A DNA stretch of 41,096 nucleotides from a virus, in IMG/VR virus record IMGVR_UViG_3300009320_000046, positions 1 to 41,096 of that record. One strand, given 5' to 3'. The notes under the pieces were generated by a model. It saw only the letters and a list, made by a program, of their open reading frames with translations. It searched no databases and was not told where the DNA came from. The translations under genes were made by a program, and so were the position numbers. Positions 1 to 41,096 of the stretch are shown here, piece after piece; position 1 is the first letter of the stretch; each line of letters opens with the position of its first letter.

Positions 1-978
1 CCCATAGGGTGATGTAGAAATTGCTCCAAAATATAATTGGTTGTTAGTAGTAGCACCACCAAGAGTAAGAAGACCATTAGGAGTTGAACCAGAAGTTGCT
101 GGAGCACCATTACTTCCTCTCACTTCTAAAGGTAATACTGGCCCCGTCGTCCCGATGCCGACGTTGCCGTTATATGAAATCCGAACAGATTCCTGCATAT
201 CATCTGTACTGCCAGTATTATTATGAGTATAAAAGGCTAATCCAACATAATCTCGTTCAGATGTTTCTTGAACTCCTGCAATAGCAGCGAGTCTGCGGTC
301 GACTCTAGAGGGACCCGAAAATGAAATTGAGCCTCCCACATTCTGACCTCCAGACCCAGCGCTAATATCTTCTAGATAAAGGTTGTCTACTCCCGTAGCA
401 CCACCCCCTAAAGCAAAAGAAGTCGCGTTCTTTATTACAACCTTCTGAGTCGGCCCCGTCGTGCCGATGCCGACGTTGCCAGACTTAAAATAACTTCCCG
501 GCGTAACTGTATCTACTGTAAATACATCTCCCCCATCTCCATCTTTACGAATTAAGAGGGCTTCTGTAGAGTCTACATCTATAATTACTGCGCCTTCGAC
601 TTCGGAATTTACAGTAAGATCTCCCTGCACAGTGAGATTTCCCCCTATCTCTCCGTCGCCAGTAACATAGAAGTCATTATCTGTACCTATAACAGTAGGC
701 GTGCCTGAACCGATTAGAAGTGTATTTGTGAGGGGATCGTTTGAAGTGTCGAGTCTTAGATATGTTGCATCGCCTGATGTAGGCGAAACGATATTAAGTG
801 TATAGTCTCCAGGATCATTCTCATCTATAGCAGAATCAGGAGATATTCGGAGATTTTTAAGCTTATCTTCTATAAACCCACTTTCGTCGTGGATTGTAAT
901 TCCCGTAACGTCCGTATCCGCGTGCGCGTACGAGCAGACTAATGAGAATAGGATTAAACTAATTAATGTCCGACGCAT
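1..978 (-). CDS. Tail-fibre-like protein with signal peptide, 5' part (runs off left edge)
   Basis: The frame is open from ATG at 978 to base 1 (326 codons) with no stop, so the gene leaves the window. An AGAAGG ribosome site precedes the ATG, which overlaps the end of the coiled-coil gene by 20 bp. The first 20 residues form a Sec signal peptide (basic MRR, hydrophobic core, SYAHA then D). The remainder is Gly/Thr/Ser/Asn-rich beta-type sequence with two copies of the motif GNVGIGTTGP, common in long fibre and adhesin-like proteins of environmental phages and bacteria. It probably forms a distal fibre for host recognition. The C-terminal part is likely the open frame at 40621-41096. A signal peptide on a virion protein is unusual. 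Function is inferred from composition and motif. Confidence 0.7.
   Translation of the reverse strand, partial: MRRTLISLILFSLVCSYAHADTDVTGITIHDESGFIEDKLKNLRISPDSAIDENDPGDYTLNIVSPTSGDATYLRLDTSNDPLTNTLLIGSGTPTVIGTDNDFYVTGDGEIGGNLTVQGDLTVNSEVEGAVIIDVDSTEALLIRKDGDGGDVFTVDTVTPGSYFKSGNVGIGTTGPTQKVVIKNATSFALGGGATGVDNLYLEDISAGSGGQNVGGSISFSGPSRVDRRLAAIAGVQETSERDYVGLAFYTHNNTGSTDDMQESVRISYNGNVGIGTTGPVLPLEVRGSNGAPATSGSTPNGLLTLGGATTNNQLYFGAISTSPYG
140..168 (-). repeat. 29-bp fibre repeat, copy A
   Basis: This GC-rich element encodes the GNVGIGTTGP motif of the fibre gene. It matches copies at 452-480 and 40853-40881 at nearly every base, far more conserved than the flanking fibre sequence. Confidence 0.85.
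452..480 (-). repeat. 29-bp fibre repeat, copy B
   Basis: Second in-frame copy of the GNVGIGTTGP-coding element. It differs from copy A at one base. Confidence 0.85.
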
Positions 979-1828
979 TAATTTTCCTTCTTTTCATTAA
1001 GTCTTTTAGCTTACCATCAGTAATCCGAAGTTCCAATTTAAATGCTTCAAGGTTTTTCTTTTCAGCCTCGTTTGAAAGTTTATCTGCTTTAACCTTTTCT
1101 CTTTCCTTCTCTATGTGTTCCTTCTCTTTTTCTGCTTCTTTTTTTAACTTATCTATATCCTTTTTTATACTTTCTATCTCTTCTATCTTTTTATTATATT
1201 CTCCTATAAGTCTTTTTGATTCATTGAGCTTTATCTGTAATTCATCTGAAACTCTTTTTGCCTCCCCTTTTACTGAATTCGTTTCTGATATATCCTGCTC
1301 TAATATTCTTTTCTTGCCCCTTAAGTCTTCCTGTAATGCCTTTGCTTCTCTAAGGGCTTTCGTAAGATCATCAGATTTATTTTTATTTCTTACTGCGATT
1401 GCTTCACTATCTCTTTTTTCTATTATTAAATTCTTCTCTCTTTCCGTTAGATTATTTTGCAGGACTCTGTTTACTTCTTCCTTCTTTAAAACACTTATCT
1501 CAAGTATGTCTAAGTCTTTTTCTTTCTTGAATAATACAGATGCTAAGTTGTCGCTTTCCCTTTGCTTTTTCTGTATTTCGTTTAAATTCTTCTGTTTTTC
1601 TTTTGCCTCTTTATCTTGTCTTTCTTTTAACGCTTCCTCAAATTCTATTGTCTTTTTTTCTATATCTTTTACTTTTTCATCATACTTTTCTGTTATATTT
1701 TGTAATTTTTTTTCTGCAACTTCTATTTCTTTAATGAGTGCATCTTTTTTTGTCTGGAATCCATGTATCTCGGAGAGCAAAATATTAATCTTCTGAATAT
1801 TCTCTTTTGGTTTTGTGTCTATTGACAT
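959..1828 (-). CDS. Long coiled-coil protein, probable virion-associated
   Basis: The 289-residue product is almost entirely charged heptad-like sequence (Lys/Glu/Leu/Ile-rich, about residues 10-270) with no enzymatic motif, so an extended coiled coil is expected. AAAGGAG precedes the ATG at 1828. It lies between a small structural gene (1844-2167) and the fibre gene (start 978, 20 bp overlap), so a role in fibre attachment, head-tail joining or an internal virion filament is possible. No family is recognised; function is unknown. Confidence 0.75.
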   Translation of the reverse strand: MSIDTKPKENIQKINILLSEIHGFQTKKDALIKEIEVAEKKLQNITEKYDEKVKDIEKKTIEFEEALKERQDKEAKEKQKNLNEIQKKQRESDNLASVLFKKEKDLDILEISVLKKEEVNRVLQNNLTEREKNLIIEKRDSEAIAVRNKNKSDDLTKALREAKALQEDLRGKKRILEQDISETNSVKGEAKRVSDELQIKLNESKRLIGEYNKKIEEIESIKKDIDKLKKEAEKEKEHIEKEREKVKADKLSNEAEKKNLEAFKLELRITDGKLKDLMKRRKINASDIN

Positions 1829-1843
1829 AAGCTTCTCCTTTTA

Positions 1844-2167
1844 TTAAGGAAATAATTTTATCTTTAAATTTGTACTCCCTGTCGTTGTTATGAAAATGTT
1901 AGTTACCAAGAGTCTTTCTAAAAGCGGATCTATAACATATTTCTCTTGTGTTGCAGTAAGCGTTATAGAATGATTGGACGCAGAGTTGAACTTAAACGTG
2001 ATTGTAGCGTCAGTTATTATCTCCACCATCCTCGCGACACTCACATTACTAAATGTATTTGCTTGCTGCAAGCTTAAATTATAATCAGTCTGCGCGCCGA
2101 TTGTAAACTCAGCACTATCATAAACTGAAACTTCCTGCAAATTTGCAAAAACTCTCTTATCAGCCAT
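1844..2167 (-). CDS. Small structural-type protein
   Basis: The ATG at 2167 is preferred over the GTG at 2170 because AAGGAGG sits five bases before the ATG but only two before the GTG. The 107-residue product is beta-rich with a final KIKLFP. Its segment AEFTIGAQT resembles AEFYVGAQT in the upstream gene (2194-3117), and the two share 14 identical bases around the GAQT codons, suggesting a shared assembly motif or local duplication. Position between the capsid and fibre genes suggests a virion component. No family is recognised. Confidence 0.65.
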   Translation of the reverse strand: MADKRVFANLQEVSVYDSAEFTIGAQTDYNLSLQQANTFSNVSVARMVEIITDATITFKFNSASNHSITLTATQEKYVIDPLLERLLVTNIFITTTGSTNLKIKLFP

Positions 2168-2193
2168 CACTTCCTCCTTGTGTGAAGTTATTA

Positions 2194-3117
2194 TTAATCA
2201 GCTGCAGATGTTGTTACAAGCTCCCAATCTGTGTCTGCACCAGCTGTATTTACCTTTAAATATAACTTACCTGCTGAGGATGAATACATTGACCCAATTG
2301 CGCCTTGTGTACCAACTTCAGTCCTTACAGCATTACGAGTAGTCTGCGCGCCGACATAAAATTCTGCCCCATTTGAAAATTCTATCTGGGAAATCCCTAT
2401 TGTTGCACCACTCATGTCTATACCGCGTGTCCATCCAGTGTTTGCGCCAGTATCCTGAATGATGATCGCTGCATCAACCGCTGTGGCTAGAGAATTATTG
2501 ACATTACGAATCCTTACGCCATATTCAGTAGTTGCCACTAGGCCTTCATTCTTGACTATAACATCCACTCCTCCAAATTCAGTCGTACATAGGCCAAAAT
2601 TCTCTGCACTAACCTGTAATCCTCTAATTGTAGGCGCAAGTGTATTTACTGTAGGCGCATTACCGACTCTATTTAAAGATGTGATAGTATTCTCTAATAT
2701 CCCAACTTGCCCATCTTGACGATTCGATACTGTGGCATTTATACCACGGAAGATAAAATTAGTATCGTTGTCAGCATAGTTCTTAGTTGATATGAGAAGC
2801 CCTGCGTCATTACTGTCTCCAGTTGCAACTTTACCAGTGTCACGGCTGACAAGTATCCCTAAACCGTAATTTTTCTGTGCTGCTGTACCTATAAGTGATC
2901 CACCCTTCGTAAGCTGTCCACTTGGAGCAGTAGCAAATCCTCCATCAGTAATCAGCATAGAGTAATTTCTATCTCCTGCAACTCTTTTAAGTGTGGAATT
3001 TACCCTCAACTCACCTTTGACTAAAAGATTATTTGCATACTCATGTATAGCTGCAGCACTGACATACGAAGCCACAACCAAACAAATTATAAGTGTCAAA
3101 GCCAAAATCTTTTTCAT
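2194..3117 (-). CDS. Exported structural-type protein downstream of capsid gene
   Basis: The 307-residue product starts with a clear Sec signal peptide (MKK, hydrophobic residues 4-20, then SAAA). The mature part is rich in Gly, Asn, Thr and Val with repeated short beta segments, like fibre or spike proteins. Its C-terminal segment (SMYSSSAGKLYLKVNT, then DWELVTTSA) is of a type often found at the ends of phage surface proteins. AGGAGGTG precedes the ATG. It directly follows the capsid gene across a strong hairpin. It may be an adhesin or a head or tail decoration; the signal peptide suggests passage through the envelope. Function inferred. Confidence 0.7.
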   Translation of the reverse strand: MKKILALTLIICLVVASYVSAAAIHEYANNLLVKGELRVNSTLKRVAGDRNYSMLITDGGFATAPSGQLTKGGSLIGTAAQKNYGLGILVSRDTGKVATGDSNDAGLLISTKNYADNDTNFIFRGINATVSNRQDGQVGILENTITSLNRVGNAPTVNTLAPTIRGLQVSAENFGLCTTEFGGVDVIVKNEGLVATTEYGVRIRNVNNSLATAVDAAIIIQDTGANTGWTRGIDMSGATIGISQIEFSNGAEFYVGAQTTRNAVRTEVGTQGAIGSMYSSSAGKLYLKVNTAGADTDWELVTTSAAD

Positions 3118-3136
3118 TTCTACACCTCCTGTTTAA

Positions 3137-3181
3137 AGTTATAGGAGCGGGGCAAAGGAGATAACCCGCTCCTGATAACTT
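3137..3181 (-). other. Intercistronic hairpin after capsid gene
   Basis: The arms 3137-3151 and 3165-3181 pair as AGGAGCGGG/CCCGCTCCT plus a flanking AAGTTAT/ATAACTT, about 16 bp with one bulge and a 13-nt loop. It lies just after the capsid stop. Only three T residues follow, so it looks more like an mRNA-stabilising or processing stem than a strong terminator. The stem is followed by TAACTTTAAA, also seen after the hairpin at 20798-20830. Confidence 0.7.
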
Positions 3182-3194
3182 ACCGCGCTAAAAT

Positions 3195-4121
3195 TTATGC
3201 TACAGCTGTTGTTATAAGGTAACCACACAATGCACTGACAAGCTTCTCATCAGTGTAATGGCTAACTCTGATAACATCGCCAATTTCTTTCTCGTGCCTA
3301 TATTTACGAGTCTGAAATGCTTCCTTCTGCATCGTATAACCAAGTGACAAGCTCCTTAAACTAAGACCTTTACCTGGCCAAGCCAATAATGCGTTCTTGC
3401 CCCAGAGCCTAGTTAGAGATGCAGTCTGTCCTGCCTTTGCAGAGTTATACAAACTCGATGCAACCAAGACCTCCTTAACTCCAAATATCCCAGCCATGAG
3501 TTCTGCTGATACAGTACCGCGCTGTGTATATTTGATGAGTTCTATTAACTGCGGATGACGTTTCAACTGGTCAAAAACTTCTTTCCCCAATACTAATATA
3601 AGCTCACTCTCAGGAAGCCCCGTAGCAGCTGATATAGTATTCTTACCAGTATCAATGTCTCCTATCGGATCGCTATTCACGTAATCATTCCACTGACTTG
3701 TAGTAGTTAAAGCTGTCGTCTGTGTAATGACTGAGTTATCCGTTACAATGTCTACAACCCTCTTCTCATATCCTAACAGAACTTTATCTGTTACATAGTT
3801 CGTTGCATCCATATCTAAATTTAATGGACTTGTTACCGCCAACCTATCATCATCATCTATCACGTCCTCAAGACCGTAACGAAATGCTGCATAGGTGTCG
3901 TTCGTAATTTCAAAACTCGACCTGTTGTATCCAGAACCCGACGTCCTCTTTAAAGAAGGTAAGTCAAAGTTCTGTTTCCCGTAAACAAAATATGTCCCGC
4001 TTACCTCAGCTACAGGAACTACAGGAAATATCCGCGAAGCTACAAACCCTGAATTCTTAAATTTCAATGATACATTGGTCAAAACTGGATCTACTGGATG
4101 TATATCTGAACGTGTCCTCAT
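3195..4121 (-). CDS. Major capsid protein (HK97-fold type)
   Basis: The 308-residue product forms the icosahedral shell. It has the layout of compact capsid proteins encoded next to Mu-type protease/scaffold genes: an N-terminal segment aligning repeated protein on the shell, a central spine-helix region (around ELILVLGKEVFDQL), a WGKNALL segment, and a conserved C-terminal part (RKYRHEKEIGDVIRVSHYTD). AGGAGGTGGGG precedes the ATG. It follows the protease/scaffold and decoration genes in transcription order, the usual Mu-like arrangement. Assignment rests on sequence pattern and gene order; confidence is high for the role, moderate for the exact family. Confidence 0.85.
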   Translation of the reverse strand: MRTRSDIHPVDPVLTNVSLKFKNSGFVASRIFPVVPVAEVSGTYFVYGKQNFDLPSLKRTSGSGYNRSSFEITNDTYAAFRYGLEDVIDDDDRLAVTSPLNLDMDATNYVTDKVLLGYEKRVVDIVTDNSVITQTTALTTTSQWNDYVNSDPIGDIDTGKNTISAATGLPESELILVLGKEVFDQLKRHPQLIELIKYTQRGTVSAELMAGIFGVKEVLVASSLYNSAKAGQTASLTRLWGKNALLAWPGKGLSLRSLSLGYTMQKEAFQTRKYRHEKEIGDVIRVSHYTDEKLVSALCGYLITTAVA

Positions 4122-4142
4122 CTTACCCCACCTCCTGTTATG

Positions 4143-4559
4143 TTACGCTATCACCCTCTGATTTGCATTTATTAACTCTATCTCTATCTCATCCCCATCT
4201 GCTGTCGCAGCTTCAAGTGCCCTACCTACGATATACACTGTCACACTACTTAACCCCGTCATTGTTCTTATTTTCCCCGGTGTTCCTGATACAAGATCAG
4301 CCACAACATAATCACCTATAGAAATCGCGTCAGTTGCTATCATGGTCTGTGATCCCGAGTGATTAAGGCTCTTAACACTAGCCTGTTCACCAGAAGCCGG
4401 CTTATTTAAAACCACACCAAACGGAATGTCGCTATCCGCAGTTGCTAAAATTACCTGATCCACAGTTGAATCCAACACACAAAGATAAAACTGCTTTGCT
4501 GCAAATGTAACTCCTGCTGTGTACGTACGTACACCTGACTCATTTTTAACTTTAGTCAT
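4143..4559 (-). CDS. Capsid decoration protein (DUF2190-like)
   Basis: The 138-residue beta-rich protein has the features of DUF2190 head cement proteins: an N-terminal ESGVRTYTAG segment, an IPFGVVLN turn, a central GDYVVADLVSGTPGKIR strand, and a C-terminal GRALEAATADGDEIEIEL. These bind the outside of the capsid and stabilise it. A GGAGGTGAA site precedes the ATG. It sits between scaffold and capsid genes as usual for this family. Confidence 0.8.
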   Translation of the reverse strand: MTKVKNESGVRTYTAGVTFAAKQFYLCVLDSTVDQVILATADSDIPFGVVLNKPASGEQASVKSLNHSGSQTMIATDAISIGDYVVADLVSGTPGKIRTMTGLSSVTVYIVGRALEAATADGDEIEIELINANQRVIA

Positions 4560-4580
4560 CTTAATTCACCTCCGGTTAAG

Positions 4581-5165
4581 TTATTCGCCATTTTTATACT
4601 TATCTGCTATGTCCTTGTTCTTTACATCAGCCAGCACTCTCGTTATGCACTCTGTATACTGCACCTCGCCCTTAAGCTCTGAGAACAATGCATTCGCCAA
4701 CTCCGCTACCTTCTCTGCCGCTGATCCTTTTAAGGGATGTCCTTCTGTCCCAGCACTACCCTTTTCTTTAAAATCTACAACTTTATGTGCGTCCTTTATG
4801 AAAGCATCAAAGCCCTCTCTATCCTTTAATGCGTAATTTATAGCACTATCCTTCTGCGCAGGAACGATCTTGCCTGCTTTTATAGCCGCATCAACGATCT
4901 TTGATACCTCAGACAATGTCATTGTCTTTTTAAGCAGATCATAATCTTTCTTTAATGTCTCATGTGATTCCTTAAGTGCCTTAACTTCTGTCGCCTCTAC
5001 TGTGCCTTTACCCTCAAGCTCTTTCTTGAGCTTCGTTACTTCCTTCTCTGACAGATCAAGCTTTCCTTTTAAGTCAGCTGAACTAAGCTTACCAATTGTA
5101 TCCATTATATCCTTCTCTGTTGCATCCTCTTTCAACTTTAAAGCCTTAATCAATTTTTCCAACAT
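4581..5165 (-). CDS. Internal-start scaffold protein (Mu gpZ-like)
   Basis: Inside the protease gene, in the same frame, a perfect TAAGGAGG lies five bases before an ATG at 5165 (codon 169). The product would be 194 residues starting MLEKLIKALKLKEDATEK, which is exactly the scaffold portion. Mu and lambda make the scaffold this way from an in-frame internal start. The strong ribosome site in mid-gene is the direct evidence. Confidence 0.8.
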   Translation of the reverse strand: MLEKLIKALKLKEDATEKDIMDTIGKLSSADLKGKLDLSEKEVTKLKKELEGKGTVEATEVKALKESHETLKKDYDLLKKTMTLSEVSKIVDAAIKAGKIVPAQKDSAINYALKDREGFDAFIKDAHKVVDFKEKGSAGTEGHPLKGSAAEKVAELANALFSELKGEVQYTECITRVLADVKNKDIADKYKNGE

Positions 5166-5669
5166 TACTTCCTCCTTAAGGTTTATGGTATCCTTTTCGC
5201 TTAACATAACAGGCGATTGATCCTTGAAAAATGGCCTGTTTGTTAATGCAGCCCCAAACAATACATTCTTAAAATTCTTATCAGTCGCCGCGTCAGTATA
5301 ATTAAAACTGAATTCAGGACTGATATACTTAAACAATTTCTTTTTTAGAATTTCTACGCCTTCTTCATTCCAATCAATCAGGCCAAATAATCCATTGCCC
5401 TTTATTATTAACTCCTTAAACCAACCCATAGCGCCCCGCTCTGGCTGGTGTTCAAGGTCTACAGCAATCTGTATTCCCCTCACTTTATTATCAAAGTTCT
5501 CCTTAAATAACTCTAAGTCATTATGAGTTATAGAAAACTTACCTAAGAATGGATGCCTCCAACTACCTATCGGCATTACTTGTATTTCAGAAGTTTTTGC
5601 TTCTTTTAAATTTATCTCTGGGAGTATTGTTATAAAACGAATGGAGTCTTTAGATTGCCTTATGTTCAT
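4581..5669 (-). CDS. Mu-I-like prohead protease with C-terminal scaffold domain
   Basis: The 362-residue product combines a head-maturation protease and a scaffold. Residues about 25-165 carry the Mu gpI-like pattern: MPIGSWRHPFLGKF, VDLEHQPERGAMGWF, IDWNEEGVE, then KYISPEFSF with LFGAALTNRPFF. Residues about 169-362 are a charged, coiled-coil scaffold part (LKKELEG, LKESHETLKKDYDLLKK) ending in a Lys/Glu-rich tail. As in phage Mu gene I/Z, the scaffold half has its own internal start (separate entry). GAGAGG precedes ATG 5669, which overlaps the small gene 5650-5808 by 20 bp. The protease would cut scaffold and capsid N-termini during head maturation. Confidence 0.85.
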   Translation of the reverse strand: MNIRQSKDSIRFITILPEINLKEAKTSEIQVMPIGSWRHPFLGKFSITHNDLELFKENFDNKVRGIQIAVDLEHQPERGAMGWFKELIIKGNGLFGLIDWNEEGVEILKKKLFKYISPEFSFNYTDAATDKNFKNVLFGAALTNRPFFKDQSPVMLSEKDTINLKEEVMLEKLIKALKLKEDATEKDIMDTIGKLSSADLKGKLDLSEKEVTKLKKELEGKGTVEATEVKALKESHETLKKDYDLLKKTMTLSEVSKIVDAAIKAGKIVPAQKDSAINYALKDREGFDAFIKDAHKVVDFKEKGSAGTEGHPLKGSAAEKVAELANALFSELKGEVQYTECITRVLADVKNKDIADKYKNGE

Positions 5670-5808
5670 TTATGATCCTCTCTTTCTCTCTATTTATTAA
5701 TCCAATCTCATCTAACACCGCGCTCTCATCATCTCTTGGGCATCTCGCCAGATAATTCATCGCTCTATGCCACCTTAATGTATTCTCTCCTAAAGTCTCT
5801 TTACTCAT
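5650..5808 (-). CDS. Small protein between portal-MuF and protease genes
   Basis: The 52-residue ORF starts at ATG 5808 inside the end of the portal gene (ATGAGTAA overlap) and ends 20 bp inside the protease start, so it is tightly packed in the head operon. The product is charged and helical (RWHRAMNYLARCP, then VLDEIGLINREKERI). Overlap at both ends and conserved operon spacing support translation. No family is recognised. Confidence 0.6.
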   Translation of the reverse strand: MSKETLGENTLRWHRAMNYLARCPRDDESAVLDEIGLINREKERIINEHKAI

Positions 5809-7873
5809 GTGCCACCAAGTTCCCTGAACGATTTACAAGTGATTGTGACGGCCCTTTCCATGTTACCTCAGGCGGCCTTGCCTCTTTACCTATATATACC
5901 CAAACACTCCTGCAATTATTATGTAATGGAGGTGTAAACCTCTCGAAGTCTGGATTACTTGTTTCTATTACCTTGCCATCAAGTGATGAACATAACTCAC
6001 TTGTTCTATCGTCAAGTATAGCACTATATTGCGCAAAATCAAATCTCGCCTTTCTCGCTGTGATGTTCCTGCCTTGATTCAAAGCCTCATTTACCGTCAC
6101 TGCTGCAGTTCTATTTATCTGAGTCGCGCCCCACACATCTAATTTATTTTTAACATCAAACAAAATTGCTTTTGTAGTCTTCCCAGCCACAAGAGAGTTT
6201 AGTGTCACAAGCTGCGCCTGAGTCTTTAAGCCCCCGGCATGCAAGTCAGACAGAGACCTTGACTTTACAGATATCCATCTTGAAGCGGATGCCGGAGTCG
6301 TAGTCTTTGGCAGATCATGTTCTTTCTCTACCTGTCTTTCGCCTCTCTCTAAATCTCTTTTCATGTTCTTATTAATAGTATCGTTATACCTACCCTGAAA
6401 TCTTGTCTCTATCTCCTCAAGCGCGCGTGATGATCCAGACGTAAGAGCTTTATCAACTTGATTGACCAAGTCCTTCTTCTGTAACTCCATTACCTCGCTT
6501 GTCTCTTCCATCAATCTCGCCTCGCCAGTCTCCATTGCGTCATTTATCTCTGTAAAATTCACACCCCTCTCCCACTCTGTTTTTTTGCGCCTCAAGAGTT
6601 CTGATGCCTTAATCTCCCCTCTCGGCTTACGTGGTATCGGCTTCTTCTTGTCCATCTCTGGTAAATTGATAAGCTTACGCACAAACTCTTCTATACCATC
6701 ATCAGGCAGTATCACCTGTTTCTCTACCAGCTTCGTGATAGACTCAATCGTTGCCTGTTTATCTAACTCTCCTAACCTCACATCAAGCTTCGGATATCTA
6801 TCAACCGTAAAGTTAAAATCAACAAGCTGCTTTATAGCATGACGGTTCATAGTATCAGCGATATAATTAGCCTGAGCCTGTAAACACATTATGAAAAAGT
6901 CTGACTGATCCGCTGACAGCGCGAACGCCCCGCCCCTACTCTCTTGTCCTAATTGTAAGAACTGTGCCAATACACTCTTCGCCATCAAAGAGTCATGATG
7001 CTGCACGAGCTTCATAATCTGCTCTGCGTTAAACTTACCATCCAGTATCGTTAAATCAAATCCAGCCGGCAGCACAACGCCAAACTCTTCATTGATTCTA
7101 AAGTTCTTTACAATATCCTCAAGTTTTGTTTTATCTTCTTGTACAACCCCAGACTCTGGTAATTTACCTACCGGTGTACCTATAGCATTACGCTCCGCTC
7201 CGATCGCTGCGATCTTATATAATACATCTTTCATGAACCAGTGTTTATACGCTGCCCTAAGCATCGACACACCTTCAAAATTAGACCCTTCCTGGCGGTT
7301 CGTAAACAACACCAATTTCTCTACTGGTATCTCTACCGTTAAAAATCCCCTATCGTCAGTCAACACCTGTTGCTCTATACCTAATAATCCTCCGCCCTCA
7401 TCCCTGAACCAACGTATGATAGTCTTAGGAAGCCTCGGCGCGAGCTTCTTCCACCATATCTTCCCATCTTCAAATTTGTATACTTTCTCAAATGGTATAA
7501 ATCCAAATGTATTCATCAGTAGCGCATGGCGCAAGAAGTCATCAAACGATATGCTCATCCTCTCGAATAACGCTTCCTTTATAAACTCTGTAGCCTGTTT
7601 CTCCTGTGCCGACGCATCATCAGGAGGAGTCACAAACCATTTAGCAGATCTAAGCGGCAACTCCAATGCAAACAGTAATGCCTGCACCATGCCATCGCCA
7701 TTCCGCATTTTATTATATACATCCATCCGCCTCTCTGTGCCTTGAAGGTCAGAATTATATTCCTCTGTAATAAATCCACCGAATATATTCGTCCCTGTTG
7801 CGCCGAGTTCCTTGATGTTAGATAATATCTCTTTACGTTCTTTTATAGTTTTTCTCTTCTTCTTAATCGCCAT
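5801..7873 (-). CDS. Portal protein fused to MuF-type minor head protein
   Basis: The 690-residue product has two domains. Residues about 20-430 match the Mu gp29/DUF935 portal family (NKMRNGDGMVQALLFALELP near the N-terminus, the DFLRHALLMNTFGFIPFEKV region, QLGQESRGGAFALS). Residues about 560-680 match MuF/SPP1 gp7 proteins: TAAVTVNEALNQGRN, YSAILDDRTSELCSSLDGK, and PPLHNNCRSVW with the paired cysteines. The portal forms the dodecameric DNA channel; MuF sits inside the head and may aid DNA ejection. In Mu these are separate genes (29 and 30); here they are one frame with no stop. No toxin domain follows MuF. It begins one base from the terminase stop. Confidence 0.88.
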   Translation of the reverse strand: MAIKKKRKTIKERKEILSNIKELGATGTNIFGGFITEEYNSDLQGTERRMDVYNKMRNGDGMVQALLFALELPLRSAKWFVTPPDDASAQEKQATEFIKEALFERMSISFDDFLRHALLMNTFGFIPFEKVYKFEDGKIWWKKLAPRLPKTIIRWFRDEGGGLLGIEQQVLTDDRGFLTVEIPVEKLVLFTNRQEGSNFEGVSMLRAAYKHWFMKDVLYKIAAIGAERNAIGTPVGKLPESGVVQEDKTKLEDIVKNFRINEEFGVVLPAGFDLTILDGKFNAEQIMKLVQHHDSLMAKSVLAQFLQLGQESRGGAFALSADQSDFFIMCLQAQANYIADTMNRHAIKQLVDFNFTVDRYPKLDVRLGELDKQATIESITKLVEKQVILPDDGIEEFVRKLINLPEMDKKKPIPRKPRGEIKASELLRRKKTEWERGVNFTEINDAMETGEARLMEETSEVMELQKKDLVNQVDKALTSGSSRALEEIETRFQGRYNDTINKNMKRDLERGERQVEKEHDLPKTTTPASASRWISVKSRSLSDLHAGGLKTQAQLVTLNSLVAGKTTKAILFDVKNKLDVWGATQINRTAAVTVNEALNQGRNITARKARFDFAQYSAILDDRTSELCSSLDGKVIETSNPDFERFTPPLHNNCRSVWVYIGKEARPPEVTWKGPSQSLVNRSGNLVAHE

Positions 7874-9378
7874 TAAAATACCCTCTTTCTTATACCCTTA
7901 GTTATAGATATATCACTCTTTCCTCTTTCGCCTACAAACCCCTGAACCGCCTTGACAGCCTCTATTGCAAACCCCAATGCATCTACATCATCATCTATCC
8001 CACCACCATGCGGATCAAACTCTATCAAATGCTCTATTAGTGCTGCCACCTTCTTATTGCCCCTATTCCACTTTATAGTGCCATTCTCTATTAAAGGAGC
8101 TACCTCATGCAGTCTCACTGTCTTGTCAGTTGAAGTGAAGTGGCTTATTATAGGTACCGGCGCCTTAGCCTCTCGGCCTACCCTCTCTATGATCTCCTTA
8201 ACCGCCAAGCCCGCATTATTCTCTTCTATCTTTACCTTTGTATATTTATATATCTTATGCCTATTAACCAGATACTCGCCGAACCCTTGCCCTGATATAC
8301 CCTTTTCTAAAAATACATCATCTACATATATAAACCCCTTCCTGTCCCTGCATGCATCTACAAGCGACATATGATCAGCTGTGGTTTTTTTACTCATAGC
8401 AGTATCTATGCCGCCACCCCGGATACATGCAGGTGGAAGTGTATCATAATAGTTATCTGTAAACCATTCGCGTTTGATGATCTGTGACTCTATATCTTTA
8501 GGCTCTCCTTGATATAACCCTCCCCATACTTTACTACCTACGCTTTCCTTTATGTCTATGAGCGTTGAGAGTGGAAATCTCTCAGGCCACAATGCTTTAT
8601 TATCCTCTATTGCCTTAAGGTTTATAATATGCCAATCTTTTTGTTCTTCAAGTATCCTTCCCGCTAAATCCTTTGGATGCCAACGTGCCATGATTACTAT
8701 CTGCCTTGCATTAGGTTCTAAACGTGTCAGCGCTACAGATCTATACCAATCATACATTTTCTCTCTGTATGTTTCACTCAACGCCTCTTCCATATTTTTA
8801 ATTGGGTCATCTATTATTAAAAGATTAGCGCCATAGCCTGTAATCGAACCACCAACACCAGTTGATATCATACCACCAGTATGCTTATCTAAGTCCCAAG
8901 CATCTACCGCTCTTGAGTCACTGGCAAGATTAATGTTAAAAATCCATTTATATCTTTCATCGTTTATTAAGTTCCTGACGTGTCGAGAAAACATATTACT
9001 GAGTGTAGCAGAATAGGATGTATGGATAATTCTATTGTTTGGATTGCGGCCTAAATACCATGCTGGGAAGCGGATTGAAGTTATCTCACTCTTTCCATGC
9101 CTCGGCGGCACGAAGATCATTAGTTTTTTGATTTCACCTTTTTCTATTTTTTGGAGGGCGTCGGCTATAATGTGGAGGTGTATTGCGTCTTCGTATATAG
9201 GATTAGTGAAAAAACAAAAATCAAGTAGATTTTCTTGTGATAATTTACAGCCGAGATCTACCTGTTCTTCAGGTTTTAATTTTTTCTCTTCTTCTGTAAA
9301 AGCTGTTTGCAAGTGTCTCGAGCTCCTCTTTTGTTTTGCCTTCGTATCTGTTTTGCTGTACAACTGTCGTGACAACAT
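7873..9378 (-). CDS. terL: Terminase large subunit
   Basis: The packaging motor ATPase/nuclease. Walker A is PPRHGKS (residues 91-97), Walker B LLIIDD (186-191), with GGSITGYGAN between. The nuclease part has GGGIDTAMSKKTTADH and a C-terminal GGGIDDDVDALGFA, giving the acidic residues of the RNase H fold. ATG 9378 lacks a good ribosome site; an in-frame TTG at 9312 (479 residues) lies nine bases after GAGGAG and would reduce the overlap with the small subunit from 110 to 44 bp, so either start is possible. Confidence 0.93.
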   Translation of the reverse strand: MLSRQLYSKTDTKAKQKRSSRHLQTAFTEEEKKLKPEEQVDLGCKLSQENLLDFCFFTNPIYEDAIHLHIIADALQKIEKGEIKKLMIFVPPRHGKSEITSIRFPAWYLGRNPNNRIIHTSYSATLSNMFSRHVRNLINDERYKWIFNINLASDSRAVDAWDLDKHTGGMISTGVGGSITGYGANLLIIDDPIKNMEEALSETYREKMYDWYRSVALTRLEPNARQIVIMARWHPKDLAGRILEEQKDWHIINLKAIEDNKALWPERFPLSTLIDIKESVGSKVWGGLYQGEPKDIESQIIKREWFTDNYYDTLPPACIRGGGIDTAMSKKTTADHMSLVDACRDRKGFIYVDDVFLEKGISGQGFGEYLVNRHKIYKYTKVKIEENNAGLAVKEIIERVGREAKAPVPIISHFTSTDKTVRLHEVAPLIENGTIKWNRGNKKVAALIEHLIEFDPHGGGIDDDVDALGFAIEAVKAVQGFVGERGKSDISITKGIRKRVF

Positions 9379-9694
9379 TATTATTTATTATTGCACTATC
9401 ATTCTTCCATCTATCTCTTGACCTATTGTTTAAAAAATATCTTTGTTGTCTACCATCACCTGTCACTGCAGAATTAAATACAGCATCTTCAACTATCTGA
9501 ACTCTGTTATCTACTATCTTATTTACTAACCTATCAAGCTTTTCATTCTTTACTCGCCAGCGCCAAAACGTTGCAGTATTAATGCCTGCTGCAGTACAAG
9601 CAGACGATATGGGTGAACCTTGTTGTATGCTTTTAATAACCGCTCTAAGCTGTTTATACCTCTTTAACCCCATTGCATTCATTGCATTTTCCAC
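9269..9694 (-). CDS. terS: Terminase small subunit (helix-turn-helix)
   Basis: The 141-residue product has an N-terminal helix-turn-helix (residues about 22-50: SIQQGSPISSACTAAGINT then FWRWRV) typical of DNA-recognition subunits that feed DNA to the large terminase. The middle (IVEDAVFNSAVTGDGRQQRYFL) matches the oligomerisation part of small terminases. It overlaps the methyltransferase stop by 16 bp and the large subunit start by 110 bp. ATGs also occur at codons 5 and 8. Confidence 0.8.
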   Translation of the reverse strand: MENAMNAMGLKRYKQLRAVIKSIQQGSPISSACTAAGINTATFWRWRVKNEKLDRLVNKIVDNRVQIVEDAVFNSAVTGDGRQQRYFLNNRSRDRWKNDSAIINNNVVTTVVQQNRYEGKTKEELETLANSFYRRREKIKT

Positions 9695-10902
9695 CGTTTC
9701 CGTATAACATCGACATACTTAGGATCAAGCTCCATTGTGTAGCAAACCCTATTCATTTGCTCACACCCCATAAGCGTTGACCCTGATCCACCAAACAAAT
9801 CCAAAACAATATCTCCTTGCTCTGAATTTTTCTTTAATGCTCTCTCTGCTAACCTGATAGGCTTCTGAGTTGGATGCACATACTGACTCGTCAAGTCTCT
9901 TTTTTGATACCACACATCAATCATCTGCTCGAAATCGTCAAAGTCAAGATTGAAACAATCTTTAAAATCTACATACTTCTTATTTTTATAATGTGTCTTT
10001 TTATTCTTCCATCCCAACATGCATGGCTCATAACAACGATGATAGTCTTGCCCCCTCGAATAAACCATTCCATTTTTAAGCCATATTATTATCTGACTCA
10101 TATGAAGATTTGCTTCCTCAAAAGCTAATCTATTTATCCAATTATTCTTATTAGCAAACCACCAATAAATAGTCATATCATCTACTGTATGCTTGTGTAT
10201 GTTTTTCAACACATCAGTATAAAATTTCAAACAATCTTCATCTGATTGATTATCATTGAAAATTTTCCCATCACCATAACCCCTTGTATGTCTTTTTCTG
10301 TCATAATTCAAACCATTCTGTGCAACATAATTAACATTATACGGCGGATCCGTAAACACAAGCCGCGCGAGATTACCATTCATAAGCTTTGCCACATCCT
10401 CCTCTTTCGTGGCATCACCGCACATCACCCTATGCCTGCCAAGCTCATATACCTCACCAAGCTTTGACTCAGGCGTTGTGATAGAGTCATGTTCTTTCTT
10501 GCCATCAAATCCATCTTCTTTTAAGTCAGGGTCAAATATCCTATGTATCTCCTGAGATGAAAATCCAACATCCTTAAGTATACTCATATCAAACTCGCTC
10601 AGTAGCTCCAAATCAAACTCCCCTAAATTCTTATTAAGCCGAACGTTAAGTTCCTTCTCTCGCGCCTCATCTGTGATCTCCACATATACGCATGGCACTT
10701 CCTTAAAGCCCAAGTCCTTTGCCACCCTTACTCTAAAGTGGCCACCTATGATTCTATTATTAACCTTATTTACTATGATAGGATCTACCAAGCCGAAACG
10801 CTGGATAGACTCTTTGAGATGTTTGTACTCTTTATTTGAAGATTTGCGTGGATTATACTCTGCGGGATTAAGTTTGCTTGGGGCTACTTGAACTATCTCC
10901 AT
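9679..10902 (-). CDS. ParB-like nuclease domain fused to DNA methyltransferase
   Basis: The 407-residue protein has a ParB/sulfiredoxin-type domain (residues 1-110: LNPAEYNPRK, FGLVDPIIV, GGHFRV) and a beta-class amino-methyltransferase (residues about 150-407) with motif IV DPPY at 185-188 and motif I LFGGSGS at about 370. Such proteins are common next to phage terminase genes and methylate adenine (or cytosine N4) in phage DNA, probably for protection from restriction or for packaging control. ATG 10902 has only a weak ribosome site. It overlaps the small terminase gene by 16 bp. Confidence 0.88.
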   Translation of the reverse strand: MEIVQVAPSKLNPAEYNPRKSSNKEYKHLKESIQRFGLVDPIIVNKVNNRIIGGHFRVRVAKDLGFKEVPCVYVEITDEAREKELNVRLNKNLGEFDLELLSEFDMSILKDVGFSSQEIHRIFDPDLKEDGFDGKKEHDSITTPESKLGEVYELGRHRVMCGDATKEEDVAKLMNGNLARLVFTDPPYNVNYVAQNGLNYDRKRHTRGYGDGKIFNDNQSDEDCLKFYTDVLKNIHKHTVDDMTIYWWFANKNNWINRLAFEEANLHMSQIIIWLKNGMVYSRGQDYHRCYEPCMLGWKNKKTHYKNKKYVDFKDCFNLDFDDFEQMIDVWYQKRDLTSQYVHPTQKPIRLAERALKKNSEQGDIVLDLFGGSGSTLMGCEQMNRVCYTMELDPKYVDVIRKRWKMQ

Positions 10903-10939
10903 ATTACAAGTATAGCCCTAAATTATATTTTTGTCAAAT

Positions 10940-11140
10940 TTACTTACGCGGCCCTGACGACGTTCTATCTATTGAATCTATTATAGATATAACATGATTG
11001 GCATTATTGATCACTCTCTCCAGCGCCTTCTTCATATGCCTTAACTTGACCCTCTCCTTTATATTAAGGTATTCCACACCTATCCTTTTCCGTAGGAATT
11101 TGCGGTTTATCTTATAATGGATTACGCCGATGGGGAGCAT
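10940..11140 (-). CDS. Small basic protein
   Basis: The start is placed at 11140 because this ATG is fused to the upstream stop as TAATG, a classic coupled start; a longer start at 11218 would overlap a well-supported membrane gene. The 66-residue product is basic and helical (YKINRKFLRKRIG, LRHMKKALERVI). No family is recognised. It may bind nucleic acid, judged only by charge. Confidence 0.5.
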   Translation of the reverse strand: MLPIGVIHYKINRKFLRKRIGVEYLNIKERVKLRHMKKALERVINNANHVISIIDSIDRTSSGPRK

Positions 11141-11277
11141 TAGTCTAAGCCCATCAGTAATCCACCAAATGCACTTGCCGCCACTAACCAAACTATATAC
11201 CAAAAATTTTCTTTCCAATGAATTTTAGAAAATGGCACAACCGTACTCAATATTAATATTATTCCTAACAAATGCAT
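11140..11277 (-). CDS. 45-residue membrane protein
   Basis: A perfect TAAGGAGG lies six bases before ATG 11277. The product has two hydrophobic segments (residues 2-15 LLGIILILSTVVP and 25-44 FWYIVWLVAASAFGGLLMG) separated by KIHWKEN. It lies within a run of three small genes. It could be an envelope-acting or holin-like peptide; function unknown. Confidence 0.65.
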   Translation of the reverse strand: MHLLGIILILSTVVPFSKIHWKENFWYIVWLVAASAFGGLLMGLD

Positions 11278-11279
11278 AC

Positions 11280-11429
11280 CTACCTCCTTATGAGCAACAT
11301 CCCTGGTATCACGAACAACACCACGTTAAACACAACCACCCACACCATGAAATTTGGCCCTGCCTTTGACATAAGTATATTCGCAACTCCAAGTAGTCCC
11401 CATATGATCCCAAATATCCTGATCACCAT
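11280..11429 (-). CDS. 49-residue membrane protein
   Basis: ATG 11429 overlaps the upstream gene's stop (ATGGTGA) and AGGTGGTGG precedes it. The product has two membrane segments (residues 3-20 and 28-46, the second VWVVVFNVVLFVIPGMLL) and ends in basic IRR. Its stop lies within the ribosome site of the next gene, so translation is coupled. Function unknown; small phage membrane proteins often act in lysis or superinfection exclusion. Confidence 0.6.
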   Translation of the reverse strand: MVIRIFGIIWGLLGVANILMSKAGPNFMVWVVVFNVVLFVIPGMLLIRR

Positions 11430-11554
11430 AACCACCACCTTTTAAATTTCTCCCACCACGTTAACTCTCTCACCTTTCCATTCTTCTTGGGCGTTACGAT
11501 TCCCTGCTTCCTCTTCGAAGTCCCAAGTTCCCTCTTCCATCCTGTCTTAGCCAT
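11423..11554 (-). CDS. 43-residue basic protein
   Basis: ATG 11554 is preceded by GAGGTGG. The product is strongly basic in its N-terminal half (KTGWKRELGTSKRKQG) and Trp-rich at the end (WWEKFKRWWLW). It is the first gene after direct repeat copy 1 (11561-11632). No family is recognised. Confidence 0.5.
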   Translation of the reverse strand: MAKTGWKRELGTSKRKQGIVTPKKNGKVRELTWWEKFKRWWLW

Positions 11555-11560
11555 CCGACA

Positions 11561-11632
11561 CCACCTCATGCGTTGATATTCTTAATATCTAATATATAAC
11601 TATACTCCCTAAAGATTTCACCCGCGCGAGGG
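11561..11632. repeat. 72-bp direct repeat, copy 1 (regulatory candidate)
   Basis: This intergenic stretch matches 17111-17181 at most positions without gaps over the first 50 bases, including TTGATATTCTTA and TAATATATAACTATAC, and both end in CGCGCGAGGG. Each copy lies just upstream of a small minus-strand gene. On the plus strand both contain TTGATA-16 bp-TATAAC, a possible promoter pointing away from the genes. It may be a promoter/operator block shared by two transcription units. The rest of 11555-11732 shows no gene. Confidence 0.65.
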
Positions 11633-11708
11633 TTTTTGCGCCACCCCCACTCAAAACTCAAGAACTTTTTAAAACAATTTACCTATCTTGGGATATCAGT
11701 TTACCCTC

Positions 11709-12043
11709 TGAAAAACGCATACGCGAGGCTTTTTAGTCGATCACCACCACCTTAGTATTACGAGGTAACACCACAGCACCCTCTGGAGCCTCACCTTCGC
11801 TCACCTTTCCCTTTGTCATATACATCACCAATTTATTCTTATCGATCCCAGCATTGACATACCCTATCTCCGCAGCCGGCTCTACTTTAAAGCTGTTCAT
11901 ATTATTAACCCGTATGAGTGCTGCCTCAACGCCCACCTTCTTAAATTCTTCCCTCATTAAATAAATACTATCTTCCGTAAACTCATGACCTAAATACTTT
12001 ACGACATATATCTTGCCCTTTTCTAATGCGTATGCGTTTTTCA
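11709..12043. repeat. 16-bp perfect inverted repeat flanking one gene
   Basis: Arm 11709-11724 is the exact reverse complement of arm 12028-12043. The second arm covers the T and G of the start codon and codons 2-6 of the gene 11733-12044; the first lies just after its stop. In the mRNA the start region could pair with the 3' flank. Confidence 0.75.
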
Positions 12044-12044
12044 T
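11733..12044 (-). CDS. Unknown 103-residue protein
   Basis: The start at 12044 is chosen for its strong AAAGGAGGAGG site six bases before the ATG; upstream codons in frame belong to the decayed recombinase region. The product alternates short beta and helical segments (GKIYVVKYLG, DSIYLMREEFKKVGVE) and ends in NTKVVVID. No family is recognised. Its first codons are complementary to sequence just after the stop, so translation might be self-limited by long-range RNA pairing. It follows the DNA-modification genes in transcription order. Confidence 0.65.
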   Translation of the reverse strand: MKNAYALEKGKIYVVKYLGHEFTEDSIYLMREEFKKVGVEAALIRVNNMNSFKVEPAAEIGYVNAGIDKNKLVMYMTKGKVSEGEAPEGAVVLPRNTKVVVID

Positions 12045-12057
12045 TGCCTCCTCCTTT

Positions 12058-12298
12058 TTAAATTCCATTAGATTCGTTAAGCTCATTTTCAGACTTATTT
12101 TTCCTCTTTCTGCCACCTCTCGCACCGTAGTATCTCGCTGAATAACAAGTCAGAATTTTCATAATATCCGCTGCTAATTCTTCTTCATATTTCTTTTCTT
12201 TCTTCTCAACTACTTCGACTGTTATTTGCAAGCGCCTTGAGTGTGTTTATTGACACTCCGAGATAATCGCTTGCTTCGGTTATCTTATAGATTTTCAT
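12058..12298 (-). pseudogene. Decayed IS607-type serine recombinase (internal deletion plus frameshift)
   Basis: From ATG 12298 the frame reads MKIYKITEASDYLGVSINT and stops at 12206. This matches the MerR-like helix-turn-helix that opens IS607-family TnpA recombinases. In another frame the sequence continues to a stop at 12058 as EEELAADIMKILTCYSARYY then GARGGRKRK, which matches the C-terminal end of the same family. The catalytic serine domain between them is missing, so it is a deletion relic. No TnpB or element ends were found. The N-terminal 30-residue piece could still be expressed as a small DNA-binding peptide. Confidence 0.6.
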
Positions 12299-12902
12299 TC
12301 TTACACCACTTTTCTTCTTTCCACTTCACCGACAAAGACGAATCATATTTAAGCAAAAACCTATGTTTTCTTGTTCTCGCCCTCCATTCCCCCGCCACGC
12401 CCCTGACCTTGCCTCTACTGTGTTTCGTAAACGAACCATCTTCATTCTCGATATAAAAATCTTTTTTAGGTGCTGTTAATCCGTAATATTTAAAATTACA
12501 AGCAGCATAAACCACTCCAGAATGAAAATCAGAATCAGCATAACTTAAAATCAATCTCACATTTGTTTCTCTCCTTAATTGATTAATACATCTCGATAAA
12601 AACCAAGATGCCAGATTGTGTTCTTTATTTTGAATATTTGGTTCTAAACACAACCTGCTCAACTCAAACAAGCCTTCTTGTTCATTCCTCTCTAATCCAA
12701 GCATACCTTTGACTAATTCAGGGACAGGTAGTCCAGTAAATATAGCGACTCCCACGACATCGTTATCTAAAAATAGACCGTAATTAAAGCCACTCTTAAA
12801 TCCTTTCGATATATTGGATAAATAATGATAGGGTATCAAGATTCTTGCAGCTTCATTTTTATCAATTCTTTTAATTTCAAGAAAACTTTTAAATTTTCCC
12901 AT
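12285..12902 (-). CDS. Mom-like DNA-modification protein (GNAT fold)
   Basis: The 205-residue product matches the Mom/GNAT group of phage adenine-modifying enzymes. Key segments are NYGLFLDNDVVGVAIF (beta strands 1-2), FELSRLCLE (about residue 79), LASWFLSRCINQLR, and the hallmark YADSDFHSGVVYAACNF (121-137) followed by YYGLTAPKKDFYI. In phage Mu, Mom converts adenine to N6-carbamoylmethyl-adenine and blocks many restriction enzymes. It is preceded by TTAAGGAG and a linker repeated before the neighbouring methyltransferase; its last codons overlap the start of the decayed recombinase. Family call fairly sure; chemistry here is inferred. Confidence 0.8.
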   Translation of the reverse strand: MGKFKSFLEIKRIDKNEAARILIPYHYLSNISKGFKSGFNYGLFLDNDVVGVAIFTGLPVPELVKGMLGLERNEQEGLFELSRLCLEPNIQNKEHNLASWFLSRCINQLRRETNVRLILSYADSDFHSGVVYAACNFKYYGLTAPKKDFYIENEDGSFTKHSRGKVRGVAGEWRARTRKHRFLLKYDSSLSVKWKEEKWCKNENL

Positions 12903-12966
12903 CTTTCAACTCCTTAACTATTTTTTCGTTTGCTTCGGTTATCTTATATATTTTCATCGATTCGCT
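12887..12966 (-). repeat. Modification-island linker 2 (methyltransferase to Mom-like gene)
   Basis: This junction holds two recurring pieces: the stop of one gene overlapping ATGAAAATATATAAGATAAC then CGAAGCAA (also at 12271-12298), and GTTAAGGAGTTGAAAGATGG opening the next gene (also at 13688-13711 with small changes). The overlap start would give only a 22-residue peptide beginning MKIYKITEAN, the same N-terminus as the decayed recombinase. Confidence 0.6.
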
Positions 12967-13693
12967 TCTCTGCTATCTTGAAATACTCTTCGTCAAGCTC
13001 TATTCCGATGAAGTTACGGTTTAGATTCTTACAAGCCACGCCCGTTGTTCCACTTCCCATAGTGAAGTCCAGTACCATCTCGCCTTCGTTGGTGTAGGTC
13101 TTGATTAGATATTCCATCAGGGCTACTGGTTTTTGGGTTGGGTGCATCGTGCTAGATTCTCTAGGTATCTCCAAGCGTTGCCGTGGGTAATTAGTGAATT
13201 TCTGGGTTCTTTCGAGTCCGGCAGTGCGTAAAGCCCCCTTGCCATTTGAAATGTGTTCAGATTTTAGTGTCTGGCCACCGTCTGTGGCTGAATTTTTGCG
13301 TTTTTTATTAACAACCTTTAACCCTTGTGGATTGTAAAAAGTTGCTTTTTTACAGAAAATTACAACGTCTTCAATATGTCGAAGAGGTTGCCTTTTAGCG
13401 TTTGCAAAACCTGTCACAGAAATTTTATCCCAAACCCAACAATACTTAAACATCTTCATATTGCTCGCAATCAGCGTAGTAGTAAACGGCTGGCTCGCGG
13501 TCATAACAATGGCCCCCTTGGGTTTAATCACCCGCTTTAACTGCTCCCACATCGGCTCTAGCGGAATCACAGAATCCCACTTGCAAGCAGTAGTTCCGTA
13601 GGGTGGGTCTGCCAAAACCATATCAACACTACCATCAGGAATATCTTTCATCTTATCCAAGCAATCACCTTGTATCAATTCAAGCTTTCCCAT
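12944..13693 (-). CDS. DNA adenine methyltransferase (beta class, DPPY)
   Basis: The 249-residue enzyme has motif IV DPPY at residues 29-32 and a C-terminal motif I (VLDFTMGSGTTG), the order of beta-class N6-adenine methyltransferases. HPTQKPVALMEYLI is the usual segment before motif I. TTAAGGAG precedes the ATG. It is distantly related to the next methyltransferase (13772-14545): both end KIAEKRI(N/D)ENI and both stops overlap an ATGAAAATAT start-like junction. No restriction enzyme gene is nearby, so it probably protects phage DNA. Confidence 0.88.
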   Translation of the reverse strand: MGKLELIQGDCLDKMKDIPDGSVDMVLADPPYGTTACKWDSVIPLEPMWEQLKRVIKPKGAIVMTASQPFTTTLIASNMKMFKYCWVWDKISVTGFANAKRQPLRHIEDVVIFCKKATFYNPQGLKVVNKKRKNSATDGGQTLKSEHISNGKGALRTAGLERTQKFTNYPRQRLEIPRESSTMHPTQKPVALMEYLIKTYTNEGEMVLDFTMGSGTTGVACKNLNRNFIGIELDEEYFKIAEKRIDENI

Positions 13694-13796
13694 CTTCCAC
13701 TCCTTAACTGATTTTTGTTTACATCTACAACCTTCTGCATATCCTCAATGGATATTTCTTTTTCCAATATCTTAAATATTTTCATTTATTCGCTTC
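13675..13796 (-). repeat. Modification-island linker 1 (between two methyltransferases)
   Basis: The junction again joins the end KRINENI stop with an overlapping ATGAAAATATTTAAGAT and later a GTTAAGGAGTGGAAGATGGG start block as in linker 2. From ATG 13785 a 36-residue frame (MKIFKILEKEISIEDMQKVV...) runs to 13675 and overlaps the next gene start; it has no clear ribosome site and may be a remnant. Confidence 0.5.
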
Positions 13797-14545
13797 TCTG
13801 CGATCTTGATATACTCTTTTGATATTTCACTCCCAATGTAATTACGATTGTTCAGTATTGCCATTTTTGCAGTTGTTCCGCTTCCCATGAATGGATCATA
13901 AATCAAATCGTTTTCATTACTCCAGCTTATTATGTGGTCACTTGCTAATTGTTCAGGAAAGGGTGCTGGATGTTTTTGTTTTTGTGATTGTGGATTTATT
14001 TCCCAAACATTATATCTTTGACCAAATCCGCCTTTGCCATAAGTCTTTCCTTCTCCAGACATTCTCTTCATTGTTCCATCTGGATTTCTTATTGTTCCAG
14101 TAAGAATACTATTTGGATGTTTTACCTTCCTATCTTTCAATGGATTAAATGTCTTTATCCTTCCTTTACTCAAGATAAACATATATTCAAATACGGGTGC
14201 ATATCTGACTGATAATGCTCCAACTGCTGAGAATCCTGGTTTTTGCCATATCATCGTATCATGCAGATTAAATCCCACTTCCTTAAAATACAATGCTTGT
14301 CTAAAACTCGTTCCTGTTTCACTTCCCTTAATCGTAGCATCACCAACAACCCAAACAACAACACCGCCCGGTTTAATAACTCTGTAAAGCTCTGTTATTG
14401 TTGCTTTCCAGTCAAAATCAAATCCTTTTTTGTACGTTCTCAAATTGTCATAAGGTGGACTTGTAACAGTTAAATCCACAAACCCATTAGGCATTCTTGA
14501 CATTGTATCCAAACAATTTTCACAATAGATTTTATTTATCTCCAT
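13772..14545 (-). CDS. DNA methyltransferase (SPPY type, probably cytosine N4)
   Basis: The 257-residue enzyme carries SPPY at residues 29-32, often seen in N4-cytosine methyltransferases, then a C-terminal motif I (YDPFMGSGTTAKMA), so it is beta class. VIKPGGVVVWVVGDAT and WEINPQSQKQKHPAPFPEQL are typical of the N4/N6 family. GGGGTGAGAG precedes the ATG. It opens the modification island, with a palindrome upstream (14575-14599). Target site cannot be read from sequence. Confidence 0.85.
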   Translation of the reverse strand: MEINKIYCENCLDTMSRMPNGFVDLTVTSPPYDNLRTYKKGFDFDWKATITELYRVIKPGGVVVWVVGDATIKGSETGTSFRQALYFKEVGFNLHDTMIWQKPGFSAVGALSVRYAPVFEYMFILSKGRIKTFNPLKDRKVKHPNSILTGTIRNPDGTMKRMSGEGKTYGKGGFGQRYNVWEINPQSQKQKHPAPFPEQLASDHIISWSNENDLIYDPFMGSGTTAKMAILNNRNYIGSEISKEYIKIAEKRINENI

Positions 14546-14574
14546 CTCTCACCCCTACAATACAATATATTTTG

Positions 14575-14599
14575 GGTTAAAAAGCAAGTGATTTTAACC
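14575..14599. promoter_or_regulatory. Palindrome upstream of methyltransferase gene
   Basis: GGTTAAAA and TTTTAACC arms around an eight- or nine-base spacer lie about 30 bp before ATG 14545, next to AT-rich sequence with weak promoter-like hexamers (TTGCTT then TGTATT). It may be an operator or a weak hairpin; few T residues follow on either strand. Confidence 0.35.
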
Positions 14600-14634
14600 G
14601 ATTTCTTTTGATTTTGTTGGATTTTCATAAGCAG

Positions 14635-14784
14635 TTAAAACCTCCTCCTCTGACATGCAACACAAAACTCCACTTTACCCTCACTACTATAATAATGCCT
14701 TAAGTTCGGAAATCTGCATTTACATTTCAAGTTAAAGATTTTATTTATGAAGCGCATTACTCGTATTCCTGTTTGGTTCTTCAT
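14635..14784 (-). CDS. 49-residue zinc-ribbon-like protein
   Basis: ATG 14784 directly follows the upstream TAG, and the GAGGAGGAGGAG coding the previous gene's Glu tail acts as ribosome site. Cysteines at 21, 23, 41 and 44 (CKC ... CVAC) with basic flanks (CQRRRF) suggest a small zinc ribbon that binds nucleic acid. In Mu a small zinc protein, Com, activates Mom translation; this gene lies upstream of the methyltransferases and Mom-like gene, so a comparable role is possible but unproven. Confidence 0.6.
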   Translation of the reverse strand: MKNQTGIRVMRFINKIFNLKCKCRFPNLRHYYSSEGKVEFCVACQRRRF

Positions 14785-14931
14785 CTACTCCTCCTCCTCA
14801 TTAATGGGTGGATGTAAAGATATAAATCTACTGTCCTTCGGTGCTTGATAATCACAGTAGCCTTCATATGTACACTTTGACTCTCCGAGTGCTTTATATT
14901 CACAATCTCCTTTGTTATTACAGGTTTTCAT
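14785..14931 (-). CDS. 48-residue cysteine-containing protein
   Basis: ATG 14931 overlaps the upstream stop (ATGA). The product has four cysteines (4, 10, 20, 26) and an acidic end of five consecutive residues NEEEE. Pattern suggests metal binding or a small redox fold. No family is recognised. Overlapping neighbours on both sides support expression. Confidence 0.55.
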   Translation of the reverse strand: MKTCNNKGDCEYKALGESKCTYEGYCDYQAPKDSRFISLHPPINEEEE

Positions 14932-15041
14932 ACTCCCCTGCCTTTCAGCCACTCACTATAAGTTTCACATCCTAAACAAGGCTCATCCATAATACACTTA
15001 ACCGCTTCATCACAAGGACACTGATGTAATTCTTCACTCAT
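14928..15041 (-). CDS. 37-residue cysteine-rich protein
   Basis: ATG 15041 follows AAAGGTAGG. The product has five cysteines in 18 residues (CPC, then C16, and CLGC at 22-25). It heads a three-gene overlap series of tiny Cys proteins. It may bind zinc. No family is recognised; 15042-15136 upstream shows no gene. Confidence 0.5.
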   Translation of the reverse strand: MSEELHQCPCDEAVKCIMDEPCLGCETYSEWLKGRGV

Positions 15042-15136
15042 ACTATCCTACCTTTCAGTTACCAATCTTCTATTGTTATGAGATACTTACCATATTTTCC
15101 CTAGCGTCTAATTCCGCCACAGCACCCCCAGAGATT

Positions 15137-15541
15137 TTATTCTATTATAGTTTGTATAATGGCTTTAGATAAAACATCTTCTACTATTTTAGCATCAGAC
15201 TCAGTAATATTTGGAGACATTAACTTAAAATATCTTATTTGTAATATATCTCTTATCTCATCCTGCTTCCTAAGTAGGGCTAACTTAGAGTCTTTAATAC
15301 CTTCGTTGTAGACTTCTATTTCATCACAAATGCAATCATCAAAATGTAAACTGCCAGTACACAACTTTTTCTTCTCCTTCGGCCATCTCTGTATACTCTC
15401 ATAACGCTCCATTAAGTCTATGGCGGTTTGTAGGGCTTGTTTAAATTCTATAACTTCTGATGGCGGAAATTTTCTACACAACATATTAAAGTAAATGCTT
15501 AATTTTTTATTTAATATTTCTATCGCTTCTTTCATATCCAT
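15137..15541 (-). CDS. Unknown 134-residue helical protein
   Basis: ATG 15541 (in TGATG overlap with the upstream stop) is six bases after GGAGG and is preferred over the GTG one codon upstream. The product is helical and charged with LQTAIDLMERYESIQRWP, a type of sequence common in small phage early proteins. Its leader is identical over 18 bases to that of the next gene upstream (15541-16023). Function unknown. Confidence 0.65.
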   Translation of the reverse strand: MDMKEAIEILNKKLSIYFNMLCRKFPPSEVIEFKQALQTAIDLMERYESIQRWPKEKKKLCTGSLHFDDCICDEIEVYNEGIKDSKLALLRKQDEIRDILQIRYFKLMSPNITESDAKIVEDVLSKAIIQTIIE

Positions 15542-15552
15542 CACCTACCTCC
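15535..15552 (-). repeat. 18-bp identical leader, copy 1
   Basis: Contains the GGAGGTAGGTGATGG ribosome-site and start block; identical to 16017-16034. Confidence 0.7.
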
Positions 15553-16023
15553 CAACACTTCTTTATAGCTCTTTTCAAACTCTCCAAAACCTGATTTACT
15601 TAATTTCTTAAATATGGGCATAGCTTTTTTACCATATCTTTTTTTAATACTATCCCAGCATATTCTATGAATAATTATCTGTCCTATGATAGACCATTCT
15701 TTATCTGTGAAAGTTTTTATGGGCTGTCTTTTTACTATTTCCGCCCAGAAGTCGTGGGAGTTTTGGTATTCTTTTGCGTCTCTTAAGTCTACGTCTCTTA
15801 AATTTGCGCCTGTCAAGTCTGCGCCTGTCAAGTTTGCGCCTCTCAAATTTGCGCCTGTCAAGTCTGCGCCTGTCAAGTTTGCGCCTGTCAAGTTTGCGTC
15901 TCTCAAGTATGCGTCTCTCAAGTATGCGTCCGTATTTCTTTCTAAACAATCCTTAATGCTTTCATATTTACCGCATAATAAAACTTTTTTGCTATCCCAA
16001 CGACTTACTATCTTTATATCCAT
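15541..16023 (-). CDS. Pentapeptide-repeat protein
   Basis: The start at ATG 16023 is placed by GGAGG six bases upstream. Residues about 33-85 of the 160-residue product consist of roughly eleven A(D/N)LTG or A(N/Y)LR(D/G) repeats, which fold as a right-handed beta helix. Some pentapeptide proteins mimic DNA and bind gyrase; others have no known role. The C-terminal half ([20 protein letters not shown]) is a helical domain seen after such repeats in bacterial proteins. The near-identical DNA repeats may drive copy-number change. Confidence 0.82.
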
Positions 16024-16034
16024 CACCTACCTCC
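16017..16034 (-). repeat. 18-bp identical leader, copy 2
   Basis: Identical to 15535-15552; ribosome site and ATG of the pentapeptide-repeat gene. Confidence 0.7.
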
Positions 16035-16547
16035 TCAACTTATTATCTTAGCCTTGTAAGGCACTCCATTCACCTTTACCTCTACAGTAGTACCTATAAG
16101 TATATCTGTTATCTTCTGCCCTGATATATACTCAAACCCTTCCTTAAAATCCTTTGCCTCTGGAATAGCGAGAAGTTTCTGCCATTGTTCTTGTGTAACC
16201 TGTTTCCAGAAGTTAGTTAATTTTAGCTTTGGAGTTCCGAGAATATTTTTTACCTCGCTAAATATTTTATTATACCTCTCATTCCCGACTTCTTTATTAA
16301 ATGCTCTATATCTTTTCTGCTGGAAAGAGTGTTCATCATTGTATATTTTTGAATAGCAAAAGATATTATGCTCTGTCATTTTTATGTTTTTGCAGGAATA
16401 GCAAGAACGGCAGGAATAGCAGAAATAGCAAGAATTGCAAGAATCGCAGGAATAGCAGAAATAGCAAGAATTGCAGGAATAGCAAGAATCGCAGGAATAG
16501 CAGAAATAGCAAGAATTGCAGGAATAGCAATTTTTATTTTCACTCAT
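16035..16547 (-). CDS. Cys-x-x tandem-repeat protein
   Basis: Residues 7-52 of the 170-residue product carry 16 cysteines at exact three-residue spacing (CYSCNSCYFCYSCDS, repeated twice, then variants). A 15-residue, 45-bp unit underlies the repeat. Such a ladder could fold as a Cys-lined helix or beta solenoid and bind metal ions, or be disulfide-linked. Residues 60-170 form a normal mixed domain (KLTNFWKQVTQEQWQKLLAI, and GTTVEVKVNGVPYKAKII). AAAGGCGG precedes the ATG. It lies next to the pentapeptide-repeat gene. No function is recognised. Confidence 0.75.
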   Translation of the reverse strand: MSENKNCYSCNSCYFCYSCDSCYSCNSCYFCYSCDSCNSCYFCYSCRSCYSCKNIKMTEHNIFCYSKIYNDEHSFQQKRYRAFNKEVGNERYNKIFSEVKNILGTPKLKLTNFWKQVTQEQWQKLLAIPEAKDFKEGFEYISGQKITDILIGTTVEVKVNGVPYKAKIIS

Positions 16548-16563
16548 CTTGCACCGCCTTTCG

Positions 16564-16722
16564 TTATATGTTAGACCTTATATTTCTATTCAACCCCCCG
16601 TTATAAGCCTCTAAGTTCTTACCTGTATGGTTGCCTTTACGTATTACTTCTCTTACTCTTTCTATGGAGTTATCCATCGGTACGCGCAGGGTAAATAATA
16701 ATATAATCGCTATCCACTTCAT
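16564..16722 (-). CDS. 52-residue protein with N-terminal hydrophobic segment
   Basis: ATG 16722 is preceded by a weak GGCGGAAAAAGAA site. Residues 3-13 (WIAIILLFTLR) are hydrophobic and may be a short anchor or signal; the rest is basic (ERVREVIRKGNHTG). It ends 17 bp before the next gene. Function unknown. Confidence 0.4.
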   Translation of the reverse strand: MKWIAIILLFTLRVPMDNSIERVREVIRKGNHTGKNLEAYNGGLNRNIRSNI

Positions 16723-16790
16723 TTCTTTTTCCGCCTAATTCTTTCTATCCTCTGCCTTATCTTTTTGTCTCGAAGCTTCCAAGATTTGTT

Positions 16791-16949
16791 TCATGATGAG
16801 ATCTTTTCTAAGAAGACTTGAATTATGTCTCCTTGTTTGAGATTTGGATAATCTTTTTTTTGGACCGTGATAAGTTTTGGTCCGCATGTGGTTTCTACTT
16901 CAATTTCTAAACCATTTGTATCTTCTAATGTGATGTATCCTGTAATCAT
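16791..16949 (-). CDS. 52-residue beta-type protein
   Basis: AAAAGGAG lies eight bases before ATG 16949. The product (MITGYITLEDTNGLEIEVET, then GDIIQVFLEKISS) looks like a small beta barrel of the OB or SH3 kind. Its stop overlaps a possible 19-residue frame (TCATGA junction) that is too short to assert. Function unknown. Confidence 0.5.
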   Translation of the reverse strand: MITGYITLEDTNGLEIEVETTCGPKLITVQKKDYPNLKQGDIIQVFLEKISS

Positions 16950-17026
16950 ACTTTGACTCCTTTTAATTTGGGTATCCGCAATTCCAGCATGGATAATTGT
17001 ATACTCCGTGCTTGAGTATAATCCAT
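16946..17026 (-). CDS. Possible 26-residue peptide
   Basis: ATG 17026 follows AAAGGAGAG by eight bases and its TGA overlaps the next ATG, the spacing used throughout this phage. The product is MDYTQARSIQLS followed by MLELRIPKLKG and VKV. Short length makes it uncertain; another frame here encodes PCWNCGYPN from a GTG. The stretch 17027-17110 otherwise shows nothing firm. Confidence 0.25.
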   Translation of the reverse strand: MDYTQARSIQLSMLELRIPKLKGVKV

Positions 17027-17110
17027 TTCACACTCTCCTTTCGGCACACGCCAATAAAATAGGTCGGCTCCACTCACAATCCTGTCTTCCTTCTATGATC
17101 CTCATCCAAA

Positions 17111-17181
17111 CCACCTTATGCATTGATATTCTTAAGTCTTAATATATAACTATACCCACTGAAAAATCTTCCGCGCGAGGG
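17111..17181. repeat. 72-bp direct repeat, copy 2 (regulatory candidate)
   Basis: Matches 11561-11632 (see that entry). It begins seven bases after the stop of a small membrane gene and ends in CGCGCGAGGG. A further CGCGCGAGG occurs at 17245-17253 inside that gene. Confidence 0.65.
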
Positions 17182-17187
17182 AATTTT

Positions 17188-17334
17188 TCACCTCGTCCCC
17201 CATAATACAGCCATAGTCAAGCTACCAGCACTTATATAATATAACGCGCGAGGATAGTTACGTTCATAAAGAGATATTATTGCTGTAGCGACATATGCTA
17301 TGATCCATAGTTTCATTAATAGAGTTGAGATCAT
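17188..17334 (-). CDS. 48-residue membrane protein
   Basis: ATG 17334 overlaps the upstream stop (ATGTCA on the plus strand) and AGGAAGG precedes it. Two hydrophobic segments (KLWIIAYVATAIISL and LYYISAGSLTMAVLW) flank a basic YERNYPRA. It is coupled to the gene at 17331. Function unknown; an envelope or early host-takeover role is possible. Confidence 0.55.
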   Translation of the reverse strand: MISTLLMKLWIIAYVATAIISLYERNYPRALYYISAGSLTMAVLWGTR

Positions 17335-17612
17335 GTCACCTTCCTAACTTCTCCACCCATAACATTTAACACATCTCTCACCTCACTCGGCATCATCTTT
17401 CGTAGTATTAAGATATCTGTTAGTTTATCTCTCACCTCAGGAGATAGATCACACCACAATTCGTCCACCTTAGCCTGCAGCTTTGCATGTCTGAGCCGCT
17501 CAAAGGGGTCATCTTCGCCCCTTACGAGCAGCCTATCAAGCTTGGCTACTGAAGCCCTGAAAACTTGATACGTCTTAATGAATTCGTCTTGTGGTGTTAG
17601 GGTTTCAAACAT
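17331..17612 (-). CDS. Unknown 93-residue early protein
   Basis: ATG 17612 lies inside the end of the previous gene (8 bp overlap). The product is helical and charged with SPEVRDKLTDILILRKMMPS and EVRDVLNVMGGEV; no family is recognised. It is the second gene after the promoter at 17981-18008, so it is probably early or strongly expressed. Confidence 0.6.
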   Translation of the reverse strand: MFETLTPQDEFIKTYQVFRASVAKLDRLLVRGEDDPFERLRHAKLQAKVDELWCDLSPEVRDKLTDILILRKMMPSEVRDVLNVMGGEVRKVT

Positions 17613-17937
17613 TGAACAACTCCTTTAATACATCAGGAATATTCTCATAGTTTAAGATTATTCCCTTTAAGATTTGATTTTCAAATCTTATGACTTTATT
17701 TACTTGGATGTTTGATTTGCGCATTTCCTTACACAATACTTTATATGAGATTCTCTCTCCTCCGTTTCTAACGATAAAACCCAGCCATTCTACGTAAAGA
17801 CCACGCAAGTAGATTTTTATTATTTTCTTTGTACTTAGAGCGTGGGTTTTTTTGATGTTCCAGAATCTATCATTTATAAGATTCTGCTTCTTCATTTCCA
17901 GTATATCCCCAAAGAAAACTTGTACCATTTCAGTCAT
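17605..17937 (-). CDS. Stand-alone paralogue of primase-helicase C-terminal domain
   Basis: The 110-residue product aligns with the C-terminal domain of the primase-helicase encoded just upstream (18297-20783): LINDRFW versus LINDNYW, IKIYLRGLYVEWLGFIVRN versus IYLYFHGLYSIWAIEFRK, and similar spacing of hydrophobic positions, with divergent surroundings. It is thus likely a duplicated winged-helix-like domain, perhaps a regulator or partner of the replisome. AAAGGAGG precedes the ATG and a strong promoter lies 44 bp upstream. The relation is seen by eye; identity is modest. Confidence 0.6.
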   Translation of the reverse strand: MTEMVQVFFGDILEMKKQNLINDRFWNIKKTHALSTKKIIKIYLRGLYVEWLGFIVRNGGERISYKVLCKEMRKSNIQVNKVIRFENQILKGIILNYENIPDVLKELFNV

Positions 17938-17980
17938 TTTTTACCTCCTTTTTTTTAAACAACTTGTAACTTCTACTACT

Positions 17981-18008
17981 ATTGTACCATAAAGCCCTGA
18001 TTTGTCAA
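17981..18008 (-). promoter_or_regulatory. Strong sigma70-type promoter
   Basis: On the minus strand TTGACA (18003-18008) is followed after 16 bp by TACAAT (17981-17986). Expected transcription start is near 17974, giving a leader of about 37 nt to ATG 17937. It immediately follows a terminator. Confidence 0.8.
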
Positions 18009-18009
18009 G

Positions 18010-18047
18010 AAAAAATGTTACCTTAACCAGTAGGCTCGAAGTAACAT
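18010..18047 (-). terminator. Rho-independent terminator
   Basis: Minus-strand arms ATGTTAC (18041-18047) and GTAACAT (18015-18021), extended by an inner AGCC/GGTT pairing, are followed by six T residues (18010-18015). It ends the replication transcription unit right before the next promoter. Confidence 0.75.
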
Positions 18048-18064
18048 CTTTTGTCGTAAAGGAC

Positions 18065-18199
18065 TTACAGCAAATGTAACCCGTGAGATGACTTTGCATA
18101 TATACGTGTTACCCAGCGAAGTGCATCCTTGCTCCTCATTTTTTCTCCGACCCATAAAAATTTGCCTTCTACCCAAGTTTCATGCAAGCCCAATCTCAC
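18065..18199 (-). CDS. Possible 44-residue protein with GTG start
   Basis: From GTG 18199 the frame reads MRLGLHETWVEGKFLWVGEK then MRSKDALRW... and stops at 18065. Composition looks protein-like, but there is no clear ribosome site. Its start and its last codons are the arms of an 18-bp inverted repeat. It is the last frame before the terminator. Uncertain. Confidence 0.35.
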   Translation of the reverse strand: MRLGLHETWVEGKFLWVGEKMRSKDALRWVTRIYAKSSHGLHLL

Positions 18200-18210
18200 G
18201 GGTTACATTT
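18072..18210. repeat. 18-bp perfect inverted repeat around a small frame
   Basis: Arms 18072-18089 and 18193-18210 are exact reverse complements separated by 103 bp. They cover the GTG start and the end of the 44-residue frame. In RNA this closes a large stem. Several GTTAC/GTAAC words lie nearby, including in the downstream terminator. Confidence 0.75.
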
Positions 18211-18307
18211 ACATAACCCTTTTGTTTTCAATACGTAACTTTTCAACGGTTACCTTTTCAAGTTGAGTAATTTTCGTAACTTTATATACGCCATTCTCAT
18301 TTTTCAT
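18209..18307 (-). CDS. Possible 32-residue peptide
   Basis: ATG 18307 overlaps the last codons and stop of the primase-helicase gene. The product (MKNENGVYKVTKITQLEKV then TVEKLRIENKRVM) is charged and helical. Coupling by overlap is the only support. Function unknown. Confidence 0.35.
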   Translation of the reverse strand: MKNENGVYKVTKITQLEKVTVEKLRIENKRVM

Positions 18308-20783
18308 GATAATTTGCCTCAACAAGTGCCTTAATAATATCTGGCGCAAGCCCTGCATCAAACGCCACACATTTCTTGCAAACCCCGCCTATTTTTTTAA
18401 CTATATTATTTGAAACATATCCAGGTTCTTCCTTAAGATAGTCTCTTATAGATGATGATTTAAAAGGTTCTATGCCTCTGGTCTTCCTGAATTCGATAGC
18501 CCATATACTATACAAGCCATGAAAGTATAAATAAATCTTCCCATCGCTCTCTTCCCAATAGTTATCATTTATAAGTCTTCTAGTCTTAAGCATAATAAGA
18601 TCATCTAAGAAGCTTATTACTGCCTGCTCATCATGATATTCCCGCTGAACCCTCTTAGTTTCATCTCTCACCCATCTGGCAAAGTTAACCCCATTCTCCC
18701 CAAACATAACCGCATACCCGGCACATACACATGCGTAGTTTATAGCAGTCCTGTCGTCTGTCCCATTCCCCACGAAAAATTGTTTACCTTCATTGAGTAC
18801 CTTTATAAATATAGGCAGCACTTCCTTCTTCCTTCGTAATATATCCAGTATATGATAGCTAAACTTAACCCTATTCGCCATAAACCAATCGAAATGATTC
18901 GTAGTACGGCTCTTCTCACTCACCGTAACAGGTAAACACCGCGTCAGGAGCGCATTATCCTCTGGCGTTTCCTCACCCGAGAACAGCAATGTCCCCCTGA
19001 TCTTGGCCTCCCGGACACCGAAATCACTCTTAATGCCCTTGCCTGCTGACTGCCGGTTGTAGGCGTTGCGCAGGAAGCCATTTTTGTAGGTTATCTGTTT
19101 GGTATTCCGATACTCATCAAGCCAGACCGGTAAGCTCGAGTAATATGACAAGTACCTCTGTATGCCAACCGCAGTAGTGTCCGCTGCCATCTTACCCGCA
19201 TTCTCGAGGCCATAGAAATTCATGAGCCACTCTGCCACCGTCGACTTACCTGATCCTCTACGGCCCGTAATAAAGAGAAACGGAAAACAGCCATATAACT
19301 CAAACACCTCTTCCATAAATGGCACACTGAATACCCACCCAAGGCAAAGGGAAGCCTCCATCTCGCCGATAGTATCTGTAAAATTCTGTTTGATCTGTTT
19401 GATATCAAATTCCGTCGTCGCTAAATATGGAATACCTTCCTGGATTGCCATGCGTCCCGAGGATACTCCAAGCGCAAGAGGTTTAAGTCCTTTTTTTTCT
19501 GTCCAGAATATGTGACTTTTATCAGCACGCAGCTCTTTTCCGTCTTGATCAATAGCGACATTGCCGAAAAGCCATATATTCTCTGAACTAACCCAGCCAA
19601 TGTGATCCGGTTCGATAATATGTCTGCCGTCGTCATTTAGGAACTCTCCTTCCCATATATTTTGTAGATCCTCCGCTCTACCGCTCCATATATAATTACC
19701 CTTAGACAGGCAGAATGTCTTGAATCCCCCCGTCTCTGACATACTCTCAGGCGCTATCGTGAATGCAGAAGTCCTCTGTCCAAATTCATTCTTAAAACAT
19801 ATCTCTCTTAATATACCTTCGGGTGTTTCGTGTGTTGCTATAATCTTGATCGTAAAATTAGATATCCTCTCATCATACTCATGTTTACCCCTTCTACGCG
19901 TTGCTATATATCTATTAAATTCCTTCCTTATATGAGTCCTGAAATACTGCTTGGCCATTTTACGTTGTATAATAGACTGTGCTTCCTTCGGCAGCTCATC
20001 CACGAAGATCCTCGGCGTCTTACCTTTATCTATCACCCTCTTAAGATCATCTTTGTCTTTTCCCTGCGCCAGCGCCCCATCAATATCAATCTTCCCCTTA
20101 ACCCTCCATGAGTCCGGCAGCCACCCTACTGTAGTGCTGAACCCCTCCTTATCAAGCTGTTTGGCCATGTAATAGGCATAGAAGGGCGTGTCCCAGCGGT
20201 CTAAGGGGTTCTCCTTATAGTTTGGTAGTCTTGGGTCAGATTTCTCTTCGTTGTCAAAAATGATACAGATGTTTCTAATCTTATTATCATTCAGGAATTT
20301 AAGAAGCCTTGAAAAGTGCTGACTTGAAAATGATGCTATCCCCGGAAGCGCTACAGTGGAGATGCCCATCTGCATGGCTGCTGTGGCCTTAAACTCGCCC
20401 TCGGTGATCACGATGTCGCGTCCGTCTACATTTAGTTCTTGGTATATTTGGATGCCGGCGTCTTTCAAACCTAATTTATGAGGGCGCGTAAAGTATGCTG
20501 TTCCTTCCTTATCAAGGTAAGGTATAATAATTCGATCATCCAAGAGCATAGGAGAGATCGCAATGCCCTTGCCGCTCTTCACACATACGCCTGAAGTTAA
20601 GAGAAGCTCCTTATCAAACTGTTCGATAATCTCCTTCTCAAGCTTCAGGAATTGCGTACCGCCTGAGAAGAACCTATATTTCTGGATAGTCTCTTCTGTA
20701 AAGCCGCGCTTTTCTTGGAGATCCTTTTTGTGCTTGGGTGTTAGCTTTGCTTTGGTGGTTATGTATTCGTAGATTCGTTTCAT
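18297..20783 (-). CDS. TOPRIM primase fused to DUF927-like replicative helicase
   Basis: The 828-residue protein is the main replication enzyme. Residues about 80-250 form a DUF3854-like TOPRIM primase core: IIIPYLDKEGTAYFTRP, VITEGE (E128) and CIIFDNE (D177). Residues about 430-680 are a DUF927/SF3-type ATPase with Walker A FITGRRGSGKST, Walker B LPVWLDEYR and a following RNAYNRQSAGKG. The C-terminus carries the domain duplicated at 17605-17937. It would open the duplex and make primers for a host polymerase, since no phage polymerase is present. AAAGGAAACC precedes the ATG, just after a hairpin. Confidence 0.85.
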   Translation of the reverse strand: MKRIYEYITTKAKLTPKHKKDLQEKRGFTEETIQKYRFFSGGTQFLKLEKEIIEQFDKELLLTSGVCVKSGKGIAISPMLLDDRIIIPYLDKEGTAYFTRPHKLGLKDAGIQIYQELNVDGRDIVITEGEFKATAAMQMGISTVALPGIASFSSQHFSRLLKFLNDNKIRNICIIFDNEEKSDPRLPNYKENPLDRWDTPFYAYYMAKQLDKEGFSTTVGWLPDSWRVKGKIDIDGALAQGKDKDDLKRVIDKGKTPRIFVDELPKEAQSIIQRKMAKQYFRTHIRKEFNRYIATRRRGKHEYDERISNFTIKIIATHETPEGILREICFKNEFGQRTSAFTIAPESMSETGGFKTFCLSKGNYIWSGRAEDLQNIWEGEFLNDDGRHIIEPDHIGWVSSENIWLFGNVAIDQDGKELRADKSHIFWTEKKGLKPLALGVSSGRMAIQEGIPYLATTEFDIKQIKQNFTDTIGEMEASLCLGWVFSVPFMEEVFELYGCFPFLFITGRRGSGKSTVAEWLMNFYGLENAGKMAADTTAVGIQRYLSYYSSLPVWLDEYRNTKQITYKNGFLRNAYNRQSAGKGIKSDFGVREAKIRGTLLFSGEETPEDNALLTRCLPVTVSEKSRTTNHFDWFMANRVKFSYHILDILRRKKEVLPIFIKVLNEGKQFFVGNGTDDRTAINYACVCAGYAVMFGENGVNFARWVRDETKRVQREYHDEQAVISFLDDLIMLKTRRLINDNYWEESDGKIYLYFHGLYSIWAIEFRKTRGIEPFKSSSIRDYLKEEPGYVSNNIVKKIGGVCKKCVAFDAGLAPDIIKALVEANYHEK

Positions 20784-20797
20784 GGTTTCCTTTAAAG

Positions 20798-20830
20798 TTA
20801 AGGGGCCCAGATGAAGTCTAGACCCCTTAA
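20798..20830 (-). other. Intercistronic hairpin before primase-helicase gene
   Basis: Arms 20798-20811 and 20817-20830 form a 14-bp stem (TTAAGGGG/CCCCTTAA plus six more pairs, two of them G-U) with a five-base loop. Its end, TAACTTTAAAGGAAACC, leads directly into the primase ribosome site, so it may tune translation or protect the mRNA. No T-tract follows. Confidence 0.65.
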
Positions 20831-20833
20831 GTC

Positions 20834-20989
20834 TTATGCCTTCCTGATCACCTCATAAATATCAACGCCCGTCTTTTCTACCAGAAGATCCTTTACGATC
20901 CTTAGTATCTGACCAATCTGCGCGATATTTACCTGTTCCTTGCCACCCTCAAGTTTTGCTATCTCTTGAGCAAATATGGTAATGTCCAT
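20834..20989 (-). CDS. 51-residue protein upstream of primase
   Basis: The start at 20989 is chosen for its AAGGGAGG site. The product (MDITIFAQEIAKLEGGKEQV, then NIAQIGQILRIVKDLL) is a compact helical protein; similar short proteins are often encoded next to phage recombination genes. Overlaps the previous gene's region by none and follows it by 4 bp. Function unknown. Confidence 0.6.
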   Translation of the reverse strand: MDITIFAQEIAKLEGGKEQVNIAQIGQILRIVKDLLVEKTGVDIYEVIRKA

Positions 20990-20993
20990 TCTC

Positions 20994-21698
20994 TCACCTC
21001 CCTTCATCTGTATCAGATTTTTCCTGATGCACTTCAATTTTCTTTTCCTTAAACTGGTTATACCAGTTCTCTGCCACCTTAAATGACTCCTCTCCAGCCA
21101 CCCCTGTCGGTATAACATCAAACACTGCAAACGTCCCAAGATCATTTGATGTTACTTTACTGAAGAGCTTGTATTTCTTGGAGAACATATCTCCGCCTGA
21201 ATACATAGCGAGTGATAAAAGCTTCTTACCTGCCTTAAAGGATGTATTACAGAATGATACAATGATCGGCATCTTGCATCCTTCAAAGTAACAGAAGAAG
21301 TTTAGAAACTTCGTAGCCGCCGGCCTCTCGCCATTAGGCCCAAATATTCCTTCTGTTTTTACCCTCTCATCATCAGGGTTATTGCTCCTCCAAATCTCTG
21401 CCCCCGCATCAAATGCTGGATCAAAGTTAGGATCATCCTTCTTGCGCGGGTTAAACCTGATCCATCGCGTGAATTTAAAAATAGGCACAAACTCCTCTGG
21501 CAATATCTCCTCTGTAATACTGTTGATAATCTGTCCGAGTTTATGCGTTGCTTCTTCTCTTAACATCTGCGGGGATGTGGCCTGTACTAGAGATGCGCGA
21601 GGAATAATGAGATCCTCTTTGTTTGTAGACTCTTCAAACCCGCGTGCCGGTACTTTGGCTAATGCGCCTTCGGTTTTCTTTTCCAGTTCCTGATTCAT
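20994..21698 (-). CDS. Putative single-stranded-DNA-binding or annealing protein
   Basis: The 234-residue product has an N-terminal disordered part, then IIPRASLVQATSPQM, and a long beta-rich core (EFVPIFKFTRWIRFNP, then KFLNFFCYFEG, MPIIVSFCNTSFKAGKKL), ending in an acidic/Lys tail with ENWYNQFKEK. This layout is common in phage proteins encoded beside SbcC-like ATPases and primases and thought to bind single-stranded DNA. No sequence motif proves it; assignment is by layout and neighbourhood. AAAAGGAGGAGC precedes the ATG. Confidence 0.5.
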   Translation of the reverse strand: MNQELEKKTEGALAKVPARGFEESTNKEDLIIPRASLVQATSPQMLREEATHKLGQIINSITEEILPEEFVPIFKFTRWIRFNPRKKDDPNFDPAFDAGAEIWRSNNPDDERVKTEGIFGPNGERPAATKFLNFFCYFEGCKMPIIVSFCNTSFKAGKKLLSLAMYSGGDMFSKKYKLFSKVTSNDLGTFAVFDVIPTGVAGEESFKVAENWYNQFKEKKIEVHQEKSDTDEGR

Positions 21699-21715
21699 TT
21701 TGCTCCTCCTTTTTT

Positions 21716-22108
21716 TTATAACTTTTTAAACCTTAATCCCTGCTTAAAATAATACTCAAATATCCCCGGCACCTCCCTTCCTGAAGTTAGTAATGTATCA
21801 ACAAATTTTGATAGACTTGATGGATGTATTGCCTCTCGAATTAAAGCACCATCGCCTCTATCCCTGACAAATTTGAAGACATCATCTTCATTCTCTTTTT
21901 GATATGAAGCATAGAGCCTTGCTTTTGGAATTATGATAGAGCCTAGGCCTTCATATTTTATAGTCTTGATCTCCTTATCAGAAAACGATTCAATGATGGA
22001 TGACTCTACCTTATTAAGTGAATCCTGTACCTCAGCCAGTTGTTCTGTCAGTACTGCCTTCTTCTCCCTTAATTCTATTAAGTTTACTACCATGTCACGT
22101 TCTGTCAT
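21716..22108 (-). CDS. Conserved-type 130-residue phage protein in recombination cluster
   Basis: The N-terminal third is a coiled coil (IELREKKAVLTEQLAEVQDS), followed by a short beta domain (KTIKYEGLGSIIIPKARLY) and a helical end with IREAIHPSSLSKFV and FEYYFKQGLRFKKL. Proteins with this layout are frequent next to phage single-strand-binding and nuclease genes; exact role is not known. AAAAAGGAGG precedes the ATG. Confidence 0.6.
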   Translation of the reverse strand: MTERDMVVNLIELREKKAVLTEQLAEVQDSLNKVESSIIESFSDKEIKTIKYEGLGSIIIPKARLYASYQKENEDDVFKFVRDRGDGALIREAIHPSSLSKFVDTLLTSGREVPGIFEYYFKQGLRFKKL

Positions 22109-22134
22109 TTGACGCCTCCTTTTTATATTTAGGG

Positions 22135-22239
22135 CTACCTCTGGTATTTACGGCGGAAAGGCCCACCTACTGGCAACCAAAGGCGTGTGAATTTTCTAAC
22201 GACACTTAAATGCCGGCCAGTCCACATTGCCCCATTCAT
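22135..22239 (-). CDS. Possible 34-residue basic peptide
   Basis: ATG 22239 overlaps the upstream stop (ATGA). The product is strongly basic (RHLSVVRKFTRLWLPVGG, then PFRRKYQR). It fills the gap to the next gene. Only overlap and composition support it. Confidence 0.35.
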   Translation of the reverse strand: MNGAMWTGRHLSVVRKFTRLWLPVGGPFRRKYQR

Positions 22240-22454
22240 AACAACCCCTTCTCTCTCGCGATCCACTCCGCCATCTCAACCCACTGTACCTCTGTCCACC
22301 TGATATCTTCCCTATACTCCCCCTTAGATATCCTTGTCACCATACTCTTAGGAACCCATGCCTCGTTGCCATCGTCATCCTTAAATAAGTATGCCTTAGG
22401 TGTTTCCTTTACTATCCACAAGTCTTCGATTATTACTGGTTGGTCATTTGACAT
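22236..22454 (-). CDS. Unknown 72-residue protein
   Basis: ATG 22454 is fused to the upstream stop (TAATG), with GAAAGGA upstream. The product starts MSNDQPVIIEDLWIVKET and contains KAYLFKDDDGNEAWVPKS, a small beta-type fold seen in short phage proteins that track with recombination genes, and ends WTEVQWVEMAEWIAREKG. Function unknown. Confidence 0.6.
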   Translation of the reverse strand: MSNDQPVIIEDLWIVKETPKAYLFKDDDGNEAWVPKSMVTRISKGEYREDIRWTEVQWVEMAEWIAREKGLL

Positions 22455-22846
22455 TAGAGTAAATTCCTTTCTTTTAAGTAACACCACATTTTACCTAATG
22501 ATTCTGTCATAGTATAATTTGCTTCTGTGCGAGCAAAATTTTTATCTAATTTTCTTTCTCTCTCGTTAACCCAAGAATAATGACAATAATAAACTTTATT
22601 TTCTTTATATAATCTTATATTATCAGGTAACTTTTCCATTAACTCTATTGCGTCAGGTGCATGGAAACAAAGCCAATAATCTTCTTGATAAACATGTCTT
22701 GCTCTATAATCTCCTATCAAAACACAATCCTTATAATCTGGTTTGTCAATCTCTTTATGCACATACCAATACCTCTCCGCCGCATAATCCCACCCCAATT
22801 CTTTCATACGCTTCGCTAATTCTAAACTTGTTACTTTATTAAACAT
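22454..22846 (-). CDS. Conserved-type phage protein (MxNKVTSLELAK family)
   Basis: The second ATG (22846) is eight bases from AGGAGG and is preferred over the first (22852, two bases). The N-terminus FNKVTSLELAKRMKELG, the Trp/Tyr-rich middle and the DAIELMEKLPDNI segment are typical of a widespread hypothetical family in phages and prophages. Function unknown. It overlaps the nuclease gene by 16 bp. Confidence 0.65.
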   Translation of the reverse strand: MFNKVTSLELAKRMKELGWDYAAERYWYVHKEIDKPDYKDCVLIGDYRARHVYQEDYWLCFHAPDAIELMEKLPDNIRLYKENKVYYCHYSWVNERERKLDKNFARTEANYTMTESLGKMWCYLKERNLL

Positions 22847-23115
22847 TGACATATCCTCCTCGCCTCTTCAACCGACCTAACTACATACGCCCGCCCATCC
22901 ACAGAATTTATCTTATTAATGGTATACTCCTGAAGCTTTGAAAGCTTACCCTTCTCTGTTTTTAGCTCAAAAAAGATATGAATACCATTTGGAAAAATGA
23001 TAAGGAAATCAGGATAACCAGAGAAATATCTTTCAGATAAAGGCATGAGCAAAGCCTTAGGGTAATTTTTCTTGATAAATCTTATAAATCTATTTCTGAA
23101 CAGGCGTTCTGACAT
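22831..23115 (-). CDS. VRR-NUC family nuclease
   Basis: The 94-residue protein is a minimal VRR-NUC domain: SGYPDFLIIFPNG supplies the metal-binding Asp, FFELKTEKGKLSKLQ gives the Glu-x-Lys of the PD-(D/E)XK core, and the end is GRAYVVRSVEEARRI. Stand-alone phage VRR-NUC proteins are structure-specific nucleases for replication intermediates or Holliday junctions. It lies between the SNF2 helicase and small early genes. Confidence 0.88.
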   Translation of the reverse strand: MSERLFRNRFIRFIKKNYPKALLMPLSERYFSGYPDFLIIFPNGIHIFFELKTEKGKLSKLQEYTINKINSVDGRAYVVRSVEEARRICQCLIK

Positions 23116-23158
23116 TCCAATACTCCTTTTATCTTCATAAAAAATCTTTCAATTATAT

Positions 23159-25531
23159 CTAACGTGTCAATATATTTTCAAGTATTTCGATTGCTTTTCC
23201 TTTTTTCTGCAAGACTTTATACACGACTTCATCAATGCTATCTTTACATAAAAGATGTATGTAAGTACATTTATTTTCTTGAGATATACGATGAGTTCTG
23301 CCTCGTGATTGGATGTATTGTTCATAACTATAAGATAATGAAAAGAAAATCTGTATAGAGCAATTTGTCAATGTAATTCCATGAGCTAATGATTGCATAT
23401 TAGCTATTAAATATTGATACCTACCTTGCTTAAAATCATTTATACATTGATATTTATCTATTGTTTTTCCATAAATTGATATAGCTTTATCCCCCAGAAC
23501 AGATTGTATTTTTTCTGTTTCATATACAAAGTTTGTCCAAATGATAGCCTGTTGATTTCCTATCTCTTCTAATAGAGTCAAGAGTTCTCTTAATTTTGGA
23601 TTTTCTCCTAATTCTAATATTTTTCTATCTTCCCCTATTCCAAAACCACTGCAAATCTCTCTAAGTTTTAAAATCTTAGTGAGGGCGGTCTGAGCGGTCA
23701 CATATGTATTTTTAATCTCTATTATAAGATCCTTTTTCATATCTTCATAATACCGCCTCAGTTTTGGTGGTAACTCTATCTTCCTCACCTCATCTATCTG
23801 ATCCGGCAGATCCAAGCAATCCTTTTTCTTAGCGTAGTGGCAATGAGGCAACAATCTCTTCAGTAACTCCTCTTTCCTCTTAGGTGTTATGGCGTATTTC
23901 CACCCTTGAGTAAACATCCTGCGCGCCATGTCTTTAGTCATGATCTGCCCTTGAAATCTCTCAAGGCCTCCCTTACGCTCCAGATGAAAATAATAATTTT
24001 TGAATGGCCCAAATCTCTCATGGAATATCCCCGGGCGTATGAAATTCATCTGCGCCCAATATTCCCATTCTCCGTTCGGTGCAGGAGTGCCACTCATAAT
24101 GACGCGGTGTTTAAAGATGTGTTTTATGCTAAGGAGTTTCTTAGTGATTTGAGCCTTTGGATTTTTGAGCTTTGAGGAATTATGAACTAAAACATCATTC
24201 ACAGAAAATGATGGATGATTTTCTATTTCTAAATCATAGAATATATTTTGTTTAATACTTTTTCTTGATTCATCATTACTTCTTTGTTTGTAAATCTTAA
24301 TATCTTCCACCCTTGCGAAGTCAAAAGTTTGTCCTTTTTTATATCTAATTTTCTTCTTGCACAATGACTGAATCCATCTACTTCTATTCCTATTTTTTGG
24401 GATGGATATGCAATATCGATTTTGTAATTGGTCGAAAAACCAAGGCCTCTTTTTACATTTGTAGGCACTGCAAATTCGGCTACCCACATTTTTCCCAATA
24501 ATTTTAATAATTTGCTTTGTGGAATAGGCAGGGGCCGTCCATTTCCACCTTGGAGAATTGGTTTCCACTTGATAAGTTTTAATTTTGCTGATATTTTTTT
24601 TCTTACTTTTAGATCTCTTGATGGGCAAAGATTGCGTATTCTCTCTATTTGTTTTATAGCATCTGGATGAGATGAAGCCAACCATTTTTTTAATTTTAAT
24701 GAAATTTTTCTGCTGACTTTGTCGTTGTAGATTTTTGATCGAATTTCTGGTTGAGCCATTCGCCATTTCGCTGAACAAGATGTGTTGCAAAAACGACGTT
24801 TCGGGGTATCTGCATAATAAATTTTTCCGTTTGGATGTTTGTTTTTTGTGACAGCTTGAAAGATTTTTTTGCAAAATTGACATTTCTTTTTGAGCATATC
24901 TAACCCCCACTAAAATATCATGCATTTTTAAATCTTGTGCTTTTTTCCATCCGTTTATAGTTAAAAAGGGATGATTTAATGAACATTTTATCCATTTATT
25001 ATTATACTTAATTTTAATCCAAGAGTCAAGTTTTTTTATCCTACTACTTAATACTTTACTTTTTCCTAAGCAATTTATAATATAATCTCCTTTTTTAATA
25101 TTTTTTATTTTTCTTTTTCCTTTAGGAGTATCTATTAAAGTATCTCCATCAAAACATTCATCCAGTACGATCATCCAGTTACCAGTAAACATTGACATAT
25201 TAAGTTTTTTAGTTAACATGCTTTCATAATTAGTAATGAAGATATCCCCTGCGCCTGTGCCTACTTCTACACTCTTCCTTAAATTACACCAACATAAATC
25301 TGTCCATCTTTCTATATCCTCCCCCCAAGCAGCTTCAATCAGCGAGATAGGGCAGACAACGAACAGCTTCAAACCGGGATCAAGCCTACGCAAGACCGAG
25401 TAGATCTCCAAAGCTGTTCGCGTCTTGCCCAAACCTATCTCTGCAAATATGGCTAACTTACCATTATTTTTAATAGCCATGTCTACTGCTTCTTGTTGGT
25501 GATTAAAAAGTTTTAAATTTTGTTTAGACAT
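23159..25531 (-). CDS. SNF2-family helicase interrupted in frame by an intein
   Basis: The 790-codon gene encodes a 464-residue SF2/SNF2 ATPase (exteins 1-125 and 452-790) plus a 326-residue intein. Motif I is EIGLGKTRT (31-39), motif Ia CPISLIEAAW, motif II LDE|SSK split by the intein, motif III MSGTPAPN, and motifs V/VI ANMQSLAHGITL and QSRGRTHRISQ. Phage SNF2 enzymes act in DNA repair or replication. Splicing is needed to rebuild the DEAH-like box, so the intein probably controls activity. GGAG lies eight bases before the ATG. Confidence 0.9.
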   Translation of the reverse strand: MSKQNLKLFNHQQEAVDMAIKNNGKLAIFAEIGLGKTRTALEIYSVLRRLDPGLKLFVVCPISLIEAAWGEDIERWTDLCWCNLRKSVEVGTGAGDIFITNYESMLTKKLNMSMFTGNWMIVLDECFDGDTLIDTPKGKRKIKNIKKGDYIINCLGKSKVLSSRIKKLDSWIKIKYNNKWIKCSLNHPFLTINGWKKAQDLKMHDILVGVRYAQKEMSILQKNLSSCHKKQTSKRKNLLCRYPETSFLQHILFSEMANGSTRNSIKNLQRQSQQKNFIKIKKMVGFISSRCYKTNRENTQSLPIKRSKSKKKNISKIKTYQVETNSPRWKWTAPAYSTKQIIKIIGKNVGSRICSAYKCKKRPWFFDQLQNRYCISIPKNRNRSRWIQSLCKKKIRYKKGQTFDFARVEDIKIYKQRSNDESRKSIKQNIFYDLEIENHPSFSVNDVLVHNSSKLKNPKAQITKKLLSIKHIFKHRVIMSGTPAPNGEWEYWAQMNFIRPGIFHERFGPFKNYYFHLERKGGLERFQGQIMTKDMARRMFTQGWKYAITPKRKEELLKRLLPHCHYAKKKDCLDLPDQIDEVRKIELPPKLRRYYEDMKKDLIIEIKNTYVTAQTALTKILKLREICSGFGIGEDRKILELGENPKLRELLTLLEEIGNQQAIIWTNFVYETEKIQSVLGDKAISIYGKTIDKYQCINDFKQGRYQYLIANMQSLAHGITLTNCSIQIFFSLSYSYEQYIQSRGRTHRISQENKCTYIHLLCKDSIDEVVYKVLQKKGKAIEILENILTR
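24179..25156 (-). other. Intein in helicase motif II, with nested endonuclease in another frame
   Basis: Residues 126-451 of the helicase frame. Block A begins CFDGDTLIDTPKGKRKIKN (Cys1), block B is CSLNHPFLTING (Thr/Ser-x-x-His), block F FYDLEIENHPSF, block G NDVLVHN with penultimate His and terminal Asn, and Ser follows as the +1 residue. All splicing residues are present. Between about residue 212 and 400 the intein frame does not look like a folded protein; that DNA encodes the endonuclease in the +1 frame. The intein frame has no stop. Confidence 0.88.
24229..24897 (-). CDS. Vsr-like (EDxHD) homing endonuclease nested out of frame in the intein
   Basis: The 222-residue protein has a Cys4 zinc finger (C6, C9, C37, C41), NUMOD3-like repeats (SRKISLKLKKWL, RKKISAKLKLIKW), and a Vsr/DUF559-type nuclease: D161, IEVDGFSH (E172, D174, H178), D189 and SQGWKILRFTNKEV. 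This is the EDxHD signature of I-Bth0305I-type homing endonucleases. ATG 24897 follows TGGGGG by seven bases. Its stop falls within the codons for intein block F. It would cut an intein-less helicase allele and so spread the intein. Start and end sit exactly between the N- and C-terminal splicing parts. Confidence 0.88.
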   Translation of the reverse strand: MLKKKCQFCKKIFQAVTKNKHPNGKIYYADTPKRRFCNTSCSAKWRMAQPEIRSKIYNDKVSRKISLKLKKWLASSHPDAIKQIERIRNLCPSRDLKVRKKISAKLKLIKWKPILQGGNGRPLPIPQSKLLKLLGKMWVAEFAVPTNVKRGLGFSTNYKIDIAYPSQKIGIEVDGFSHCARRKLDIKKDKLLTSQGWKILRFTNKEVMMNQEKVLNKIYSMI

Positions 25532-25544
25532 GCATATTCTCCAA

Positions 25545-26834
25545 TTAATCCTCTATTTTAATCCCAATCTCTTTTTCATCCGATACCTTTTCAATCCAGA
25601 GCTGATAATCATTTTCCTTAGCCATCTCTGTGATCGCCTTGATACCGTCTGAATCCAGGAAGCTCCCTTCCTTTATAAGTATGATCCTGACCGTAGGATT
25701 GAGCTTCATCGCGATCGATGTAGATATCCTGACCTTCATGCCATCTGATGCCTGACTAAATGGTATGCCTTTGTAAAGCACGCAATTCTCATCAACAGCC
25801 AGTCCTGCCACCGGGTACTGCGCCTTTGTAATCTTTTCAACCTTGTCTTTATCAATCGCCTCTATCTTTACCGTAAGATCATCAACCTCTTTTTGAGCCG
25901 CGTCTGCCTTTGTCTTCCAATCCTTGTAAGTCACTGCGTTGCGGATCTTAGCATTTGTAGCTTCAACATTTGATAATATTGCTCTTGCCTTGTCTATATC
26001 TTCCTGTTTTATTTCATCAGGAATTTGTATCTTTTTTAAATCTGCTTCTATTGCATGCCTTTCTTTGTCAAGATCTGTTACTGCAACAATGTTCATTTTT
26101 TCAATAGTCCTTATTTGTTCCTGTAACATTTCTACCTGTTGTCTATCTAATTTGTGTCTTTTATCTATCTCCTCTCTATTCTTTTTTATTAATTCCTCAT
26201 ACATCTTTTTCTTTCCTATCATTTCAACATGAGCCATCCTGCTATTTTCAAGTCTTTCAATCTTCTGAAGCTCTTCAACCAATGAAGTCTCTGTGTTCGG
26301 CAAACCTGACTCCGGCGCCTTTGTTAACATCAGGTTTGATTTATAGTTTCCAAGCATCCTGTTCTTTGCTGTTCTTTCATTATATAGATCCTGCCTCTGT
26401 ATGCCCTCTTTGCCAAAATCAAGCCCTACAAGCCTCATTAATAGCTCCCTTTGCCCTTTATCATCCATAGCCTTAAATGCCAAAGGGTCAAAGGATAGCG
26501 CCCCTAGGATGCCATTTAACAGCGCCTGCGGACTCTTATGCGTGACAATAGCTCCTTCCTTAGTATTAGACGTGATTTCAAGCCTATTGCCTGCCTCTGT
26601 CCATACTCTTTTAATCTTATAGTCCCCAAGATCAACTTTCACCTCAGCCTTTTTCTCTCCATCTTTGATAGGTCGTTCAACCATCTTCCCTGTTAATGCC
26701 ATCATGATCGAATCAATGATTGATGACTTTCCTACTTCGTTCTTACCGCTCAAAACAACTGACTTGCCATCAGCCTGAATCTCAATAGCTTTAATGTTAA
26801 GTACATTCTGTGCTTCTAGTCTGACAATTTTCAT
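25545..26834 (-). CDS. SbcC/RecF-like ATPase
   Basis: The 429-residue protein starts with the SMC/RecF-type pattern LEAQNVLNIKAIEI, Walker A SGKNEVGKSS (about 30-39), a central coiled coil (about 190-330, EELIKKNREEIDKRHK) and a C-terminal ATPase half with DGMKVRISTSIAMKL. The expected Walker B (LLLDEP) is replaced by IILIKEGSFLD, lacking the usual Asp. Such proteins partner with nucleases and annealing proteins in phage recombination. AAAGGAGG precedes the ATG. It lies beside the helicase, 13 bp away. Confidence 0.8.
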   Translation of the reverse strand: MKIVRLEAQNVLNIKAIEIQADGKSVVLSGKNEVGKSSIIDSIMMALTGKMVERPIKDGEKKAEVKVDLGDYKIKRVWTEAGNRLEITSNTKEGAIVTHKSPQALLNGILGALSFDPLAFKAMDDKGQRELLMRLVGLDFGKEGIQRQDLYNERTAKNRMLGNYKSNLMLTKAPESGLPNTETSLVEELQKIERLENSRMAHVEMIGKKKMYEELIKKNREEIDKRHKLDRQQVEMLQEQIRTIEKMNIVAVTDLDKERHAIEADLKKIQIPDEIKQEDIDKARAILSNVEATNAKIRNAVTYKDWKTKADAAQKEVDDLTVKIEAIDKDKVEKITKAQYPVAGLAVDENCVLYKGIPFSQASDGMKVRISTSIAMKLNPTVRIILIKEGSFLDSDGIKAITEMAKENDYQLWIEKVSDEKEIGIKIED

Positions 26835-26846
26835 TTGCTACCTCCT

Positions 26847-27323
26847 TTAATAAATTAATGCTTCTCTCACTCGATCCATATCCAGTCCTTTACCCGGACA
26901 TTCCTCGTGATGTCTCTCTATCTCTTTTATCTCTAATTCTATAAGTAGATTTTTAAGGCTTGATACCTGAGCCCTTGTGAAATAATCGTGTCCTGTGAGC
27001 GCGATACCTATATAATGGTTGCGGCTTTTGGCGTGAGCGCCAAATTTTGTTAAGAGCCTTCCTTTATATACAGTGCCATCTTTGCGGATCACGTAGTGAT
27101 AGCCTATACCGTCCCAGCCACGTTCCTTATGCCACCGGTCTATTGTTTCTACTGATACATCTTTACTTGCTGTGTGATGAATGACAGCTCGCGTAAGATC
27201 CATCTCCTGTGCCTCTACAGGGCTACACATAAAGAGAATCGCAAGCGCGAACAGCTTCTTATTCCTGCGGATGATTTTCTTGTAATCCCTGATATATTGT
27301 TTTAGTCTTTTTGGTGGTTTCAT
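26847..27323 (-). CDS. Endolysin: N-acetylmuramoyl-L-alanine amidase (Amidase_2) with signal/anchor
   Basis: The start at 27323 (ATGA overlap with the upstream stop, GGGGGAAGAG site) gives 158 residues. Residues 1-21 are basic, 24-34 hydrophobic (LFALAILFMCS), then VEAQE, so it is a Sec signal or signal-anchor endolysin. The catalytic domain has AVIHHTAS (zinc His about 49), RGWDGIGYHYVI, DGTVYKGR, GAHA, IGIALTGH, and RHHEECPGKG (His about 138 and Cys 142). It cuts the peptide from peptidoglycan at lysis. Confidence 0.9.
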   Translation of the reverse strand: MKPPKRLKQYIRDYKKIIRRNKKLFALAILFMCSPVEAQEMDLTRAVIHHTASKDVSVETIDRWHKERGWDGIGYHYVIRKDGTVYKGRLLTKFGAHAKSRNHYIGIALTGHDYFTRAQVSSLKNLLIELEIKEIERHHEECPGKGLDMDRVREALIY

Positions 27324-27577
27324 TTTCTCTTCCCCCATCCTGCCTTCCATCTCTTCTTGGCTATATCTATGATCATGAGAATCTCATCAGGCGATGTCTT
27401 TTTGTCTAAGCATCTCATAAGCTCTTCCTTATTAAGTATGCGATAGTTCTTGATGCCACGTTCTTTGACCATGAGCATTAAAGAATTACGAGAGTCACCT
27501 GTCGTTTCCTTCTTGCCACCTGATCCGTAATGCTTTTCATGTAGATCGTGAAGATATTTTTTGTCGCGCGGTGTCAT
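27320..27577 (-). CDS. Rho-N/SAP-like 85-residue protein
   Basis: Strong AAAGGAGG before ATG 27577, at the end of a long structured leader. The C-terminal half IKNYRILNKEELMRCLDKK resembles the SAP/Rho-N helix-extended-helix motif that binds nucleic acids; the N-terminus is basic (DKKYLHDLHEKHYGSGGKK). It precedes and overlaps the endolysin gene. Function unknown. Confidence 0.55.
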   Translation of the reverse strand: MTPRDKKYLHDLHEKHYGSGGKKETTGDSRNSLMLMVKERGIKNYRILNKEELMRCLDKKTSPDEILMIIDIAKKRWKAGWGKRK

Positions 27578-27587
27578 AAGTCCTCCT

Positions 27588-27722
27588 TTAAATAGAAACA
27601 GCCACGATATGCTCGGACTTACGGCTCACCTTGTCGGAGAGTGGAAGTCTCGGGATTTGAACCCGAAATACCGTGGCTGCATTTAAACATAAAAAAACAC
27701 CGTTTATCCGAGCATTCATCAT
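27588..27722 (-). CDS. Possible 44-residue leader peptide overlapping structured RNA
   Basis: AAAAAGGAGG lies nine bases before ATG 27719/27722, and the frame stays open to 27588, just before the next ribosome site. The product (MMNARINGVFLCLNAATVF, then RVQIPRLPLSDK) has no recognisable pattern, and the DNA contains strong RNA stems. It may be a regulatory leader peptide or a chance frame. Confidence 0.35.
   Translation of the reverse strand: MMNARINGVFLCLNAATVFRVQIPRLPLSDKVSRKSEHIVAVSI
27599..27715 (-). ncRNA. Structured leader with T-arm mimic and possible pseudoknot
   Basis: On the minus strand, arm A (27707-27715, ATGCTCGGA) pairs perfectly with 27609-27617, and arm B (27672-27679, CAGCCACG) with 27599-27606, in the crossing order A-B-A'-B', which permits a pseudoknot. 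Between lies TCGGG-TTCAAAT-CCCGA (27650-27666), a textbook tRNA T-arm, followed by GACTTCCA like an acceptor 3' end. D arm, anticodon arm and 5' acceptor are missing, so it is not an ordinary tRNA. It could be a cis-regulatory RNA, a permuted tRNA-like RNA or a tRNA-derived attachment site. Confidence 0.45.
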
Positions 27723-27772
27723 TTTGCTAATCCTCCTTTTTCACTTCAATGTCTCCTTTAACTTACACTACA

Positions 27773-27801
27773 ATACTACCATGTGAATCAATTCCTGTCA
27801 A
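27773..27801 (-). promoter_or_regulatory. Sigma70-type promoter upstream of the structured leader
   Basis: Minus-strand TTGACA (27796-27801), 17-bp spacer, TAGTAT (27773-27778). The -35 box overlaps the stop codon of the spanin-like gene. Transcription would start near 27766, giving a leader of about 190 nt before ATG 27577. It probably drives the endolysin and recombination genes. Confidence 0.75.
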
Positions 27802-28130
27802 GCCTTTTTCCGTCTTTTTAATAAATACCCCACAATCCCCAATATGCTCGTTATGGCTCCTGTCCACCCTGCCTGTTTCTTTGTGACTTTAATATTCTTC
27901 AAGATATTATTATTCATCATCTTTTCATAATTTAGGAGCGTCGAGCTTGACACAAGTTTCATCGAATGGCCAAAGGTTACTGCCTCAGGTTTATTATCTA
28001 TTGTGACATTAACCGGAGTCCCAGCTTTTACCGTGTATATCATCTCATTCGGCATGATAAAAGCCTTCTGTGAAGTACTGACACACCCAGCAAATAGTAA
28101 ACAAAATAATATAGGACTAAGTTTCCGCAT
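27798..28130 (-). CDS. Probable unimolecular spanin (lipoprotein with C-terminal membrane helix)
   Basis: The 110-residue product has a lipoprotein signal (MRKL, hydrophobic core, LFAGC with Cys16), a periplasmic middle rich in beta segments (MIYTVKAGTPVNVTI), and a C-terminal membrane helix (WTGAITSILGIVGYLL) ended by RRKKA. That layout, anchored in both membranes, defines u-spanins that fuse outer and inner membranes at the last step of lysis. It overlaps the upstream gene by 14 bp. Assignment is by topology, not sequence identity. Confidence 0.65.
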   Translation of the reverse strand: MRKLSPILFCLLFAGCVSTSQKAFIMPNEMIYTVKAGTPVNVTIDNKPEAVTFGHSMKLVSSSTLLNYEKMMNNNILKNIKVTKKQAGWTGAITSILGIVGYLLKRRKKA

Positions 28131-28302
28131 GGCCCATTAACCTCCTAAGATCGTTTAATTGTTTCCTTATCATGGAAGCGTCAGTATCACGATCTTCACT
28201 TAATGCTTTAGCGTATTCCTTTTCTAAGCGTTCCAACTTTTTGACATCGCGCCTTTTCTGGGATGGCCAAAGCTTATTTATAATCTCAAATATAGCGTTC
28301 AT
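28117..28302 (-). CDS. 61-residue coiled-coil protein in lysis cluster
   Basis: ATG 28302 overlaps the upstream stop (ATGA). The product is charged and helical (RRDVKKLERLEKEYAKALSE, then MIRKQLNDLRRLMGHAET), a short coiled coil with no membrane segment. It overlaps the spanin-like gene. Function unknown. Confidence 0.6.
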   Translation of the reverse strand: MNAIFEIINKLWPSQKRRDVKKLERLEKEYAKALSEDRDTDASMIRKQLNDLRRLMGHAET

Positions 28303-28772
28303 TTTGTTATCTTCAAAATACAAAAGTTAACTCCACCCGCCCATTCATTATTCGCTTCCATCCCTCCACCTATCTGGATCCTGCCCCATCCACCCCAGGC
28401 GCCTACATCAAGCCTTAGGAGATCTAATACAGGTATACTCGTATGATCACTCATCTTGAGAAGATTTACGCTTCCGCCTACCAAGAATTTATCAGTTGAG
28501 GTATACCCTATGTCAATCGACAAGTAACTCCAGATGTTCTTTTGTGTTTTTTCCTCATCCTTAAACTCGTCAGGTGACCATACAGACTTTGTAAATGTAT
28601 AACAGTCCTTATTATTCACAAAATCCCATGCCATACCTTGCTTCAACTCTTCAAGCTTTAGCTTCTCGATGAAGTTTCCCACCGTGTCTGTGATCGATAG
28701 TCCCGCGCCTTCGTCAGCCTGCGCGTAACTACAAACAAGTAAACATGCTACAATCAAACATACAATTTTCAT
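28299..28772 (-). CDS. Exported beta-rich protein
   Basis: The start at 28772 (AGAGAGGGTAAAG site) begins a clear signal peptide (MKIVCLIVACLLVCSYAQA, cleavage before DEGAG). The mature 138 residues include NIWSYLSIDIGYTS, DKFLVGGSVNLLK, LDVGAWGGWGRIQIGGG and AGGVNFCILKITK, alternating strands like an outer-membrane beta-barrel or a periplasmic beta protein. It sits in the lysis cluster. It might act in superinfection exclusion or envelope disruption. Function unknown. Confidence 0.65.
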   Translation of the reverse strand: MKIVCLIVACLLVCSYAQADEGAGLSITDTVGNFIEKLKLEELKQGMAWDFVNNKDCYTFTKSVWSPDEFKDEEKTQKNIWSYLSIDIGYTSTDKFLVGGSVNLLKMSDHTSIPVLDLLRLDVGAWGGWGRIQIGGGMEANNEWAGGVNFCILKITK

Positions 28773-28774
28773 CT

Positions 28775-28864
28775 TTACCCTCTCTTTCCTATTGTCCAGC
28801 CTATACTTCCTACAACCCCTGCCACCATTATACATAACACCACTACTATTCGCCAGTCAATCAT
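28775..28864 (-). CDS. 29-residue membrane peptide
   Basis: AAGGAGG lies six bases before ATG 28864. The product is a single membrane helix (WRIVVVLCIMVAGVVGSIGW) ended by TIGKRG. It sits between the holin-like gene and the exported protein. Possibly a lysis accessory peptide. Confidence 0.6.
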   Translation of the reverse strand: MIDWRIVVVLCIMVAGVVGSIGWTIGKRG

Positions 28865-28865
28865 T

Positions 28866-29081
28866 TTATGCCTCCTTCTGTTGTCTATCCTTCCTCTCAA
28901 AATACCATGTTACCACCTGCCCACCTAACATTGCAAATCCTGCGAACACCCCTAAAAATACCGCAGGCTCTATAATCTCAAAACACATTGCGCCAAACAA
29001 ACCCACTACTATAGCGCAATACGTGAATACGCATACCCTCGCTACAAATTTCCTTACTGATGGATCCCGTTTAATTTCCAT
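28866..29081 (-). CDS. Holin candidate (two membrane segments)
   Basis: AGGAGGG lies before ATG 29081. The 71-residue product has a charged N-terminus (MEIKRDPSVRK), two membrane helices (VARVCVFTYCAIVVGLFGAM and AVFLGVFAGFAMLGGQVV) and a highly charged C-terminus (FERKDRQQKEA), the standard class II holin layout. It is close to the spanin-like and endolysin genes. Holin identity is inferred; another membrane protein nearby (29189-29614) is an alternative. Confidence 0.6.
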   Translation of the reverse strand: MEIKRDPSVRKFVARVCVFTYCAIVVGLFGAMCFEIIEPAVFLGVFAGFAMLGGQVVTWYFERKDRQQKEA

Positions 29082-29082
29082 T

Positions 29083-29178
29083 TTACCCTCCTAGTGCCAT
29101 TATGCCGTTATAGATCTGCTTTGCTATCCACCCTACAACTACTAATACCCCTAAGACTATCCACATCCATTGTTTCAT
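29083..29178 (-). CDS. 31-residue membrane peptide
   Basis: AGGAGAG precedes ATG 29178. A single helix (WMWIVLGVLVVVGWIA) is followed by KQIYNGIMALGG. Its stop lies one base before the holin-like gene, and its last codons supply that gene's ribosome site. Confidence 0.55.
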   Translation of the reverse strand: MKQWMWIVLGVLVVVGWIAKQIYNGIMALGG

Positions 29179-29188
29179 AATATCTCTC

Positions 29189-29614
29189 CTATACTATAAG
29201 TCTTGCCCAACTAACCCCAACACATCCCCAAACAATAGCCTCACATACCTTCCAGAAAAACTCTCTCGCATACTTCTTATTATTAGACAGTATAAACGTA
29301 AGTATGAACGCCACCGATCCTATCCCCTGCCACGCTGTAAACCCCATGAGTGATGTAGAGTTCGCTATTAGAACCCCAACAACCGCTTTTAACCAGTAAG
29401 GAGTACGTTCACCATATGGCAGGTGCGCTGAGAATGATCCCCAAAGAGCTGAATATACCAAGATCTCCCTACTCTGCCCCCCGGCAAGCGCTCCGCATGT
29501 CAAAAACACCACAAACATGACATATCGCCTCAGGCCCTTCCACCACTTGCCACCTGCCATGCCTAGGGCTACGCCTGCTATAATGCATATCATTTGTAGG
29601 GTTTCGTTATCCAT
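29189..29614 (-). CDS. Multi-span membrane protein
   Basis: The 141-residue product has about four membrane segments (ICIIAGVALGMAGG, YVMFVVFLTCGALAGG, WLKAVVGVLIAN, SVAFILTFILS plus a last AIVWGCVGVSWARLIV). ATG overlaps the upstream stop as ATGGATAA. It may be a holin of the multi-span type or an envelope protein. No family is recognised. Confidence 0.65.
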   Translation of the reverse strand: MDNETLQMICIIAGVALGMAGGKWWKGLRRYVMFVVFLTCGALAGGQSREILVYSALWGSFSAHLPYGERTPYWLKAVVGVLIANSTSLMGFTAWQGIGSVAFILTFILSNNKKYAREFFWKVCEAIVWGCVGVSWARLIV

Positions 29615-29792
29615 TGTATTTCTCCAGTAATCCTACTAGTTCTAAAAGTTCTCTACTCAATTCCCCTAAGTCTCCTATATGATTTTCCATTTTGGATATA
29701 TATTCTAATTTATCTCTTTGTATTGCATATGCTATATTTTTGTTATGGTGTATGACTTTTGACATCTGAGCGTAAATCTCTTTCTTATCCAT
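29607..29792 (-). CDS. 61-residue helical protein
   Basis: ATG 29792 overlaps the upstream stop as ATGGATAA; a TTG at 29822 is a weaker alternative. The product is helical (KEIYAQMSKVIHHNKNIAYA, then LGELSRELLELVGLLEKYNG). The same NG-stop/MD-start junction occurs at the next gene. Function unknown. Confidence 0.5.
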   Translation of the reverse strand: MDKKEIYAQMSKVIHHNKNIAYAIQRDKLEYISKMENHIGDLGELSRELLELVGLLEKYNG

Positions 29793-30306
29793 TGAGTAGT
29801 AACTTAAAATTTCTTGTGACAAACATCTCTGGCTGTATACTCTCTATATCCAATCTAAGTTTGTCCTTCTCGCATAGCTTTATGTAAAGCTTTCCGTTCT
29901 CTATTCTTCTCTCCTCCGCCCTAAACACTAATCCATTAACAGTCTTAATAACTTTTTGGATTCGTTTTAAAACTTTATTGGCATAGATTTTATACAAATG
30001 ATCTGTGCCATCTTTAAATTGTATTTCTTCAAGTGTTAATGGATCTACTTCTTCAAAATCTTTTTCATATATTAATTGTAAATATTTTTTTAAGTAATCA
30101 CTTTTAATAAATTCATATATTACAAATGCTTCATTCGGCATAATAGCTCGAAACATCTCACGATTTGTAATAGGTATAGTATAGTAATCATCTATCGTTC
30201 CTCCATCTATTGATATAGCATTATTTATTAAATCTTTATCTGAAGGATGACCTGTTTGAATACTATTTACTATTGAATTATCAGATTTTCTTATACAAAG
30301 TTTCAT
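29785..30306 (-). CDS. Unknown protein downstream of tail fibre gene
   Basis: ATG 30306 is fused to the fibre stop (TAATG). The 173-residue product begins MKLCIRKSDNSIVNSIQTGH and has DYYTIPITNREMF, then a helical middle and a beta C-terminus (LYIKLCEKDKLRLDIESIQ). Position after a fibre gene suggests a fibre assembly or chaperone role, but no family match is evident. Confidence 0.6.
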   Translation of the reverse strand: MKLCIRKSDNSIVNSIQTGHPSDKDLINNAISIDGGTIDDYYTIPITNREMFRAIMPNEAFVIYEFIKSDYLKKYLQLIYEKDFEEVDPLTLEEIQFKDGTDHLYKIYANKVLKRIQKVIKTVNGLVFRAEERRIENGKLYIKLCEKDKLRLDIESIQPEMFVTRNFKLLLNG

Positions 30307-31352
30307 TATGCAAATGCTACCCAATAAAATGTTACAGTATTTCTATTGGCAGTAGCATCTCCTAAGTAAAAATTAGTTGCGTCTGGTGTTCCAGTTGTAT
30401 CATCTATAACTTGTCCTGAAGGATTTCTCATTATATTAGCCATACCCGTAGCCCACATACCATCGTCAGCTGTATTTCCTATTTGACTTGAACTATAAAC
30501 AAATACAGGTGTAAATCCTAATCCATGTGCCACCGTTGTATTGGCAGTAGCATTTCCTGTATAATTTCCAGAATTTCTCATTGCTATTTTTGCCCCCGCA
30601 AGCGTAGTTGCTCCCGTACCACCATTACCAAGCGCAAGAGTACCTGTAATCTCGCCCGTATCCGCCAGATCTATCTTACTCCATATAGGATCCGCGGCAT
30701 TGCCTTTAGTTTGCAGAAACTCCTCATCCGTGCCAGCGGCTAAACGATTCCACCTGCCATTAGTATCATAGAAAAGTACATCCCCGTGTACAGCAGTCAT
30801 CCCCGCCACGTTCTCAATATTCTGAAGCTCTAAACTCGCTCCTTCATTCGTAACTCTATTCTCTATAATATTACTCGACCCATCATTATAAAAACTTCCT
30901 ATTCTACGATAAAATGTTTTACCTGTTGGTGTAGATGAATTTGTCGAAATAGTAACTGTAAATGTCGTAGCTGTTGCATCTCCAACTGCATAAACATAAT
31001 ATGTGGTACTTCCAGCCTCAGCTCCCGTATCAATATCTGCCCATGTTACAGTAGTGTCAGAAGGATTGCGCCTAAGCTTAAGATTACCTGATGCGTCAGG
31101 TATCATTATCTCACCAGCTCTGACATATAGATCCGCTACTCCCTTAAATTCTACTTGGCAATTATGAATATACCCTATGAGAAGCGTTATAAGAGTGACA
31201 TGATGGGTCTGTGCCGTAGAAGGTGCACCCACAAATGCCTCTATTGCTTCTATCTCATCATATCCTACATTTACATTCACTCCTTCCATAAATGTGGTGC
31301 CGTCAACTAAATCTGTAAATGATTTTACCGAACTTGGATAACTTGCCGCCAT
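30306..31352 (-). CDS. Tail fibre/tip protein
   Basis: The 348-residue protein has an N-terminal virion-attachment type region, a middle beta part (GEIMIPDASGNLKLRR, then TTYYVYAVGDATATTF), the collagen-like fibre motif LALGNGGTGATTLAGAK, and a C-terminal knob (VAHGLGFTPVFVYSSSQIG; final TVTFYWVAFA). This matches siphovirus tail tip/fibre proteins encoded after the hub gene. GAGGTAA precedes the ATG. Confidence 0.75.
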   Translation of the reverse strand: MAASYPSSVKSFTDLVDGTTFMEGVNVNVGYDEIEAIEAFVGAPSTAQTHHVTLITLLIGYIHNCQVEFKGVADLYVRAGEIMIPDASGNLKLRRNPSDTTVTWADIDTGAEAGSTTYYVYAVGDATATTFTVTISTNSSTPTGKTFYRRIGSFYNDGSSNIIENRVTNEGASLELQNIENVAGMTAVHGDVLFYDTNGRWNRLAAGTDEEFLQTKGNAADPIWSKIDLADTGEITGTLALGNGGTGATTLAGAKIAMRNSGNYTGNATANTTVAHGLGFTPVFVYSSSQIGNTADDGMWATGMANIMRNPSGQVIDDTTGTPDATNFYLGDATANRNTVTFYWVAFA

Positions 31353-31355
31353 AAA

Positions 31356-32537
31356 TTACCTCGCTTGTCTTAGACTTGCCAGATCAAGATCAATTTGTTT
31401 TAACCTTGCGGCTGTGTCTAGGAATTTAGTTTTACCTACTGTGAAATTAATATTAAATCGTTCGTCTGTATCTGATAAGGTATAAGATATTTTATCTATC
31501 TGGCCGCTAAAAACCCCTCCCCAGATACCTCCTGCTCCGCCATTTTCTGCTATGCCCCATATAAAATTACTTCCACCGTTAGTTGTCGTACCCCATACAG
31601 CGCGTGTGGCGTCACTATCTGCATCTTCTATAGCTACAAGCCCAAGGGGTATAGTATCTTCCATTCTGATATTCGTATTTTTAACTCTACACCTGAGTCT
31701 TATTTCTGGACTAGACCTTTCTCCCAGCACTTGGCTGATATACCTATCCGCAACACCATTTGTCACTATGGCTGAGTTTACTATAACTGTTTCTGCCAAA
31801 AAGAAATTACTTTGACTGTCAGTGTCTTCTCCTGACCGAGTATAAATCGTTCCTGCTACATCTCCGCCTTCTAAATATATCTTATTAATTAAACTATTAT
31901 AATTTGTCCTGCGCTCTAAAATTTCTACGTTAGCACCTACGAAAAACTTATTGTTCAGCGTTGTACTATCATCCCTCCAGAAAAACACCAAATCTTCGTC
32001 TACCCCGTACTCTATTGCTCCGTTTAATTCTGCAAGGGTTTGTAAGGCTGAAGTAACCTTAGTTTTAAATTCCATACTATCAGCTGTAAAGCTAGAAGCA
32101 TCAATTGTACCTTTCGTTATAGGGGTGTTTGCCGCGATAAAATTATCTGCTATATCGTCAACTATTTCTGAAATAAGATCGCTAGTATATGTTTTTATTG
32201 CGCCTCCGTCTTGTATTATAACAAAATTCAACAAATCAAAATATCCCCTCACATTAAGTTTTATCTCTTGGCCTATCTTTAATATAGGTATCACTTCTCC
32301 TATCCATCCACGATATACAAGCACGCTTGCAGATCCACTTTTAATGCGTATCTGAATATCATCCCTCGCACCAAATGTAATATCACGGTATGTTTTTTTG
32401 AGTGTTATAAGGCATCTACCGCATCCGCCTATCCTGTTCCATTCCCAAGATACTTTTGAAATAAACGGTGTAAGGTATTGTTTGAGATTGCCGTTTTTGT
32501 CGCGGAGTTCTACATTATAGATTGTTGCGTTTGCCAT
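31356..32537 (-). CDS. Tail hub/baseplate-type protein
   Basis: The 393-residue protein follows Dit in gene order. It begins like hub proteins (ELRDKNGNLKQYLTPFISKV, then a RDDIQIRIKSG segment and YRGWIGEVIP), with a middle LQTLAELNGAIEYGVDEDLV typical of the gp44/gpD-like hub fold, and C-terminal beta repeats. It likely closes the tail tube tip. No enzymatic motif is seen. Confidence 0.65.
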   Translation of the reverse strand: MANATIYNVELRDKNGNLKQYLTPFISKVSWEWNRIGGCGRCLITLKKTYRDITFGARDDIQIRIKSGSASVLVYRGWIGEVIPILKIGQEIKLNVRGYFDLLNFVIIQDGGAIKTYTSDLISEIVDDIADNFIAANTPITKGTIDASSFTADSMEFKTKVTSALQTLAELNGAIEYGVDEDLVFFWRDDSTTLNNKFFVGANVEILERRTNYNSLINKIYLEGGDVAGTIYTRSGEDTDSQSNFFLAETVIVNSAIVTNGVADRYISQVLGERSSPEIRLRCRVKNTNIRMEDTIPLGLVAIEDADSDATRAVWGTTTNGGSNFIWGIAENGGAGGIWGGVFSGQIDKISYTLSDTDERFNINFTVGKTKFLDTAARLKQIDLDLASLRQAR

Positions 32538-32538
32538 T

Positions 32539-32787
32539 CTATCTTAATCTCCATGCATGATAATGCCCAAATGGCCCATTATCTTCGTAATCCCACCCTA
32601 TCATTTCAAACACCCAATAAGCAAATAATAAAACATAAAACCAACTAAGAAACGGTAAAATTACTAAACTTGCCAGTTGATATTCTATCCTCGCTCTATT
32701 CATAACCCTTAGTAAAGTTATAAACTCAATTATAAATGCTATCCCAAATCCCCAAAAATATATTTTTATAAATTCGCTGGCTTCCAT
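32539..32787 (-). CDS. Small membrane protein inside tail operon
   Basis: The 82-residue product has two membrane helices (FWGFGIAFIIEFITLLRV and LASLVILPFLSWFYVLLFAY) and ends DNGPFGHYHAWRLR. ATG overlaps the Dit-like gene end by 22 bp; ribosome site is weak. A membrane protein between hub and Dit genes is unexpected. Function unknown. Confidence 0.55.
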   Translation of the reverse strand: MEASEFIKIYFWGFGIAFIIEFITLLRVMNRARIEYQLASLVILPFLSWFYVLLFAYWVFEMIGWDYEDNGPFGHYHAWRLR

Positions 32788-33515
32788 GTTATAACAGTCA
32801 CTCCCATTGTACCTGTTAGCTCTATTGTATTATTGCCAGGTTGTAAGTATATAAAATCGCCTTCAAAATTCGCCATATCAAGTGTTCCATCATTTTTTAC
32901 TTCAAAGTCATCCGTATCGTATCTATTATCTATCTCTAAATCTTTTGTCGCTGTAACAGTACCTCTATATTTACATAATAGTCCCACCGTAGTATTTTCT
33001 ATTTGCATATCATCTGTTATATCTCCCCCCGGGGCGGTAATAACAATTTTTACTCTTGCATTAGCATTACCAGAGTTATTCAAAGTATATCCAACTCCCG
33101 TGGAAGGAGTTCTTGAGTCACTCGTTTCTGTTCCCAACCATAAAGGATCATGTGCCAAAAAGACAGCTTTATATTTGGCAAATGTTCTTATAGCCTCAAA
33201 ACTATAATTAAAACTCTGTAATTGTGCCTGTACTGTTCTATCATCATCAAGCGTAAGTGACTTGATGCCGGCCTGAAGCTTATCTTTTAAGGTGTCTATG
33301 TTTGTCCTTAAAGCATCGTAATCAGAGCCGATGACACTTCCGACTATTGTGATCTTAAGGGATTTACGTTTCGCTGTCTCTGCTATTGATCCGTCTCTTT
33401 TTGGGATGTTAAATGATTTGACGGGCTTTGGTTCATCAAGTTTAATGCTATCAACTGCGTAGTTTCCTGAGTCTAAGTTTTGCGCGTTAAATTTTATTTC
33501 TACCTCGTTTGCGAT
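32766..33515 (-). CDS. Distal tail (Dit-like) protein, apparent ATC start
   Basis: The frame is open from a TGA just upstream of 33515 to 32766. The only start position matching a ribosome site (AAAGAGGTGACTT) is ATC at 33513-33515, giving 249 residues starting IANEVEIKFNAQNLDSG; the first standard start codon in frame is a TTG near 33158. The N-terminal half (PKPVKSFNIPKRDGSIAE, KITIVGSVIGSDYDALRTNI) matches Dit N-terminal ring domains, and the C-terminal half is a galectin-like beta domain with NNTIELTG. Dit connects tail tube and hub. A base error at the start codon is possible. Confidence 0.72.
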   Translation of the reverse strand: MANEVEIKFNAQNLDSGNYAVDSIKLDEPKPVKSFNIPKRDGSIAETAKRKSLKITIVGSVIGSDYDALRTNIDTLKDKLQAGIKSLTLDDDRTVQAQLQSFNYSFEAIRTFAKYKAVFLAHDPLWLGTETSDSRTPSTGVGYTLNNSGNANARVKIVITAPGGDITDDMQIENTTVGLLCKYRGTVTATKDLEIDNRYDTDDFEVKNDGTLDMANFEGDFIYLQPGNNTIELTGTMGVTVITWKPANL

Positions 33516-33540
33516 AAGTCACCTCTTTCTTTATTACCAC

Positions 33541-35625
33541 TCATCTACTCGCCTCCACATCAAGTGCAAAAGACACTTCTTCTGTAATTTGCCTCATTAA
33601 CTCATCATCTATAACCCCTGTGGGGTTGTTGATTGTGATATTGACTACCATTCCATTGCCTCCGCCTGCTTCTTCTCCTCCGCGCCGTAGGGGTTGGACT
33701 TGTACTCTCTCTGCGCCTGCTTCTCCTGCAAGTATTAATGTAGGTTTGCGAATTATCTCGTCGCCTCCTTCTGCTGCCACTGCTAATGAATGTGAAAGAG
33801 CATGTGTAGAAGCTATGCCAGCTGCAGCAGGAATGGCATTAGCACCAGATGTGGCAAGTGATGTAGCAGCTGCAGCTGGAGCCATTGCAGTGGCGATTGC
33901 TGTGCCAGTCGCAAATGCTGCCGAAACTTCAGCTGATTTAAAGGCTTTTGATAGAGCAGCGTTAATAGCAGTTTGAATAATCCAATCTAATAATATCTTA
34001 ATCATTTGTTTTCCTAAATCTTCAAAAGACTCTTTAATGGTTTTATTTCCTTCGATTAGATCTATTGCCATCATAGACATACCTTTACTAAAGGCATCTC
34101 TTCCCTCACTGGCAATTTTCCACATATCAATCTGACCTTTTATAAATGTATCTTTTATGAATTCATTTTTTGAATTTTCAAGAAGAGTATCTTTAATTTT
34201 CTTAACACTATTTTTTGCTCTTTCTTTTGCTAAAAATGCTTCTTCAAATCTTAAATCACTAACAGCTTGTATTTGGTTAGCAAGAGGTGTAAAAAAATCA
34301 AAATCTAAAATAGCTTCTGATTGTGCGATTTTTTCTTCCGCCGCTGCTGCTTCTGCCTCTCTCATTGATTCTATTAATTCAGCTCTTTCTGTTAATTTTT
34401 CCTGAATAAGAGTCTCTAAATCAATATTATCTTCTCCTACCCGTACTAATACATTTCCTGTTTCTTCCAATCGTTCGCTTAATTCAACAATCTCTGCTGT
34501 GAGATTTGCTACTGTTAATTCATTTACTTTTTCGCTTGCTTCTACTAATTTATTTATCCAGTCTGTTAATCCTATTACAGCTTTTGCCAGTGAAGGTAAA
34601 AAGTTATCTTTAAACGATAAAGATAACCCATCTATTGCATTTTTAAATAGTATCATCTTTGATTCTGTAGTTTCAAATCTCTTTTCTGCCTCTATATTTA
34701 AAGCAGTTGCATCCTCGAGTGCAACATTAGATATCCTCATCGCTTTTTCTAACTTACCGCCTGCGCCGGCAAGAGAGAGGAAAGCGCGTTGTGTGCGAGC
34801 TTGTTTAAATCCTAACTGTTCTAAAATTATTGCAGCATCATCTCCTGCTTCTTCTAAGTCAGTTACAAAATCTATAAATGCCTGTCCTCCACGTTTGCTT
34901 TGTTTTGTTAAATCAAGCAATACCTTATTTACAGCCGTACCACCAGCCTCAGCCTGTATACCGACTGACGCGAATGCCGCGCCTATACCAAATAATTCAT
35001 CAACGGTCAATCCTGCTACCTTACCCATACCAGCAATACGCTGGGAGAAGGTAAGTATCTCTTGTTCATTTACCTCAAATTTATTGCCGAGATCAACAAC
35101 AGAAGATGCCATCTTTTCTATATTTGATATTGGTTCTCCTATAACTGCAGCGATCCTTGCAAATCCTATGGCAGCAGCTTCCTGTGTCAGGTTTGTAGTA
35201 ACAGCTATTTTTGCGATTGCTTCAGTAAACTGTGTTAAATTATCAACTCCTCTAACACCAAGCTGACCAGCTATTTCTTGAATCCCTGCTAACTCCTTTG
35301 CTGATACAGGAATCCTCTTTGACATAGCTATAAGGCCTTTTTCCAGTTGTTTAAATTCCTTCTCTGTAGCATCAACTGTTTTGCGTACACCAGCAAATGC
35401 ACCCTCAAACTGAATTGCAGTATTAATCATTTTCTTAATACCAAAAACAATACCAGCAACTCCAATCGTAGCGCCTAATGCCAGAAACGCATTCCGCGCC
35501 AAAATCGCGGCCTTAGACATGGTCTTACCCATCTGCTTGGTCTGCACTCCGATGCCCCGGAGTGCAGCCTTTGTTTTCTCAGCGTCTTTTGCTTGGATTG
35601 TTATTACAACTTTATTTTGTGCCAT
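33541..35625 (-). CDS. Tape measure protein
   Basis: The 694-residue protein sets tail length. Residues about 80-330 match the TP901-type PhageMin_Tail domain (KRIPVSAKELAGIQEIAGQL, FEVNEQEILTFSQRIAGM, EAGGTAVNKVLLDL, RAFLSLAGAGGKL). A membrane-like segment (NAFLALGATIGVAGIVFGI) lies near the N-terminus, coiled coil at 370-440, and an Ala-rich segment near 580-620. At about 1.5 angstrom per residue it predicts a tail near 100 nm. It overlaps the chaperone gene by 14 bp. Confidence 0.92.
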   Translation of the reverse strand: MAQNKVVITIQAKDAEKTKAALRGIGVQTKQMGKTMSKAAILARNAFLALGATIGVAGIVFGIKKMINTAIQFEGAFAGVRKTVDATEKEFKQLEKGLIAMSKRIPVSAKELAGIQEIAGQLGVRGVDNLTQFTEAIAKIAVTTNLTQEAAAIGFARIAAVIGEPISNIEKMASSVVDLGNKFEVNEQEILTFSQRIAGMGKVAGLTVDELFGIGAAFASVGIQAEAGGTAVNKVLLDLTKQSKRGGQAFIDFVTDLEEAGDDAAIILEQLGFKQARTQRAFLSLAGAGGKLEKAMRISNVALEDATALNIEAEKRFETTESKMILFKNAIDGLSLSFKDNFLPSLAKAVIGLTDWINKLVEASEKVNELTVANLTAEIVELSERLEETGNVLVRVGEDNIDLETLIQEKLTERAELIESMREAEAAAAEEKIAQSEAILDFDFFTPLANQIQAVSDLRFEEAFLAKERAKNSVKKIKDTLLENSKNEFIKDTFIKGQIDMWKIASEGRDAFSKGMSMMAIDLIEGNKTIKESFEDLGKQMIKILLDWIIQTAINAALSKAFKSAEVSAAFATGTAIATAMAPAAAATSLATSGANAIPAAAGIASTHALSHSLAVAAEGGDEIIRKPTLILAGEAGAERVQVQPLRRGGEEAGGGNGMVVNITINNPTGVIDDELMRQITEEVSFALDVEASR

Positions 35626-35944
35626 CTTTCTTTTCCTTTACAGGATTATTATATTTGATACATTCCAGTCCCATCTCTGTTAATATATCACCCCTTACTC
35701 TTAAAAGATTATCTCTTGTTAATGCAAGTGCAGAACCATCAATATTCGTAAATGTCCAACGGATAGCGCACTTAAGAATAGTCTCGATGCCTCTTTCCAT
35801 GTCATCCGTTATTTTACTTAAGTCCATTTGATCCTGTCCTGAAAGCTTCTTAATTGTCACCTCATACTCATCTTCAATTTTTATTGTTTTGGTCATGTAC
35901 TCCGCTAAAACTGATTTGTTTCTTGGTGTGACTATGCCGCCCAT
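35612..35944 (-). CDS. Tail assembly chaperone-like protein
   Basis: The 110-residue product lies directly before the tape measure gene, the usual place of gpG/T-type chaperones. It has EYEVTIKKLSGQDQMDLSKI and ILKCAIRWTF, typical of small tail chaperones, and a Lys-rich tail. No slippery-sequence frameshift product is evident. Role inferred from position. Confidence 0.55.
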   Translation of the reverse strand: MGGIVTPRNKSVLAEYMTKTIKIEDEYEVTIKKLSGQDQMDLSKITDDMERGIETILKCAIRWTFTNIDGSALALTRDNLLRVRGDILTEMGLECIKYNNPVKEKKDGTK

Positions 35945-35945
35945 A

Positions 35946-36194
35946 TCAATTTCCCCCTTTCATAGCTTGGTCTAATTTATTAAAATCCTCAAAAAAGTAA
36001 CTTCTATAGTCCCTATTAAACCCCTGACACATTTTACATCGGCCTTTTAAATCGATGAATTTGTCATTTGAAATTCTTTTTTTTCGGTTGGGATTCATCG
36101 AGAAGTGAAATTCTAAAAGGCCGTCTAACTTTTTACCATTTACTTCAACCGTTGTCTGATCTGCGGTTCCATTTGTTAAAATTTTAATTTCCAA
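35946..36194 (-). CDS. Unknown 82-residue protein between tail tube and chaperone genes
   Basis: The product starts MEIKILTNGTADQTTVEVNG and has CKMCQGF near residue 53, a lone CxxC. It ends one base before the next ATG. AAAGGAGG precedes its start. It may be the first part of a split tail chaperone; no family is recognised. Confidence 0.55.
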   Translation of the reverse strand: MEIKILTNGTADQTTVEVNGKKLDGLLEFHFSMNPNRKKRISNDKFIDLKGRCKMCQGFNRDYRSYFFEDFNKLDQAMKGGN

Positions 36195-36214
36195 AATTAC
36201 CTCCTTTCAATTTC

Positions 36215-37498
36215 TTATACGTTATTCTGTACTATCTGTATTTCATCATCTCCTGCTGTTGCTGATTTACCAAGTCTAAACGGTATAGCATATGCTCTCA
36301 CACCGTCCCTATCTTCATATCCCACTGATTCAACAACTGCTTTAGGAGCTGTTATTGTAAATTTATTACCATCTGCTGTACCAACCACAACTGATATTGC
36401 CTTCTCAGTAGATCCAGTCCATATAGTAAAGAAGTCATAAGTTGCCAATACCGCTGCCTCTGGTGCCATTACACCTTTAGGCTCACGATTTACTATACTC
36501 ACCTCCGGCACACCTGTAGCTTCGTTCATACTTTGATGCACACTCAGTACATTCGCCAGATCTAATTCTAACTGAGGTATACGAAATGATGTGCTGTCAA
36601 ATGTAAAGCTAACACTAAGTACGGTGGGCGGTACAGTTGAATCATATGTAGGACTGGCTATTGCTACATCCGTAGGAATAGCATAAAATCCCATAAATGT
36701 AAACTCTATCTTCCCTGTCTCACCAGCTATTAATATAAGCTTAAATGATCCTCTGCATCCATTCACCTTATGTAATGTCCCATCGAGATATATCCATATT
36801 GTACATGACGGTATAAGGTTAGTTGTAGATGTGGGTGTGTATGTTACCTCTGTCGCGCCTATAGCCTGATCCATACCACAGGCCTCGAGGAGTGCATCTA
36901 TGCCTTTAGGAGGCGTTTCAGATGTCCCAGAACCCTTTAATTCCACTACAAAGCTAAGTTCTACCCACCTAGAGCCTAAGAGTGGCCTAGACTGTGATAT
37001 GGTGTTGCCAAATGGCATTCTAGCCTGTAAGTTACCCACAGGAGTCACTGTAAGATCACTTATAACCTCAAACTCATCAGCTGATACCGCGGGCGTAGGA
37101 TCTGAGCCATAGGCAGCGGCATTATCTCCTGTGTACGTTTTGGCTCCCGTATCATCCGCTGCTATAGAGAAGCCTATGTAGTCACCTATTGTGGTGGCTG
37201 TATTTGTGCCTGACTGCCACTTAAGTTCTAATGTCGTAAGTGAAGCATTAGCGATAGTATACTTCTTAGTGGTAGTTGAATATACGCACGTTGCGTTATT
37301 ATCTCCATCCGCCCTCATCTGTGTTTGTATCTCAGCGGCAAGTGTTGTTGGAGTGTAAATACCGGCAGAGAGTGTAGACTGTATCTCTCCCCCGCCATCT
37401 TCGCCAAAATCCAATGCGTCATTTACACCTGTAGTAACTACAATTTGACCACCCTCTTTTTTAGCTAAAAGGATAGCTTTCTTTGAAAGTAATACCAT
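36215..37498 (-). CDS. Major tail (tube) protein paralogue with inserted domain
   Basis: Residues about 140-427 align with the neighbouring gene (37508-38443) at high identity: SDLTVTPVGNLQARMPFGNT, PLLGSRWVELSFVVELKGSG, GCRGSFKL, PTDVAI.SPTYDSTVPPTVL, NREPKGVM. Residues about 15-125 are an extra beta domain (YTPTTLAAEIQTQMRADGDN, IGFSIAADDTGAKTYTGD) of a kind found in phage surface proteins. Tube subunits with such additions decorate the tail. AGGAGG precedes the ATG. Confidence 0.8.
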   Translation of the reverse strand: MVLLSKKAILLAKKEGGQIVVTTGVNDALDFGEDGGGEIQSTLSAGIYTPTTLAAEIQTQMRADGDNNATCVYSTTTKKYTIANASLTTLELKWQSGTNTATTIGDYIGFSIAADDTGAKTYTGDNAAAYGSDPTPAVSADEFEVISDLTVTPVGNLQARMPFGNTISQSRPLLGSRWVELSFVVELKGSGTSETPPKGIDALLEACGMDQAIGATEVTYTPTSTTNLIPSCTIWIYLDGTLHKVNGCRGSFKLILIAGETGKIEFTFMGFYAIPTDVAIASPTYDSTVPPTVLSVSFTFDSTSFRIPQLELDLANVLSVHQSMNEATGVPEVSIVNREPKGVMAPEAAVLATYDFFTIWTGSTEKAISVVVGTADGNKFTITAPKAVVESVGYEDRDGVRAYAIPFRLGKSATAGDDEIQIVQNNV

Positions 37499-37507
37499 GT
37501 GAACCTC

Positions 37508-38443
37508 CTATGTCGAATGAACTATTGAAATCTCATCATCTCCTGAACTCTTAGCAAACCTGATCGGTATCTCAAAAACCCTAATACCATTACGATCTCC
37601 GTATCCAATAGATTCTATTACTACCTTTGGAGCAGTTATAACATATTTATTTCCAGATGCTGAACCTATTGTGATCGTAATAGCGCGCTCTGTAGATGCA
37701 GTCCATTCCGTAAAGAAATCATATGTCCCTAATACATTTGTCTCAGGATTCATGCTTCCCTTTGGCTCTCTACCTACAACCTCAAATCCAGCGATGCCAG
37801 TTGCATCATTAAGTGAGTCTCTGGCAGCTATTACATTTGCCAGATCCATCTCTAATTGTTGTATTACGCTGGCATTAGCGTCAGAGTTCCAAGTATAACT
37901 TGCACCCAGAACTGTAGGCGGTACAGTGGAATCATATGTTGGTGAAGGAATGGCGACATCTGTAGGTATAGTATATTTACCCATGAAGTTCCATTCTATC
38001 TTTGCTGTTTCTCCTACTATAAACAAAAGTTTAAATGTACCACGACATCCGAGTATCTGATGTTTTATGCCATCTATAAATATCTCAAGCGCTACTGACT
38101 TAAAGCTAGATGATTCTGGTGTATAAGTTACAGTAGTTGTAACTGCTTCATTCATACCGCATGCCTCAAACATATCTCCCACTCCGCGAGGCGCTGTTGC
38201 AGCCGTACCAGAACCTTTAAGCTCTGTCACAAAACTCACTTCTACCCAACGAGAACCGAGAAGAGGCTGGGCCTGTGATATAGTATTTCCGAAAGGCGAA
38301 CGAGTTAATAAATTTCCAATTGGTGTAATTGTTAAATCACTAATTACCTCAAATGCATTACTCCCAGCTGCAAGCGTAGGATCTACTCCGTAAGTGCCTT
38401 CTTCTTTTGCCAAACATACCGCTTTTTTACTTATAAGTGTCAT
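37508..38443 (-). CDS. Major tail (tube) protein
   Basis: The 311-residue beta-rich protein is the plain member of the tandem pair. It has FEVISDLTITPIGNLLTR, PLLGSRWVEVSFVTELKG, and LGCRGTFKLLFIVGETAKIE, the tube fold shared by siphovirus tail proteins. GGGGGATAA precedes the ATG. Which of the two paralogues is the main tube subunit cannot be told; a mixed tube is possible. Confidence 0.78.
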   Translation of the reverse strand: MTLISKKAVCLAKEEGTYGVDPTLAAGSNAFEVISDLTITPIGNLLTRSPFGNTISQAQPLLGSRWVEVSFVTELKGSGTAATAPRGVGDMFEACGMNEAVTTTVTYTPESSSFKSVALEIFIDGIKHQILGCRGTFKLLFIVGETAKIEWNFMGKYTIPTDVAIPSPTYDSTVPPTVLGASYTWNSDANASVIQQLEMDLANVIAARDSLNDATGIAGFEVVGREPKGSMNPETNVLGTYDFFTEWTASTERAITITIGSASGNKYVITAPKVVIESIGYGDRNGIRVFEIPIRFAKSSGDDEISIVHST

Positions 38444-38444
38444 T

Positions 38445-38978
38445 TTATCCCCCTAATTGGTTAGTTACGCCTTGTATCAATAACTCAATTCTACATGCCT
38501 TTAACATAGTTCTATTTATAGGTAAGATGTTCGAAACTATAACATCTGAAAAATTTGTGATAACTGCCTTCTCTCCTAGTTGTTCATTTTCAGCTAATAT
38601 CTCTACTATCGCGCGTGCATAGCGCATGATCTTCATATCTAAAATTTCTCCCCAATCATAACTTCTACTATCAACAGTTACAGCTAAATTCATATTTCCA
38701 TCTATTATACAATCGATCTCCACTACTATCTCATCTCTATACCTTCCATCTACAGCTATCGGCTGTGGTGTGGCACTCCTGACTTTTACTATAATGGCCG
38801 GCATATTTTGACTCGAAGGCACATCCTCCCTATCCCCAAAGAAGTATCTGCGAATATTATCTAGTACAATACTATCACTCTTCTCAGTTTGTATTGCAGT
38901 CAACTTCGTTGACAAATTATCACCCAACAAATCCAGTATTTTAAAACCTACACTCTCTGCATCTACTGTATAGCTCAT
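38445..38978 (-). CDS. Tail terminator/completion-like protein
   Basis: The 177-residue product sits between the gpG-like and tail tube genes, the place of tail terminators. The middle PAIIVKVRSATPQPIAVDGR and EIVVEIDCIIDGN form the beta sheet typical of such proteins, and the end is CRIELLIQGVTNQLGG. ATG overlaps the upstream stop (ATGA). Role by position and pattern. Confidence 0.65.
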   Translation of the reverse strand: MSYTVDAESVGFKILDLLGDNLSTKLTAIQTEKSDSIVLDNIRRYFFGDREDVPSSQNMPAIIVKVRSATPQPIAVDGRYRDEIVVEIDCIIDGNMNLAVTVDSRSYDWGEILDMKIMRYARAIVEILAENEQLGEKAVITNFSDVIVSNILPINRTMLKACRIELLIQGVTNQLGG

Positions 38979-39499
38979 ATAGTCCTCTGCCCGAATCCTT
39001 TAGTCTTGCCTGATTTCTCAGCGAGTTTCTGAATATATACTGAAAAGATACTTGTCCATCTGACCTTTTGTTTGTTTGTCAAGTCTATCACTTTACGTTG
39101 AGGCATATTCTTAGTTCCAAATTGATGCAACTCCGCTAGATTCCATCCTCCGACATTTAAGTTAACCCCCATCTCAAGTAATGTATTTGTCAGCTTGAAT
39201 ACTGAACCTTTTGCGTTCTGAGTGGTTGATGCTTTCTTTAAATCTCCTGACAACTCTAAAATTTTCCGACTTGGGAAGTTTGCCCCTTTCCATTCCGCGT
39301 ATTTACTGCTTAAGGGCGCCCACGCTTTACGCCCTTCGATCGCTCCCTCGCGCTGGAAAACTTGTTTTTGAGTAGCGTAAAAATCTTTCGATATATTTGA
39401 AAAAGGTATCTTAAAATTTGTAATACCAAGAGCAAAATCATCAAAGAACCTATTGAGTTGCTTCTCTCCAAATACTGTAAAGCTAAGTGCTAGTGCCAT
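38975..39499 (-). CDS. Mu gpG-like virion morphogenesis protein (tail completion)
   Basis: The 174-residue product matches the Phage_tail_S / Mu gpG pattern: FGEKQLNRFFDDFALGI at the start, GRKAWAPLSSKYAEWKG, KILELSGDLKKAS, and HQFGTKNMPQRKVIDLT near the end. These proteins join head and tail during assembly. It overlaps neighbours on both sides by 1-4 bp. Confidence 0.8.
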   Translation of the reverse strand: MALALSFTVFGEKQLNRFFDDFALGITNFKIPFSNISKDFYATQKQVFQREGAIEGRKAWAPLSSKYAEWKGANFPSRKILELSGDLKKASTTQNAKGSVFKLTNTLLEMGVNLNVGGWNLAELHQFGTKNMPQRKVIDLTNKQKVRWTSIFSVYIQKLAEKSGKTKGFGQRTI

Positions 39500-39942
39500 C
39501 AGTATTCCTTATCTATTGTAAACTTTGCTTCTCTTGCATTGCCATTAGCGTCATTTGCCCCTGTACGGCTTGCATCAGATGAAAACTGTCTATCTGCGTC
39601 TGGGAATTGTAAGTCATCATTTATTATATTACTTATTAACTTCTCTGCCCTATTCTGCCACTTATCCGCTATATCTCTCTCATCTGCTGTTAACCCATTC
39701 GCCTCTTTAATGATCCTTATAACCTCGGCCCCTACGGCGTATTTACATACTATGGTTAACACCTCAAGCATCTCACTATCAGTAACCGGCACCTCATAAG
39801 CATTTACAATTTTTGCATCTACCCATGCGGATTGCTGTGTTATGATCTCACCCAACTGAGTAGAAGTCATTTTACTTGACTCGCTCCAGCTTATCTTTTG
39901 AAATAATATCTCTATATCAGATTCCGTGCAATAATTAGCCAT
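39499..39942 (-). CDS. Head-tail connector (Mu gp36/DUF1320-like)
   Basis: The 147-residue helical protein begins NYCTESDIEILFQKISWSES, has AWVDAKIVNAYEVPV, then IVCKYAVGAEVIR and DKWQNRAEKLI, the pattern of DUF1320 adaptor proteins that bind under the portal. GGGGGTGG precedes the ATG. Its position ahead of gpG-like and tail genes agrees. Confidence 0.8.
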   Translation of the reverse strand: MANYCTESDIEILFQKISWSESSKMTSTQLGEIITQQSAWVDAKIVNAYEVPVTDSEMLEVLTIVCKYAVGAEVIRIIKEANGLTADERDIADKWQNRAEKLISNIINDDLQFPDADRQFSSDASRTGANDANGNAREAKFTIDKEY

Positions 39943-40262
39943 TAGTCCACCCCCATGCTCCCTGCTATTCTCTGGACAAGATCTCGAGTTTCTTGTGTTA
40001 TTTCCTGAATCTGTCCTACATCTTCTTTTATATGCCCTACATCGTTTTGAAGTATACTTATATCTTTAGATTGTTTCTTAGTCTCAAACTTTATATCTCT
40101 CCTCTCTTTCGACGCCTCTGCTATCTCCGCAGCATTAGCGCTTATGCCACCCTTAGCAAGAGTCCATGCTACAGTACCAGAAACTATTAAGGTTACTGCT
40201 ATGAATATAAGTTTTAGATAAGTTGATGTTGTAAATTTGATTTTACCGTTCACTTCCTTCAT
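39942..40262 (-). CDS. Membrane-anchored coiled-coil protein
   Basis: The start at 40262 is supported by GGGAGGAAGTG. The 106-residue product has a membrane helix (YLKLIFIAVTLIVSGTVAW) and then a coiled coil (KKQSKDISILQNDVGHIKED). Inverted relative to XhlA holin partners, where the helix is C-terminal. Lies between fibre and connector genes. Function unknown. Confidence 0.6.
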   Translation of the reverse strand: MKEVNGKIKFTTSTYLKLIFIAVTLIVSGTVAWTLAKGGISANAAEIAEASKERRDIKFETKKQSKDISILQNDVGHIKEDVGQIQEITQETRDLVQRIAGSMGVD

Positions 40263-40515
40263 CACTTCCTCCCGATAATGTAGATTTTCGCCACTTTTTG
40301 CCTGTCCACTTTTCCTTCTTTCCTGTTTTCTTATCCTCAAACGTATCGCCCTTTATAGGTTTCTTAGGTTTCTTTCTTCCTATTGTGTGGCGAGTGAGTT
40401 GTGAAGTATATACTGTCTTATTACCTTTTATTTTATACTTGCCTTTGACTGTCCAGTCCGCATAGGTTAGATTAAAGATGAATACAAGAGTTAGTGTTAA
40501 AATTATAGTTTTCAT
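40243..40515 (-). CDS. Small exported basic protein
   Basis: The 90-residue product has a signal peptide (MKTIILTLTLVFIFNLTYA, then DWTV) and a Lys-rich mature part (IGRKKPKKPIKG, EDKKTGKKEKWTGKKWRK). AAAGGAG precedes ATG 40515. It is the first gene after the fibre. 40516-40620 shows no gene; it has weak promoter-like TTGTGC/TATAAC words only. Function unknown. Confidence 0.6.
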   Translation of the reverse strand: MKTIILTLTLVFIFNLTYADWTVKGKYKIKGNKTVYTSQLTRHTIGRKKPKKPIKGDTFEDKKTGKKEKWTGKKWRKSTLSGGSDEGSER

Positions 40516-40620
40516 AGGTCTCCTTTAGTTATAACTTGGCACAAACCACTCATATTCTTTTTTTATCTTATTTGGAAACCTTTTTTGATTAAAAGATAAT
40601 TGTAGAATTTTTCTGTATTT

Positions 40621-41096
40621 TTAACTTTCATCATCATAAATTCTTATCCACTTCGTAACTCCGTTTATTTCAATTCTTATTGCTCCAAACTTAGCACTAT
40701 CTTCTGTAGTATCACTTGAGATGCTTCTTGTTCCATCTGCGGCGGAAGTACCTATAAAGTCTACAAAAGAGTCATCTATGTCAGCTTGGTCAAGTTTTAC
40801 TACTGGTGCAGCTCCACTGGCAGAAGATTGGTCTATATGAAGTATAGATGTCGGTCCCGTCGTGCCGATGCCGACGTTGCCAGCAGTTGCATTTAAGACA
40901 TTTGTCCCATTTGAAATTAAACTAACTATTCCATCTGCTGCCCTACCCATACCAGTATCAGTATCATTAGCAAAGGAGTGGGAAGGAACAGTAGCCGAAG
41001 CGGCTAGAGGCGTTATTACAGCACCGCCCGTTGCTATGGCTGAACGTAACTCACCTGTTGATGTCATATCCCATTTTAAGGCCCCACCTAAAGAAA
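40621..41096 (-). CDS. Tail-fibre-like protein, 3' part (runs in from right edge)
   Basis: The frame is open from the right edge (SLGGALKWDMTSTGELRSAI...) to a stop at 40621, so the start lies outside. An internal ATG at 41067 is not preceded by a ribosome site. It holds another GNVGIGTTGP copy and beta-rich fibre sequence (TPLAASATVPSHSFANDTDT; end WIRIYDDES). It probably is the C-terminal part of the gene that begins at 978 if the molecule is circular. Confidence 0.7.
   Translation of the reverse strand, partial: SLGGALKWDMTSTGELRSAIATGGAVITPLAASATVPSHSFANDTDTGMGRAADGIVSLISNGTNVLNATAGNVGIGTTGPTSILHIDQSSASGAAPVVKLDQADIDDSFVDFIGTSAADGTRSISSDTTEDSAKFGAIRIEINGVTKWIRIYDDES
40853..40881 (-). repeat. 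29-bp fibre repeat, copy C
   Basis: Third copy of the GNVGIGTTGP-coding element, one base different from copy B at 452-480. Confidence 0.85.

Follow-up and report, generated by a model that had tools for sequence, protein, structure and literature searches.

An unsplit phage intein with a putative homing endonuclease gene overprinted at +1

The helicase locus and its nested gene

The window analysed here is a viral DNA stretch of 41,096 nucleotides (IMG/VR record IMGVR_UViG_3300009320_000046). Its minus strand carries a helicase gene interrupted by a predicted intein, and within this intein, in another reading frame, a predicted nuclease gene. The features of the locus are as follows.

23159..25531, minus strand: SNF2-type helicase ORF of 790 codons including the intein, with matches to SNF2-rel_dom, Helicase_C and phrog_62 (DNA helicase, 1e-97)
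25157..25531, minus strand: N-extein, C-terminal end ...WMIVLDE (Walker B)
24179..25156, minus strand: predicted intein of 326 residues, from Cys1 (CFDGDTLIDT...) to ...VLVHN, then Ser+1
24902..25156, minus strand: Hint N half with blocks A and B, intein residues 1-85, pLDDT 94-98
24910..24912, minus strand: TAG stop in the nuclease frame, separated from the nuclease ATG by four codons
24904..24908, minus strand: GGGGG, a weak candidate Shine-Dalgarno sequence of the nuclease, 6 nt 5' of the ATG
24320..24901, minus strand: spacer of the intein frame, free of stops and overprinting the nuclease gene, covering intein residues 86-279 and predicted to be disordered
24229..24897, minus strand: gene for a predicted zinc-finger and EDxHD/DUF559 homing endonuclease of 222 aa, +1 relative to the helicase and intein
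24229..24319, minus strand: segment coding in both frames, for intein residues 280-309 and for nuclease residues 193-222, each model showing ordered elements
24179..24319, minus strand: Hint C half with blocks F and G, intein residues 280-326, from alignment and AlphaFold2 model
23159..24178, minus strand: C-extein (SSKLKNPKAQ..., the remainder of the helicase), from the ORF and Pfam matches

All 790 codons of the helicase frame are free of stops. A Pfam search of this frame revealed SNF2 and Helicase_C matches in the exteins, together with Intein_splicing and Hint matches, and the insertion point lies directly after the DE of the helicase Walker B motif. Residues of the class 1 type are present, namely Cys1 (CFDGDT...), the block B histidine (SLNHPF) and VLVHN followed by Ser. 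Among 40 intein loci C1, H62 and N326 are invariant and H325 is nearly so. In an AlphaFold2 model built on an alignment of 40 homologues, residues 1-85 form a confident Hint half (the pLDDT range listed above holding over residues 1-80) and most of residues 280-326 form the other half (pLDDT 86-96, lower at about 291-300), while residues 90-279 are predicted to be disordered (pLDDT mostly 42-62). The best PDB match of this model in Foldseek was gp41-1, and other inteins were also matched (E down to 7e-7). Judged from sequence and model, the insertion is a class-1-type intein with a Hint fold, for which splicing activity is predicted.

The nested ORF is offset by +1 from the helicase ORF ((25531-24897) mod 3 = 1). 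It starts at about intein codon 86, immediately past block B, and its stop codon overlaps L309/E310 of block F (YDLEIENHPSF). It matches DUF559 (5.7e-15) and a zinc-finger family, the cysteines of the finger lying at the N-terminus, and residues E172, D174, H178 and D185 are invariant in 45 sequences. The AlphaFold2 model of this frame, built on an alignment of 45 homologues, has a mean pLDDT of 93 and superimposes on 3R3P (I-Bth0305I) with a Z score of 11.7 and on Vsr with a Z score of 9.8. The label of an EDxHD or Vsr-like homing endonuclease fits the nested ORF, and cutting activity is predicted.

Towards the 3' end, about 90 nt (24319-24229) give ordered strands or helices in both predicted proteins. 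Read in the nuclease frame, this dual-coded segment has a mean pairwise identity of 0.40, and read in the intein frame one of 0.35; that of the intein-frame spacer is 0.19, the lowest of all segments. The 3' dual coding is, by alignment and modelling, considered real. An earlier note on this DNA had proposed an intein of 326 residues with blocks A, B, F and G in an open helicase frame, a +1 EDxHD endonuclease of 222 residues running from after block B into block F, and credible protein in both frames over the C-terminal ~100 bp. All three proposals agree with the ORF, Pfam, AlphaFold2 and structural comparisons given above.

Elsewhere in the window, genes near the helicase (20994-22108 and 22831-23115) resemble gp33/gp34-like families of the Pam3 cyanophage and, next to the helicase, a VRR-NUC nuclease; these matches suggest a Pam3-like phage.

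Recurrence of the layout and its fixed register

At the DNA level the window region matched nothing among the phages searched, and recurrence was therefore sought at the protein level. A tblastn search of the nuclease against annotated phages returned 40 records, in every one of which the match lies under a CDS called helicase, coil-containing, P-loop or hypothetical protein. In the eight phage records examined, the nuclease is not annotated at the locus, and in each of them it lies at +1 to an intact intein-bearing helicase. Isolated phages with the nested layout include Vibrio phages, Pseudomonas phage MR14 and Corynebacterium phage phi673.

For a broader census, IMG/VR and bacterial genome contigs were searched and the loci were then scored with HMMs. 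In 190 loci the Hint N and Hint C halves share one frame, free of stops between them, from which the nuclease is offset by +1; these loci correspond to about 180 non-redundant nested loci from phages and bacterial contigs. No nuclease was found in frame or at +2 between Hint halves in this census, and the intein frame was open in 190 of the 192 Hint-flanked loci. The unsplit, dual-coding form that the earlier note had read from one sequence is thus the same frame relation in all 190 loci. A nuclease-independent search using only Hint N yielded 70 distinct inteins, 66 of which have the nuclease at +1, with three mini-inteins and one other; the 'mini + nuclease' calls in this search (L379, L381 and L419) are probably misplaced C-half matches.

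The host proteins are mostly helicases, with some clamp-loader ATPases and a terminase-like group (L040, L051 and L073) whose assignment rests on weak matches lying partly within the intein. Nearly all insertions occur directly after the DE of Walker B. From these sequence comparisons, the nested gene-in-gene design is judged to be widespread and selected. In three loci (L061, L075 and L077) the nested element lies within very large ORFs of 1721-2545 codons; the ORF of L061 matches Helicase_C, and that of L077 matches DNA methyltransferase, helicase and DarB-like antirestriction families.

The register itself can be explained by the genetic code. At +1, a stop in the intein frame needs a nuclease codon ending in T followed by a codon beginning with AA, AG or GA, and each NNT codon has a silent NNC twin, so that intein-frame stops can be removed silently. 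For 91% of the nucleases, the other frame would be closed one or more times by a stop that no silent change can avoid (Met before I, M, T, N or K). The register is fixed at +1 because only +1 allows silent NNT-to-NNC removal of every intein-frame stop.

Expression of the nuclease

Across loci the nuclease starts at about intein codon 87 (10th-90th percentile 78-99). Shine-Dalgarno words of at least 5 nt precede 19 of 72 nuclease starts, compared with 12 of 783 internal ATGs (P = 2e-14), while a word of at least 4 nt is present in only about 39% of loci. The GGGGG of the window, whose function can only be presumed, scores 0 with a stricter Shine-Dalgarno word list. In locus L057 a stop codon of the nuclease frame immediately precedes the ATG.

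Programmed +1 ribosomal frameshifting near block B would instead produce a fusion of helicase N-terminus, intein N-terminus and nuclease, with no free nuclease. Such a mechanism is unlikely, although one fixed +1 shift would also account for the invariable register and a clear Shine-Dalgarno sequence is missing at about 60% of loci. Stops lying just 5' of the ATG in several loci, directly adjacent in L057 and four codons away in the window, leave little room for frameshifting, and the upstream open length of the nuclease frame varies among loci. In addition, Shine-Dalgarno words are enriched at the nuclease starts, and the silent-change argument accounts for the register without any frameshift. 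Separate translation of the nuclease from an internal start, independent of the host protein as the earlier note had supposed, is the best reading of these sequence features.

Selection on the two frames

In the 180 non-redundant nested loci, the stop-prone sites contain 0 T and 1974 C. Because openness was the criterion for the nested group, this zero holds by construction; independent evidence comes from the 190 open loci among 192 and from the controls. The other NNY sites of the same loci contain 4732 T and 3446 C (58% T). The T:C ratio at stop-prone sites was 24:11 in fractured relatives, 94:43 in free-standing relatives and 285:262 in DUF559 controls without Hint halves, which include many genome contig matches (L141 on) to ordinary DUF559 proteins. 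None of these three groups showed the C bias. In the nuclease of the window, 20 of 20 NNY codons before AA, AG or GA end in C, and elsewhere in the gene the NNY codons number 52 with T and 11 with C. The probability that the intein frame of the window is open by chance is 7e-16, and about one locus of the 180 would be expected to be open by chance. A chance open frame was rejected as an explanation on these two figures. Sequencing error was likewise rejected: 190 loci share the frame relation, both intein ends are in the host frame (the reason that the earlier note had given against a single error) and the layout recurs in isolated Vibrio, Pseudomonas and Corynebacterium phages.

Separate estimates of dN/dS for the two frames showed that the nuclease frame is under purifying selection. 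For the nuclease frame, dN/dS was 0.04-0.19 in close pairs, whose nucleases are 97-98% identical, and 0.12-0.36 in more distant pairs; the overlapping intein frame gave about 1.5-2.9 and 0.66-1.77, respectively. With dN/dS mostly near 1 or above, the spacer is therefore kept stop-free and is not conserved as a peptide.

It is highly improbable that the spacer peptide is a functional domain, for example in the regulation of splicing, with stop avoidance as a by-product. Some spacer positions, such as L244 and Q245, are almost invariant, but these overlie conserved nuclease codons. The spacer's dN/dS, its identity (below that of every other segment), its predicted disorder and the presence of mini-inteins without a spacer at the same site all argue against such a function. 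It is scarcely credible that the nuclease was inserted in an RNA intron or a dead intein whose open frame reflects chance or an assembly error. In favour of this reading, group I introns also harbour EDxHD nucleases (PMC3943268). Against it, the host frame conserves intein blocks A, B, F and G, including Cys1, His-Asn and the Ser/Cys at +1, openness by chance is as improbable as calculated above, and the layout recurs in isolated, sequenced phages.

Allele states and related forms

Vibrio phages carry the helicase site in three states. The site is empty in 234P10 and 1.251.O, contains a mini-intein without nuclease in K453, K389 and 13VV501A, and holds the full element in K391 and others. K391 and 234P10 share about 94% identity in the flanks, between which the element is inserted exactly and in frame. 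In locus L053 the intein frame is intact and the nuclease is interrupted by a stop codon. Distances between nucleases and between Hint domains co-vary (Mantel 0.60, 0 of 2000 permutations). The allele states, L053 and this co-variation fit a homing cycle, which may be supposed from the sequences. The nuclease and Hint trees agree only partly, and some reshuffling between the two is possible.

The only homologues found with a closed intein frame are L136 and L319, and these fit the model. Here a double stop terminates Hint N immediately past block B, the nuclease and Hint C are separate, and stops occur throughout the spacer, the nuclease still being +1 to both Hint halves. By sequence, these two loci have the layout of fractured genes. 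The link to fractured genes that the earlier note had suggested gains support from them, as it does from the best match of the intein model being gp41-1, the type case of a split intein from fractured loci. In L031 the nuclease adjoins a relic Hint C half. In the nuclease tree, non-nested forms occupy scattered positions between the nested ones, with a minimum of seven changes in a tree of poor outgroup and rooting.

Several other arrangements were observed. In L119, a Spirochaetaceae contig, a free-standing nuclease relative (3539-4004) lies directly upstream of an intein-free helicase and has the T bias of a non-overlapping gene. The free-standing relatives in L081 and L091 do not lie inside Walker B but adjoin coding sequence that contains the Walker A motif of a helicase, and their spacer frame is full of stops. 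The helicase of Vibrio phage 13VV501A (L101, locus 923-3424) has, besides its Walker B mini-intein, a second and different insertion at Walker A. This insertion has intein-like ends, following ...TGAGK with CHRKGTLI... and ending in ...THN before TVV, and the helicase apparently contains two inteins in one gene.

Proposed mechanism and comparison with known systems

The computed architecture, recurrence, register, stop avoidance, purifying selection on the nuclease and allele states are very probably those of a mobile phage protein-splicing element, whose unsplit intein carries a homing endonuclease gene overprinted at +1. For such an element we infer splicing, internal initiation, cutting and homing. 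The host ATPase would be translated straight through the Hint N half, a disordered spacer, encoded by the nuclease gene when read in the host frame, and the Hint C half. The Hint halves would fold together and splice out along with the spacer, restoring the Walker B motif. Ribosomes would also start within the mRNA just past block B and produce the zinc-finger EDxHD nuclease as a separate protein. The nuclease may then cut intein-free alleles near the codons of the DE-C/S junction, and repair from an occupied copy would insert the whole element.

In conventional large inteins, the homing endonuclease (e.g. LAGLIDADG) is an in-frame domain between blocks B and F. The nested form shares with them the Hint domain, the position of the endonuclease between blocks B and F and a homing cycle with empty, full and mini alleles, but its endonuclease is predicted to be a separate protein in another frame. 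I-Bth0305I, the EDxHD homing endonuclease of a mobile intron, shares the catalytic fold; it is, however, encoded in an RNA intron, and its sequence match to the window nuclease is weak (E = 0.02).

Dassa and colleagues reportedly described, in 2009, fractured genes in which an EDxHD or Vsr-like nuclease gene lies between the two halves of a phage-type intein. The Vsr-like nuclease gene between intein halves is common to both forms. In fractured genes, however, the host gene is broken, whereas in the window and the 190 loci it is continuous, with the intein frame kept stop-free by selection. The nested form is probably the unbroken sister of fractured phage genes.

The closest published case is ShiLan, where a homing-type endonuclease is likewise overprinted in another frame of an insertion that is open in the host frame, and where the distribution among phages is also disjunct. 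ShiLan differs in that no intein or splicing domain was found there, in contrast to the Hint halves here, and in that its nuclease is of the HNH type in the 'third' frame, whereas the present one is EDxHD/DUF559 at +1. The ShiLan work also concerned a small phage set, with no detectable ribosome-binding site. Apart from it, no description of an out-of-frame endonuclease inside an unsplit intein was found in the literature searched, the coverage of which is incomplete, and an earlier mention is possible.

Implications

The nested form represents a third way for a homing endonuclease to reside in an intein, being neither an in-frame domain nor a free-standing gene between split halves. It is represented by about 180 non-redundant loci and by isolated phages whose deposited records annotate the host gene only, and it supplies many gp41-1-like inteins with natural insertion tolerance. 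It also provides a clean natural example of gene overlap: the protein is conserved in one frame, and nothing beyond freedom from stops in the other.

Further, the nested form offers a testable route to split inteins. A stop entering the spacer beside an internal start for the C half would produce a split intein with the nuclease already in place. Whether the overprinted form is both a stable, major class of mobile inteins in phages and the stock of fractured genes and natural split inteins is, in our view, an evenly poised proposition. If true, silent-site selection on the parasite's gene would keep the host protein intact, and the selfish gene would pay for the host frame.
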